The notes below the pieces were generated by a model. That model did not search any database and was not told the origin of the DNA. It saw only the letters and a program-made list of their open reading frames with translations. From NCBI GenBank assembly GCA_021234155.1, contig JAJEKV010000046.1, forward strand, positions 6,267,012 to 6,331,011: 64,000 nucleotides of DNA, written 5' to 3'. This stretch comes from Isoetes taiwanensis. Taxonomy: Eukaryota; Streptophyta; Lycopodiopsida; Isoetales; Isoetaceae. This document shows, one piece after another, positions 1 through 64,000 of this stretch. Every line of letters starts with the position of its first letter. Positions within the stretch are counted from its first letter, which is position 1. Position numbers and translations under genes: made by a program.

Positions 1-477
1 AACAGATTGTGGGACCAGATTCATGAAGTTTATGTCTTTCAACAGTTTCAATTTCATTAGAAGCTCTCAGAAACTTCTTTAGGCAGTGTCTTTACAACAT
101 CACTTATAGCTAACCCTTCAGGTATCTATAAAATGATTGGATGATATAAGATCTCATGGCAATTATAAACAAAGAGAACAATGTTCACAGAATTACATAT
201 AGGTTCTGCAAGTTGTGTAAAGCCAAGGATTGAAGTATAAGACTCCTTAACAGGCACTAAAACAGCTCATACTGCCAGACAAGTTTTCTTGAGTTGCTGC
301 AAATAAATAGCAAAGAGTGAGACTCCTTGCTTAGCCCGGCATTTAGTGCTCTAGTTCAAATTCAGAATTTCTGGCTTTGTCTCACAAACAAACTTAACAA
401 GCACACAATTTCTTAAGACTCGATGGTTTTCAATCAGACACATTTGAGCTTGAACAGGAAATATGGAAAAAGTTTAT

Positions 478-628
478 TTTTTTTTATATTGGAGGAAAGG
501 ACACACCCGCACGGTGAGACTTGCCCTCACCCACATCTCCCATCTGACTGTAGTCAGTGGGATTTGAACCAGTGACCGGACCAGTCCTAAGCCAAAGGTC
601 TAACCACTAGACTACCGCCGCGATGGGC
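478..628 (-). mobile_element. tRNA-derived SINE with intact target-site duplication
   Basis: Read on the minus strand, this 151-bp unit begins GCCCATCGCGGCGG, has a pol III A-box-like TAGTCTAGTGGTTAG and a B-box GGTTCAAATCCC about 40 bp later, and ends in an A-rich tail (a run of T on the + strand at 478-486). It is flanked by a perfect 14-bp direct repeat, TGGAAAAAGTTTAT, at 464-477 and 629-642. This is the structure of a SINE inserted by LINE machinery, with the promoter taken from a tRNA. The head no longer folds into a clean tRNA cloverleaf, so it is not a functional tRNA gene. The same head family recurs three times at 32.6-32.9 kb. The perfect flanking duplication suggests a fairly recent insertion. 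Confidence 0.85.
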
Positions 629-642
629 TGGAAAAAGTTTAT

Positions 643-1927
643 GAGTAGAGACAGCCATTAAAAGACATAATTGACATGTTTATCAGGTGAATACTATAAC
701 TAAATATCCAAGGTCAGTTCATCATCGAAAAGCCAGATATCAATCTGGACAAGGGATCATATTTCTGAGAACCAATTAAACTATTGAGCATCCACAAGGT
801 GAAAATCCAGTGGCCTGCAGCTGTAAAAAGGTTTAAAAGGTCAAAGAGTTATTGATTGGCCTTGCTACTAAACAGAAAAAAATAGAGGCCTTACTCAGGG
901 GTTATATCTGGTCAACCATATGCATAGAAACAAGGCATAGTTCAGTCCTGTGCATAAGAAAAGTTGTTGCAGAATAATAGACAAAAATAGCATGGAGATT
1001 TTTGTCCCTATGAGGTCTGTCTTTGCACATCAACTATTTCTATCCCCGGCGAGTAGTACATCATAGAAACAACAGCTATAGACATGAAAGAAGATGTCCA
1101 AACCAAAATCTTCCAGAAGCAACCTAAGTCTGTATTTTTGCTTTGATTTAACTATAGACTTAAGATTTGAGCTAAAATCCTCTCCATCTCCAGAACAGAG
1201 CTTACATTTACTAAGTCATCATCTTGCCAAGTCGCAATTTTTACCAAGTCGAATGGCTACCGAAGCTAGGGTGCATTCTTCCTGCAAGCATAGTTGTAGT
1301 ACAGAGGGGATTATAGATGGAAAGAGCGGCTAAAACGCATGAAAAAGGAAGGTCAAGGCAGTCTACGGACTCATTTCGACCCTTCTCCTCTGTCACCATC
1401 GCTCAATCTCTTCAGAGAGAGAAAGAGCGCCATAGGAAGGCGCTTTCCAAGGAACCGGCCAAATTTTGAAATGAATTATTGGAAGCAGCGGGAAAAAATG
1501 CACTAAAATGTTTTTGTTCCGTTTTCATTGGATCTTGGCATATTCCTACAAATATGCCAGATCTAGGGTCCACAAATATACATCTCACACCTGTATACTT
1601 GGCCACTCCCCAGTGTATGTATATACATATAAAAATACGTATGAGAATGGAAAATACAGGTTCACAAATTATTGCAAAGGAAGAAAAAAAATGTTTTTGC
1701 ATTCAGCACAGGAGGTCGCGTTCATCTGCTTCTGAACCTCCAAACCACCCACCTGGGCTCAGCATGCACCTAAACTCGGGTGGCATTACTCCTTGGATGA
1801 ATCTAAGAGTGATTCCACATCAACGGGTCCATTCTATCCATTCTTTTATATCCAAAGCTCGACCTGCCACTGGGGTGCGTGAAATCTAGTGCATCAAGGC
1901 CGAACTTGTGCTGCATAATCTAAAGCA
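643..1927. other. intergenic, no gene recognised
   Basis: AT-rich sequence with short open frames on both strands that show no domain, no conserved composition and no splice context. I see no gene or repeat that I can support. Confidence 0.5.
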
Positions 1928-1977
1928 GAGCTTGTAAACCTCGCCAATGGTTGAGCTTGCAAACCTTACCAATGGTT
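1928..1977. repeat. 25-bp tandem duplication
   Basis: Two adjacent copies of a 25-bp unit starting GAGCTTG at 1928 and 1953 differ at a few positions. It is a local slippage-type duplication with no evident coding role. The following sequence up to about 2.69 kb holds nothing I recognise. Confidence 0.7.
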
Positions 1978-2699
1978 GAATTACAGTCCAACAAGGCTGG
2001 CTCTGCCCTACAAAACCCGAAACATGGGCCACAACAGAAAAGAAGTGTCGGATCTCTAGTCCATCGGGCTTGGATCTATCCTGCAAAATTAGAAATAGAG
2101 GACAGTCTTTTTTCCCCCACGTGTTTCTTTGGAACATAAGGCCTGCCCTCGCGAATACCAAGCATCGGCTGCTGCATGTGTCCAAAACAACTGCGGCCAA
2201 GCCGCAACCAAGTATAGAAAAGCATGTGCATATACGAAATATCTATTTTTGGACCTTAGAAAAAATCCATAACAAACCCAGAACCCCCTTTCTTTGGCCC
2301 ACCATTGCCCAAATCTTAGTATCGTGATAATTTTGCAACCTTATATGCCACAAAACTATTCTCTTTTAATTCTTCTGGGTTTGCCCTTTAAGGGCAAGCC
2401 TGTTAGAAGTAATAACATGCCTAAGTAGTAATATATATGGTTGAGATAATTGGATACACACGCCAAGGATTTTGCAGGTGCTAAAATATATATTTGATCG
2501 ATAGTTAAGAAGTTGGAAGAGTCGAAAAAGCAAAAGCAATTTTAGCTGGGCCAAAATTAGACTTTGAATCTTTTGTGACATTGCGATCTGTAAGCGGGAT
2601 CTCCGGGTGCTATAGTCGTATTTTTTAGTCTTAAGCAGGAGGAGGACCCTACCGTTTATGATCATGATTTCCGATCCAAGCCCCGTATAGGCTGAGAAG

Positions 2700-2975
2700 T
2701 TCTTGATTGATTTAAGGCTATGTGCTTACTCTTTGGGTATAATTATTCCTTTGTGGATTTCTTTGTGGATTACAAGGGACAAGCTTGTAGGAGGTATTTA
2801 CTGCTTTTGGGGTTGCCAAGACACTCGCTCTAGCTCTTGATCCAGATCATTCAGAGGCATCAACTATTACTCATGTTAATGGTGAAGTTGAATTAAGACA
2901 TGCCAGCTTTATTGATCCAAAAGAGGCAGGATATCTTGTTTTTTAAGGATCTGAACTTCATGGTCGAGCACTTGC
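2700..2975 (+). pseudogene. ABCB-type (multidrug-resistance) ABC transporter exon fragment, broken
   Basis: The + frame across 2812-2945 reads TLALALDPDHSEASTITHV and continues NGEVELRHASFIDP. This resembles the linker between the last transmembrane helix and the first strands of the nucleotide-binding domain in plant ABCB transporters, where a 'V.G.IEL.HVSF.YP.RP...F.DL' pattern is typical. After GYLVF a stop appears; removing one T from the six-T run at 2939-2944 would continue as KDLNF, so a one-base frameshift is visible. The upstream frame (about 2700-2800) weakly resembles the preceding membrane segment. No Walker A, signature or Walker B motif follows. It is probably a degenerate captured or relic exon. 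The family assignment rests on a short motif stretch and could be wrong. Confidence 0.42.
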
Positions 2976-2979
2976 CTTC

Positions 2980-3714
2980 CTTTTCTACCACTTTCTTATC
3001 TAGCCTTCTAACTCATAACAACTCCTTTTCCTCATCGTCTTCCTCATCTTCTAATTTGGAACAATAATTGTGTGTGTATTGTCCAAAGCGTTCTTCACGC
3101 ATAAAATTACTTTAATAGTGATCCCCCCTCCCCTCCCCCCCCCCCAACCCCCCAGTTCTATGAATTGGTTTGCACAGCCTCATAAACAAAACTCCTGGTC
3201 TAAGAAAACGACACCCTATGCTCAAACAAAAAAGACCCAATACGAAACGACGAAACAGATTCCATGAAAGCAAGGTTTCTCGTTACATATAAGTAGCAAT
3301 GGCAAATCATTCACCTGTCAAATAGCCATTTCATTAATTACAAGGCTTCTAATATTGCTATGTGGTTACAAGTTAGATGCCAATTCGCAGAGGTTTCTCT
3401 CATTGTTAAGCGACAATTTGTAATCATCATTAGTGACACATCATTTTTTTACTTTTATATAAAATTATTGCTTGACGAGGCTCATTCGATTCTACAAAGC
3501 ATTACACATGTGCTTCCCCTATATTTAGAAGCTTTACATCTTTATGGAGGCCCAAAACATTTGCATTTGTAAAAATATAAGACTACTAACACGATTAACA
3601 CAATAATAAACTGTTAACAAACAGAGTTTATAACCACATCAAATAATCTTTGCAAAATTTAACATGGTTCTCGAGCTAATAAGAAAAGTTCGACCGAATA
3701 CAAAGTTGCGACAA
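2980..3714. other. intergenic, C-run and AT-rich sequence
   Basis: Contains a C-rich run near 3125-3153 followed by AT-rich sequence. No gene or repeat unit was recognised before the satellite that starts near 3715. Confidence 0.5.
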
Positions 3715-4470
3715 CTAGCATCCAAAATTACGATATAAAAATGTACATAAAAAAACTATTCCATAAATTAATGGTGATTTCCATAGACCATCGTAAAATC
3801 TAAAATTCATATAATTAAATATAGTAGGAAGTAGCAATGGTTTTGCAAGTTCAATATATATCGACAACTAGCATGCAAAAGCATCAGAAACTGTGATATT
3901 AGAAATGTATATAAAAACATCATTCCATAAGCTAATGATGCTTGCCAGAGACCATTGTAAAATATAGAATTCATATAATTAAATATAGTACAAAGTAGCA
4001 ATGGTTTTGCAAAATCAATATATGCATAAAACACATCTTCTAAACTATTGATGATTTTAAAAACTATTGTACGATTGTAGAATTCATGTACTTAAACATG
4101 ATATGAACTAGCAATGATTTTGCTAAATCAATGTACACTTAAAAACAATCAGACAAATCAATGATGATTTATAGAAACTAGTGTAAAATTTCAAATTAGT
4201 ACAAAAAATATGATATTAACCATTATTGCTTTTGCAAAATCAATATATGCATAAAACACATCTTCTAAACTATTGATGATTTCAAAAAACGATAGTATGA
4301 TTATAGAATTTGTATAATTAAGCATGATATGAACTAGCAATGATTTTGCTAAATCAATGTACACTTAAAAACAATGTTACAAACTAATGATGATTTGTAG
4401 AAACTAGTATGAACTTTGGAATTAATACAAAAAATATGATATGAACCACTATTGGTTTTGTATAACCAGG
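3715..4470. repeat. ~113-bp satellite-like tandem array
   Basis: A motif close to TAGCAATGATTTTGC followed by AAATCAATGTA recurs at about 3835, 3998, 4110, 4224, 4337 and 4449. The last four intervals are 112-114 bp. Alternate units are more alike than neighbours (for instance AAAACACATCTTCTAAACT near 4027 and 4254), which gives a dimeric higher-order period of about 226 bp. The first units are longer (about 153-163 bp) and more diverged. The array ends just before the DUF7869-like pseudogene, which may mark an insertion boundary. Confidence 0.75.
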
Positions 4471-4519
4471 AAAGACACATGGTTTTTTTCTATATTATGG
4501 ATCGTTGTATAAAAAAACC

Positions 4520-6730
4520 ACATACATACTGGTTTTCCTGATAGTTTTTTATACAAGTTTATTTTTGGGGGCCTTGTGTACCCAAGTTGGGCACAACACA
4601 TCATCAGGGCGTGCCATAATAAACATACCTTTCTTCAAATCTTTGTATGGATTGAATTCTGGTACAGGTTTGTCCTTCCACGGACCGACATAAGGAGGAG
4701 TGATGCAAGCAATGGGTTCCACCACTACCACCACGTTCCTGCCTAGTGTATGGTCAAAAGTCATCGTAACTGCCTTCGTCACCAGTGATCCTCCCCAGCT
4801 CTTCCAAGAGTCTCATCCAATATTCATTTGTGGACATAAACTGTGTCGAGTACTTAGCTGTTTCCGGAGCACCCTTGTTATTGATTGAGATAGCAACCCA
4901 ATGCAATATATGCTTGTGGATACTGTTTTGCAACTGGCCAAGGTCCTTCACTGACTTTTTGGGAGGCAGTGGCTTAGGATTTCCAATTGGCATCAAGGGC
5001 TTTCTGTCGTCTCCTTATTTCCACATCTTTATTCCGCCAGCAAGCAACCACTCCAAGTAAGTGGGTCGAGCTTTGTAGTACATGACGGGCCAATTACCAT
5101 TCATAGCGAATTTGAAAGTCAGAGGGGTGGTGTGACCAGTCAATCTATCATCCCCATCTGGCGTATGCACCCTTCTATGAAACCCTTCCAGTCTGGCACT
5201 CTGTCAACAACATAGGGCACATGTGTGTTAAAGTTGCATGTGTGGAATTCATATAGCAGTTCAAGCATGGTCAGCACTCGGCCTTCCTTAAAGATGAGAA
5301 AAAGTTACCAAACAAGGTGTCGATATCCTCATGTGTATGGCCAAGCATCATGAACCCTAACTCAATCTCTTCAAACACACCAAGATATACTAGGTACGAA
5401 ATATAGGAGAAGATATACCTATTCTTGTTCTGTCCTGATGCGTTGTCCAGCTGCAAATATAGTATCCAGGGTGAGGGGCTTCAAGTCCGTGGTGCCGCGC
5501 AAGGATGACGCCCATTTTGGAGCTGATGTTTCAGGCACTGACAGATGGCCGCCAGCATAATCGTGGACCATCTCTAACCTCTTCAAGATGCTATTCAAAG
5601 AACCTACATGGAAGTTCGAGTCATCTGGTCATAGTTCCAGGGCAAAGTTCCTATAGCTTCCCTTTCCATGTTCATGAGTGAGTGCATCAGTCAATGATGC
5701 TTTCAGCTTGTCAAGCCTTCAAAGAGACTTAACAAATTGTTGCAATTTTGGAATCGTTTTTTTCGCCTGATCCATCTTGTCGTGAATAATACAAATATAT
5801 TGGGCAAGATACCTGTGGGAGTAAAATCTCCACGACCAGTACAGAGTGTGACATGAGGCCTGCTCTAGCCTATGTGCCCTTCTTTGATCATGCAATATCC
5901 TCCTCTCTGCCTCATCCTTGGTCTTCAATAACTTCGTACGGATAACCTCACACGTATCACAATTAGAGAATACAATTTTCTTTGCGATACTAACATCCCT
6001 GAAGCTCTGTCTCCATGTTCTACGAAACCCAGTCGGGGATACCTTCTTGCCGGTCAGTGCCATAACTTTTGCATTAACCTGCTCCAGAATGCTGGACTTA
6101 GTAAACATTGCAGGCAACTTCTTGATGTTCTCTCGTATCCGATCTTCATTCCCCCTACTGCAGTGGGGCAAAGATTCACAGTTCTCCCTGACAAACATGG
6201 AAAATACAGCCTTGCAGGCCAATGTCGAGGAACGAGGCTTCATCCGCAGTTGCCATGTTCGGCCTTGCGTGCACCCTCAAGGAATTGATCCTTCCACTTG
6301 ATATATGCCGACTTTGAGATCCCGAAACCAAGATATCAGGCTCTCTCACAAACGATATTCCCTTGCAGTACTAGTCGTCCGACTCTTTGACCTTTCATAT
6401 TGTTGTCTAGCATATCATAAACAAAAGTAACCCTATCACTAGATTTCATGGCAAGGAATTCCTTTCGCATGTTAACAACTTGATTCCTAGAGAACTTGGC
6501 GCAACACCTACTTTTACAGCACAGGGTCCTCCTGCAATTGAGGACTTTGAGTGATGAGACAAAGAATCTTTGGTGGCCTCAGAACCTTTCTGGGCTGTCG
6601 ATAATGAAAGGTGTAATTTTGTTTCTCATAGTTTGGGTGCTTCTGGTGCTCCGAGCTACCCTGGCTGGACACAGTATCTGCTTCCTCTTGTAGTGATGCG
6701 GTCAACATCTCCGAGACCTTCACTCCACCA
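4520..6730 (-). pseudogene. DUF7869-like 'GHTHxDID' family protein, degenerate copy 1
   Basis: Reading down the minus strand: a cysteine cluster with KFSRNQVV (about 6545-6480); a helix-turn-helix-like segment GISKSAYIKWKDQFLEGARK (about 6330-6260); an open stretch of 174 codons (6243-5719) ending near IHDKMDQ; an LTDALTHEHGKGS segment (about 5690); an open stretch (5456-5271) with QLDN, QNKNRY and GHTHEDIDTLFG; and a C-terminal segment (4996-4549). The order and motifs match a large eukaryotic family that I recall as DUF7869 proteins, common in repetitive DNA of algae, seed-free plants and invertebrates. The spaced acidic residues (HDKMD, LDN, HEDID) could form an RNase-H-like active site, but that is my inference. 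Several stops and frameshifts make it a pseudogene. A second copy lies at the right end of the window in the opposite orientation. Confidence 0.6.
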
Positions 6731-6739
6731 ACACGAACA

Positions 6740-8320
6740 AAGTCATTGTTTCACCTGACAAGCATCCCAGCCTTTGGGAGCTGCAAACATCCCTGGCAGT
6801 CGATATTCACTTCAGAAGGGGGTGGGGAACCTTTGGTAACAGAAACTCTCACGAACTTAAAACCTAAAAATTGGTCATACACTGCGTCATCAGGGCCAAT
6901 GAATGATATGAAGCCAGGGTGTCGCAAGACTGCCATATTTTACAATCCATTTCAAGAAGCATATATCTTGTCAGTGGTATATCTTGTCAAGAAGCGTATA
7001 TCTTGTCAATACACATTTATATTTACCATGTATTATTTACACCCTTTAACTATTACTTCAATGGTTAAACACTATGGTAATATCATGAAGTCACAATGCA
7101 CCATGGGGCTAGTTTATTGGATCACACTATTTATCTGTGCAGCCCTTGCCACTGAGAATAAGATACAATATTCTCAGTTTGCTTTGATAACCGTCTACAG
7201 GTGCATAAGATACAACGTTCAAAGCACATTTGAAATAAGTCAAAATGTCCCCAGGGAGAAATATTGACATTGTTAAACAATCTGTATGATAATGTGATGA
7301 CTACATTCTGAGTAGAATTTCGAGAGCTAAAATAATAGCAAAGAATGATTTCAAATATTTCTAACCTTTGATACATTGTGAGAGAATCAAGTTAATTTCT
7401 CAAACATTTTATGTTGTATGCATTTACATACTTGGTCCTATACAAAAATACATCCTTTACGTGTTACCCCTATGTAATTGATTCTAGAAGATTCGAGCAT
7501 GTGGAATTAGAAAAAGTTGATTAAAGTTGATAGGGATGTATAAAGCCTGAAATGTCATTAAAGAATCGTTGATTGAATTCTCTTTGTTTTCTGTTGCATA
7601 AGGAGAGAATTTCCAGAGCGCAACATAATTTTAAAATATGGATTGTTTGGAATGCTTGAAGTTAAATTTTAGTATGAAAACACATGAAGAGAAATCACAT
7701 TTCCAAGTTAGTTTGAGGATTTCTTGGAGGATTGCATCTTGGAACTGCCAACTGAATCTTGAACATCCAAAATGTTCTTGCATGGCCGTCGTTCTTGATA
7801 AAACATTTATCCAAAGAATTGATAATGTTTCATGCATGTCTTGTTTGTGTTCTGCAGAATACCGATATAAAGTTCTGTTTCTAAGTAACCAAGTTTCAAT
7901 CTTGATGGCCAGAAGATGGTTTTAACTCTTAGATAGTGTAATTGATGTGAGAAATGTAGATAACATTCAATCAATACAAAGCAGACATTAGGATATTCGT
8001 GAAGCAATATACTTCAGTCTGATTGCTTGTGGCGTGCTGATGTTCCTCTTTGTTATAAAATAGAATGAAGACACCTTGTCAAGTCGTTGCCCTGAGTAAA
8101 TCCAAGAAGCAGTATACATCAACCTAATTGCTTATGACGACCTCTTGAACCTCTGCTTCAGACATGTACCCTAAACATCTAAGAACATCTATCAAACTAC
8201 AATAATGTAGGGCAATTCCACGACCTTCCCTCATTAAGTTAAATACTAATAAAGCCTGCAAGGCTGCATGCAGAAACCATAAAAGTGAAAGTGACTTCCA
8301 CACCTACATATTTAAAAGGC
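6740..8320. other. intergenic, no gene recognised
   Basis: AT-rich DNA. The only structure noticed is an imperfect pair of related segments at about 8001-8033 and 8106-8138 (GAAGCAATATACTTCA-like). No domain was found in any frame. Confidence 0.45.
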
Positions 8321-8327
8321 TCTTTAT

Positions 8328-8645
8328 TCATATATCATATGCATCTTCAATTTTTCCACATATGGCATACAAAGCAATAAGAACACTAGCATCCAAATTT
8401 TTTAACGCTAGCCACATAGGCAAAAGAATTCCATTTAGATTTCTCAATATAAGCATGAACATATTTCCTAATTCAAGTGACGATAGACTTGAACATGCAG
8501 TAAAAATATTAAAAAAAATAACATCATTTGGTTCTATACCTTTCTCTTGCATTCTTGAAAGTATTCAAGAATCTCCATAGTGTGCCCATGTTGAAAACAT
8601 CCAGCAATCATGCAATTCGATGTTATAATATCATGTATTCAATGA
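8328..8645 (-). pseudogene. PLS-type pentatricopeptide-repeat (PPR) protein fragment
   Basis: On the minus strand the 5' part (about 8640-8555) reads NCMIAGCFQHGHTMEILEYF, and after a frameshift near 8555 the frame continues MQEKGIEPNDVIFFNIFTAC, SSLSSLELG and ALYAICGKIEDAYDI. These are the hallmarks of tandem PPR repeats of the P-L-S class (NAMIAGYAQHG, VTFVSILKACSS, ALIDMYAKCG). In intact genes these proteins bind organellar RNA and direct editing or processing. About three repeats are visible; there is no start, no targeting peptide and no E/DYW domain. The frameshift and missing ends indicate a gene relic. The repertoire style (KACSSLxSLELG) is typical of the large PPR families of seed-free plants. 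Confidence 0.72.
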
Positions 8646-8649
8646 AAGC

Positions 8650-9067
8650 ATCTAAGATGAGTGCATCGGGTTCATAGAAGATGTTTTTTGCATAAAAAGC
8701 AGCAGCCAGAGCTCTACTAAAGTAGAAAGTACAACACAAACTCATGTTGAATGCAACATAGTTGCAACACCTCTGGGCACGTTGGAAATGTGGTGCAAAC
8801 CAAGCTAATCCAAATGCTCTTTCTTTTTGCCTAAAATATTTAGATTAGAGATATTCAAGAAGATCTTAGGATCTTTGTACATCCAGTAAGTCCCATTATT
8901 TTGGACACCAAAGCCAGACTAATTTTATGCAATGATGAAACAATCTGGTAGAGTCAAAGAGAAAAGATCCATCATATCACAAATGGGTCTTTAATGCAAT
9001 CAATGTTGGCACTGACAAAATATTGACAAGCATTATTGGCCTATGCTGAGTCAGCACATTAAGTTTC
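8650..9067. other. intergenic, no gene recognised
   Basis: No convincing open frame or repeat between the PPR fragment and the copia LTR. Confidence 0.5.
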
Positions 9068-9274
9068 TGTTGAAGTTTTTATCTTTACAGTTAGGATTTT
9101 CTTTTGTAGCCATGTTTGGCATGTCTCAGAATAGATGAAGCTGTCGTAATTTCCTCCAAACATTAAGGAGCTCGGTTGGGAAGTATTATTCTGATCACCG
9201 AGCTCTATGTATAAAGGGAGCTCTTATTTTGAATAGAAAGCATGTTCTTCCTGTGCTAATTTTCTTAGTGTTAA
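9068..9274 (+). repeat. putative 5' LTR of a copia element
   Basis: The segment starts TGTTGAAG and runs to GTGTTAA immediately before the primer-binding site. It contains a TATA-like TATAAAG at 9210-9216 and a likely transcribed region after it. The start coordinate is a guess from the TG dinucleotide; no second LTR was found in the window to confirm either end. The length of about 207 bp is short but within the range of copia LTRs. Confidence 0.5.
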
Positions 9275-9276
9275 TA

Positions 9277-9288
9277 TGGTATCAGAGC
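9277..9288 (+). promoter_or_regulatory. Primer-binding site complementary to initiator Met-tRNA
   Basis: TGGTATCAGAGC is the classic 12-nt primer-binding site of plant copia elements, complementary to the 3' end of the initiator methionine tRNA. It lies just after the putative LTR and about 90 bp before the gag frame, which fixes the orientation of the element. Confidence 0.85.
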
Positions 9289-9361
9289 GGCTTCCAAGTG
9301 CTCTTCTTTATTGACAGCAATCTAAGAAGATGGGAAGAATTGAGAAGTTGTCTCACGCAAT

Positions 9362-10022
9362 GAATTCTACTGGTTGTCTGCCAAAGGGCTTTGGCATGTG
9401 GTGTCTGGAGATGAACCAAGACTGGTTATCTCTTCAAGGGCATTGAAAGCTCCCACTGCCGCTTGGATCGTAAAAGGTACTACTTCGACGGACAACAAGG
9501 ATGACTCAGGAGAAATGGAAGCAGACAAGCAAGCTTTGCTCAAATGGATACAGAAAGATTGGGAAGCCAAAAATCGTATGATGAGATATTTGGATGACAC
9601 TATGATAGCCCAGGTTGAAGCGGATGAGAGTGCGAAGGCTGCTTGGGAACAATTGATTTCGATTTACAAAAGGAAGCATTTTTCGCAACAAGCAAATCTT
9701 TATTCCATGATTTTCACCACAAAGCTTAAAGATTGTGCATCAGCAGAGGAATTCATATCAAAACTGCTTGGACTTCCACCATCTTTCAACAATGTCAAAA
9801 ATTTAATAGGTGCAGCTGAACATATAGAATTGAAATGGGCTTGTCAGCAAAGAAAAGAATCAGATACGTGTTGTAAAGGACAATTCGGCCCAAAGTGGAT
9901 AAGCACTTGTTGGAAGGATGGAGTATGATGACACAAGAAAGTGTTACAACTGTAATAAGATAGGGTATATTGCCAAAGACTGCACAGAACCTGATAAAAG
10001 AAAGAAGAAACAATACAATACA
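9362..10022 (+). pseudogene. Ty1/copia gag fragment with a damaged zinc knuckle
   Basis: The frame is open from about 9362 to 9928 with KGLWHVVSGDE near its N-terminus, WEQLISIYKRKHFSQQANLY in the middle and the EEFISKLLG segment. This is the layout of copia gag (UBN2/DUF4219 type), the nucleocapsid precursor that packages element RNA. After a frameshift around 9905-9930, the segment DDTRKCYNCNKIGYIAKDC follows. It is a CCHC knuckle in which the histidine is replaced by tyrosine. Protease, integrase and reverse transcriptase are absent, so only the 5' end of the element remains. The primer-binding site upstream confirms the identification. No clean ATG opens the frame, another sign of decay. 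Confidence 0.75.
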
Positions 10023-10024
10023 AT

Positions 10025-13000
10025 TATCTATACATATATATTTGTGATAGAAGATGCTTTTCGAATATTCTTAATTGATGCTTCCTTCTAAAATTGACAT
10101 TCAGGTTTTTGAGAAAAAAAAATAGGGCTCCCCTTTTTTTTTGGAAAGGACAACAAAAACAAGGTGCTGCGCACGGAGGGTTGCCCTCCATGGTCGGAGG
10201 GTGAAGTGGCTACGATTTTTTGTTTGTGCAAAAAATAAGAACCTGCCCAATATCTCTTGGCGTAAACTGTCATCCATGTAGGTAATGACTTAACCAGGTT
10301 GACCAGTGAAGGCAGCATACATCTGATCAATTTTTTGAATTTCATTGACTCCTTGATTAGAGAGAATAAACATTATCATGTGTTTAGCAATGAAATTTTA
10401 CGCCGGGGATGCAACAACTTCATTAGCTTGCCATCTTACATCTTTCATCGTACCCTATACATTCATTGACACCTTGAATGAATTTTGCTAATACTTACCC
10501 CACAACCACCTTGTGGTTGATGGATCATAATGCGAGCATTTGGCATGGCAAATGCATTCCTTTCTTCCCATTGCTAGGATCAATGTTGACTTGACGGGCC
10601 ATACCAAAGCATATAATGCTTACTTTTGGCTTTATCTAAATTACAAGGAGGACGTTTATTAATAGCAGCAACAAAAGCATAATAACATTCTCATTTTCTT
10701 TCATATCGATGTTACAACTCAGTAGAGACATCTCGGGAAAAAAAGTATTACACAACATTCACGACAAGATAACATTGCAAAACATTTTGAAGCCTATAAG
10801 ACATGTATAAAACAACATGAGCTATATGACATTTACCCAAGTCATGCAATCATGATATCCCAAGAATTGAATAAAACTACCTCCCCGAACAATTTATGTA
10901 CATCTGCCGGACATGCACAAATTTATACACTATGTTAAACGTTTCAAGCATATATTAAACACAAAGCTCCCAAACCGAAAGCAAAAATCTGTAAAAAACC
11001 GCAAAGGGAGAAGCAAGAAAAGAGACAAAACCAAATGACTAAGTTCAATCATAGATTTTAGTTTGTTCGATGCTTGATATCATATTGAGTGCATTATGTC
11101 CTTTTATCCACAACAAATGTCCATTACTTTTGTCCATATTATTGGCTGCTTTAGGTGGCAATGGACCTGAACGTTAGTATGTCTATGATATACCTTTTGA
11201 ATCTGTTGGGTCCAGCAGATCTATAAATCGTTAAAATATCATGGCTAGTGCCATATGTGCAAGGTTGTGCATTAATACATCACTACAAGCCCAGGGCTGC
11301 TGGGAAGCTTGCATCAATGCAAAAGTCCACATCCCACACTTTCAAATGTAGCAAATAGCAAGAAATGCGTGATGTCAAATACTTCTAGATGCAAAAAAAG
11401 TTATCACAGTGGGTAAATGAGTGAGATAACCGGTTATGATGGGACGTGCTAGATGTGGATATGCCATACTGACAATCAGTTTCTTACATCAGATGCAACA
11501 AAGAAGGCAACAAACTGTCATTCTCTTTGCAGTGTTGTCCTCAGTGTGTGTCTGAACACGTTACTTCAAAAAAAGGGAAAGCAAGTACTTGCGGTGTCTT
11601 TGCAAGTTTAAGTCCTCTTTAGGATGTATTGAAGGTGGACAAATGTTCAAAATGTGTACTTGAAGTTCACTAAGACAACTGCAAGGAATGCAATGAGTTG
11701 CATTTTGAGAGAATAGACATGTGAAGGAAGCTTTAAAACTTTTTGGATATGTATGCTTTCGAATAATTAGTCTTGAAAAGTCCATATTTATAAGTAGCTT
11801 CGAGTTCCTTTAAGTCAAGAAAAGATCGGTCACATGTCATTCAAAAAAATGCGGGGATGTGTAGATGAGGATCAAAAATATTTGGAGAACATGCATGAAT
11901 AACCGGATCAACTATTTTAGTAAATGGGGAATGTAATCTCAGCCTAATAGGGCCAGATTTGGTCTTTTTATGTTTTTGGGGCTTCCACAATGATATTGAG
12001 GGCACACAAATTCATGTTCACACCGGATAACATTTATGGGATCAAGCTCTGTTGAATATGTATGGGTTTAAGCTACCAAGCCCAAAACTTTTCGACAACA
12101 TATTCCCCTGATATTGTAGCATGGAAAGCTATATCCAACCCACAGAAGGTGTACTTGATGCCTTTTCAGCAAATGCAATATGATGATGGGAGATGCTGAG
12201 AAATTTGAGGATTTATGGAAGTGTGCCCATTATAATATGCTGCTGCATATGCGGTTGGTGGTTGTGGAATTTTGACATGAGTGCTACACCTGGGCAATAT
12301 GATTTCTTCTTGTTAAAGAATCGCAGTGGGCCTGCTCTTTGTGGTCAATTGCCTGGATGAATGAAGATTGGCATTTTGCTGATCCAGCATTGGCTTTTTG
12401 TTGATCCAGCACGTGATGTTGAAAATACATAGATTCAAGGCATCCAAGGTTGAATGATGATTCTACTCTGTTATTACAAAGAAACAGACATTGTATGTGA
12501 GAGAACAGATGTTGATGCAACAGGAAGCAAAAATGCATTAAATTACAAGCTAAAATAATCATCTCCATCATCGCCCTCAGTTTTCATATGTTAGAGGGAA
12601 CGTCTTTCTCTAGCCCTCTATTGCCTACGAGAAAGTTCTTTATGAAAAACGTCTATTGCTTTGAAAAGTTTTTGAAGCACGTTATACAAACTCAAAATAA
12701 GCAGTTTTGGTGGTAAAATGCTCAATTCTTATCACCGCTGCACAAGGGTTTCTAACTCTAAACTCTTCCTGGTGCGCAATGTTAAACATGTTATCTATAT
12801 CCTTGAATCATGGAGAAGATAGGCTATCTTTGCAAAACAGAGGGGCAGCATTAAATCAAGCATGTTGAGCAGTATAAAAAGAAAAAGGTTCTAATTTTGA
12901 TTCTTGGGCATATCGACCTTAAGAGGCAGTGAGCAAACCTTTATATCAGCTTCCTCGTCAATGGTAGCAAGCATTAGCAGTTGTGATATGACCCGTTTGC

Positions 13001-14140
13001 AACTTGGGAATTGGACCGTTTGACCAAAAAAACGTAGCCTCACCGGTATCACTGACCAAAAAGCTAGAACACATTACTAACTAAGACAAGAGAAAGGCAG
13101 AACCATGCTTTACTTACTTTGAAAATAAACTGGGCAGAAACAAATTTGAAGGAAATTTATTCGAGGAAAGCTCCATATTATCTTCGATCTGGAATGACCA
13201 GTAGCAAATATGAGCATTTTAACCCCACAAGATCTGCTTATTCTTTGCAGCTGCAATTCATTAGGCCAATCATGTTATGGCAGCAAGATTTGAGCACATC
13301 TTTTCTGTGCTAGAACGACCTGATTATTACAAGTATGGCCTTCCTCAAAGGACCAACATACTTAATCTATTAGTAGCTGAGCTGTTCAAATATAAAGATA
13401 GATAACATTAAAGTAATTTGTATGGATTATAATTATTATTGACATCCATTCACTAACCTGGCCCGCTCCTGTATATACTTCATACCAATTAAACGATTGG
13501 TATACTGGGATATCAATCTGGAATCAGCTACAAAACATCAGTACAAGATCCCACATTTCTCTCTCTCTCAATTAAAGCATACCCCAGCTTTCTTGTTGGC
13601 CATACATATAACTTGGCCACCGGCGTGAGAGAATGACAATGTAAAATCCAGGGGCCCAAGTTCAATTGTGCCCATTATCTTGTAAGCTCTGAGTGGTAGA
13701 CATCTCTGTAAGATAAAGATGGTAGACATTACTACGATAAAGATGTCAATGATAGGGGCCAGTGGTGGCAAAGCGGACCTAGCCTTCCTTTGGGTCGACA
13801 CAGCTTACAAAGTAGGAGTTAAAGCCTAATGGGGGCACAACAACTTTGAATACAAGCCCGGTAAGCTAGGACACATCTGTTGAGATGCCAAGATTGGCTT
13901 GCAAATAGAACTCTAGAAGACGTTTTTGTTCACGGTACCCGGTTGTGATGGTACTTCTTTACCTAGTGCATCTTGTACTATTAGATTCCTACTGCTCACC
14001 TGGCCCAAAGTTATATATCGAAAAGCCAACGTAAAGTGTGGAGATAGATCGGCCTACATATTGAAATGACAATGAAGCGTTGCAAACTTGGAAAAAGCTG
14101 TCCACGATCATTATTTATCATCTTTGAAGGGGCGAATTTG
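10025..14140. other. long intergenic stretch, no gene recognised
   Basis: About 4 kb with many short open frames, none with a recognisable domain or a credible exon structure. A CT/T-rich patch at 10128-10200 distantly resembles the 3' part of the SINE at 478-628, but not enough to annotate. The rest is low-information plant intergenic DNA. Confidence 0.45.
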
Positions 14141-14145
14141 TAGCC

Positions 14146-14458
14146 TTGTGGAAAGGGAGTGGCGACCATCTTCGGAACCGGACTTTATCTCGGAAAAGAA
14201 AGAATCGACAAAGAAGAGTTCTTCAAACCAACGACACTCACAGCGATAAGCCATGGCGATATGCCTTCTTCCTTGATGAGATTCGACTTCCGGTTACGGT
14301 TCGAATATCCCCGATCCGCAGCGGCCGGTTACGGTTCGAACATCCCGATCCAAGGAGGAGACCGCCAATTTACAAAGGAAACGGCGGGTTTTTCGATCCA
14401 CGGCCTATGCTGGGTATATTACGGCATATACCTAGGATATGCCACAAACCCCATATAG
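14146..14458 (+). other. GC-richer open segment with an internal direct repeat, unknown
   Basis: Two + frames are open here (14146-14520 and 14159-14458). The composition is richer in GC than the surroundings. A ~27-bp unit, GGTTACGGTTCGAA followed by ATCCC(C)GATCC, occurs twice around 14292-14348. I do not recognise either conceptual product, and overlap of two open frames often means composition rather than coding. It may be a fragment of a mobile element or a captured exon. Confidence 0.25.
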
Positions 14459-14908
14459 CGAGGGTTTTTTTTTGGGCAACCCAAAAAATTCATTCGGTTG
14501 TAGGATCACCATCTATATGAAGAAATATGGGAACAATTCCTCATGGCAACAGTGGTGTGTTCCACATGCTCGAGGGCAAGCATCTCGAGGAGGGGGGGGA
14601 ATTGATATGGTCTGTGGGGTATGGGATAAAGCTTGGAAAGGTTGGGGCCCATTGGATAACGATTTCCTTGAAGGATCCACCCTTTTTTTATGTGTTGGTT
14701 ATCACTAGAGGTGCTAGTGCATAAAAGTGAGCCAGTAGAGAGTAATTGGCCGCCTCGATAAATTTCTTGTATAAGTAATGATGATGGGCTATGCATGGGC
14801 ATAAGAATGCAAGAAAGTTATAGGCTCGATTGGCCTGATGTCCAAAAGCACAAGATGTTAATGAGGTGTTGAATTTCATGGTGATTTACAAAATTGCGAC
14901 GGGCGTAA

Positions 14909-15155
14909 AAATGGGCTCAACTTGTGCAAGAATTTAAACAACCTTTGTGGACCTCAAAATTTATTATTTACGACCATGTGTAAAAGTGACATTCTAACAT
15001 ATATAGCTTGTGAACATCATGTGGGGACATAAAATGGGCTCAACTTGTGTGCAAGAATTTAAACAACCTTTGTGGACCTCAAAATTTATTGTTTACGACG
15101 ATGTGCAAAGGTGACATTCTAACATATATAGCTTGTGAACATCATGTGGGGACAT
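14909..15155. repeat. 123-bp tandem duplication
   Basis: Two adjacent copies of a ~123-bp unit beginning ATGGGCTCAACTTGTG at 14911 and 15034 and ending GTGGGGACAT. They differ by a 2-bp indel and a handful of substitutions. No coding function is seen. Confidence 0.85.
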
Positions 15156-15159
15156 GCTG

Positions 15160-15980
15160 CAAGATTTAAAACTTTTGCAAATCTATTTCTAGTGTAAAAA
15201 GAAAGAAGAAAATCTTTCTTGAAGAGCTCTTTCAGGGTCACTCACATAGAAGGAAAACGATGTGCTACAGCACTAAGGGTTGACCTTAAAACCGCTTTGA
15301 TGACAAATCATCTTGAAAGGGCATTGAATCCCCTGATTATGTGATTTCTTTTTCTTTTTCTTTTTCCCAAGGTGCATTGTTTCCTATTTAGAGATGGACT
15401 CCTTTTTATTCCGACAATCGCTAACAACCATATCACTGATTTGCTAATAGGAGAGGCATGTGGAGCAAGTTTCCTGCTTCAAGGACCAAAAGCAATTTAT
15501 ATCTATGCATCCGTTGTTCTAGCAATGCATACCCCTAGTGGGCCCTATTGTAATCTGTGTTTGTGCTTCACTTCACATGGCTAGACCATTGATGCCATAT
15601 CGATTGCCCTAACCATGTTCATTTGCCATGACATGGCCCTGTTCATTCATCTGCGAAATTATATGTGCCTTGTTCCCTCATCAAAGTAAAAGCCAGTTAT
15701 GGGAGCTTTACCGCTTATAGGTAGGTGGGTTAAATTGTGGGGGGAGTTACCCTTTGGAAGAAATAAGATAGATTCACAAAATCCAGTGAACCATCGTTGA
15801 ACAAAAACTCTATGAACAACACTAACGTTGCCTCACATATGTCTAGATATCACCAAACCAAGGTCACTCGCTCATACCACATAATGTTGAGGGATTTCCA
15901 ATATCAGCTATCCCATTCGCACATTTAGCAATATATTCTATCAACCACCTCCTGTAACAGTAGCCCTTCGGGTCACCCAA
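15160..15980. other. intergenic, no gene recognised
   Basis: No supported gene. A short TTTCT-rich patch near 15350-15366 is the only simple-sequence feature noticed. Confidence 0.5.
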
Positions 15981-15984
15981 AACC

Positions 15985-16109
15985 ATTTAATGGGGAGAAT
16001 TAAATAACAAATATATAAGCACATATATTTGCTTGCTAAGAAGAAATTTAATGGGGAGAATTAAATAACAAATATATAAGCACATATATTTGCTTGCTAA
16101 GAAGAAATT
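15985..16109. repeat. 61-bp tandem duplication, essentially perfect
   Basis: Copies start at 15985 and 16046 (ATTTAATGGGGAGAATTAAA) and each contains an imperfect palindrome around AAGCACATATATTTGCTT. The lack of differences between copies implies recent origin. Confidence 0.9.
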
Positions 16110-16499
16110 GTACCTGTGAAACAACCTTTGACTTTGACGTGATAATCTCATTAGGAGCCGAGCACTATATTATTTTTTTTGGATGCAAGGAGCACTAAAG
16201 CTTTCAATATGTGGCATGGACATGTTATCGTTATTGCTAATTGCTAATTGCTAGAACGCGTATTATCTTTTTGGCCTTTGGATCGTGACATAATTCGTGG
16301 AATATTCCCTGTCCACACATCCCATCCGCTAAGTTGTGAAGTCTTTCTGGGGTCAAACTGGCCCCTGTTGACCCAATTTTAAAGGGGGCGCTTGAAGGCG
16401 CCACACCATGGGTTAAGATAGTATAATGGTGTGTTATATCCATACAATACAGTGTCATACTAATACAATACAATACTGCACAACTCAAACATAGCAGCA

Positions 16500-16690
16500 G
16501 CATTCCAATATGACATGAGCCTGGGGAATCGAACCCCAGTTCCAATCCGATGCTCAGGGCTTAAACTTATCTGAAGCTTCACAATCCAGTTTGATTCCTG
16601 ATCCTGATACCGCTTAGACTTGCAATAGACCAGGGCTTGGGGAATCGAACTCCAACAAGAATCCTATGCCCTTGGCTTACCTGATGAACC
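16500..16690 (-). repeat. Pair of tRNA-like SINE heads
   Basis: On the minus strand two related segments carry a B-box-like GGGTTCGATTCCCC and GAGTTCGATTCCCC (about 16519-16535 and 16640-16655). The second has an A-box-like TGGTTCATCAGGTAAG upstream, and the first has a diverged equivalent. The segments between the boxes are alignable (TTGGAACTGG versus TTGTTGGAG). This is consistent with two diverged copies of a tRNA-derived SINE, a different family from the one at 478-628. Neither forms an intact tRNA. Nothing else is supported up to about 17.41 kb. Confidence 0.45.
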
Positions 16691-17415
16691 AGCCTTTGAA
16701 GATCTTCAACAAGTTTTTCTTTTTTGGCTATGGCAAGGATTTGCTCCAACAATGCTCCAAGCCCTACAAAACACAAATTAGGCAAAAACCCTCAAGGCAA
16801 AAACATTGGTGAAAACACAAGGCAATTTGTTCCTCTTTTCATCTGTATTACAGAAGAAAAACATAGGTCATGCTAAAACCCTTAAGGCAAAAACATTCGT
16901 GAAAACACAAGGCAATCTGCCCCTCCTTTCATCTTATCAAATACAGAGCATTTCCGACGGTTTTCTTCACGCCCTTCTGGCTATGGCGCCCTTTCGCGGA
17001 GCCCTGTTTAACTTATGCCATGGAGATGCAGAAGAGCTGGAGGTAAAAATAGTATCCGGAGGTGGAAGCAGGATCCAGACTTGGAGGAAGCCTTCGAAAG
17101 CCAACAAAATGCAAGCACAACACCAAACCGCTCACCTGTGTGCCTTGCTCCAAGACGAACCAAAGGACACCGTCTCCCCATCGCATCTAGATGCCAATCC
17201 AGCCATCTGCGCAGGCCAAGTTTGGCATCATCATCCCTGACCGCCATCTGCCCGCAACTTCTTATCCGTGGACCAACAACTAAACAATCCCAATATAGGT
17301 TCTTATCGAAACCCAGATGTAGCAAACTACGTATTCTCATATGAATACACCATGAAACATTCAATAATCAGAGTTATAAACATACGCTCTTTGATTGTGC
17401 AAACATTAATTGTTG

Positions 17416-18159
17416 GGGCAAATTACAAAAATGCCCTAGTATTTTACTTAAATTATAAAAATACCCCTGTATTTCTATAATTTATAGAAATGCCCTTGCC
17501 CTTGCCCTGCGATTTGGTCCGCAGCAGGGCCAGCCGAAATCCGATGGAGCTTTTGCCAAAATCACTGGCAGCTCCATGATCGCTTTCTTTTAAGTTCAGG
17601 ATTTCTGCAACGGGCCATTCACAAATCGATTGGAATGGAATTATATGGCGAAATCGTTTCTATATGAATCGAACGGAATTGCATGTCTTCCCAAGACTAT
17701 GGCTCTAGCGACATCTGCCATCGCCATCTGCCATCGCCTTCTATGGTTTGCCATCGCCCACCCATAGAAGCCCCACGGAGATGTTGCCCAAATCCATGCT
17801 ACACAAAGCGATGCATTGCATGGTGGGTCTGCCGCAGCTTCTACAAAGAAGCTTCTACAGGAAAGCTTGCAGAGGGAATTCAGCTGCTTGATAATCTTCC
17901 CAGCAGCTTTTGCTGCTGAAGGATATGGAAGATGCAAGGCAATGCTCTTTGAAAAGAGTTAAACCAGCGATTGCTAAACCATATAAGCAAATCAAGCTCA
18001 AATCTCAAGTTTCTGCGGCCATTCACAAATCTCTGGCTATGCCTTGCAGTGTATTTCCAGAAATAGGAGCTGGATATAGGGGCATTTCTATAATTTATGA
18101 GAATACTGGGGTATTTTCACAATTTAGATAAAATAGAAGGGCATCTTTATAAATTGCCC
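17416..18159. mobile_element. 744-bp non-autonomous DNA transposon with 80-bp terminal inverted repeats
   Basis: The left end (17416-17495, GGGCAAATTACAAAAATGCC) and the reverse complement of the right end (18080-18159, GGGCAATTTATAAAGATGCC) align over about 80 bp. The same 6-bp sequence, TTGTTG, flanks both ends (17410-17415 and 18160-18165) and may be the target duplication. The long inverted repeats and absence of a transposase suggest a MITE or non-autonomous MULE-like element. The interior is richer in GC than the ends and includes CCATCGCC-type triplet repeats, which could be captured host sequence. The flanking duplication is low-complexity and could be chance; MULEs usually make 9-bp duplications, so the superfamily is unresolved. 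Confidence 0.7.
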
Positions 18160-18169
18160 TTGTTGTTAT

Positions 18170-19200
18170 CATTAGCTTGTTTTGTTTGTTTATTAGATAC
18201 GAAACGTTCTACCTAAACGTCCATTCTAATGGCATATTTTAGTTTCATGTCATTTTTAAAGTGTTACTACCTATCTTTCACTTCATAAAAAGGACCATCT
18301 AAAGACTAACTTCCCATGAGCCTCGATACCTCAGATATCTAAGCCACGTAGCAAAGGTGGACCTCAACCCAAGTAAGTAGCATTTCCCATGGAAACCTTA
18401 ATATAACGATAGAATTGGTAGTTTGTCTCACCTCAAGGACACCTTGAGGTTTTGTGCTCATGGAATACGTATCAACAATGGCTCCATGCTATATGACCCA
18501 AAACTGTCCTCCTTTTTTTTATATACGTAAAAAAGATCATAAGGACAGATCTAAACGGTTTTTCTTATATATGTGTTTTTTAAAGTATGAGGTATATTTT
18601 ATGCCAAGGGCCCTTGTTTATAAGTTATTATACTATGCAACAACAAATATGTTATGTGCGTAGAATGTTGTACCATAAAGTATTGAATAGAGAATACAAT
18701 CTTTAGCACTTGGCACAAGATAGACGCGACACTTGAAACTCATTGAAATGCAGTGCAGACATCAATTCTGGATGTTCAGATGGGGCAATTCAGTGCCATG
18801 TGGATGAAGAAAAGGTACAGAGCTAGCTCGTGCAAGGAAATGCATAGATTCTACCAGGCAGGTACCAGCTCATTTGAAAAGAGGGGTATATGTTGACGAC
18901 TTCGTGAGTGAGTAGACACAATGCAGAGGAGGCTAGGAGACACAATGTGTGGAGTTTGAGAGAGGGTACTGAAAGGCTGGGTTGAAAATAGGGATATAGA
19001 TGTGAGAGGATGAGCGAAGGTGGGGATTAGGAACTGAATTGAATTGATTTTTATCGTGACAGGAGTGGGCCAAATGGTGGGAAGGTTCGGGGATAAGAAG
19101 TGTGAACAACATTGCAAAAGGATACATGCCACCAAAGACCAAAACAAAGAATGGAGGAAAAACTTTGATTAAGTAAAAAATGGTTGCCCAGAAGAGCATG
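18170..19200. other. upstream region of the xylosyltransferase gene
   Basis: No gene is supported on either strand. The segment nearest the gene probably holds its promoter; open frames on the minus strand here are anonymous. Confidence 0.4.
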
Positions 19201-19205
19201 GAACC

Positions 19206-19213
19206 TATAATAA
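19206..19213 (+). promoter_or_regulatory. Candidate TATA box of the xylosyltransferase gene
   Basis: TATAATAA lies about 170 bp before the proposed start codon, with a pyrimidine-rich leader following. It is the best-placed TATA-like motif, but no transcription evidence is available. Confidence 0.3.
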
Positions 19214-19381
19214 CACGCAAATAAAAAAGACTCGGTCCCTTCGTCTTTTTTAAACCCTTCACATTTTTCTCCATCCGTCTTCGACTTGCTCTCTGTAAAT
19301 TCACGCTTTCTCATACCTAGCTGTTTTCTGTGTCAATCAATCCCTTTGCTTCCTAAATTTAGGTCGCTTCGGGATTTTACG

Positions 19382-20665
19382 ATGAGCAGCAAATCTTATT
19401 TTTGGGTTTACCTCGGCTTTCTCCAATCTAAAATGCCTGAAATGTTCGGCAGGGAGGTCCAGCTTCTTCCTTCGGCTTTGGATTCCAGACCTTCCTTCAA
19501 AATCCGTGTCCGGAAGCTCCAGAAAGGTTTTCGAAATCTCCCAGTTACAATCCTGTGTGGATTTCTTACGATTTTGGTGCTTAGAGGAACAATTGGAGCT
19601 GGAAATTTTGGTACTCCCCAAAAGGATTTTTTGCAATTTAGAGAAAAAGCTCGGCTAATTAAAGCCGAAAACAGAGTCCTCGGAGAGACCACAGAGAAGA
19701 AAAGCATGCCGGCAGAATGGCTCGAATTCGAGCCCTATAGCCTGGGCCCGAAGATCACAGATTGGGATGAACAGAGAGCAGATTGGCTGAAAAAAAATTC
19801 GCCCAGCAATTCTAGCTCGAAAATTCTGCTCATATCCGGCTCTCAGCCATCGGCGTGCCCAAATGGACAGGGAGATCATTATCTGCTTAAATCCGTGAAA
19901 AACAAGTTGGATTACAGCCGAATACATGATATAGATTTCTATTATAACATGGCTTTTCTGGATTCCCAAATGGTGGGTTTTTGGTCCAAGCTTCCGCTGA
20001 TCAGGAAGGTGATGCTTGCAAATCCGAAGTACGAATGGATATGGTGGATGGATAGCGATGCGCTGATAACAGATATGGCGTTTAAATTGCCAATGGAAAA
20101 ATACAAGGATCATAATCTGGTGCTCCACGGCTGGAAGCACGAAGTGTATGAGCTGAAGAATTGGGTTGGAGCTAACACAGGAATTTTTCTGCTGAGAAAC
20201 TGCCAGTGGTCGCTTGATCTGCTGGATGCGTGGGCTCCGATGGGTCCGAAAGGAAAATCCAGATTAGAAGCAGGCAAAATGCTGACTGAATTCTTCCCCG
20301 GGAGGCCGGATTTTGAAGCAGACGATCAGTCCGCTCTGATTTATCTGCTGGCAACCCAGAAATCAAAATGGGAAGGCAAGGTTTTTCTCGAGGATTCGTA
20401 TTATCTGCATGGTTTTTGGGTTGCTCTGGTGGATCGATTTGAGAGGTATGTTGAAGAGAGCCATCCTGGTTTTGGAGACCAAAGGTGGCCCTTTGTGGTT
20501 CATTTTGTTGGGTGCAAAACTTGTGGTGGAAATGGGGACTACCCCATTCAAAAATGCTTCACACACATGGAAAGGGCCTTCAATCTTGCAGATAATCAAG
20601 TTATCAAGATCTATGGCCTCCAACACCCACATCTTAGCTCCCCACTTGTTCAAAGGAGTACCTAA
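19382..20665 (+). CDS. XXT: Xyloglucan 6-xylosyltransferase (GT34 family)
   Basis: This intact single-exon frame encodes about 427 residues. The enzyme adds xylose from UDP-xylose to the glucan backbone of xyloglucan in the Golgi. It is a type II membrane protein: a short basic cytosolic tail, one membrane segment at about residues 54-67 (LPVTILCGFLTILVLRG), then the lumenal catalytic domain. GT34 landmarks are present: PYSLGPKITDWDEQR, GDHYLLKSVKNKLDYSRIH, the metal-binding DSD in WWMDSDAL (residues 224-226), LRNCQWSLDLLDAWAPMGPK, EADDQSALIYLLA and HFVGCKTCGGNGDYP. The length suits the family (roughly 430-460). I chose the ATG at 19382; a second in-frame ATG at 19433 (MPEMFG) is possible. 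The frame extends upstream to 19286 but without ATG. The C-terminus stops soon after QVIKIYGLQHPHL, shorter than some relatives. 'XXT' is given as family name; the exact paralogue cannot be told. Confidence 0.95.
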   Translation: MSSKSYFWVYLGFLQSKMPEMFGREVQLLPSALDSRPSFKIRVRKLQKGFRNLPVTILCGFLTILVLRGTIGAGNFGTPQKDFLQFREKARLIKAENRVLGETTEKKSMPAEWLEFEPYSLGPKITDWDEQRADWLKKNSPSNSSSKILLISGSQPSACPNGQGDHYLLKSVKNKLDYSRIHDIDFYYNMAFLDSQMVGFWSKLPLIRKVMLANPKYEWIWWMDSDALITDMAFKLPMEKYKDHNLVLHGWKHEVYELKNWVGANTGIFLLRNCQWSLDLLDAWAPMGPKGKSRLEAGKMLTEFFPGRPDFEADDQSALIYLLATQKSKWEGKVFLEDSYYLHGFWVALVDRFERYVEESHPGFGDQRWPFVVHFVGCKTCGGNGDYPIQKCFTHMERAFNLADNQVIKIYGLQHPHLSSPLVQRST

Positions 20666-20728
20666 TCTATATTTTTTAGCACGCCAACCCGACCACCATC
20701 CTACTGGTAGCTTGATTTCCAGTCTTTT

Positions 20729-21110
20729 TAATCATATGTGCGGCTTCCGCATCCTCTTGTGCTTTCATAGAAGCAGTGACAAGGTCTTGAGCTATAGAGA
20801 TTCCTCCTACTATGACCCCTACATTCGCTTGGAATCACATAGGGGTATATTTGGTCCCATGTTTATACACTTATGTCCAAACATTGGCCTTCCATGTACA
20901 GGATCCCCTTGCCATCACAGCTAAAACAGCTAAAACGTGACCTCGAATCTATGACTATATTGTCGTTCCAACACTAAAATAAAATATTGTTCATTCTTTG
21001 TCTACTAAGTAGCTTGTGAATTGGGTATTGGAAGTTTCTCGGAATGACTAAGATCGAATCAATTCTTTTCCCTATAGAATCTTGGAAACAACGCACTTTG
21101 TTGATCAAGG
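20729..21110 (+). repeat. Dispersed repeat, copy A
   Basis: Aligns with 29968-30360 in the same orientation: CTTCCGCAT(C/T)CTC, GAGCTATAGAGATTCC, a TATGACC(C)CTACATT block, GGAATCACATAGGGGT versus GGAGTCACATGGGGT, and AAAACGTGACC. Divergence is substantial, so the copies are old. No coding content is evident. The copy begins about 65 bp after the stop of the xylosyltransferase gene, so it may lie in or next to its 3' untranslated region. Confidence 0.7.
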
Positions 21111-21501
21111 GTAGATTTTGTTTAAATGTAGTGTTGCAAAGTCTTTAAACATCATCTTTATCTTAGGATTGCATTTCACTAAAACGTAACATGCCAAACA
21201 AATGTATTGAGTTTATTACGCTTGCATACATAAACAATGGAGAAACGAATTTGGATCTCTTAAAAATTGTGAAAATATGCACTCTCATATAAAACACTTG
21301 TTTTGGGTGTTTTGGGCAGGGTCCCCTATTGGAAAGTTTAGAATATACAAACCTTTCCTTAGTCTACCTTAGTAAAGCAAAGGCATCTCTTCCATTTGCA
21401 TAGCTTATTGCAACAAGGAAAATCTAACCAAAGGTCATGAAACAAATGCTGAAAGTGGGGGGGGGAGGCGCTCAAATTATATTCGCCCGATTTGGGTTAG
21501 A

Positions 21502-21969
21502 CTCCCAAGGACTTGAAACCTCCCCCATTTTCTTTTGTGGAAACCTCCCCAGCTTTCGCCCAAAGCCTGGGGAGGTTTCCAACATTGCTAACCTGGGGAG
21601 GTTTCCACAGAATTCTAAAAATATAGTAATCTTTCTATTTATGACGAGCAGCTATTCATAATGAACCATACGTCCGAATTAAAAGAAAGCTTTTCGTATG
21701 CATTTCCTATTTCAGTTCTACATGCACATTCTTGAAGCATCTGGAGCGGTCTTTGGCGATTCAGTTTGTTGGCGGATTTGTACGATTCAAGCAGGGTTTG
21801 TTCTTGCAGGGTTTGTTCTTGTCATGATTTGCTGCAGTAGCTTTTTGGCTACCGATTCTTACAAACTTTGTTCTTGCATGACTCTTAACAGGCACGATTT
21901 TGGCATCTAGTTGGATCGACTCAACGCCATATCGACTCTGGTTGGGCTTGCAATCTTTCTGGAGGCACG
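21502..21969. repeat. Direct duplication with 801-bp offset, left copy
   Basis: About 468 bp matching 22303-22770 with only a handful of substitutions. It includes four GGGGAGGTTTCC-type motifs near its left end, then unique-looking sequence containing a small internal repeat (GCAGGGTTTGTTCTT twice). The high identity suggests a recent event. Confidence 0.9.
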
Positions 21970-22302
21970 TGGGGAGGTTTCCGGGGAAAGTTGGGGAGGT
22001 TTCCATGGAAAGTTGGGGAGGTCTCCCAAGGGGTGGAAACCTCCCCTATTTTCTTAGTTGGAAACCTCCCAAGGTCATCCAAGAAAGCTGGGGAGGTTTC
22101 CACGGAAAGGTGGGGAGGTTTCCATGAACCTCCCCTGTTTTCTAACATGGAGAAAGTTGGGGAGGTTTCCAGGGAAAGTTGGGGAGGTTTCCGGGAAAGG
22201 TGGGGAGGTTTCCAGGGAAAGTTGGGGAGGTTTCCATGGAAAGTTGGGGAGGTTTCCATGGAAAGCTGGGGAGGTTTCCATTGGAGCCCAACCCAAATCG
22301 GG
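21970..22302. repeat. GGGGAGGTTTCC minisatellite, ~22-bp period, both orientations
   Basis: About a dozen units of the form TGGGGAGGTTTCC plus an eight- to nine-base GGAAAG spacer run head to tail at 21, 22 or 23-bp intervals (for example 22160, 22182, 22203, 22225, 22247, 22269). Several inverted copies (GGAAACCTCCCC) occur at about 22037, 22060 and 22127. Opposed copies can fold into long hairpins. Open frames here are artefacts of the repeat. Clustered short motifs in both orientations are typical of subterminal transposase-binding regions of CACTA/hAT-type transposons, but no transposase is visible. Confidence 0.85.
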
Positions 22303-22770
22303 CTCCCAAGGACTTGAAACCTCCCCCATTTTCTTTTGTGGAAACCTCCCCAGCTTTCGCCCAAAGCCTGGGGAGGTTTCCAACATTGCTAACCTGGGGA
22401 GGTTTCCACAGAATTCTAAAAATATAGTAATCTTTCTATTTATGACGAGCAGCTATTCATAATGAACCATACGTCCGAATTTAAAGAAAGCTTTTCGTAT
22501 GCCTTTCCTATTTCAGTTCTACATGCACATTCTTGAAGCATCTGGAGCGGCCTTTGGCGATTCAGTTTGTTGGCGGATTTGTACGATTCAAGCAGGGTTT
22601 GTTCTTGCAGGGTTTGTTCTTGTCATGATTTGCTGCAGTAGCTTTTTGGCTACCGATTCTTACAAACTTTGTTCTTGCATGACTCTTAACAGGCATGATT
22701 TTGGCATCTAGTTGGATCGACTCAACGCCATATCGACTCTGGTTGGGCTTGCAATCTTTCTGGAGGCACG
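22303..22770. repeat. Direct duplication with 801-bp offset, right copy
   Basis: Partner of 21502-21969. Differences include a T for A near 22482 and C for T near 22552. Homology stops precisely at GGAGGCACG, after which the left copy enters the minisatellite and the right copy enters unique sequence. This suggests that the minisatellite expanded or inserted at that junction. Confidence 0.9.
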
Positions 22771-23250
22771 ATTTTGGCATCTGCTGTTTGTTCCGGATCC
22801 AACCATTGCAAGTTTCCGGATCTGCTGCTGTTATTTCTGGTTGCCTTGCAATTTTATGACTCTGGTCAGGCAGCTAACTGGCGCTGATTTTAGAAGAAAC
22901 CCGACTCCGATGAGGAAATTTTTCAAAGAAGCAAGGCTAACTTAGAGAAAAAAGCGCAGAACCATCCTGTTGTTCTTCAGTGTGAGAAAAACTTTAGGGT
23001 TTTGAATATCTAACGATGTAGAGATTCCTCGGTGCGGCAAGTGTGTGAAGAAGGTCTAGGAGCAAAAGAAGCTTTGAAGAAGAAATATTTTTTTTTTATG
23101 GGTCCTTCATCCTAGTTTCTTCGTGGGTCAGTTTCTTCGTGTGCGGGGTTCCTGGTGCTGTATAAAAAGTTTTTACAGCAGATGATTTCCCTTTTGCCAG
23201 TTATGTCACAGTCGCAACAACGATTGTTTTGCTGAGAACACTCTAGGTTT
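22771..23250. other. intergenic, no gene recognised
   Basis: No supported gene or repeat. The segment sits between the duplication and a 52-bp tandem repeat. Confidence 0.45.
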
Positions 23251-23370
23251 TGCAGATTTGTGCCTATTTGCCATGTGAGATCAAGCGTATTTTCTTGCTT
23301 TTTGCAGATTTGTGCCTATTTGCCATGTGAGATCAAGCGTATTTTCTTGCTTTTTGCAGATTTGTATGTA
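23251..23370. repeat. 52-bp tandem repeat, 2.3 copies
   Basis: Units starting TGCAGATTTGTGCC at 23251 and 23303, and a partial third at 23355. The first two are nearly identical. Confidence 0.9.
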
Positions 23371-23926
23371 TTTCACTATATCTTCAATTTCACTGCTTTG
23401 TATCAGGTTTATTTTGAATCAAGTTTGTCTTGGTGCAGCCAGTGTTTCATTGTTTTCCATTATTTTGAATCAGGTGTAGATATCACACATGCCGATATAT
23501 AGCAGGAGATTATTTATACAACAGATCTTTGGAGAAGTTGGTTTTGGGAATGGATTCTTGTTGATCTCAAGAAACATTAAGCTTACAAACTGGAGGTTGG
23601 AAATCTGTCAAAATTTGAGAATTTATTCACTTCAAACTACTTGGTATTAGCTTTAAAACTGCTTTTGCAGACTCCAAAATCGGAGTCTGGAAGCACTAGC
23701 AACCTTGGATGCCTTTGTTTTCTGTCCAATTTTTTTTTGTCTCTCCGACTCTAAATTTAACACTCATTCCAGATTCTCGTCTATTCCTTCTTAAATCTAA
23801 ACTACTTACAGTGTTAAGTAGATTATTCTAGTTTATCTTTTGCTACTTTATTTTAGTTTGTAGCATTGGCAGTTTTATTTCAGAAACTTTTATTAAACGC
23901 TGCTTGACAAGGCTTCAGGGTCACAT

Positions 23927-24058
23927 GAACTTGGACTACTACATAGTTTCTTCATCTTCCTACCACACCAATTTATGATCTCTAGAATCTCTGAACTTGG
24001 ACTACAACATAGTTTCTTCATCTTCCTGCCACGCCAATGTATGATCTCTAGAATCTCT
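23927..24058. repeat. 66-bp tandem duplication
   Basis: Copies beginning GAACTTGGACTAC at 23927 and 23993 differ at about five positions. The sequence from here to 25.59 kb shows no gene I can support. Confidence 0.88.
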
Positions 24059-24059
24059 G

Positions 24060-25598
24060 CCATGCGTGTTGGAGCTTAGGTTGTGCAGTATTGCAACGTT
24101 GAAATACATTTAGTGCATGCACAAGGGTTAAAAGCTGACATACTTTACAATATTTTTTGTGTATTTAAGGTCATGTAATGACTGTTGTGGTCTATAATTT
24201 TGCTGCAAGATCTTAATAGTCTCTTTGGCACCAATTTTACTGTGTTCCTAGATTATTTAATGGTCTTTACTTTTGTATAACGACTTCAGCAAAGTACTGG
24301 CATACAGACTGCATTAGCACCTTTTTCCAGATCTACATAGAGTGTTGTGATGATAAACTAGTGAAGAATATGTCTCATTTAGCTGTCAACTGTGGCTTTA
24401 TAATATAGGCTCTGGACCATCTACTCAAAAATGTGCCATAGTTCACCGTGGTAATCTCAGTGAAACCAGTTTTGTTGTCGAGACAGAACTCAAGTACCCA
24501 ACTTCTAAAATCTCAATTACCACATAATGGATTCAGAAAATTTGGCACTGCTAGAAGCATATGCTCGCTATATTAAAAATGAATCCATGTACCTAATCGT
24601 GGCATCATTTTTCCTATGCTAATGTTAATTCGTTCAAGACTTCATGTACCTCAAACCAGATTTCTTTAGCTGTAGCTGGCATTGGCCAAATTTAGAGCAT
24701 GTAATACTTATCATTTTTCCAAATAATCATATGGTCTGATGGTGGGGAGATCATTACTCCTAAATGTTTATGGATATCCACCCTAAACGTGGAGCCATGA
24801 TTTTGTTGTGTCTCAAATTTTCACAAGGTGTATATTTGTTAAAGATGCTACATTAATTTAAACCATAAGAATCTTGAAAGCATGCATTTTTGTTGGCATG
24901 GCTTGCTTAGTAGCTTATGGCAAAGCAACTAAAGAGCTTTAAAGGTATTCTGAAAAGAAGCCCTGGAAATGATCAATGTCGCGTTTGGCATCATGCGATC
25001 TTGCAAATGTGGGATGGTAAATATTGCTTGCACCTTCAAGAAGGAATGGACATTCCAAATATTGTCTGATTGAATTGCATATGGATATAGCATCTTCAAG
25101 CAGTAATTATAATTCAAATGTGTAAGATGGACTTGCAGATCTGCAAGATACTATGAGCAGTCTTTTGAATGTCCATGTCTTTAGGCTATTTCTTAAGCAA
25201 TGCCATTGTTCTTTCCTAAATAGAGTAACCAAGCAGGGCCTAATCCAGGATGGCAACTATCTCCTTGTCTTTATCATTTCCTTGGTCTGTCTATTTGATA
25301 CAAATAAGGAGATTATATTTGAATACAACAAATCATAAGAATGAGAGAGACCATAGAAGTTGATATTATGTTTAACTCTTATTTAATGTGTATGCATGTG
25401 TTTGACAGGCAAATTAATTCAGAGCTATTACAGATTGCAAGTATGTTTATAACGTTTATGGGTCTTGGAAACATACGGGGTTCAAATCCCCACACTCATC
25501 TTCAACTCCCTCATACACGTTACGCTCCAAATCCATGAGATAAATAACAACATCAAAGGAACGAAGGATGAAATAGTCGATGGGAATCACGGCGAACG
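24060..25598. other. intergenic, no gene recognised
   Basis: AT-rich, no domain in any frame. A possible tRNA B-box remnant (GGGGTTCAAATCCCC) sits near 25478-25493 without the rest of a tRNA or SINE. Confidence 0.45.
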
Positions 25599-25716
25599 GA
25601 TGAATCCGTGGATGAAGGAAGAACTCGTAGGGACGATTTACTTGAAGAAAAAGCTTGGATGAATTCGTTGATGAAAGAAGAACTCAAAGAGACGATTTGC
25701 TTCAAGAAATAGCTCA
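25599..25716. repeat. 59-bp tandem duplication
   Basis: Copies starting GATGAATCCGTGGATGA (25599) and GATGAATTCGTTGATGA (25658), about 85% alike. It lies directly left of the second GGGGAGGTTTCC cluster. Confidence 0.8.
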
Positions 25717-25737
25717 CTTTGGAATTTTATAGACATT

Positions 25738-26135
25738 TTGTGGAAAGTTGGGGAGGTTTCCATAAAATATTTAAAAAAATAAAAAATAGTCATTAATGTT
25801 GGCAACCACCGATGGACTGCAGCGCACGAGGACACGGGGGCTAGTCTTGGTCTCCGTGCAAAAGCCTTTTCTTTTTTTCTTTTGTGGAAACCTCCCCTCC
25901 TTTCCATGGAAACCTCCCCTGTTTTCTAACATGGAGAAAGTTGGGGAGGTTTCCAGGGAAAGTTGGAGAGGTTTCCGGGAAAGGTGGGGAGGTTTCCGGG
26001 GAAAGTTGGGGAGGTTTCCATGGAAAGTTGGGGAGGTTTCCATTGGAGCCCAACCCAAATCGGGCGTAGAAAAAACCATCGCTCCCAAGGACTTGAAACC
26101 TCCCCTATTTTCTTAGTTGGAAATCGGGCGTAGAA
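25738..26135. repeat. Second GGGGAGGTTTCC cluster
   Basis: Shares with the 21.5-22.4 kb locus the same motif in both orientations, the same spacers (TTTTCTAACATGGAGAAAGT), the ATTGGAGCCCAACCCAAATC block and the CTCCCAAGGACTTGAAACC block. Clear motif copies are at about 25747, 25883, 25904, 25942, 25986, 26008 and 26030. A 25-bp segment (AAATCGGGCGTAGAAAAAAC plus CATCG) occurs twice, near 26057 and 26121. The two loci descend from the same repeat family. Confidence 0.85.
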
Positions 26136-26149
26136 AAAACCATCGGGGG

Positions 26150-27116
26150 GGAGGGGTCCCGGACAAAGGCCAATAGGGTGCAAATAGGGCTAGGCGGCTT
26201 CTTGCTGCCTCCCAAAATAGCATTGCTACAGTGGTGAGCAATCCCTATGCTGCTTGTTGGAGCTAGACAGAAGATCCATATGCGGCTTTGGCATGACTGG
26301 TTGAAGATTATGCAGTTTTCTCCAAGGTTTGCTTATGCTGCAGATAGAACCAATTTCTTGCAGAACTCAAGAGGTCCTTAAGCTTGGATAGGCTTCGAAG
26401 GCTCTTTCTTGTAAGTTCTACTGGGGAACATAGTTTTCTTTGCAATGCGTAATCTTTTTTAGGTTTTTCGTGCATAGTTTTTTGTAAGCGGGATCGTAGG
26501 TTCTTCCTTCTCTCACACTTTTTCACTTGCAAAGGGTTTCAAATGGTATCTGCAGATTCAAGAGGACATGATATTCTATCTTGCTGGATTTCTTGAGTTC
26601 TTTATGCAGTTGAATTTACAGGAATGGGTTGAGATGATAGCATCCAACTAGAGATAGTCTAATGCATAGATAAATTATGCATCGGGCTTTTGTGGGAGGA
26701 GTTTGGCAGTTGGGCTTGTTCTACGTCTAGCCATGCTTAGGATGACCGTATTTTTCCAACAATGCAACATTTGCATCAAGATCCTTCTTTGGTTGACTTT
26801 GTTTATAGACGGATGTGAAACTTAGAAGGCAGTGAGCAATGGCAGCTCTTTTCGAATAGTGTGGCAGACTCTTCTATAAAAACATGTCTTTTTGTCTCAT
26901 GTATTTTTTTCTATTTGCGAAAGCTTTTGTAAAGGATTAATTTGCATTATCAGTGGAGATATGAAGAAATAACATACACAACAAACCATTCCACAAACTA
27001 ACTACATGCATCTCATTGGCATACTTCCTTGAGTTGTATCTTCATGTGTTCAAGTATCTAGATCGATGGCTAACATCAAGACCTTAGATCTTGATCCAGT
27101 ACCTCGGGAGCCTCTG
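26150..27116. other. intergenic, no gene recognised
   Basis: No supported gene. It ends at the left LTR of the collapsed gypsy element. Confidence 0.45.
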
Positions 27117-27694
27117 TGACGTTCCATATATTTATATGTTATATGTATATATACTATGGCACGTCACCAGGGTATGAGTAGACCCTTATGGGTCATTAGG
27201 GGATAACTTGGGCTAACCTAAAAGGGCTTTTATTAGCTATGCTAAATTGTTAATAAGATAATTAAGCTAATTAGGCTAATTAATGTTATTAATTAGTAAA
27301 TGTCAGCTAATTAGGGAGTGCCACCTGGCCCAAGTCGATTGGCCAGGGGAAACTTGCTAAGATTAGGGGCCAAATTGGGGCCCTACCCCCAATTCTGCCT
27401 CAAATCGATTTGGGGAAGGCTTGGATAAGGAAGGAGCCACTTGCCATTGCACCCAGACCTGAAGAATGGAAGCCTCTCGTGATAATGGCTCTAGCCAAGA
27501 GACCAGTTAGTCTCTAGATAGTTTGTGCTTCAGCTAACCCTTGTCTGGGTAGATGGATGATTAATTTCTCTATTATGTACTGTTAAGATGAGGATGGATA
27601 CTTTGCTTATGATTATGTTCCCTCTTTCTGTTCCTCCTGAAAGCTTCTTAGAAGTAGATATGTCTCTAGCTAGAACCCTTAAGATCCAGTAATT
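27117..27694 (+). repeat. Left LTR (truncated) of a collapsed gypsy element
   Basis: Aligns along its length with 28168-28753 at high identity, including CTATGGCACGTCACCAGGGT versus CTATGACACGCCACCAGGAT, and GATAATGGCTCTAGCC. It breaks off at ...AATT and passes directly into integrase coding sequence, whereas the right copy continues past the same point. The internal deletion therefore removed the 3' part of this LTR together with most of the element. Confidence 0.8.
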
Positions 27695-28144
27695 GGGGAC
27701 ACCAAGGAATTTCAAGTTGGTGAATCCGTATGGCTAAAGATTAAGGTGAAGCAGGCCAAACTCAAAATTGGCAATTGCAAGAAGCTGGCACCTAGATGGG
27801 TGGGACCCTTTGAGATAACTGAAAGGATAGGATTCCAAGCCTACCTGTTGAATCTACCCGCACATTTGAAGATCCATAAAGTCTTTCACGTGAGCCTTCT
27901 CAAGAAGCATACACCCGATTCGGAAGAAATTCTCGATACACCAATACTTCTAGAGATGATAAAAGATCAGTTGGAGATTGTTCATGAGGCTCTCCTTCAT
28001 CGTGCATATAATTGGTTAAGTGGAAACACTTACCAATGGAGGATGCAACATGGGTTCTTAAAGCGGATTTGGACAGGCTTACCCAGACTTTATATGGCAA
28101 TGCCAGGGCCGAACCATTCACGATGCGATCGACTCCAACTCTAA
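27695..28144 (+). pseudogene. Ty3/gypsy integrase C-terminus with remnant chromodomain
   Basis: The frame is open from at least 27695, reading FQVGESVWLKIKVKQAKL, then CKKLAPRWVGPFEITERIG, AYLLNLPAHLKIHKVFHVS and LLKKHTPDSEEI. This is the integrase C-terminal (GPY/F) module of gypsy elements, which binds DNA during insertion, followed by a degraded chromodomain-like tail that normally targets integration. Gag, protease, RT, RNase H and the integrase core are missing. The fragment is a strict remainder between two LTRs. The tail after about 28010 loses family resemblance and is probably frameshifted. Confidence 0.85.
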
Positions 28145-28167
28145 TGGTAAGCACTACATTGTGGATC

Positions 28168-28753
28168 TGACAGGGGTCATATATATACTATGACACGCCA
28201 CCAGGATATAAGTAGACCATTGTGGGTCATTAGAGGATAACTTGGGCTAACCTAAAAGGGCTTTTATTAGCTATGCTAAATTGTTAACAAGATAATTAAG
28301 CTAATTAGGCTAATTAATGTTATTAATTAGTAAATGTCAACTAAATAGGGAGCGCCACCTGGCCCAAATCGATTGGTCAGGAGAAACTTGCTAAGATTAG
28401 GAAGCAAATTGGGGCCCTACCCCCTATTCTGCCCCAAATCGATTTGGGGAGGGCTTGGATAAGGGAGGAGCTACTTGCCACTGCATCCCTGAAGAATGGA
28501 AGCCTCTCGTGATAATGGCTCTAGCCAAGAGACCAGTTAGTCTCTAGATAGTTTGTGTTCAGCTAACCCTGGTATGAGTAGATGGATGGTTAATTTCTCT
28601 ATTATGTACTGTTAGATGAGGATGGATACTTTGCTTATGATTATGTTCCTTCTTTCTGTTCCTCCTGTGTGTTGGGGTTAAAGGTGGGTAGAGACCTGAA
28701 AGCTTTTTAAAAGTAGCTATGTCTCTAGCTAGAACCCTTAAGACCCAATAATT
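28168..28753 (+). repeat. Right LTR of the collapsed gypsy element
   Basis: Partner of 27117-27694, with a few indels, including a ~20-bp insertion near 28667-28697. Homology ends only because the left copy is truncated; the true LTR end lies further right, perhaps within 28754-29150, and could not be fixed. Confidence 0.8.
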
Positions 28754-29200
28754 ATGGCATGTATACAAGAGCCCACCTGGCTGTAGATGTTATGTTGTGA
28801 TTCAACACCAGATAACGGGTATGATAGTGAAACGTTGGGATCTTGCCTAGGTTGGCTACACGATTCCTATAGTGTGCTAGGCTTATAGTCGGTCACTGAA
28901 GAGGGCCGGGTATGGGTCTGACACTCCTTGAGTCGCGGGATGAGTGCCTATATGGATGTCCTGGGCTCGAACGAGCACGGTGAGCTGGCCTTTAGATTTA
29001 GGGGAGTAAGTCGAGTATGGAAACCCAGGGATCCATCATGTCTGGGGAGGGACGCCTCCCTAACCTGCCTCATCGGCCGGGAAGATGTAACCCGGAGTAG
29101 TCTCATAAGGTGATTCTATGAGATTGCGTCTCCAAAGGTTACAACCACGTCATAAAATCTCCTCAGCATTTGAAAAGGTATTAGAAAGAGCATTGTAATG
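28754..29200. other. Probable remainder of the right gypsy LTR
   Basis: Higher-GC sequence that follows the right LTR without a break. It may be the R-U5 part lost from the left copy. No gene is seen. Confidence 0.35.
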
Positions 29201-29219
29201 CATAGTTTGCTCATTGATC

Positions 29220-29945
29220 TGTGCAACAGTAACAATGTGTGGTGTTTGCAAGTTCTAACCCCAAGCTTTTGGAACACTACTTAAATGATCATTTTTTCCA
29301 AAAAGATGTGGGATGCATATGCCTTCGCCAAGTTAAAACTAACCATTATCATGCACATATAAACCACACTTTGCCACAAGGACCACAAGCTTATTTGTTT
29401 ACTTCTTTCTCTTCAAAAAAAAAGTTGTTCCTATGGCATCAATTTGTACAGGGCATGTGACGATTAACTATCAGGTCTGTGACAGGGTCCCACAAGCTAT
29501 AGATGAAACAAATATTTGGGAGCAACTGCAATTGCCACGAGAGGCGAGATTATATGCATGTTCCCCATTACAGGTTATTGAGGATGAAAACCATAAACTT
29601 TTGAGGAGTCCTAGATGATCAGGAATCGTTAGTTGTCATTAGCATTATATTCCATGCTTCCACAACCTCTGAAAGCACCATCTATGCATTATTTGGCATT
29701 ATACGTACTTGATGTTCTAGTGTGTGTCTTCAATTGCTAAGCTATCAGCAGTCACCATGATCTTCTTTGTACAAACATTTTTATGACTGGCTATCTAGTA
29801 TCATCATTAATGCAAAGGTTTTTATCCTGAAAACCTTTCAAGTCAGGGAGTTTTAATCCTAGTAGTCATTGTATGGGTCCCATGACCACCTCGTCTTCGT
29901 GCATGTTAAACATCAATTCAATTCTATTCTATTCTATTCTCCACT
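29220..29945 (+). mobile_element. 5'-truncated LINE tail, same family as the 42.8-45.9 kb LINE
   Basis: The frame 29239-29460 reads LRQVKTNHYHAHINHTLPQG and PQAYLFTSFSSKK, matching EQVKTAHYKQHINPTLERG and PQRYLRSHLPMKK of the minus-strand LINE. Downstream, GGGTCCCATGACC and a (TTCTA)n run at about 29925-29943 match the 3' end of that LINE, which also stops in (TTCTA)n. Stops and frameshifts make it non-functional. It shows that the family uses a pentanucleotide tail rather than poly-A. Confidence 0.75.
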
Positions 29946-29967
29946 TGTCAAAAAAGAGTATGTTTTT

Positions 29968-30360
29968 TATCACGTGTGCAACTTCCGCATTCTCAAGGTA
30001 CACTTATTTTTCTAGAAGAAATGATAAGGTTCTGAGCTATAGAGATTCCTTCAGATTCCTCATTAAATATGACCCTACATTAGAATGGAGTCACATGGGG
30101 TAATATTTCACCCCATGATGATGGACATAGGCCCAAACGTTGCTCTTTCATGCACTGACTTCTTCAGACCTCCTTATTGCCCATGGCCAAAACGTGACCC
30201 TCAATTCTATAGCAATATTATTGCTCAACACTGAAAATCAAGTTGGGTAATTAGAATTTCCCAATGTTCAGTTCTGCTGGGTAGCTTGATGAATTGGATT
30301 TTGGAGTTTTTCCAGATTAAATATAAGATTGAATCAAGTCTTTTTTTTTCTGCAGAATCT
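29968..30360 (+). repeat. Dispersed repeat, copy B
   Basis: Partner of 20729-21110 (see that entry). It begins shortly after a LINE tail, so it could be part of a longer compound repeat. No coding content is evident. Confidence 0.7.
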
Positions 30361-30426
30361 TGAAAGCCTTAAAAATAAAGAACTCCATTGAGCAATTATA
30401 GACTCCTTTGAAGTAGTATTGCAACA

Positions 30427-31508
30427 TAGATTCCTCTAGATTTCCTTATATTTCCCTAGATTCTGAGAAATTCTCTTGATGTTCTCGTAGATTCCCTAAG
30501 ATTCTCTTGAGATTTCTTAAGATTCTACAAAGATTCTCCTAGATTCTCCAAGATTTTATAGAGATTCCCCTAGATTCTATGAAGATTTCTCTAGATTCCC
30601 CAAGATTCTATCAAGATTCTTAAAGATTTTATGAACATTCCCTTAATTCCCTTAGATTCCCAAAGATTCTCTTGATATTCACCTAGATTCCCAAAGATTA
30701 TCCTAAGACTCCTCTAGATCCCCCAAGATTCTATGTAGTTCTACTGAATTCTCCAAGATTTGGTGAAGATTCTTCTAGATTCCTTTAGATTATATGAAGA
30801 TTCTCCTAGATTCCATCATGATTTCACTTGATTCTCAAAGCTTTTAAAAAGATTCCCTTAGATTCTCAAAGATTCCTTAAGATTCTCTAAGATCGTATGA
30901 AGATTCCCTTAGACTTTACATGATTCCATCAAGATTCCTCTATATTCATAAAGATTCTATAAAGATTCCTTTGGATTTCCTTAAACTCTCAAAGATTCTT
31001 TCGTGATTCCTATAGATTCCCCTAGATTCTATGAAGATTTCCCTAGATTCCCCAAGATTCTATCAAGATTCTTCGAGATTCTTAAAGACTTTATGAACAT
31101 TCTCTTACTTCCTTAAGATTCTCTAGATTCCCTAAGATTCTATGTAGATCTCCTAGATTCCTATCGGTTTTAAAAAGATTCTTCTAGATCCCCTTGGCAT
31201 TCCCTTAGATTCCTTAGGATTCTACAAAGATTCCCCTACATTCTTATGATTTTACAAAGATTCTTCAGAATCCCATCAAGATTACCCTAGATACTCAAAG
31301 ATTTTAGGAAGATTCCCTTTGATTCCCAAAGATTCTCTTGAGATTCCCATAGACTCCCTAAGATTCTCTTGATATTCCTTTAGATTCTCTAAGATTCTAT
31401 AAAGATTCCTCTAGATTCTCCAAGATTGCATCAGGATTTCTCTAGATTCTCCAAGTATTTATGAAGATTCCTTTAGATTCCCCAAGATTCCCATGGATTC
31501 CCTTAGAG
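30427..31508. repeat. Degenerate AGATTC-based minisatellite, about 1.1 kb
   Basis: The hexamer AGATTC occurs roughly four times per 60 bp throughout, in combinations such as CCTAGATTCTATGAAGATTC and CCAAGATTC. Units are 12-24 bp and heavily mutated. It is an old expanded simple repeat with marked strand asymmetry (pyrimidine-rich TTCC blocks on the + strand). No open frame of note. Confidence 0.9.
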
Positions 31509-31509
31509 T

Positions 31510-32400
31510 TCAATCACATTGGCTCCAACTACACCAGAACAGTGCCGAATTACCACTCATTGGAAAGCTCTCGACGAGAGGAATTCAATGGCGTGGGTCC
31601 CACCTTCATCCGACCCCTCTACTGCAAGATACGCGCCTTTGAAGGCGATTAAATAGTTAGAAACTCCCTAGAAAGTCCACTCATAAATGTTTTGCCACCT
31701 CATTACCTTTTTATTAATGAGAGTGACACCTCACCACCTTTAAAAAAAAATCAATTTAATATTAAAAAGTTAATGGCTAGGATTTATGCTCACTTTTTTA
31801 TCTAACGGTTAAGATCTGCTACACCAAAGCCACTTTAGGGGACCTTCCTTGCACCTTCCTTACAAAAAATCAAGGGCTAGGATTTATCCTCCCCTTTTGA
31901 TCCAACGGTCCGGGGATGTGGTGCATGCCCCCATGCATGACCCATGCATGCCTCCATGCATGCCCATAAGGAATGGATGGCTCTGATGCTGCCACCTCAT
32001 TGGCCCCACCTTAAACGGACGGCATCCAGGCATGTAAGAAACAGACACATTATATACCAAAGTTTTATGATATAGCTTTATATATACAAGAAACTTATCG
32101 CGGCGGCCCTCTTCCCCAACTCGTCTATACACGCTAAACATGCACAATTTGAATCTACATTTCGTTGTCTTGTATTCAGTGCCCCGCACGATAGAAGGGT
32201 GATGACCATAACGACAGGGCGGATCAAGGTTTCAGGTTCTCAAAGCATTGGACAGGGTGCAAATACAGCTATACCACTTCAATACAATGGTGATTGCTAC
32301 ATATGCACCGCGACCCTTCGCATCTCATCTGTAACCAAATCATTGAGTCGATTATATAACCACGATCCGGCCACAGGGAAGCCCGGATCTCTGCCCTCAA
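31510..32400. other. intergenic with a CATGCATG cluster
   Basis: Between 31925 and 31970 the heptamer ATGCATG occurs several times. Similar RY (CATGCA) motifs serve seed regulators, but here there is no adjacent gene, so the role is unknown. At about 32425-32450 a B-box-like CGGGTTCAAATCCCGCG is present on the minus strand without a full tRNA. Confidence 0.4.
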
Positions 32401-32492
32401 ATCTCTCTGCCGTTGTTTCGGGCCACGAACACGCGGGATTTGAACCCGTGCTACTGCCTTGTGTTCATGTGCCCATACGATACATGGAAGCC

Positions 32493-32550
32493 ATTTCTAG
32501 TCACCATGAAATTTCCGCCACATTTCTAGTCACCATGAAATTTCCGCCAT
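32493..32550. repeat. 29-bp tandem duplication
   Basis: Two nearly identical copies (ATTTCTAGTCACCATGAAAT...) at 32493 and 32522. Confidence 0.9.
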
Positions 32551-32610
32551 GTCACTGTGGTACTATTTGCAATTTACTTGTTCTTTTTAGTATCATCGTT
32601 TCTTTTTTCA

Positions 32611-32920
32611 ACCATCCGACGGTAGTCAGTGGGTTTTGAGCCTGGGTGGGGGTTGCCCGTAACCAATAGCTTAACCACTAGGCCACCGGTAGCGATGTTT
32701 CATGTTTTCTATTGCCACCATCCAGCGGTGAGTCGGTGGGTTTTGAGCACGGGTGGGGATCTCCCATTACCAATGGCGACCACTAGGCCACCGTACGACG
32801 GATATCCTTTTCATTCCTTCTTTTTTTAAAACCATCCGATGCTAGTCAGTGGGCTTTGATCCTGGCTGGGGGCCACCCATCACCAATAGATTTACCACTA
32901 GACCATCACCGCGATGGATG
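32611..32920 (-). mobile_element. Three SINE heads in a row, same family as 478-628
   Basis: Units at 32611-32697, 32718-32801 and 32831-32920, all on the minus strand. Each has an A-box (GGCCTAGTGGTT, GGCCTAGTGGTC or GGTCTAGTGGTA), a B-box-like GGCTCAAAACCC, and a CCACTGACTA..GGATGG 3' end running into an A-rich tail. The 3' half of the full SINE at 478-628 is absent, so this is a short subfamily of about 85-90 bp. Each unit carries its own A-rich stretch, suggesting either serial insertion into tails or tandem amplification. Confidence 0.8.
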
Positions 32921-33210
32921 GATTTTATTTGTTCACTTAGATCAAGCATGGAGGGAGGAAATTTCATGGTAATGAAATGGCATGTCATGTATCATATGGG
33001 CAGATAATAGTACCTGTTAAAGTAGAGGGGATGTACCTTATTTGAAGCCAGTTGCCGTATTGTTACTTGTTTATCCTGTAATGAAAATGGAAAGTGGAGA
33101 AGAAACAATTTCTTTGCAATAGTAGAATTTCCTTCCAATCCATTAGCAAAGGAAATAATATATGGAGAAAAAGAAATGCACCTCAATGGTAGATGTATTA
33201 TATGCAAGAG
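32921..33210. other. 3' flank of the Helitron
   Basis: Expected to hold the Helitron 3' end if it is intact. A 7-bp stem (ATTTCAT/ATGAAAT) is present at 32968-32985, but no CTRR terminus at the right distance is convincing. Confidence 0.3.
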
Positions 33211-33214
33211 AGAA

Positions 33215-34330
33215 TATACTTCAGAGCAGTTCATTGTAGATGACATTCACAGTTGTTCTCGTGGTATTTTTACGGGAGAGGAGTATTAGCAAGTCTTCTA
33301 CGTTCGTTTACCGCGGTGAAGGCCGTATACAATTGTCCATGTGCAAAAACGTTAGATGCAGCGGATCAATGACCACTTTCGATCCAATGTTAAACCACGG
33401 CGGCTATTGAGCGTGGTTGAATATGATAGTCGGAGTGGTAATTGTCGTCTATGGATGGTCCATGGGCGGTTTTCCTGTTGGTAGAAAAAGTCCATTGCGG
33501 AAATTGGGTGCGTGCTACCTTACGGATCACCCAAAACCTTCACCATCACAAACTTACGGTGCATTGATTCGATCACAACTCTCGCATTCTTCACAAGACC
33601 CTTTTCCATGTCCAATCGTTTCATAACGTGGCATATTGCCCCAACTTTAAGTCTGAGCTCATGGTTGGGAATCCCAGAATGTGTAAAGTTGTTTAAGAAA
33701 TCTGAAGTTGCATAGGGATGATCATGGATGAGTTCGTCTTGCTCTGTTATATGATCATGGCTGTAATACAACTTATCCTGACTTGGAACCTTGTTTAAAA
33801 TGAGCTCGTTGAAGTCATCAACATGCCTGTTGATCGGTGCAAAGCGAAAATTAAACATTGTCACATTCCACTTAGGTCGCGAAGGACACTTTCGGTGGAT
33901 AAAGGAATTCAACCGTATCAACGGCGCTAGTAGTTGTATTGAATAAATCCAAGGATCTAGTGGTTTGCTCCCGCCTCTCCCCAATGTTGTCAACAAACTG
34001 CATGAGCTCTGGATCTCCTGCATTTCGTATCGGCTGATACAACCTCATCACACGAAAGGCCCTCCATAATGATGATGATTTTATAGATGCATTTAATGCT
34101 GCGATCCTCCCCCCGCCCTTCACGACAGGGGCAACTTGTCTAAAGTCGCCAGCAGCTATAAAATGTTTTCCACCAAAAGGAAGGTTGTTTCCACACAACC
34201 GGATTTGCGACCGTGATTTCACGCTTTCTATAACGGCCTTATTGGCCATTGGGAACTCATCCCAAATAATGACCTTGGCTTCAATGATGAGTTGTCTTTG
34301 CTCTGAATCATTGTCTAACATCGAATGCAC
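33215..34330 (-). pseudogene. Helitron PIF1-like helicase, C-terminal part
   Basis: On the minus strand the frame 34330-33872 has the Walker B segment KVIIWDEFPMANKAVIE and the GGKHFIAAGDFRQVAPVV motif of PIF1/RRM3-type Helitron helicases. The next frame (34023-33520) gives NNFTHSGIPNHELRLKVGAI and GLVKNARVVIESM. Below 33520, with stops, come HRRQLPLRLSYSTTLNS and a final TTVNVIYNELL. The family unwinds DNA during rolling-circle transposition. The order of motifs is complete, but at least three frame changes and several stops show decay. The Rep part lies upstream on the same strand. Confidence 0.85.
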
Positions 34331-34383
34331 GACCCGATTGTTTTCAATTACGAGGATCTGAAGCGAGGGGAGTGGGCTGTTGT

Positions 34384-35756
34384 TTACTTTAGATATAGGC
34401 GAAGCTGCCAGAGTCGTGTATCATCTGCCGCGGCGGGGACTATGCCTCCGTTACCCGAGCGAGAAAGCATAAACATTTCAAGACAAATGTCTTCCACATT
34501 GCCCGCTTTTCCATCTAGGAAGATAGGTGCATCGCTTTGAGGGGATTCTAACCACTGTCTCATGAAATTAAATATGTCCAGCTGGTTATTATTCATTATA
34601 CTTGACATTTGCATTGTGGAATTTAGATATGATGCATGGTCAGAAAATTTTGCTAGCTCATGCATCACATCTCTTCCAAGACGATGTTGCAATTGAAGGC
34701 CGAATGCCATGATGTTAGTGCCATGCTGTGCTAAAATATTGTTGACTAAGTGCAGAGCCTCGTTGAAAGCAATTACATCATCACCTGGATACTCGTCTAA
34801 CAAGTCAAGGCTCATAGGCACTTGAAACCTGGTCCATAGATCAATAGCTGGTCCCTGGTCAAGCAGTAACATAGCAAAAAGGAAGCGTAACTGTACAGGA
34901 CTTAACGACAGGGAAACTGCCTCTTCCATAACCAACGCTGCTTCATTGTGGGACGCGAGCAACCCCCCTGCTTCTGCAGCCTGTTGATATGTTTCATAAG
35001 TTTGACCGTTGACGACCTTTAATTCACCCCACGATCTTGCAGGACGATGCAACAAAATTTGTCTTAGGTAGAATGGCTCGCCAACCTTCGGCAATAGCAA
35101 ACGTATTCTACAGACCAATGGCTGCCGCGTCCTTTTCCTCACAATGTTTTGCGTTAATCCTTCTTGCCACTGTTCCACATAAGTTCCAGACGTAGACACT
35201 AACGATGGATTAAATGGTGTCAATGTATATTGTTCGTAGTATTGGATGTACGTAAGTGCATCGAATACTTGATCTAGGGGTCGTAAGAAATACCGATCCA
35301 ATAATGATCTCGTGTTTGGTCGCAATAGATGCAAAGGTAGACATCTAACAGAAGGGGTCTTGTGCGTTATGTCATATGCCATTATCCTCCAAGACGCCTC
35401 CATGGCTGTTAGGTACCGTGCCTTTAGATACTCCTGTATCTCATTCCTAGGACCTGCCCTAGTGGTATGCCCTTGTGAACCATCTTCGAGACCTTGACGT
35501 GCATCATGGTTTCTATGTTCATCATTTACATGCGTGGCTTGTGCAGATTGGGCCCGTGTTTGTTCAGGGACGGCGGCGACACCCCTACCGGTAGGTATGC
35601 GTCTCGAAAATCTGGAATTTTGTCAGTATCAAATCCCTTATATATGTAACCATAGAGGTAAGAGAAGGCGTGCCGCGGTGGATGCGATGTCAACCATAAT
35701 ATGGCGATCAAGCTCATGAAGCAAGAATGCGTTGTATGGAACAACCCACGCATCAT
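34384..35756 (-). pseudogene. Helitron middle region and start of the helicase
   Basis: A long open frame (35403-34384, 339 codons) covers the Helitron linker and helicase N-terminus, ending with a NQLDIFNFMRQW segment followed by FLDGKAG. In functional relatives this is the GPGGTGKT Walker A loop. Here the GKT is not in frame: the KTFVLKCLCF continuation is readable only in another frame, so the ATP-binding loop is broken. Upstream, 35756-35526 gives an HAFSYLYGYIYKGFD segment, the usual join between Rep and helicase. Confidence 0.8.
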
Positions 35757-35879
35757 CTACACTCCTCCTCCTCATTTACCGCACGTACCCTTTTGAGTCA
35801 ATGTGTGTTGTTGGATTTCTTGGTTTTGGATAATTATAGCGGCAAGAAGCACCACGTGGAGAGCACACTGTTAGAATGT

Positions 35880-36998
35880 CTATGAATCATAAATTTTGGA
35901 CACGTTAACTCGAACAATCGGATCACTTGGTAGCTCTGCAGATATAATCTCATCAACGCATTCTATTGGTATATCCGGTTGCATGCGTAGCACAAGATGA
36001 GCGTGTGGAAGTCCCCGCTTTTGAAACTCCACCACTGTTATTATGTACGATATACGATGAAAGAATTTATGCAACAATTCTTTTAACCGTTGCAATCTTC
36101 CATGGAAACACCGAACAACAATCATAGGTATATCTGACGCATTTTGGCCAGGACCAAGGGCAGCCCGTATTTCTGGCCAATCCGTATTCGTCGTCATCGT
36201 AATGAACAAAGTTGGGCGCCCCTTTGATCTAGAGAGTGCTAACGCGTCAGCAACCTGCACAGAGCACCATCTCTGACAACCCAGGAACGACGACGGCAAG
36301 ATAACATCATTTTGTTCATTATTTTCTCGCTCAGAATAATCCTCGTCGTATTGTATTCGCCTATTTCTGAAGGTGGATGTCCGAAAGTAATTTAGTCATG
36401 CGTCCTCAATCCTTGAGTACATATCAACCAAGTACTCTCCACACAGGCGACCCAGTCGAAGAAACCTATCCTCATGTAATAGCCTTGATCTGTACCATTG
36501 CAATTGGGTGAGACCATATTCATTCCTGGGACCCCACCCTAATGTACCATGCGGGAAAAGTAGTGGATATTGCAAGGGTTCGTACATGGGATCAAGGATG
36601 TTCATAAAAGTTGGTTCACCCTCAGTTTGAGCCCAAAATCCTGCAATTCGAGATGCAATATCAGCCGTATTGTTGACCTCTGCAATTGCTGCTATCTCAT
36701 CACTCCCAAAAACCCCTGCAACCGTAATATATGCCGAAGGCATATGCATACTTCCCATTGTTCGAAGGTTTCCAATGAATGGATTTACTTGGTCAAGGAC
36801 CGAGCCAATAGTTCCAACCCATTGGAAGGGTACATGTTGGAGTCCCGCTTGCACATAACGTTGTGAATCATCATATATATACCAATGTATGGGATTTCCT
36901 GTATCTCTTGTTGGAAGCAGTCGATGATATGTACGACCCATGATTGTGACTGACGAAGGGAAGCTCAGGTTGACAAACTCTCCGTCGACTCCAAGCAC
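35880..36998 (-). pseudogene. Helitron Rep domain (Helitron_like_N) with HUH motif
   Basis: The frame 36998-36396 gives the N-terminal part: YHRLLPTRDTGNPIHWYIYD, then PLQYPLLFPHGTLGW and GEYLVDMYSRIED. The frame 36299-35880 gives LFITMTTNTDWPEI and KRGLPHAHLVLRM, in which HAH is the HUH-nuclease metal site that nicks and rejoins the Helitron end. The catalytic tyrosines expected further downstream are not clearly seen. A frameshift separates the two frames at about 36300-36396. The domain is otherwise well preserved, so this was a relatively recent autonomous Helitron. Confidence 0.88.
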
Positions 36999-37141
36999 GC
37001 TGAAGCAAAATAATTTATTTATTTTTCTACATACTTCATTGAAACCCCTAAGATCTCGTATAAGTTAACCAATGCACCCGCAACGAGAGGTAGGCTGCGG
37101 AGCAACCACTTGCCCTTATTACAAGTGAACCCATTTTTTTT

Positions 37142-37964
37142 TCAACATTCAGCCAATGGAATCGGCAAAGACGTGCATCGTTTATTCCATGTGCACATTG
37201 TGAATGCTTGATGGATTGCCGACGATATGTTGTGCACGCGAGCATGCCGGTGTGCAAACACATTTGACACTGGATCGTCATCCATGGTGCTTTCTTCTGT
37301 CACATCATGATCGTCCTCCATGGTGCTTTCTTCTGTCACAGCATGATCTCTTCTAGAGTTTGCATATTGCTCTCTTTCCCTACGGCATATTTCCTCCCGC
37401 CACCAATCGAGCATACCATCCCGACCAGATGTACTCTGCTCACCTACAACTCCCGATGAAGTCGCTACAGTAACTTCATTTGTCATCGACATGCATCTAA
37501 ACTCCAGTTTGGAGGAGGCTCACATATTTGAATTCCAAGCGTGGGTGGGGAACAACTCTCCCCCTATGATATATGCTGGCGGAATCTCCCTCTCCCCCCC
37601 ACCCGCTCACTGACGTCGTCTTTAGCGTTCTCTTCAAGTGTGCTCGCAGATTTGCATATCGTCCTATCCCTATCGATTCTATGGCATTGCGAGTTGAGCT
37701 CGATGCGGTCGCGCGTAACTCGCTGTCACTGACAGACGAAACTCCTAGATTTGGAGGAGGCTCGCATATTCCAATTCCAGGCGTGGGTGGGGAACAATTC
37801 CCACCCCTACGATATATGCCTGGCAGAATTCGCTCTCCCTCCCCCACCCGTTCAGCCTGACGTCGTCTAGCGCGTTCTCTCGCAAGTGCTCGCAGATTTG
37901 CATATCGTCCTGTCCCTATCGGTTCTACGGCGTTGCGAGTTGAGCTCGATGCGGTATCTTCCAT
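37142..37964 (-). pseudogene. Helitron N-terminal leader ORFs with an internal 242-bp duplication
   Basis: Two minus-strand frames (37964-37497 and 37492-37142) lie upstream of the Rep domain. The first contains the segment ASSSTRNAVEPIGTGRYANL twice, caused by a tandem DNA duplication with units starting at about 37508 and 37750 (period 242 bp). The second holds a short repeat HAVTEESTMEDD / HDVTEESTMDDD. Neither part has a known domain; basic and arginine-rich leaders of this kind precede the Rep domain in other plant Helitrons. They end in the same orientation as the Rep frame. Confidence 0.55.
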
Positions 37965-37969
37965 AATGA

Positions 37970-38555
37970 ATTCGAATATAAAGAAAACTTACATGTTTTG
38001 CTCATCCAATAACGTATCCTCGCGGGTGGTATGTAATCACAACGAGCTTGGGTGTCTGCAATGGGAATCAGAGAAATGGCAGTGTTAACATAGTTATTCA
38101 TTAATTATACGTTACTTAACGAGCTTAATTAACAACGAGCTTAATGTAATAGTTTTTCTTTGATTCAATATCTCCATAACATGTCCATAACGTGGCATGT
38201 TTAAGTAATCATCATAACCATATAGATATTTTATAATATATGAGTTAACATGATTATATGATTAGCATAGGATGGTAGTGTTCACATAACTATCCATAAT
38301 TATACGTTACAAATTATTTTTTGTATGTCACCTACAAAAATGGCATAATGCATAGCCCATCTCACAATGTGTGTAGTATGTCATGAGCCTAATATAATGG
38401 TTTTACTTTGAGTCCATACCTCCATAATATGTCCATAAAATATGACATGTTTATATAATCATCATAAGCGTATAGATATCTCATAATACGTCTACAGACT
38501 AACATGAGTATTTGACTATTTCAATATAGATATACGAAGTGATCAAGTCATCCGT
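37970..38555. other. AT-rich spacer
   Basis: AT-rich sequence with several similar patches (CATAACATGTCCATAA-type near 38177 and 38419). No gene is seen. It may contain the Helitron 5' terminus. Confidence 0.4.
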
Positions 38556-38557
38556 AA

Positions 38558-39021
38558 TTATCCTTCTACTTCTGCTTGCATGACAGCCTCGCTAGCCTCA
38601 ACAATCTGCAACAGTCGGTGGAGACGGGTTAGCTGCGCAGCGAGCCGCTTAATACTGATTGAAATAGTAATAGAACCCTTAGATACTTTATCTAGCTCTT
38701 GAGAGAGCCCATCCACTTCAGTCAGCAATTTCCTAGTCATCACGGAGGAGGGGCGTTTCCTATGGGATGCTATATGCAAGGCAATGCGGTTTAGAGTGCA
38801 TGCTTTTGAAGGTTTCCCTTCCTAGCCATCATCAAGTCACAATGACGACTATTACGCTCTTTCTCCAAATGCGCCGTGCATCGTGGGATAACCGAGGACT
38901 GAGTAATCCCATTCTCTACTTCGGCTATAGACTCAGAGGTCAGTTCTATCAATTCCGCCATACTACAATGCAAGAGACAAAAGGTCATATTAAAATAGCT
39001 CCAACACATTGCCAACCCCAT
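38558..39021 (-). CDS. Unknown protein, 3' exon(s) of a putative minus-strand gene
   Basis: On the minus strand, a splice-acceptor-like TTGCATTGTAG (about 38963-38973) precedes ATGGCGGAATTG. The frame reads MAELIELTSESIAEVENG and on to DLMMARKGNLQKHAL. Another frame, shifted near 38790, continues IASHRKRPSSVMTRKLL, ELDKVSKGSITISISI and EAVMQAEVEG before a stop at 38558. The second part is charged and helix-prone, possibly coiled coil. The two frames could be two exons or one frameshifted exon. I do not recognise a family. Confidence 0.4.
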
Positions 39022-39066
39022 AACTCAACTTGACACTACATAGATGTTAAGTTCAATATTGAAATA

Positions 39067-39456
39067 TTATAAAGGTACATTCAATGTTCCATCAATTGGT
39101 AACCATAGATTCACGTGTCCTTTGAATAATCCAATATCAATCCTACCATCCACCATTTGAGTCCACTTTGAAGATACCTCTAACGTACCAAGAGAGCCAC
39201 AACCCATGTACTTCTCAAGATAATAACTTATAATAATTGATGGATAATGTGTTTCCTTCATCTCTAGTTTACTGAGAAGGGAGTTAGGGACAAAACGTTC
39301 TACAACTAGAGTATCGAAAAGGAGTTGTGAAGTTCCCTCAATCCAACCACATTCTACGTGGTATAATCCATCTCCCTTTGCTATAACTGTTATATATAGA
39401 AATTTTTTAATCTCAGATGTCGACATGACAATGGTCTTCGGCAATGGTATGCCCAT
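39067..39456 (-). CDS. Unknown protein, 5' coding exon of the same putative gene
   Basis: An open frame of 129 codons starts with ATG at 39456, immediately after a good acceptor site read on the minus strand (CATTGCTTTCAG). It has a regular mix of hydrophobic and polar residues, including IKKFLYITVIAKGDGLYHVE and GTLEVSSKWTQMVDGRIDIG, that looks like a folded domain rather than noise. I do not recognise the family. The putative 5' leader ends at a donor-like AAG|GTATAAC near 39788. The intron between would contain the 157-bp duplication. Its position just upstream of the Helitron leader, on the same strand, allows that it is a captured gene fragment. Confidence 0.45.
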   Translation of the reverse strand: MGIPLPKTIVMSTSEIKKFLYITVIAKGDGLYHVECGWIEGTSQLLFDTLVVERFVPNSLLSKLEMKETHYPSIIISYYLEKYMGCGSLGTLEVSSKWTQMVDGRIDIGLFKGHVNLWLPIDGTLNVPL

Positions 39457-39468
39457 CTGAAAGCAATG

Positions 39469-39782
39469 GACACTATCAACTCACAAACCTAATAGCATTC
39501 AAATAAGTTGAAGTTTGGTGGATTAATTGAAGTAAGAAGTACCAATGGGTAGCAAACAATAGGGTAGGGAATATAGGGAAGCAATGGGAAGTATAGCAAT
39601 GCAAGAAGGAAGAAAAAATGTAAAAGACACTATCAACTCACAAACCTAATAGCATTCAAGTAAGTTGAAGTTTGGTGGATTAATCGAAGCAAGAAGTACC
39701 AATGGGTAGCAAACAATAGGGTAGGGAATATAGGGATGCAATGAGAAGTATAGCAATGCAAGAAGGAAGAAAAAATGTAAAA
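39469..39782. repeat. 157-bp tandem duplication
   Basis: Two copies starting GACACTATCAACTC at 39469 and 39626, differing at about five positions. It lies within the putative first intron of the minus-strand gene, just upstream of its ATG. Confidence 0.92.
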
Positions 39783-39853
39783 GTTATACCTTAGAAGCCT
39801 GGAGTGTGAGGAGTCGAGCGCCCGAAGTGAGTTGAGGCATTCGAGAATGCACC

Positions 39854-39862
39854 CTATTTATA
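39854..39862 (-). promoter_or_regulatory. TATA box of the putative minus-strand gene
   Basis: On the minus strand the core reads TATAAATAG, a near-perfect plant TATA box. A pyrimidine-rich, CTCAACTC-containing start region follows about 30 bp downstream, then the leader. It gives independent support for transcription toward the exons at 39.5-38.6 kb. Confidence 0.5.
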
Positions 39863-40155
39863 CACCCATCTTATGGCACGTTTTTTAATTTAGAACAACA
39901 CATGAGAAACACAAGGTGATGAGATAAGAGCAATTGGCAACGAAGATGCGCCATCCTCCGCCAAATATCTACGTAATCATTGGTCTGTATGGAGGCTCCC
40001 TTCCCATGAAGATCTGGATAGGATGTTCAATAAATGCCTTTATCAAGGTAATGTATTCCAGTTCCGTTAAAGCCTTTATTTCATTGCACGTCATTAATTG
40101 CAAGTGACGTCCTCTGCGCCGTGCGAACCCTTATAGTAGATATAGTTTATGCACA

Positions 40156-40281
40156 GAAGCCATGGTTCATGCCACAGCAGATTGGAGCAGCAGGCTTGAA
40201 GCCATGGTTCATGCCACAGCCGATTGGAGCAGCAGGCTCGAAGCCATGGTTCATGCCACAACCGATTGGAGCAGCAGGCTC
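40156..40281 (+). repeat. Three 42-bp in-frame coding repeats
   Basis: Units begin GAAGCCATGGTTCATGCCAC at 40156, 40198 and 40240 and are about 95% alike. As 42 is a multiple of three, all frames stay open. In the chosen frame the unit encodes KPWFMPQPIGAAGS (14 residues). Recent expansion is likely. Confidence 0.92.
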
Positions 40282-41154
40282 CCTTTCGCTTCCTCCTCCG
40301 GCAGCCCAAGGCCCTGGCCATGGCTTTATCATTGTATGCGATGAAGATTCACAATTGCAATTGCGAGAGACGATTACCAAATCCATCGATCTCAGGTGCG
40401 TAGCCATCTCTTGCAATTTCACGCTGTTAATCTGGGTATGTCTTGGCTGGGTTTGGACCACAGGATAGATGATATTATTAAAGAATGACGTCTTGCTTGG
40501 ATTAGATTATAGTACGGTCATGTTTCAGAGTTCTGGTTAGATTGTTACAGAGCAGATAGTACAGTCATGATTGGCCAAGATATTGACCAGATTGGGCCAG
40601 ATTTAGAATTTAATGCCAATTAGCTTCGATTGAATTGAATCCGGCTGGCTGTTGTGTGCTATATATTCTAGGTGCTGCTGGAAGATGGGTTCAAGGAGAC
40701 GATGGCTCCAAAGAAGAGAAAGTTTGAGGAGATGATCTCTGGTTGTCTTGAAGATAATCTTCCAGGGCCAAAACGACACAGAATTGATCTGTTAGTGGTG
40801 GTTGATAGCTGGATTGTTGATGAGCAAGGAGATTGTTGGAATGGATTTATGGAAGACAATGTGGGCAGTTGCAATGGAATCATGGAAGATAAAGCAGCCA
40901 AGCATGATCCCGGTGGCTCTATCATTGATGTGAACGAGGATGAATTGGATGACTTGATTCTTCCGGATCTTGACTTTGAACTACCTGAAGAGATTGAAGC
41001 ATTTGAACTAACCAACTATTCGGAAGAGAGGCCTGATCTTCCTGTCTTTCCATATTTACTTGGACATGACAATGTCATCGTTTGCAATAGCTGCCTTTGT
41101 TTCACAACTTCTTTGGAGAAGTTGATGAATATGGCCGTTGTAAGATCTGCCTGA
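40169..41154 (+). CDS. Putative two-exon gene for an acidic, nuclear-type protein of unknown function
   Basis: Exon 1 (40169-40435) encodes the three KPWFMPQPIGAAG repeats, a proline-rich segment and HGFIIVCDEDSQLQLRETIT. A strong donor TGG|GTATGT follows, and the intron (40436-40671) ends in TATATATTCTAG. Exon 2 (40672-41154) joins in phase and encodes an APKKRKFEE nuclear-localisation-like segment, then GPKRHRIDLLVVVDSW, an acidic run NEDELDDLILPDLDFELPEE, and a C-terminal VCNSC pair of cysteines. The joined product would be about 249 residues. A competing donor CAG|GTGCGT at 40396 would shift the frame. I recognise no family. The gene is divergent from the minus-strand unit, with about 300 bp between the two starts. 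Confidence 0.5.
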
Positions 41155-41159
41155 AAGAA

Positions 41160-41806
41160 TGGGTCGTGGAATACTCGTGTTAGCTTGAGGGAAGTTGGCT
41201 GAGGGAAGATATCTTAGCTTGAGGCAACGAGAATGATGAGATAAGGGCAGTTGGCTGAGTACATATCTGAAAAAATCATGGAAAGTTTCATGATCACCTG
41301 CTTAATTTTGATGCATAACTAGTGTGTACTTTACTAACAGTAATATATGGCGGATTAATATGTGTAAGATACTGCATCAAGTCTATCTTCTGGTGCATTA
41401 CCACTGTCTTTGTTCTTATTGCCTTGTTGATCTTTAGGAAAAATCATTCCTGTTTACAACCTCCTCAATTAATTTTCGTCTATGACTGTAACTTTCTGGT
41501 GTACTCATAACGTCCACTTTTCCATTCACTGTGGTACAACATTCCTGTGCTTTTTGGGTGGTCTGGTTAACACCGTCTCCAAGGTTACCATCCTCTGGAG
41601 CACCGCCTTTGGTTTCAAAACCAGGAAAGCTGTAAGGGGCCTGTAAGGGGCTCTCAGGGGGTGCCCATCCCCTTCATCGATTTCACCATATTTTAGTCCC
41701 TCAAACATTGACTCTGTTCTACTCTTGCCTATTTCTGTACCGGGATGCGTAAATCCGGCATCTGAAGTAGCCTTTTCTTCTGTATTTGTAGCCCGATGCA
41801 TCCCAG
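41160..41806. other. intergenic, no gene recognised
   Basis: A short C-tract of related sequence (TAAGGGGCCTGTAAGGGGC) near 41631-41650 is the only repeat noticed. A minus-strand open frame at 41526-41918 overlaps the next duplication and has no recognised domain. Confidence 0.4.
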
Positions 41807-41975
41807 AATCAAAAGCTGGCCGCCCAAACAGGGGAAAGAGGACGGATTTGCATGTTTTTTTTAGCAGAGGCTTTCTGAGGCAGACTCGCCCAACAGGAAT
41901 CAAAAGCTGGCCGCCCAAACAGGGGAAAGAGGATTTTTTTAGCAGAGGTTTTCTGAGGCAGACTCGCCCAACAGG
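41807..41975. repeat. 91-bp tandem duplication
   Basis: Copies starting AATCAAAAGCTGGCCGCCC at 41807 and 41898, the second shortened by about 14 bp. A 15-bp motif (ACGTGTCGAACCCAG) also occurs twice just beyond, near 42010 and 42038. Confidence 0.88.
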
Positions 41976-42347
41976 GGAACGAAGTTTTTTTTCCCTCTTT
42001 TTCAGGGGGCACGTGTCGAACCCAGCCTTTTCAAGGATACGTGTCGAACCCAGGATTTTTTCGCATCAAAGAAAATAGGCGGGGAACATCCTTTATATAT
42101 GGTTTGATAACTTATAGAGCAAAAAAATGCCATAGTGGTGTCAAAATAAAAGTCAAGATGCAATAAAAGCTAAAACAGTGGTCAAAAATTGGGTTGTTAT
42201 TTTATTTTAAAAGAGTGTCTTTGGAATTTTAACGAACTACACTAACCAACAAAATGAGACCGTCAAGAAAGAAAGAAAAATTGGATTTGGGATTGTATTT
42301 TTGGAGAAAAGTGATTTTTTCAAAATCACATTGTTCAATAAGTGGAC

Positions 42348-42387
42348 AGGTAGGTAGGTAGGTAGGTAGGTAGGTAGGTAGGTAGGA
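42348..42387. repeat. (AGGT)n microsatellite
   Basis: About ten uninterrupted AGGT units. The flanks (42060-42340 and 42390-42780) hold no gene that I can support. Confidence 0.95.
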
Positions 42388-42951
42388 TTTTTAACATCCA
42401 CGAAGACGGATTGACCATGCATGAATGCTCAAAATTGCAAAGAGCTAATAAAATAAAGATAATGCTAGTGTTAATATTGTGTTACTTAAATGTCTAAACA
42501 TAACCAATCCAAGGATTGGTAGGCCATTGATCTAGAATAATTGTTGCGCCTCCCGTATAAACTGTGCATTTCTTTTGCTGGCGTGCTTTCCTCACTTTGC
42601 AAAGCTCTTCCATATGCTTGCACAACTGAATAGGAGAAAGGTCCTTCTGAATTGAAAAGCTAGTGCCTTTAAGGTGGTTGTGCTCAAAGAAACATGGATA
42701 TTAAAAGAAATCAACCATTAGAGCCATCAATATATTGTATCAAGGTAATACAATTTGAAAAATGAATACTGAAGCACTGATCAAAAGAATAGAATAGAAT
42801 AGAATTGTTTTTATCGTCCACGGAGACCAATCGGCCTATGGGACCCAATACAAAAAGCGCAGTAGTCACATTACTGCCCAGATTAAAAAACCCCCGCCCC
42901 TAAGGGTTTTCGAGGGAAAAACCGTGGCAGCAATAAGACTGCTGACAACGA

Positions 42952-43761
42952 TTAAATGGTTGACTGGGGGCATATCTGAGCCCTCAAGTCCAGTACTTTC
43001 TGAATGTATGATCCGAGTGAGCGCACTGAAGTCGTGCCCAGTATCATGTGTAGCGGCTCATCAGGTCTAATCAATTGAGCATAGCGTGTCCGAATCTGAT
43101 CATATGTCGGGCAGCTATGGAAAGTGTGACACTCATCCTCAACAGCTCTCGTCTGGCAGCACTGACAAACCCTATCCTGACGTGGCTCCCCAATCCATCG
43201 ACCTGTCTCAATCCGGAGATGGTGGGCACCTGTGCGAATGGAGGCGATATGCATGCGCTTTTTCATGGGCAGATGTGAACGTAGGTAGCGCTGTGGGCCT
43301 CGTTCTAATGTGGGATTTATGTGCTGCTTGTAATGTGCTGTTTTGACTTGCTCCAGGGCCCTGGAATCCCAAAGCTTGCTGGAGAAACAAGCATCAAGGT
43401 AACATCTCAGGCTGTCGCGATCTGCTTCTGTTTCTACCTGGATGCACATGTGCTCCTGGACATTCCATCTAGTTAGCCACTGCACTCTTTTATCCTTCCA
43501 ACAATTCTTGAGTCATTGTGGTCCCATTGCTACTGCATAAGCCAAGTGCGGTAGACGATCATCATCCATATTTACCACCTTCTGGAAATAGACGATGTGT
43601 CTATCAAGGGCCGCTCGCTGAAGTGGCATGAAACCTGTCTCCTGCAACAAAATTTGATATGGGACCGTGGATTTCACTCCGAGTGCCTGTGCTAAGAAGG
43701 CTTTCTGCACCTGTTCTAAGTCGCTCCAAGTAGCAAGGGACACCAGTGCCCTAGACTTCAA
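42952..43761 (-). pseudogene. LINE C-terminal domain with CCHC-type zinc finger
   Basis: Frames 43761-43513 and 43485-42952 complete the LINE protein after the RT. The second contains TAHYKQHINPTLERGPQRYL, RIETGRWIGEPRQDR and a C-x2-C-x9-H-x4-C finger (CQCC...ECHTFHSC), typical of the nucleic-acid-binding tail of LINE ORF2. Two diverged + strand copies of this tail exist at 29.2 kb and 46.1 kb. A stop near 43490-43512 separates the two frames. Confidence 0.8.
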
Positions 43762-45383
43762 CCCCGTACAAAAGAACGGGCTCTACCAATACCCTGAACA
43801 TATGTGCCTGATGTCCCCAATCATACAATTCTGCTCTGTGGTTATTGTTCTGCATTGCATAAAGTGCTTTCCAGCCTGCTGCTACACGCAATCTTATGGA
43901 AGTATCCCAGTATAGTGTAGAAGGAAACTCCATTCCCAGATACTTGTAGGTGGGTGTCATCTCCACTTGTTGCCCTCGATAAGTGAACGAAGGGGGCCTT
44001 GGATGGCGCAAGGATGAGATTAGGACCACCTTAGTCTTGGCCAGATTGACGTTCATGTCTGTGGCCTGGGAGAATGTATCCAGAGCATCTAGGTGAGACT
44101 GCATATCCTCTGGAATGTGAGCTAAGAGGTCAACATCATCTGCATAGATGAGTTTCCTGATGAGCTGATGCAAAAGTTGGGTCCCGCCACCCCCATTGTT
44201 CATGAGCCAGTGTTCCAACTGGTCAATGTACAGACCAAACAATGTTGGGGAAAGAGAACATCCCTGGCGGACCCCAATACTGCTAGTGAATGGTTGTCCC
44301 GTCATCCGCATCTGACCTGAACAACTCTCGTACAACCTGTATACTGCATTTTGCATATCCACAGGAACCTCCAGTTGCCGCAATCTTTCCCATAACGTTT
44401 CCCGAGGCACAGTGTCAAAAGCCTTTGTAAAGTCAACAAAGCAACAATACAGGTCCCACCCGACGGTTTCTGTTATCCTCAACCAAAGTCCTCAATGTGA
44501 AGATATGATCAATGGTTGAATGTCTGGGTCTGAACCCTGCTTGCGTGAGAGCTCGCACACCTGTTGCTTCTGCCCACCTGGTCAACTGTTGCTCAATAAT
44601 GCCAGCTAGCAGTTTGGCAAACACCGAACTGACCATGATTGTTCGGTAATTGGTTGGACTATGTGGATCTCCTGCCTTGTAAATGGGGACAACTCTGCTT
44701 GTGGTCCACTGCTGGGGAAATCCTTCCTGTAGTGCTCTGTTGAATATAGTGGTTAGGACTGGTACCATAGGCTCCCCTGCCCACTTGAGCAACTCTGCCT
44801 GCATACTATCCAGGTCCATTGCTTTCCCATTGGCCAAACGCTGCAGACCCTGGGTAACATCATCCTCTGTGATTTCTAATGTCGGATCATTCTGTGGGGG
44901 TATGAGTGCTCGTGTCCCTTGAGGATCATAGAGTTGCTGCAAGTATTGTTCCCACTGCTCATTAGTGATGTTCCCCGTAGGCTGGACTGGCTTTCAAAGA
45001 ACCTTGCGCCAAAAGGTTCTAGGATGGCTTTCCAACGTGTAAAACATTTCCCTTTGATGACGTGCAATGTACTGAGATTTCTTTGCCTTCAAGAAAGCAC
45101 GATACTATGTGGTGGCATGTGGGCGCATTGTAGGATCTGTGATCTGGCGGAGCCGGCATTTGTATTCCTTACACTCAGCATCAAACCACCGATTACGCGG
45201 GAATGTTGCAGTCCTTGTGATACTTCTCGGGCATGCTATCCCAAAACATCTTTCTGCGACAGTACCAAGTAGCTCAATCAACTGACCCGTTTGCTGCTCT
45301 AGCGTGGGGGCCTGCAAAATTCCTGAAAGGTCATCTATGAGCATATCAGCATAATCCTTTGCCTGCTCATAATCCAATCGCAA
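43751..45383 (-). pseudogene. LINE reverse transcriptase
   Basis: Minus-strand frames 44942-44433 and 44482-43751 overlap by a frameshift and together cover the RT: DVTQGLQRLANGKAMDLDS, VVPIYKAGDPHSPTNYRTI, QAGFRPRHSTIDHIF, FVDFTKAFDTVPRETLW, SIGVRQGCSLSPTLFG and the catalytic YADD at 44135-44146 (IYADDVDLLAH). The frames at 45383-45105 and 45067-44876 supply the linker after the endonuclease. RT copies element RNA at the nicked target. Only about four lesions are visible, so decay is modest. The clade is not certain; the general form is that of eukaryotic LINEs with an APE endonuclease. Confidence 0.88.
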
Positions 45384-45389
45384 GTGAGG

Positions 45390-45885
45390 TATACGAGGAG
45401 CTGCCGTAGAAGGGGTTCTAGCAGCCTACCAAGCCAACTGCAGGTAGAGTGGAAGGTGATCTGAGTCGGTCTCCTCATCTCTACTGTCTGTGCCTACCCG
45501 AAAGTGGTTGATCAAATGTACATCCTGCTCAGCGACTTATAGATAGTCCACCACACTAGATCCTCCATCCTGATTCTCTTGTCTGCAGGTGCACTTACAG
45601 GAGGAAGGCCACTGTGCCAGGCCATTACAAATTACCAACACCACATAGTAGAAGCAACTGCCTGCCAAAGCGCGTGACCTGACTATCATCTGATGTTCGT
45701 GGCCAAGCCGCCTCCGCGGGGCGCAGCTGTAACACATCCTGAGCCAAAGGATCAAGTCTCATGGGCTGCTCTACTCCTGCCGTGCATTGAAGTCCCCAAG
45801 GAGTACCACACTACCCAACTGTCTATGTTGCTGTATGTCATCATATAGATCGACATATGGAGCTAGCATGTCCACGTCTGAGAGA
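45390..45885 (-). pseudogene. LINE endonuclease (EEP) remnant
   Basis: On the minus strand the first frames give APYVDLYDDIQQHRQLGSV, then LLGDFNARQ with the DFN metal-site motif, GGSSVVDYL and SDHLPLYLQL (the SDH motif). These are catalytic motifs of the APE-like endonuclease that nicks target DNA for reverse transcription. The N-terminal WNV and QE motifs are absent (5' truncation). Stops and frameshifts separate the pieces. Confidence 0.7.
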
Positions 45886-46099
45886 AACAATAAAATTCCC
45901 ATTGTCCACTATTCATGAGGATTTCCATCAAAAATCCCAAAGAATGGAGGTAATTTGGTCAAAAGGAATGATTCAAAAGGTTGTAAGAGATCACAGGTGG
46001 GTACACGAACTTAATTTCAAAGGATGTCAATAATTTGTCATGAAGGCCCATGAGTCTCTAAGTTGCAAAACATCCACTCTGAGTTGCTGGAAGGAGATA

Positions 46100-46620
46100 C
46101 ATCAAACTTGGCTACAAAGTGGATTGTTCAGAACATTTATGTATACAAGTAAATGACAATGAAGACCTCCATCGATTGAAGAAATATATGGGTACTTATT
46201 TGTTTGATAAGCTTTGAGACGTTAGTATTATGGAATAGCTAAAGATGGCTCATTTTCAGGGACCAAATTAATCATATTTGACTTGTGGACCACATGCATA
46301 TCTATTTGCACACCTAACAATGAAAAGATGCCAGAGCATTGCAGCTATTTGCACAGGTGCACCCCAACTTAGAATTGAGATAGGTGGGTGGGTTGATGAA
46401 CTAAAGGAGCCAAGATCTTGGGATTGTTGTCAGCTACGAACTCTAGAAGATGAACGCCATACACTTCAGATTTGTCTAGCATTTACGACTATCTTAGAGA
46501 AATATGCACCTTTCTTGGCCCTGCATCAATCGCTACATATGCTTCTACAGATGTCTAAAGTCTACACTAGCATCTTAGGTATTGGAGGTGCTAGAGAAAT
46601 GTACACACTTGCTTGAACAA
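46100..46620 (+). pseudogene. Diverged third copy of the LINE C-terminal tail
   Basis: With frame changes the + strand reads KWIVQNIYVYK, DLHRLKKYMGTYLFDKL, then CGPHAYLFAHLTMKRCQSIA and LRTLEDERHTLQIC. This matches the tail of the neighbouring minus-strand LINE residue for residue in register. The first cysteine of the zinc finger is a tryptophan here. The copy faces the other way from the LINE next door, only about 220 bp from its 5' end. Confidence 0.7.
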
Positions 46621-46624
46621 AGAT

Positions 46625-48980
46625 GTGATGCCCCTACTCATATATGATGCCCCACTCATATAGGAATGGGAGGTTCCCTCCTGTCCGCAACTAGCTCGCC
46701 ACACGAGGCTGTCTATCAGACATTGGACTCTTGATGGTGAACAAGATGTGATGTGGGAGGTATAGACGTGTCATTGTTCTATCTCCCTCAGGATTGATCT
46801 AGCTGCAAAAGCGCATAACAATGCAAGCACATGACAATAAAATACAGACCTCGAGGGGTGGGATCACCATAATCCATATAACTATAGATACAGATCCAAC
46901 ATACATCAAAATATGGATATTCTACTTAGGCTCAGACTCATGGGAATCGATTGACAGCTTGGTCCTCCAAAGATCAGTAAGCAGAATCGTAACATAGTCT
47001 ACCTGTGATATAATTGAGGGCTACTCCAAGGTTGCATCTTTCCTGGTCCGATGAGGCAGGAAGAGATTGTTCTCTTTCAGAAGCACGTGCCAAGTACATG
47101 TGGCTAAAGGGCCAGGATAATGCATCACCTCGGAGCTTTCAACCTATACCTTGCCCACACATAGTGAAAAGCGATTACGCCTAGCATACAAATCCCACGG
47201 TCCTGTAATCGGGCAAGTCTTCTTTATAAGCTTGTCTAGCCCCGCCACCACCCATAGCTAAGAAGGTTTCTATATGCACATGTTGCATTTATTTGGGAAT
47301 TAATGAGATCTGTCTTAGAATCATTTCTAAACATGGTTCTTGGTCTCTGCCCACCTATTCCCTTCCACGAAGCACAAGAGGTATGCATAGGGATACAATC
47401 CATCATCACATAATAGAATAAAATAAAATAGCAGATCTAATCTAACTAATCTGATCAACATGATTAGGATTCATTCGTCAGTTTGGGGTTTGTGTTCTTA
47501 GGTTTAGAAGATCATCTAAGACTAAGAATAGGTACTACTTCGGCCTAAGAAATATGAGCTTTGTTGCTACTGGGATTTTATCAGGCAACACTCAAAATGT
47601 GCGCAAGAAGGCTGGAATTCGAAAAGGACACCTTTAACATTCTTGCCCTTTTGGGCTTCCATGCTTTAGGGTTAGTATCTATTGGATCATTTGGCTCCAT
47701 GGGACATTGCCATATGGCAATATGGATTACTAGAAAAGGTACCCAGCATTGCTGGGCCTTTTGTCAAGTGTAAGCTTCATCGTTGATGGATTTAGGTGTA
47801 AGCTCCAATGTTGCTGGGCTTTTTGTCATGCGTAAGCTGAAAGACTAATAAAGGTAATGGTGGAGACAAAAATCTTTATAAGTACAATGTTCAATGATTT
47901 CTTCAATGTTACGATGTACAATACGTTTCCAGATATGTTAGAGAATTGCAGCAATGTAAGCTTGAGGAATGCATCATTTTGTGGCATTCTATCAAGCTTT
48001 CATCATAGAACCTAACAAATAGAAAATGTAAAGTTGAAATATTGTTCTATCAAGACAGCTGCAAATGAAATTGAAGCGCAAAATATCTGCAAGGGATATT
48101 GTCTTCTTTTTAGAATTCTAAATATATCATCTCTTGCTTTTGCTTGCAAAGGTAGGCATCCACTATTGTTCGACCACAGTCATTGACACTTTATATCTAG
48201 AGTTTTGGCAGTGGAAATCGACAGTCATTTATAACTTGTAAGACACTCTATCTCTAGAGTTTTAGCAGTCCATGATTTCCATGATGCTCTACAAATAGAT
48301 GAATTAATTTCTATTGTGTAATAATATATATCAATCAAAAAAAAATTTCCGATTTATACTGAAGGTAGGTATGTGACGTAAGTGAGAATGCAAATTGAAC
48401 ATCTAATGCCTTTCAATATTTAATGCCTTTCAATATTTGACATGTTACAATATTGTTTAAGAAGAAGGATAATTTCTGGTGCACTACAATCTCCATACCT
48501 AGATTGGGATCATGAACAACATAGGTCTTCTACATAAGCTTGCTTTTTTCGTTGTGTGAAACTGAAAAGCATGGACTTGCTGCAAATCTCACTACGACAT
48601 AAACTTCTGCAAAAGCCATCTACTTCTTCTAGGGACTCATTTTGACAATAGTTCGCCTTTGTTGTGCCATGGTAACGCATGAGAAACACATGGTAAGAAA
48701 TCAAGGATTTCTTGATCATAAGCTCCAAGATTCTGTGTTATGTTCAATTTAATAGCAGGAATGCTTATAAAATGCTTGGGAACATGAGCTGGCATGAACG
48801 ATTGTGATTAAGCAAATTCTAAGAACCATGAACACATACTTTTTCCAACAAAATTGAAAAAAGCATTTTGCAACATAAAATCCAGATTTAATCAAAAGCA
48901 TCTTCTGTTAAAGTGTTCAAACTCCAGTCGCTCCGGCATAGTGAAATAGAAGAGCATGTAGAAAATAAAATCAGACATTC
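46625..48980. other. intergenic with small duplications
   Basis: Contains a doublet GCTGGGC(C/T)TTTTGTCA (near 47752 and 47815) and a doublet TCTAGAGTTTT(G/A)GCAGT near 48200 and 48256. No gene or domain is supported. Confidence 0.4.
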
Positions 48981-49425
48981 GCTAACACCTATAGAAAATG
49001 AGGCTAAATGGAAAGATATTCATGACAGACTTCGACAATGCCGGGGCGCTCATGATGGCGCTTAGGGTTTCAGCTCTACTCTTTTGCTCATAACTCGAGA
49101 TTCCGGTGTCAGATTCAGGTGTTCCTAGACTCGTTGGAAAGCTTATCGAAAGAGCTTTCCGTCGGTGTATGATTTGTATGGTGTTTCCTCTGTTTTGATC
49201 GACGGAATCCGCCTGACAGTCCCCGCCCTCTTTTGGCAGTGCTAGGGTTTGGCTGCAGTTTTCTTGTGGCCATAACTTCTTCATCTTGTGGCAGTTTTGG
49301 GCGTGTTTGGGCTTGTTGGAAAGCTCTTTAAGCACTCCATCCAGTGGTGCTTAATTCCTTCAGAGATTAGCCTGTTGGAAAAGACGGTTCAGATCTGAAA
49401 CTTCGGCCCTCCTCTCTTGGTGGAG

Positions 49426-51600
49426 ATGACAAGATCCAGTCGCAGCCCGCCAAAACGTGCTTCTGGTGCTTCTACCACAGTTCATGGTGGAATTGGCAAA
49501 GAATATGCTGCAGATTCTCCCAGGATGAGTGTACGCGATGCACACAAGATGGCTCGTGAGGGTGCTCTTTCGGCTCTGAGAGTTTAGTCTCTTCGGTGCA
49601 TCTCAATCCTTTAGTGTTGCCCAACATGTCTTCTAATGGCATGAGTGTGGCCGTCTCAATTGAGACAGGAGCTCCATCTTCTTCCTCGTCTCAGTTACTT
49701 GCTCCAGTTTCCATCCCGGTACCAGAAGTTACAAAGAACTTCTGATTCAGCGTTGCTGCCCACACGTCGCCCGTGAGACCGAAGCCGTGTTGTGCCATTG
49801 GAAAACTCTTCCGAGAGTGTCATACCTCCAATGCACGTTGGAGGTTCCTCGGACCAGGTGGTGCGCCTGCCACTTAAGCGCCTCCAACACTCGTTGGAGG
49901 TTCCGGGGTTCGACAAGACCCTCTTTATCCTGCCGGGTTGTTCTTTGGGCCACTAGCTCCTCGACACAGGTTGGAAGTCCCTCATATCGATTCGAGACCT
50001 CATGTGCCCGTAGAGTGCTCCTCCGACAGCCGCACCTAATAGTGTTGCACGGGCGGCACCTCCAACACAAAGTTGGAAGTTCCTTGGTGTTTTACTACTT
50101 CTACGGTAGTGCTGGGTGGTGGTGCAACCTCCACAAACTAGTGTACGTCCAACACACGTTGGAGGTTTCTCGTAAGGGAGGAGTTTCCCCTCTTCCCCAC
50201 GGCGGCCTGGGGCGACATCCTCTTCCATCCCCGAGCCGCATTGACCACACCTTGGAGATCATCGATACAGCTTGCTCGAGTTCTGGTGTCCGGTTCTCAG
50301 TGGCTTTGCAAGGGCCTGGCGGCTCCCGCCACCTCGGCTCGTGTTTCAGAGGCCATTGCCACCATGGTGGATAATAACAGGAAGGAAGTTGTGTCCTATC
50401 TCCAAAGAATTGCAAGCCAAGCAAGACTCTATGGATGTCCAAACTCCCATCGATGAAATTTTTTATGAGGTTCGGGAGTGCGGGGCAACTTTTGAGCATT
50501 TTGGGGCTCCAGTGGTGCGATTAGCCATGAGGATCATCGGCGACATGTGGAGGCGGTTAGTTGCGTGTTCCGTGGGTCTGCCACTTCACCGCCCTTTCAC
50601 GGATCCGAAAGCGATCTTGGTCATGCAGGCACCTTCACAAGCTAGGGCTCCCTCGCTTATCAATCTATCAAGCTTGTGGCAAAAGATCAACGTTGCTTTC
50701 TTTTGATGTTTGAATCTCCCCGAACCGGCTGCTCAACTCATAGAACGAGGTGTTGATCCTCTCGAAACACTTCTTGCTCTATCAACAAGTATGTTCCTGG
50801 ATCCTTTCCCAAATTAAGCCGGATGCCTTACGTGCCCCTTCTCGGTTTTGCTATCGAGGATTTTCCTCCAGTAGTTCTGAGATTCCAAGTTCATTTCTGC
50901 CATTGCTAATGAGATTGGACTCCATTTGCAACACTCTATAACCAACGGCATCACCAAGGTTTGTGTGGCAAGGCCCATTCATCGTGATTTGCCTCAAACA
51001 ATTGTTGTTCAAAGCGGGCCCATGTTCTTTCCATTTAAGCTGTCCTTGTTGAATGGTCCTGAGCTAGCTCTCATGTTTCCCCGGCCCCTCTCTTTGCTCA
51101 ATATCGCGGGGTTCACCAACAGGATTCTCCATCTGCTCCTCGGCCACTCCATGCTCCTAGATCAGCTCCCATCTCAGTGGATATCTCACAAGTCCATGTG
51201 CCTGTGATTGCCCCCCCTGCTCTTCCAGTTGCAGCTCCTCCACCTCAGTCTCTGGATCACCAAATGTTGAGACCGGGCTGAAATCCGTAAAATCGCAAGA
51301 GCAAATTGAAGAGGCTCGTGGGCGTTATATGGACATTGATCGGGCGTGGCATCCACCCACCACCTAAACATCCACCGGCTCTTCACAACCACGAAAAAGT
51401 CCGCTAAGGGATCTAATTCCTCTGCGTCCCCACCCTCGCCTCTGCCTTGTGGCACCGCCTTTCCCATTGCATCCCATGATGGTCGCTTTGATCCACTTCA
51501 TGGGCTGATTTGGTTGATGAGGTTGTTTGCCATGCCAGTGCCCGTGAAACATCCTCAAGTTCCCTTGAGACACCAGTGGTCTCATCTGAATTGGCCCCAT
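49426..51600 (+). pseudogene. LINE ORF1 remnant
   Basis: A 53-codon opening frame from ATG at 49426 to TAG at 49587 reads MTRSSRSPPKRASGAS and MSVRDAHKMAREGALSAL. It is basic and plausible as the start of ORF1. Later pieces in changing frames include FYEVRECGATFEHFGAPVVR (about 50460-50520), GPMFFPFKLSLLNGPELALM (about 51020-51080) and KKSAKGSNSSASPPSP just before ORF2. ORF1 of plant LINEs encodes an RNA-binding chaperone; no clear RNA-binding fold or knuckle is seen here. The remnant carries the repeated hairpins described separately. Confidence 0.45.
49825..50165 (+). repeat. Five repeated CCTCCAAC...GTTGGAGG hairpins
   Basis: Short inverted repeats with 6- to 8-bp stems occur at 49825-49844, 49881-49900, 49967-49987 (degenerate), 50059-50079 and 50146-50165. 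The best is CCTCCAAC-ACTC-GTTGGAGG. Spacing is about 55-95 bp. The unit is preserved as an inverted repeat, with loops varying, suggesting an RNA or DNA structure rather than a coding repeat. All lie inside the ORF1 region of the LINE. Confidence 0.75.
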
Positions 51601-51610
51601 CACAAGATCA

Positions 51611-52580
51611 ATGCGGTTAGTCTCATGGAATGTTCAGGGGGTAGCCTCCTCCCCCCTCAAGCGGAGTCGTATTTCTTTTTACTTATCTAGATTGGATGCT
51701 CAGTTTGTATGTCTTCAAGAGCATAAGTGTCGTAAGGGAGACATATCAAAGCTTGCAGACATGATTGGTCGCAGGTTTAATGTCCTTATCGCAGCAGCTG
51801 ATTCTGCCAGTGCAGGGGTCGTGATAGCATGGCTTCCTTCCTTGCCAGTCATCTTTACTCAGCTGATCGCTTTGGTCGTTGGGCCCTAATTGTATGGCAG
51901 GAACAAAGGGTTAAATATGGTCTAATTAATGTTTATGCCCATAATAGACCTCATCAGAGAGCTTCACTGTGGGCCTCTTTGCGTGGGAAGATACTCAGCT
52001 TGGGCTGCCACATTTCATGGCTTCTTGTTGGGGATCTCAATATGGTGGAAGTGGAGTCTGATCGGTTGGGGGCGACCTCTACAGTGGTGTCTGGTTTTGA
52101 ACGCCAGCAGTGGCTTCGTCTACTCCATGACTGCAACCTCTCGGAGATTGATAGTGAAGGTGCCTTCACTTGGTGCAATGGTCAAGTTGGTGGGGGTCGT
52201 GCAAGCTTTCGGTTGGATAGTACAGTTGCGGCACTTCCAGGTCTCTTTCGATTCTGTCTCAGAGATAACTCAGTTTCAGACCACCATCTGCAATTCATTT
52301 CAGACGAGCCCCTGCAGCAGCGGCGGCCTGAAAGGACGTGTTTTCGCTTGAACGTGAAGTTCTTAAAGGATGCTGACTTTCAAGAAGGTTGCAAGAATAC
52401 TTGGACAACTTCCTTCAATCGACGTCGAGGTATGACTGGCATAGTGGATGCAATTGCGGCAGTCAAGGGTTTTGCCAAAGAGTGGGGTCGAGAGTCTGCA
52501 GCAGCAGGTCGTGCTTTACTGGACACTTTATATCAGGACCTGCTCCATTCTCGACAGGGACGTCTTCAGGTGTTCATGAT
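51611..52580 (+). pseudogene. L1-like LINE ORF2, APE-type endonuclease domain
   Basis: ORF2 opens at ATG 51611 with MRLVSWNVQGVASSPLKR, a canonical endonuclease start. Metal and catalytic motifs follow: VCLQEHKC, then (after a frameshift near 51.85-51.89 kb) GLINVYAHNRP, WLLVGDLNMVEVESDRLG, EGAFTWCNGQ and NSVSDHHLQF. This enzyme nicks target DNA to prime reverse transcription. The domain is complete apart from one frame change. A second frameshift near 52.56-52.60 kb leads into the RT frame. Confidence 0.9.
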
Positions 52581-54566
52581 CATGATATTTTGGCACAGAT
52601 CCAAGCATTGGAGGAGGAGCAAATTCAGCAAGCAAAGATGAATGCAGGTCTGCAATGGTTTCGTGATGGAGACCGTTGTACGGGCTTCTTTTTTCGTGCA
52701 GCTAAGAGGCGTCGCATGACATCAACCATGTCCTCATTGCTTTTGCCGAATGGTTCGATGCTAACAGAGCTGACTAAACTCAGGCAGCATCTGCATAACC
52801 ACTTCCAGACATTTTTTGCTGAGAAACATCTTCCCTTTCAATCAGAAATGCAAGATACTGTTTTATCTAGGATTTCCCCCATCATCTTTGGTGAGCAGCG
52901 AGAGTCAATAGAGGTGGCTATGACAGCTGACGATTTAAAATCGGCAGTCTTTGAACTGAAAAGAGGCAAATGCCCAGGTTTGGATGGTTTGCCAATTGAG
53001 TTCTTCCAGGAGTATTGGGAATGGCTGGAGCCAGATGTGTATGATGCTTTCTGTGACTTTCGGCGGTCCACTGCTTTGGATAGAATTCTAAACACAGGTG
53101 CCATCTCACTCATCCCCAAGGTCAAGGATCCTCAGACTATTTCAGATTGGCGGCCCATCACCTTATTGTCATCCATATATAAGATCTTCGCCAAGGCTTT
53201 TGCAGAGCGGGTAAAGGACATCTTGGCAGAGTCCATCTCAACAACCCAGTCAGGTTTCCTTCCAAAACAGTGCATTTTAAATAATGTTGCTGCTGCTTAC
53301 GAGGGAATTTATTGGGCACGTAGGCAAAACCTTCCAGTTGTATACCTTAAGCTTGATTTTGCAAAAGCTTATGACAGTGTCAGCTGGGAATTCATGCGTC
53401 GTTGTATGGGATTTGGGGAACAATTCACATCAGATATTATGAAGCTGCATATCTCTGCTCGGGCGACTGTCCTATTCCATGGTGAGCCGTCACATGCCTT
53501 TTCACTCGGTCGTGGTATTCGCCAGGGATGCCCTTTAGCACCATTGCTTTTCACAATTGTTGCAGAGGCTTTGTCACAGTTATTCACCATTGCGCAAGTT
53601 ATTCTCCATGGTCTTGCAATAGAGGACGGCACACACGAGGTTTGCAATCAATATGCAGACGACACGTTCCTCTTCCTAGTCGCTAATGATGAGAATCTTG
53701 CTGCTGCCAAAATGCTTTTAGATACTTTTTCACTGGCTTTCGGTGTTCTTGTGGGGTGGCAGAAGTGTACAACTTTGTGGACATTGGATAATCCGGCTCC
53801 GGCATGTGTTCACGATTATCCATGGAAATTACTTGCGCATGGACAGGCCATCAAGTTGTTGGGGATTCCAGTTGGCATCCATATTACTATGGGAGCTGCA
53901 TGGGAGGAGATCATTAGGGGTTTGGAGAAGCACTTGTTCTGGTGGTCCACTGCTAAGTTGTCACTTGCAGGTCGCATTACAGTGGCCAAGTCAGTCCTTA
54001 GTAGTATCCATGTTTATATGGCATCCTTACTGCTAGCACCACAGATTAAAGTGCGTGAGCTCATTGCAATAGTTCGGAACTTTATTTGGGCAGGTACTGA
54101 GGAAGGTGCTGTGGTTAAGGTGGCTTGGTCGAAGTGCATCCTTCCAGAATGGGCAGGTGGTCTGGGTATGATGGACTTCTTACTGCAGAGCAAAGTGCTT
54201 ATTTCAAAGTTCATTTGGAGACTCCTGAATGATGAGGATGACTCTCCTGGTTCACACCTTCTTAGACAAGCTCTTGGTCACAGTATCCCTCTAGGCAAGA
54301 AGGCTGTCAAACCAGTCCTACCTTGGGCTTTATTTCAGACTCTACAGCCTTTTCCAAGCGCTTCTCCATTTTTGCGTGGCTTGTTGACAGCATGGGAGGC
54401 AGTCAGACATCTTTTCTGGCCATGCCCCTCTCCTATTGAAGACTCCATGGTGGTGGGCACCATTGCCTCCAGACCCCTCAGCACCTCTATTTGCAGCCTC
54501 AGTTCATCCCCTTACACAGAGACGATGGGTTCTTGCAGGTGTTGTCTCTATTCAAGCATGGTATGA
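52389..54566 (+). pseudogene. L1-like LINE ORF2, reverse transcriptase domain
   Basis: The long frame (725 codons) is intact across the whole RT from about 52590. Landmarks: LQWFRDGDRCTGFFFRAAKR, KRGKCPGLDGLPIEFFQEYW, ISLIPKVKDP, DWRPITLLSSIYKIFAKAFA, LKLDFAKAYDSVSWEFM, GRGIRQGCPLAPLLFTIVAE and the catalytic YADDT at 53652-53666. The thumb-like LAGRITVAKSVLSSIHVYMA and FIWAGTEE follow. The first 60 or so codons of this frame are a shifted reading of the endonuclease and are not real. A frameshift near 54.54-54.62 kb leads to the zf-RVT frame. The domain looks young. Confidence 0.93.
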
Positions 54567-54620
54567 CCTGAATTTCAGGCAAAGTTCCTGCTCTCTCGTT
54601 GGGATGTATCTCTATGGGAG

Positions 54621-55310
54621 GTGGTCGCAGAAAATTTGCCTCTCATAGTGCAAGTTGATGTTGTTGAAAGGGTGTCATGGGACTGTCATGAAAATATTCA
54701 CAAAGGCAAGCAATTTGTCAGATCAGTATATCGCCTTCTTTTAGCAACACAACCCCTCCAGTTGCCAGATGGGTGGCACCTACATGTTCCACAGCCCACT
54801 TTGTGTCGTACATGGCGATGGCTTTGGGATGGGTTGCTCCACCCTAAAGTCTCTGTACTGTGGTGGCAGGTTATCCACAGGTGCCTGCGGGTTAATGCCT
54901 TGCGACATCGCTACGATCCGCGCATATCTGCAGTATGCCCGCTCTGCCTCTCGGATGTTGAGACTCTTGAGCATTGTCTCTTTGATTGTCTTGAGGTTCA
55001 ACCAGCGTGGTCCTGGCTACAAGGTTTGTTTAACAGTACATTGGACTGCCGATGCATCCTTTTGACGTCCTATCCCAACGCATGGCCTCCAGCTAAACAA
55101 AGGGCATTTCATCTTGGTTCCGGTTGGCTCCTATGGTCGATATGGGAGCGGCGCAGACACCACATCTTTCAGGGCATTTATTCATCTGCACACAGTGTTA
55201 TTACAGTGGCCCAGAAAAAGATATTGACAGCCTACGAGTGTTCTTCCCTTGAATCAGAACTGGTGGAACGCATCTGGATTCAGTATCTTCGAATTGATTC
55301 TTATCATTAA
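54621..55310 (+). pseudogene. L1-like LINE ORF2 C-terminus with zf-RVT zinc finger
   Basis: A frame of 229 codons reads GKQFVRSVYRLLLATQPL, WRWLWDGLLHPKVSVLWWQV, then VCPLCLSDVETLEHCLFDC. The last is the zf-RVT finger C-x2-C-x8-H-x4-C at the end of plant LINE ORF2. The frame ends at a stop at 55310, about 140 bp before the poly-A tail. It joins the RT frame by one frameshift. Confidence 0.9.
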
Positions 55311-55529
55311 TCTCATATTCTGGAGTAAGTACATTGTGCTCCAGGCTCGTGCTCCTGTGGCATCTCTGTGTGCTTACACAGTTAGATGAGACATGTAAAT
55401 TTTGTACTTTTTCTCTGATTAATAAACTTGTTGGCTTTCGTCCTTCAAAAAAAAAAAAGAAAAAAAAAAAAGAGGGTAAACATGGCTATAGAAGAAATGG
55501 AAAGGAAGAACGTGGAGAAAAAGGATATA

Positions 55530-55885
55530 GAATGGAATAGAATAGAATAGAATACATTATTGTCCCTTGTGCCCTGAGGCCACTAGACTTGTGTAGCATG
55601 GGCGAGCTCCCTGACGGGGGCTACTAGCTCATCATGCTGTTTTATTGTAGCCTTTTCTAAAGGCTCACTTTTTTTCTATTAATGCCAGCACCCTACTTTG
55701 TTCCGGCGTCTAGGCCGTGCAGGTGTGCGTCTATATCAAACAGCTTTAAACTGTACATTTGATGGGCATCTATGATTCGCTTCTTGAACGACTCATATCG
55801 TAAGCCCTTTTTGCTCGTGTGCTTCCCGGTGTCTGTTCAGCATCTCCCGTATTGCATCTACCAGATCTCTCATTGAAGCACGATT
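55530..55885 (-). mobile_element. LINE-like 3' end with (TTCTA)n tail and an unknown C-terminal coding remnant
   Basis: Read on the minus strand, coding-like sequence begins ASMRDLVDAIREMLNRHREA (about 55880-55815) and, after a frameshift, continues YESFKKRIIDAHQMYSLKLF and ends DAHLHGLDAGTK with a stop near 55700. A ~150-bp untranslated segment and a TTCTATTCTATTC tail at about 55531-55551 follow. The tail matches that of the 42.8-kb LINE, but the coding part does not resemble it. It may be another LINE or a non-autonomous passenger using the same machinery. Confidence 0.5.
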
Positions 55886-56649
55886 TAATTAATTAGAGAA
55901 TTTCGGAATTCTCGTTTAGCATGAAATAGGTTCTTGGGTGTCTATAAAACACCGCAAATGGTTGCAGCGGAGTAAAAGTTGACGTTTTTTCCGCTGCTTT
56001 TTGGGCACAAACAGCGACGTATCCGATTTGGACATGTATAAGGCTATCCCAAGCTCCTTCGGGAGCAAGAGCGGTCCACAGGAAAGAGTGAAAACACTTC
56101 GGCCAGGATCGCCCGCGAAAGATTTGAAGTCTGCCTAGGCACCGATGGATGTAATATTACAATTCCGTTAAGCTCTTCACATGGATAAAAAGAATTGAAA
56201 GTGATAATGAGGATCGCGGTGGCGAACATTGTGAGTTGTCGTGTGAAGGAATGTTTAGACAAAATAACCAAAATAGTAAACTCAAAGCATTGTAATTTGT
56301 ATTCCTCAAACATTTCAATGTACATTTCTTTGCCATATGGGCGTAAATTAGTCCATCCGGGTTTCCGATCGCCTCTCGTGTACAACACCGAAGCTCAAGA
56401 AATTATCCTAGCTACATGTTCCCGTCCCCTTTGGAAAACATCTTACGGTCCATCTCGGTAGCCTGCTTTATCCGGGATTTCTACGCACATGGCCTCAAGA
56501 AGGAGTTGGACATGTGGATCCGGCCCTTCCGCTGTCGGTATCCATGGGGTCCCTTCGACATCTCAAGCCACTCTGCTTTTCGGCACATGCGATATCGGGT
56601 GCATGGAAGAGTTTGGTTTTTTCATTGCTTGAACTCGATGCTCTTGTGT

Positions 56650-58962
56650 GCCCGATGGCTCACCCTCTTGATCTGCGGGGTCCATGCCTACGTGATTCAA
56701 ACTTCGACCCTTTGTCGAAAGGCATGTAGGCATCAAATTTTTCATTTAAAGCCCCCAATTTTTGAAACACGGGCTCTAGCGCAGAAATACCTTTCTCAGT
56801 AGCCTCCAGAAGTCTTTTCGTTTCCTGCATTCTTTCCTCGTAGCTTTTCTCATCCATTTGATCCAAGATTGAATCGATGTTAGATATATCTGTTCGTTGG
56901 GTAATGTTTAAATTGATCGCATGAGGATCATTCTCAGGCTCTGCCTTATCCTCGTCATCTGTCTCCCCAAATACTGTCCGACCATTTTTTTTCGAAGCTT
57001 ATCCGGGAAAGCCCTCGAAATCGACACTTTACCCCGGCTTTCGAAAGCAATACTCTTCTTTCCCCGGCAAAAGGCGACACGAAGCGAGACTGCTGAGAAG
57101 AAATCAAGAACACAACCATCCTTCGGCACAAGCTTGTCAACCAGGTAGTAGGCATATGATGTCTTCAATTGGCACTTCATCACGTGGTCACCTTCCATTC
57201 CGACAAACTTGTACCTGGGTTTACTTGTGAAATATGTCTGCTATTTCTTCTTCATTTTCTCATCAAGATCTTCGCCACCAGCCGGGCATTGGTGGCAAGG
57301 GCGCCTTCGGGTGCATTGCTCACTGTGTCAAACGAAGCTCCAGCCCCAGATATCTTGGCGTTCACCCCGAGTCGCTTCGTTGATGCACATATGGGTGATG
57401 TAATACCGATATTCCTTCACCCTTTTCTTGTTCACCCATCCCGCTCGTCATATGTACCTACTGAAATATGGGACCCGCCTTTGAATCTGCTTTTTGGTTG
57501 TAAAGCAATCGGCAAATTCAGACCGCATCGTAATCACAAGGTGATAAATGTTAGCGGTTGTCATCTTTGGATATTCTTGTGAAGAGTTCCATATATTTCT
57601 TGCACGCCCATAATGCGTAGAATCCTCTAAAGTCTATGAACACCATAGTAGCATTCTCGCATTAATCGGAGTGGAGGTGGGAATCCCTTCCTTTGTTACA
57701 AAGATGCACAACATTTTTTCTTCTCCTTGATCTTGATAGCCTCTTCGTGTTTCAAAATCGATCTAATGGGTTCTAGAAATGCAACGCAAATTACCCACAA
57801 CATGTTCCTTATTGTAATTGGCTTTCACGTACTCTGTATCCCCAATCGATATATCCGTAATCCATTTGTTCGAAAGCGGGAAAGTCGAAAGCAACTCCTC
57901 CCAAAAGTGTAATCTTTCCGGGCAAATGGGAAGCATATGACAAAATCTCTTTCCGCATGAAGTTTGAGGCTTCTAATATCAATGGCGCTAATACCGGGCA
58001 ATTAAACCTCGCCATGATATCCGCTTTGCACCTTAACGTATGTCTTTCCTTCCAAAATCTCATCGAAGTAGCCGAGAAGCCTCGCATTAGATATGCCTCA
58101 AGGTATCTTAACCAGGTTTTGTTGAAGAAGTCCTTCGAGGGCTTATCAGAAAATCTCCATGCTCATCACAAAGCTTCTTGTTGACCCATCCGCTGGCCAC
58201 TTCCATTAACTTTCTCAAAACCCGCCCTCCATAAAAATAAATTGCTTCTCGCCCTTTAGCTCCTTCACCTTTAACGTTGTGGTAGCTATCTCGTGGAAGT
58301 CCTACAAAACAAATGGTTAGGAAAATCGCGGCGCGATGTCTTTGAGAAAAAAGATAATAAAAAAATACCTTCCATGCCGAGGTGGTGGCGCACAATGGGA
58401 CCTTGAGGAGGACAACCATACGCTTTATGTTGATGTCAGAGTCGCTGAAGCTTCTCTAACAATGGCTCTCTCAGATACTGATGTTAGCGATGACTTCATT
58501 GCAATCAATGCTCAACTCAATATATTCTCTATCTGTCCAAGTTTCCGTTAAGCACTCTTGTTCTTCTCCTCGCGTAGGCTTTAGCAAACTCCATCTCGGC
58601 CGCTCCCGCTTCTCCAACAAGACAAAGATAGCAGTTGAGCTTGCACATATACTTGGGTTACCGATATTATCCAAAATTTCTTGCCCTTCAAGTCATCCTC
58701 GTACTCCATGTGATCTTTTTCCCGAAATAATGTGCACTTGTAAGTTAGACGTACCACAAACCGTAAATCATGAACAATAACAATCACCCCAGTAATGGGG
58801 TCGAAGGGGACAACATCGGCGGGTGTGAGCACCTCCAGGATACGCCTTGAAACTCTTCACGCGAGAGTCCGTGACGCGTGGTCGCTTGAACGCATTCGAT
58901 CGCGTGAGGTTAGCAGGAGCTGGTTCGCAATCGAATATTGAAACCTTCATAAACCAGTTCAC
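56650..58962 (-). pseudogene. N4/N6 DNA-methyltransferase-like pseudogene
   Basis: Minus-strand pieces in order: RSNAFKRPRVTDSRVKSFKA (about 58900-58840), DVVPFDPITGVIVIVHDLRF (58815-58755), AIYFYGGRVLRKLMEVASGW (about 58240-58180), KITLLGGVAFDFPAF followed by DYGYIDWGY (about 57920-57850), and YYLVDKLVPKDGCVLDFF plus SLRVAFCRGKKSIAFESR (about 57155-57035). The last segment matches the nucleotide-binding motif of N4/N6 amino-methyltransferases (VLDFFSG.G..., then a strand ending in E), and DWGY sits where the DPPY catalytic motif is expected. A charged tail (56866-56660) follows. Such enzymes methylate adenine N6 or cytosine N4. Many stops and frameshifts make it inactive, and the DPPY motif itself is altered. 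Other SAM-dependent methyltransferases are possible. Confidence 0.5.
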
Positions 58963-60551
58963 ACCAAGCGGGTAGAACCGCTTTTGAATTGTTCAAGCTT
59001 CGCGCGGTTTGTTCCGCCAATTTGGCGCTTCTTCTTGATTGAATTTGAGGTCCGTCGGCGAGCTCGTATAATAGGAAATGCTAGCCTCTTGGGCGATGCA
59101 AAGACCGGAGACTAAGGGGGTGTTGGAAGAAGAAGGTTCTCAAGGCTATCGGCGTATTGAGTTTGCCGAGTTTGATTCTCAACTTTGGGATGGTAGTATC
59201 TTTAGGCACGAGGGGGAGCACAAATAGCCGAGGGTTGAGCAGATCTATAACAGCCAGATGGTTGGGCAAAGGAAACAGCTCAATCGGAGAGGGTTTCCGG
59301 GTTCTGCAGAGGCCTCTGCTATAGATACGGCTTCACATGTTTTTTCTTCGCCGAGCCCTTTAACCAATTCGTGTCCATTACGTAAGGCATCTTCTCATCT
59401 CGTTTAGCTTTCGGGCAATGCTAGGTGGTTTCTTATCTCGCCGCAAACCTTTTCGCATGTCGAAAGCCGACAATATATCCCCTGCCTGTTATTCCGCATG
59501 AGACAGAGATTCAGAGGGACTGCATGCCAGTAGTATCCTTTCAAGACCGGTCCGAACATTCTTTCCAAAGGGTCGGCTTGTTTAATTTGCTAGCCGCCAT
59601 GAGCGAGGGATCATAGTTTGTCCATTTAAGGACATACTCAATGAACTCAAATTACAGGTGTCCTCTACGCGCATATATAATAGCGCCTTGGACATTGTTT
59701 TTGTTCCTTCCCACATAGCGATTGCAATTCCCACCTGTTGTATGTCATCGGCTTTCTTGCCCGATCCCGAGGAACAAGCAGAGGTCTTTACTTGGCCGCC
59801 TTTCGTCTGCGTGGAATTGCACCGCGGCAATTTCTATACACCACTTTCTTTCATTTGAAGGTGTGATGATCTTATTGGGTTCAACGTCCGGGCCGCTATA
59901 CAAATCCGTAGCTCGCAAGTAAGAAGTGGGTCAAGATTCCCCTAATGCACAAGTTCTTCCAGAACATCGCTAGGATCGCGGTCGCGATCTTCAAGAGAGT
60001 TAGGACGATCGCGATCGCGATCCTCATGAGTGATTCGAAGATCGCAATCAGCGGTGGTGAGTTGTCAAGAAGATCGCCACCGCCGTGTGTTGTTGACCAC
60101 TAACACGATCGCGGCCGCTATCGAAAGCAATCAGCGCCAGGATCGGGCGGGCGCCGATCCGTCCGACATCGAAAGCGTGATCGCGACCGCGATCCCGTTG
60201 AGTTCCGCACCTTCTAATGACTACATTACGAAAAAGATGAAGAGTCTAATTGAACATGCACTATGGAAAGAAATCGCTACCGCCGATCTTCTTGAGCCGA
60301 GGGGTTGGAACTAACCTTCTCTCGAGGTGGGCTTTGGTGCCATGGATCGCCGCGCTACGGAAGCTTTGACGGGTTGATTCTAACCGTGGTGGAAGGCGCG
60401 GAGGAGGCGAAGGCACGGGAATCGCGGAAGGCCGGAAATCGGGCGGGTGGAATGAAAGTCCAAGGGATCGCGAGAATAAATATCGAAGCCTGGGGAAGCC
60501 GGATTAATTTAATCCGCACGTCGCGGACCCTCGACACGCCATAAATTGCAG

Positions 60552-60611
60552 CCATTAATACGGCCGGCATTCATAAATACCCACCATTAATGCAGCCGCC
60601 CGTATTAATGG
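60552..60611. repeat. Perfect 12-bp inverted repeat with 36-bp loop
   Basis: CCATTAATACGG at 60552-60563 pairs with CCGTATTAATGG at 60600-60611. A related CCATTAATGCAG lies between. Such a hairpin can mark a mobile-element end or a terminator-like structure; there is no further support. Confidence 0.6.
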
Positions 60612-60623
60612 ACACACAAATTC

Positions 60624-60684
60624 AAATTCAAAAAGTGTACATAATAAAGTGCACCTCCAAATTCAAAAAGTGTACGTAATAAAG
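60624..60684. repeat. 35-bp tandem duplication
   Basis: AAATTCAAAAAGTGTAC(A/G)TA at 60624 and 60659. Confidence 0.85.
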
Positions 60685-62529
60685 GCCCTACGGAACCATA
60701 ATTAAGACGCCTCTGGAGCGCGGTTGAAGGCCTGAAAGAGGCAACTGATTTCAAATTTTAAACCTGAATTTCACGCTCGATGAAGAGGGCGGGATTTCCA
60801 GTTTGTAATCGAGCAGGGTGTTCTGGAAGGCGCTCGTTCTTCGTCGGCCCTTCGTTGGGTTTTGGAGCGCTCGATCTGCTCATCAGGGCTATAGTGCTCA
60901 TCTTGAAGGCGCTCGCCTACTCTAAGCTACAGGGGTACAAAATCCTAATGCCTTACTATCTATCCAGCTAGAAGTTGTCGAATTCAGGAGAGATTTTCGA
61001 TTTGTTGTTTATGTATAGGTTATAATAGTGCCCTCACAACCATAACAACATATGCACCATCTCTTTCTTGGTATATGCTGTTCAGGGATCTGTATAATCT
61101 GATTAGCGAGGCCCAATTGAATTGTTTATTTCTCGGACTAATTGATAGTGAGGGAATATCACGGTAACATAATGGTTCTGCTAATGGTAGTGCTAATGGT
61201 TTTGCTCCCAAATGCTCAATTCACTCTATGGATCTCCATTTTAATTAACCGACAGGCAATTTTCGTTTGTGGAAATAACAACCGCAATTAATATTCACAT
61301 AGACATTTGATTTAAGTAGACTTACTCAAGCATCTATTTTTGCTCGATTCGACTTTGCTTCGGATGTCCGCATGAAAGAATCGCGACTAGCGTTCATCCC
61401 GAGCATAGCGCTTACATAGCGACGCGAGATTACTTGAATTAATCGCGATTGCGATCTTTTCGAGGTAAGTCTAGTGGATAGGTGGTTTTAAATGGTTAGT
61501 TAGATTAGACAAAGTTTCTAGGTAGATCCTGAAGGATTGAAGGTCCACCATAGAGGTCGGATGGATCGCCGCGCATCTCCCTACCGTCCGTGTCTTGTGC
61601 TTCATCATTTATACCCATGTGTTCAAGAGAATCGCCTTCACGATCTTCCCCGAGGTATTATGTCGCCCCTTTGGGTCTTTGAGTAATCGCATTTTTTCTT
61701 CTAATGAGGTCCAACATATCGCCATCGCGATGTTGACGAAGCAAGGTTGACTTTATTCGTGATGGAAGCTCTACGCCTTTCTACCCGTTGGGGAAGAAGG
61801 TGGTCGAGGGCGAGTGCATAACTTCAAAAATCACCACAACGCCCCGCGCCGCATTTAATTGATAGTAGTTTCTCTAGTCGTTGTCTTTGATGGGCGATAC
61901 CACCGCCGCTTCCGTAAGGAATTGAACCACCTAGAGGAGGCCGCTTGGTAGCTTCATTCTTTGGTCCAAAAAGCGGCGCTCATGATGAAATCACTCCAAA
62001 GACCCGATGTTAACACACCACCGGGTCGGATCAAACGGATAAATTGGCAAGTTCCAAAGAACTCCCCGTGGAAGGAAACAATGAACCAATTGAATTGCGT
62101 GGGGATTTGCGGGGATAAACTAGTGGAAAAGACATGTGAGTTAACGCGACGAGTGCTTTGCAAACCGGCTTATGCTACTGGTGTCATCGTTTTGCAGATC
62201 CAAACGATGCCGTGATCCGACATGAAGTTGGGTGAAGCATGGATAGGGTTTCGTTATGAATTTGTTGCCAATGCCCGAGAAGATTTCTATGCTCACGCTT
62301 GTGCGTAAATGCCACGATGCATGACTTGGTGAGATGGCCAATAGCATTGGTTCTCGCGACAAGATTCCGCTTCTAGCCTAGTTACGGCCATGAAGGAGAC
62401 CGAGGTTGAGAAGGAAGCTTACGCCATCAGGCCGGAGGCTGAGTAACAAAAAAGACAAGACCACATGGTGAATGTGAAGGCGAGAGGACGCCGACCCCAA
62501 AAAAAAGGTGAAAGGAAAACCACACCGAA

Positions 62530-64000
62530 GCTATCTTGCGCTTGTCCTCGATGTGTCGCTTGAAGAGATGTTGTGCTAATTTCACGCTTAAGGAGGTATC
62601 CGCCATGAGGACCTTCTAATCGAACATGAAAAGCTCAACGCACGACTTTTGCGTACAACATGCTAGATCTTTGTTCGCACAATGGATGTGTGAAAAAGCT
62701 AATCTTTGAACAACAGGGAAGTCTCCGCGGTGAAGGCATGGCATAGTGCATACCAGATCCCGCTTCTACATTTTACAAATGGAGGAAGCTTTTATGGAAG
62801 GGCACAGATTGCGGAGATGGAAACTCCCGTCCATGAAGCCAAGGTCTCATACACCGCCTGGAGGTGCCGTGGCTATCTATGTACATAGATGAAAATGCTG
62901 AAACTATGCCACACCGCCAAAGGTTACGAGTGGGGAACTAGAGAAAATGTGAAGAGATTACCTTCCATCTTGACTAAAAAGGACATACATCAAGAGGTAG
63001 ATATAACCGCCCACGAGATGACAAAAAAACATGTTTCTCAATCGTCCTTCTTGTCAACATGGAAGGAGAACCACTCTGAGGTAGCAATCGCCAAAAGGAT
63101 AGCATTTTCTAAGTGTAATACCTGTATTGTGATAAAGGAGAAACTTGCCAAGACTAGGGATCCGAGAGAAAGAAGAGAGCTCGCCGTGGAAAGGAAATCT
63201 CACATGACATTCCAACTTTCCTCAAGTAGAGTCTCTACCGGTCGTGGAGAGCTTTGTCTCATCGATCTCCCCGAAAATGCCTTAACCATTATACATGATA
63301 AGATGGATCAGAATAAGACGATGGTTCCTCGTCTGGAGAAGCTAGCAAAATCTGTATGGAGGGGTGAACGGTTGAAGGTGAGTCTTACTGGTGCTCTCAT
63401 GCATGGGCATGGTGTAGGTGCTTTGGGCCACTTCTCATTTGGACCTCTTCGGCCGATGATTCGAATTTTCATGTGGGATCTTTAAATCATACCTTGAAAA
63501 CACTAGAGAATCAATCGAGGACAACCGGGGTCATTTGAGAAATACGATCATCAAGGAAGTCTTTGGGGGTGGAGCAATCATGAACACGGAAGCCCTTAGG
63601 ACAAAATGGTGAATGGCACTAGAAACGATTTTATGCCTCCTATCAAGGGCCCTCGATAATCAAGAAGTTGCCTAGGAGGCTTTACTTGCAGCCTAGACAA
63701 TTGCTCGACAAAACAAGAACATGTATCTTTTCTCTTACTTGTCATACTTGGTCCGGTTAGGTGTCTTCGATCAAAAGTGCAACTGATTCATGATGGTTGG
63801 ACACACCCACGATGACATAGATGCCCTCTTTGGAAACTACTCTACTCTATTGAGAAGATCGATGCATTGACTATTCCTGAGCTTATGCAACTCTTCGTGC
63901 AAGTGTAGTTCAAAGTCTCCTACGCCCTACCTTGTGTCTGAGGTTCCCAACTGGAAAGAATTCGTGAAAGGTTTTATCCCTGATAAGAAGGACCGTTTAT
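62530..64000 (+). pseudogene. DUF7869-like 'GHTHxDID' family protein, degenerate copy 2, runs off the window
   Basis: On the + strand: RLKRCCANFTLKEVSAMR (near 62560), TTFAYNMLD (near 62650), a FYKWRKLLWKG segment (near 62780), then an open frame of 198 codons (62889-63485) with RENVKRLPSILTKKDIHQEV, KRIAFSKCNTCIVIKEKLAK, IIHDKMDQNK (63289-63318) and LTGALMHGHGVGALGHFSFG. In other frames MYLFSYLSYLVRLGVFDQK and MMVGHTHDDIDALFGN (63790-63837) follow, and VPNWKEFVKGFIPDKKDR reaches the last base. All segments align in order with copy 1 at 4.5-6.7 kb on the other strand. Frameshifts at about 63480, 63690 and 63780 break it. The C-terminal part lies beyond the window. Confidence 0.6.

What the first reader, a model, noticed from the sequence alone, without database searches (positions are those of the whole stretch)
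56650..58962. Eukaryotic N4/N6 DNA-methyltransferase-like pseudogene in a plant TE block
The minus strand carries YYLVDKLVPKDGCVLDFF and, after SLRVAFCRGK, KKSIAFESR, matching the SAM-binding motif of bacterial-type amino-methyltransferases, with a degenerate DPPY-like DWGY upstream. Such enzymes are rare in plant genomes outside mobile elements. If the family has intact copies elsewhere, it would be a candidate writer of 6mA or 4mC carried by a transposon. The reading here is from broken frames, so this is a hypothesis.
Basis: partly seen in the sequence, partly recalled or inferred. Interest (0 to 1): 0.78.

Follow-up and report, generated by a model that had tools for sequence, protein, structure and literature searches.

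The report
Transposon gene with dead DNA-methyltransferase domain
The stretch is a broken copy of a gene carried by a very abundant jumping gene, probably in an aquatic lycophyte; the gene descends from a bacterial-type DNA-methylating enzyme but lacks its catalytic motif, and each branch of the family carries its own repeated mirror-image DNA sites, as if each protein recognises its own element.

Summary
The minus-strand peptides are real. They belong to exon 3 of the second gene of a 10.17-kb DNA transposon (window 55876 to 2,049 bp past the window edge; inverted termini; 4-bp target duplication ATTG). Its first gene is a divergent DUF7869 transposase; the second joins a ParB-like part (GNHS) to a methyltransferase-like part. 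The genome search listed 150 matches, this one included, many in open frames of 300-670 aa. The window family does not pass PF01555 and has D[I/V/F]R[G/A] where motif IV belongs, so it is probably not a writer.

Ancestry is supported indirectly. A sister transposon family (M) in the same genome keeps DLPY and FSGSGTT, passes PF01555, and aligns from motif IV to motif I with the window family plus a third family, D (E 2.9e-6; reversed controls 0.75-0.81).

Each family carries its own palindromes in similar non-coding places: GATCGCGNNCGCGATC (838 genomic sites, control 1), GTGTATTCCGGAATACAC (2585, control 0), CRCGCCNGGCGYG. Best reading: a self-recognising DNA-binding accessory protein, like VANC of VANDAL transposons. 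ParB-methyltransferase transposon genes are published for algae; the lycophyte host, non-catalytic lineages and matching palindromes appear new. Function is inferred.

The parts
55872..55875 (.). 4-bp target-site duplication ATTG; second copy directly beyond the other terminus outside the window (L023 2050-2053)
   Evidence: CTCTC-ATTG-AAGCACG... and ...CGTGCTT-ATTG-TTTCTG
55876..64000 (-). 10,174-bp DNA transposon, of which this is the part inside the window; other terminus at L023 2049 = C1052:6333060
   Evidence: shared sharp boundaries with copies on C1105 and C908, termini and TSDs
55876..55900 (-). terminal inverted repeat (AAGCACGATTTAATTAATTAGAGAA; other end AAGCACGATTTCATTAATTGGAGAA)
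56348..58301 (-). exon 3 of gene 2: methyltransferase-like part, frame broken (58 frame-disrupting gaps, 3 stops against L017)
57034..57120 (-). motif I region (DGCVLDFFSAVSLRVAFCRGKKSIAFESR); family form is FSAGTAS where family M has FSGSGTT
57623..57655 (-). position of motif IV: NATMVFIDFRG (D kept, PPY/LPY absent)
   Evidence: read
58302..58368 (-). 67-nt intron (GTATTT...TTTGTAG) before exon 3, inferred by eye from donor, acceptor and frame; holds a palindrome remnant
   Evidence: sequence; no transcript data
58325..58337 (.). shortened palindrome ATCGCG-G-CGCGAT inside the intron
   Evidence: element 7716; copies such as L017 and L019 have a 14-bp form shortly before exon 3
58369..58744 (-). 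exon 2: ParB-like part (GNHS in copy L017; frame-shifted here), approximate ends
   Evidence: hhalign of L017's ParB-like exons to family D's GQHS exon, E=1.6e-13
58788..59940 (-). exon 1: N-terminal part with the start of the ParB-like part, approximate ends
59975..59988 (.). palindrome ATCGCGGTCGCGAT
60008..60021 (.). palindrome ATCGCGATCGCGAT
60108..60121 (.). palindrome, 1 mismatch
60180..60193 (.). palindrome ATCGCGACCGCGAT
61442..61455 (.). palindrome, 1 mismatch
61718..61731 (.). palindrome, 1 mismatch
62889..64000 (+). gene 1: DUF7869 transposase, divergent from gene 2, broken here; an exon homologous to that of copy C1105 runs from 63507 to about 64862 (continues outside the window)
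   Evidence: 96.7% identity, 25 frame-disrupting gaps; PF25273 E=3.6e-37 in that exon of copy C1105; the broken window exon itself was not scanned

Best explanation
Shown by sequence: the stretch is exon 3 of the second gene of a DUF7869 DNA transposon with inverted termini and 4-bp target duplications. That gene joins a ParB-like part to a methyltransferase-like part that lacks the catalytic motif throughout the copies read. The element carries several copies of one long palindrome, most of them around the starts of its two divergent genes, with others in the intron before exon 3 or near the 3' end in some copies. Inferred: the ParB-like part binds its own lineage's palindromes, the protein assembles along the array, and this marks or shields the element so that its genes escape host silencing. 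In the sister family M the enzyme also methylates the bound DNA, most likely at N6-adenine. In the window lineage the methyltransferase fold is kept as a scaffold or cofactor-sensing part without catalysis. In working logic this resembles VANC proteins of VANDAL transposons; in parts it resembles bacterial ParB on parS sites.
For: Element anatomy: 3 of 3 W copies read to both ends share termini and have 4-bp duplications (ATTG, TAAG, AATT), with DUF7869 in the divergent gene of copy C1105 (E=3.6e-37) and a homologous exon in the window copy. Homology: W plus D against M, hhalign E=2.9e-6 over 215 columns from motif IV to beyond motif I; reversed profiles E=0.75 and 0.81. W against D over 390 columns E=1.4e-7; their ParB-like exons E=1.6e-13. 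Selection: dN/dS 0.13-0.33 in the 7 of 15 W pairs with unsaturated dS. Palindromes: 838 exact W-type sites genome-wide, backward control 1, a palindrome of the same composition 1; M type 2585 against 0; two D types 10 and 637 against 0. Specificity: W type in 7 of 11 W loci and 0 of 11 M loci, M type in 9 of 11 M loci and 0 of 11 W loci (some loci overlap, distinct places 7 of 10 and 6 of 7); D type in 15 of 16 stretches 5' of D exons, W and M types in 0 of 16. 7 of 10 exact D1 sites lie within 0.8 kb 5' of a D exon. Preferred spacings: 20 of 24 M spacings 41-43 bp, 30 of 78 D spacings 32 bp.
Against: No binding, methylation or expression data. W alone against M is only E=0.0033 and D alone against M E=0.088. 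ParB identity of W is by chain only: no library hit for its exons, E=0.022 to the M ParB exon, D to M 0.015, and M itself reaches TIGR03764 only at E=2.8e-4, far below its cut-off. Copies within a family share palindromes by descent; only the contrast between a handful of lineages is informative. 4 of 11 W loci (L006, L007, L008, L020; the last two one place) and 2 of 11 M loci (one place) lack their type. The D core pattern was generalised after an unguided scan of the same 16 stretches, which found 12 palindromes against 4.05 expected. 14 of 55 exact D core sites are asymmetric at the A/G position. Spacings show no peak at a 10.5-bp period over neighbouring periods. Among D pairs the only unsaturated one has dN/dS 0.91 at dS 0.02, and the copies compared were picked for open frames. 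Listed W places are not near listed DUF7869 places more than chance (1 pair, 0.41 expected), though the list stops at 166.8 bits and the W-type exon scores 128.3.
Confidence: 0.55

Rival explanations
1. The methyltransferase-like protein is a non-catalytic partner of the intact enzyme (as METTL14 is to METTL3, recalled): W and D proteins act in trans with the M enzyme of other elements.
For: W, D and M coexist in one genome; on C976 a D gene and an M gene lie about 5 kb apart.
Against: Each family has its own palindrome. Of the listed places (150 W, 66 D, 150 M) no W-M pair and only that one D-M pair lie within 15 kb; the lists are capped.
Confidence: 0.12
2. The palindromes are transposition sites: the second protein helps the transposase pair the ends, as TnpA does in CACTA elements (recalled), and methyltransferase ancestry is incidental.
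For: Multiple inverted repeats and a DNA-binding accessory protein fit this; L019 has two sites within 400 bp of its 3' end.
Against: In the window element and in copies A, B, X and Y the sites lie about 1.9 kb or more from the termini, mostly around the gene starts or in the intron.
Confidence: 0.15
3. The gene is a useless remnant: a captured bacterial methyltransferase gene that decays while the transposase moves the element.
For: Catalytic motif absent; the window copy is badly broken; many other matches hold stops.
Against: dN/dS 0.13-0.33 in 7 of 15 W pairs and 63 substitutions with no gap over exon 3 between copies L017 and L018, with the caution that these were picked for open frames; the altered motif is itself conserved (15 of 15 W, 7 of 7 D).
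Confidence: 0.08
4. A separate point on the window copy: its broken frames are partly residual long-read errors of a repeat-rich assembly, not a pseudogene.
For: Exon 3 has 66 gaps against 110 mismatches, 49 of the 66 gaps 1 bp long. Private changes show little CpG-transition excess: 26 of 558 CpG sites with 642 private substitutions, against 32 of 523 with 260 in copy A and 21 of 497 with 314 in copy B. The published assembly used Nanopore with Illumina reads.
Against: Over the whole element the gap/substitution ratio (0.26) is close to those of copies A and B (0.17, 0.23); an unbroken 729-aa frame lies nearby.
Confidence: 0.3

Closest known systems
Sola1-1_Ec32 of Ectocarpus, ParB + N4/N6 methyltransferase accessory gene (PMC12477816, passages seen)
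   Same: DNA transposon; gene on the strand opposite the transposase; ParB-like plus N4/N6 methyltransferase domains; the authors suggest binding and modifying their own transposon
   Different: There 21.5 kb, a brown alga, domain predicted to produce 4mC or 6mA; the word palindrome does not occur in its main text. Here probably a lycophyte, 10.2 kb, catalytic motif absent, family-specific palindromes
VANC anti-silencing proteins of Arabidopsis VANDAL transposons (PMC5735166, PMC10398659; abstracts and outlines seen)
   Same: Transposon-encoded protein, lineage-specific repeated target motifs in non-coding regions, targets differing between relatives
   Different: VANDAL is a Mutator-type element (recalled) and the abstracts do not call VANC a ParB or methyltransferase; here binding and anti-silencing are untested
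Beta-class N6-adenine methyltransferases CcrM, RsrI, MboIIA
   Same: Family M matches their chains (E 2.4e-8, 1.3e-7, 9.7e-10); order motif IV then motif I
   Different: The W+D profile has no significant match (RsrI at E=0.58) and the window family lacks the catalytic motif
Bacterial ParB/parS
   Same: ParB-like part with GNHS/GQHS and palindromic site arrays
   Different: No significant ParB profile match in the window family; eukaryotic transposon

Membership tests
N6_N4_Mtase (PF01555) | score over the curated cut-off of 26.7 bits | tested here: not met
   10 window pieces, no PF01555 match; best of 9 relatives 14.4 bits, E=0.038
N6_N4_Mtase (PF01555) | catalytic motif IV (D/N/S)PP(Y/F/W) (recalled) | tested here: not met
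   D[IVF]R[GA] in 14 of 15 W copies by pattern, the 15th read by eye as DIRG
N6_N4_Mtase (PF01555) | SAM-binding motif I FxGxG (recalled) | tested here: inconclusive
   FSAGTAS or one change from it in 15 of 15 W copies, aligned with a one-residue gap to FSGSGTT of family M
N6_N4_Mtase (PF01555) | common ancestry with the fold, motif IV before motif I | tested here: met
   W+D profile against M, E=2.9e-6, colinear; reversed controls 0.75-0.81; W alone E=0.0033, D alone 0.088
DUF7869 cut-and-paste DNA transposon | DUF7869 transposase gene | tested here: met
   copy C1105 E=3.6e-37; window exon 96.7% identical over 1343 aligned bases
DUF7869 cut-and-paste DNA transposon | inverted termini and fixed-length target duplication | tested here: met
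   4-bp duplications in 3 of 3 W copies and 2 of 2 M copies read to both ends; not determined for D
Sola superfamily | Sola-type transposase | not testable with these tools
   no Repbase; the 4-bp duplication fits what I recall of Sola
ParB | significant match to a ParB profile | tested here: inconclusive
   none for W; M exon TIGR03764 E=2.8e-4, below cut-off; W-D exons homologous E=1.6e-13, with GNHS and GQHS
VANC-like anti-silencing (working analogy) | lineage-specific repeated motifs in non-coding parts | tested here: met
VANC-like anti-silencing (working analogy) | binding to the motifs and loss of silencing marks | not testable with these tools
   needs protein and methylome data

The most novel reading that the evidence does not exclude
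A bacterial-type ParB-methyltransferase taken up by DUF7869 transposons became a diversifying self-recognition system in a land plant: each lineage pairs its protein with a private palindrome code near its gene starts and in the intron after the ParB exon, and at least two lineages gave up catalysis and work by binding alone to protect their own element.
Probability: 0.42. Interest if true: 0.85.

Novelty: new variant of a known kind. Interest (0 to 1): 0.72.

Why it matters
Published work proposes that algal transposon ParB-methyltransferases bind and modify their own element, but in the passages I could read it names no target. Here candidate targets are visible: four palindrome types in three protein families (two of them subtypes within D) in one genome. 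That makes the idea directly testable. If right, it is a further case beside VANC of sequence-specific transposon self-protection in plants, with a set of natural protein-motif pairs, and it separates recognition (kept) from methylation (lost in some lineages).

Tried and rejected
Direct Pfam, NCBIfam and PHROGs searches of the window family gave nothing significant. PF01555 used on the genome found mostly another family, which first looked like a refutation and then became the bridge. The idea that D and M genes share one element (C976) was dropped: their palindromes differ and no second D-M pair lies within 15 kb among the 66 D and 150 M listed places. The D family's own transposase was not established: of two copies read upstream, L049 has a divergent frame (5319-5888) that by eye resembles the transposase N-terminus, L048 shows none over 130 aa with the motifs searched; D termini were not found. 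The idea that the window copy is clearly sequencing error was not settled. A 10.5-bp phase of the sites is not supported over other periods in any family. The green-algal paper PMC12633428 (passages seen) does not mention methyltransferases or ParB. Phage relatives of the M enzyme are distant (120 records, best listed at 28% identity, E about 6e-6).

Searches behind 'appears new': paper searches, and term searches in PMC12477816, in a library without most subscription journals. Iyer 2011 and Petroll 2025, which the Ectocarpus paper cites for algal cases, were seen only as reference-list entries, so their content is not checked. One search served the VANC comparison, another the host.

Full report
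Where it is. The window is C1052:6267012-6331011 of a genome of 1,658,258,908 bases in 1110 contigs. The published Isoetes taiwanensis assembly has 1658.30 Mb in 204 scaffolds and 909 unplaced contigs (PMC8566536, passages), so the host is very probably that lycophyte; this is an inference from size and contig number.

The observation. The quoted peptides are in the minus-strand frame 56908-57240. Searching the genome with that frame gave 150 scored matches, the window itself included, the weakest at E=4.1e-27, from 1947 candidates, many in open frames of 300-670 aa and many with stops. The DWGY peptide is in the frame 57809-58162, not the family's frame over those bases, which reads ITDISIGDTEYVKANYN; the position that aligns with motif IV is NATMVFIDFRG at 57623-57655. 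The window exon 3 (56348-58301) is 94% identical to that of copy L017 but has 58 frame-disrupting gaps and 3 in-frame stops.

The element. Comparing the window with copies on C1105 (A) and C908 (B) gave sharp common ends. The termini are inverted repeats starting AAGCACGATTT, and the 4-bp duplications are ATTG (window copy, plus strand), TAAG and AATT. The window element is 10,174 bp, from 55876 to 2,049 bp beyond the window. It has two divergent genes. In copy A one carries DUF7869 (E=3.6e-37), with QLDNCSGQNKN and GHTHDDID, which I take for transposase motifs (recalled). The other has exons with a ParB-like GNHS part and a 657-aa methyltransferase-like exon. DUF7869 is very abundant here (150 scored of 9907 candidates).

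Is it a methyltransferase? PF01555 matches none of the 10 window pieces, and of 9 longer W and D relatives one reaches E=0.038. A search of the genome with PF01555 found another family, M, at up to 72.6 bits, whose exon gives E=5.7e-19 and whose profile matches MboIIA, CcrM and RsrI chains. M genes lie in the same kind of element: 24 pairs of M and DUF7869 places within 15 kb among the 150 and 150 listed, 0.41 expected, 22 of them divergent. The same count for W gives 1 pair, not divergent, 0.41 expected, and for D 1 pair, on C976 where an M gene lies between, 0.18 expected. The DUF7869 list holds only matches of 166.8 bits or more, and the W-type exon scores 128.3, so W depends on the copies read. 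Two M elements read to both ends (X, Y) have inverted termini beginning AACA with TTGC and ATTAAACGGGAG inside, and 4-bp duplications CTTA and ATAC, with DUF7869 at E=5e-52 and 8.4e-50. A third family, D, was found near an M gene on C976 and has 74 matches from 66 scored of 6520 candidates; its transposase and termini were not established.

Homology between families. W against D: E=1.4e-7 over 390 columns. W alone against M: E=0.0033 over motif I. D alone against M: E=0.088. W plus D against M: E=2.9e-6 over 215 columns from motif IV to beyond motif I (all; smaller sets gave 1.8e-5, 0.0025 and 0.19 for the first three). With either profile reversed E is 0.75-0.81. In that alignment the D of FID meets the D of ADLPYG and LPYGFKLKD falls in a gap. 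ParB-like exons: W against D E=1.6e-13, W against M 0.022, D against M 0.015. The M ParB exon reaches the ParB family TIGR03764 at E=2.8e-4, below its cut-off, PHROG 30771 of unknown function at 3.2e-4 and ParB-like PHROG 1033 at 0.014; all weak.

Catalysis. A census of motif IV: M, DLPY or DIPY in 11 of 13 loci, one IADIPLRL, one not readable by the pattern; W, D[IVF]R[GA] in 14 of 15, the 15th (L036) read by eye as DIRG; D, DSR in 7 of 7. Motif I is FSGSGTT in 13 of 13 M loci, FSAGTAS or one change from it in 15 of 15 W, HVGGY in 7 of 7 D. Four M places are listed twice, as short and long stretches. Loss of catalysis in W and D is inferred from sequence. W copies look constrained: dN/dS 0.13-0.33 for the 7 of 15 pairs whose synonymous distance is not saturated; M pairs 0.05-0.06 for 2 of 3; the only unsaturated D pair of 6 has 0.91 at dS 0.02. 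Copies L017 and L018 differ by 63 substitutions and no gap over exon 3. These copies were picked for open frames, which favours such a result.

Palindromes. The window has 6 sites of ATCGCGNNCGCGAT with up to 1 mismatch, all in the element, 0.03 expected for the whole window, and a shortened one in the intron before exon 3. Genome-wide GATCGCGNNCGCGATC occurs 838 times and its backward control once; a palindrome of the same composition occurs once, and the backward form of that one 24 times. M elements carry GTGTATTCCGGAATACAC instead (2585 genome-wide, control 0), clustered in the intron between ParB and methyltransferase exons and between the two genes. D elements carry CRCGCCNGGCGYG, with subtypes AAGCACGCCNGGCGTGCTT (10, control 0) and AATCGCGCCNGGCGCGATT (637, control 0), in the intron after the ParB exon. 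Cross table: W loci have the W type in 7 of 11 and the M type in 0 of 11; M loci have the M type in 9 of 11 and the W type in 0 of 11 (overlapping loci reduce this to 7 of 10 and 6 of 7 distinct places). Of 16 stretches 5' of D exons, 15 have the D core with up to 1 mismatch (expected at most 0.03 each) and 0 have W or M types. That core was generalised after an unguided scan of the same stretches, which found 12 palindromes of any kind against 4.05 expected. Against: L024, an M locus, has 3 D-type sites near its end, 14 of 55 exact D core sites are asymmetric, the M gene of L026 has no M-type site, and site spacing has no special 10.5-bp period.

Mechanism. What is shown: a divergent two-gene transposon, a ParB-like plus methyltransferase-like accessory protein, conserved absence of the catalytic motif in two families, and lineage-specific palindromes in similar non-coding places. 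What is inferred: the protein binds its own palindromes and so keeps its element out of host silencing, with methylation in family M and without it in W and D. The nearest worked-out precedent is VANC of VANDAL elements, whose targets often form tandem repeats that vary considerably between related elements (PMC5735166, PMC10398659; abstracts and outlines).

What is known. The Ectocarpus study (PMC12477816; [quoted passage not shown] So the kind is known. In the searches named in Tried and rejected I found no report from a land plant, of non-catalytic lineages, or of palindromic targets; two cited sources could not be read.

Verdict. The stretch is not a writer candidate. It is a broken copy of a catalytically altered member of a known kind of transposon accessory gene, in a host and with a target pattern that appear new. 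The pseudogene status of this one copy is uncertain: gaps and the weak CpG signal leave assembly error open.

Noticed in passing
window 52377-55310, + strand: Unbroken 729-aa frame that reads by eye as a LINE reverse transcriptase, followed by a 247-aa frame and an A-rich tail near 55447-55471; it ends about 400 bp before the transposon.
   Followed up: no
L026 (C976:444001-454000): A D-family gene (627-2657, +) and an M-family gene (7390-10000, -) about 5 kb apart; ten D-type palindromes lie at 389-676, around the intron 5' of the D exon, several at 31-32 bp spacing.
   Followed up: partly
G000, PF25273: DUF7869 is extremely abundant: 150 scored of 9907 first-look candidates; no paper in the library holds the word DUF7869.
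   Followed up: partly
L010 (C1034:14626101-14629664): A PF01555 match (E=9.2e-17) in a context with frames unlike the M family's neighbours; perhaps another N4/N6 methyltransferase setting.
   Followed up: no
window element TIR and D1 palindrome: The window element's termini start AAGCACG and the D1 palindrome half-site is AAGCACGCC; may be chance.
   Followed up: no
L024 8166-9800: Three D-type palindromes (9551-9800) lie 5' of minus-strand frames resembling the transposase N-terminus (8166-8672), perhaps a neighbouring D element beside the M gene.
   Followed up: partly
L044 3704-5647 and L045 (X): Frames that read by eye as Ty3-type retrotransposon protein flank the M element X, so it sits in nested repeats.
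   Followed up: no
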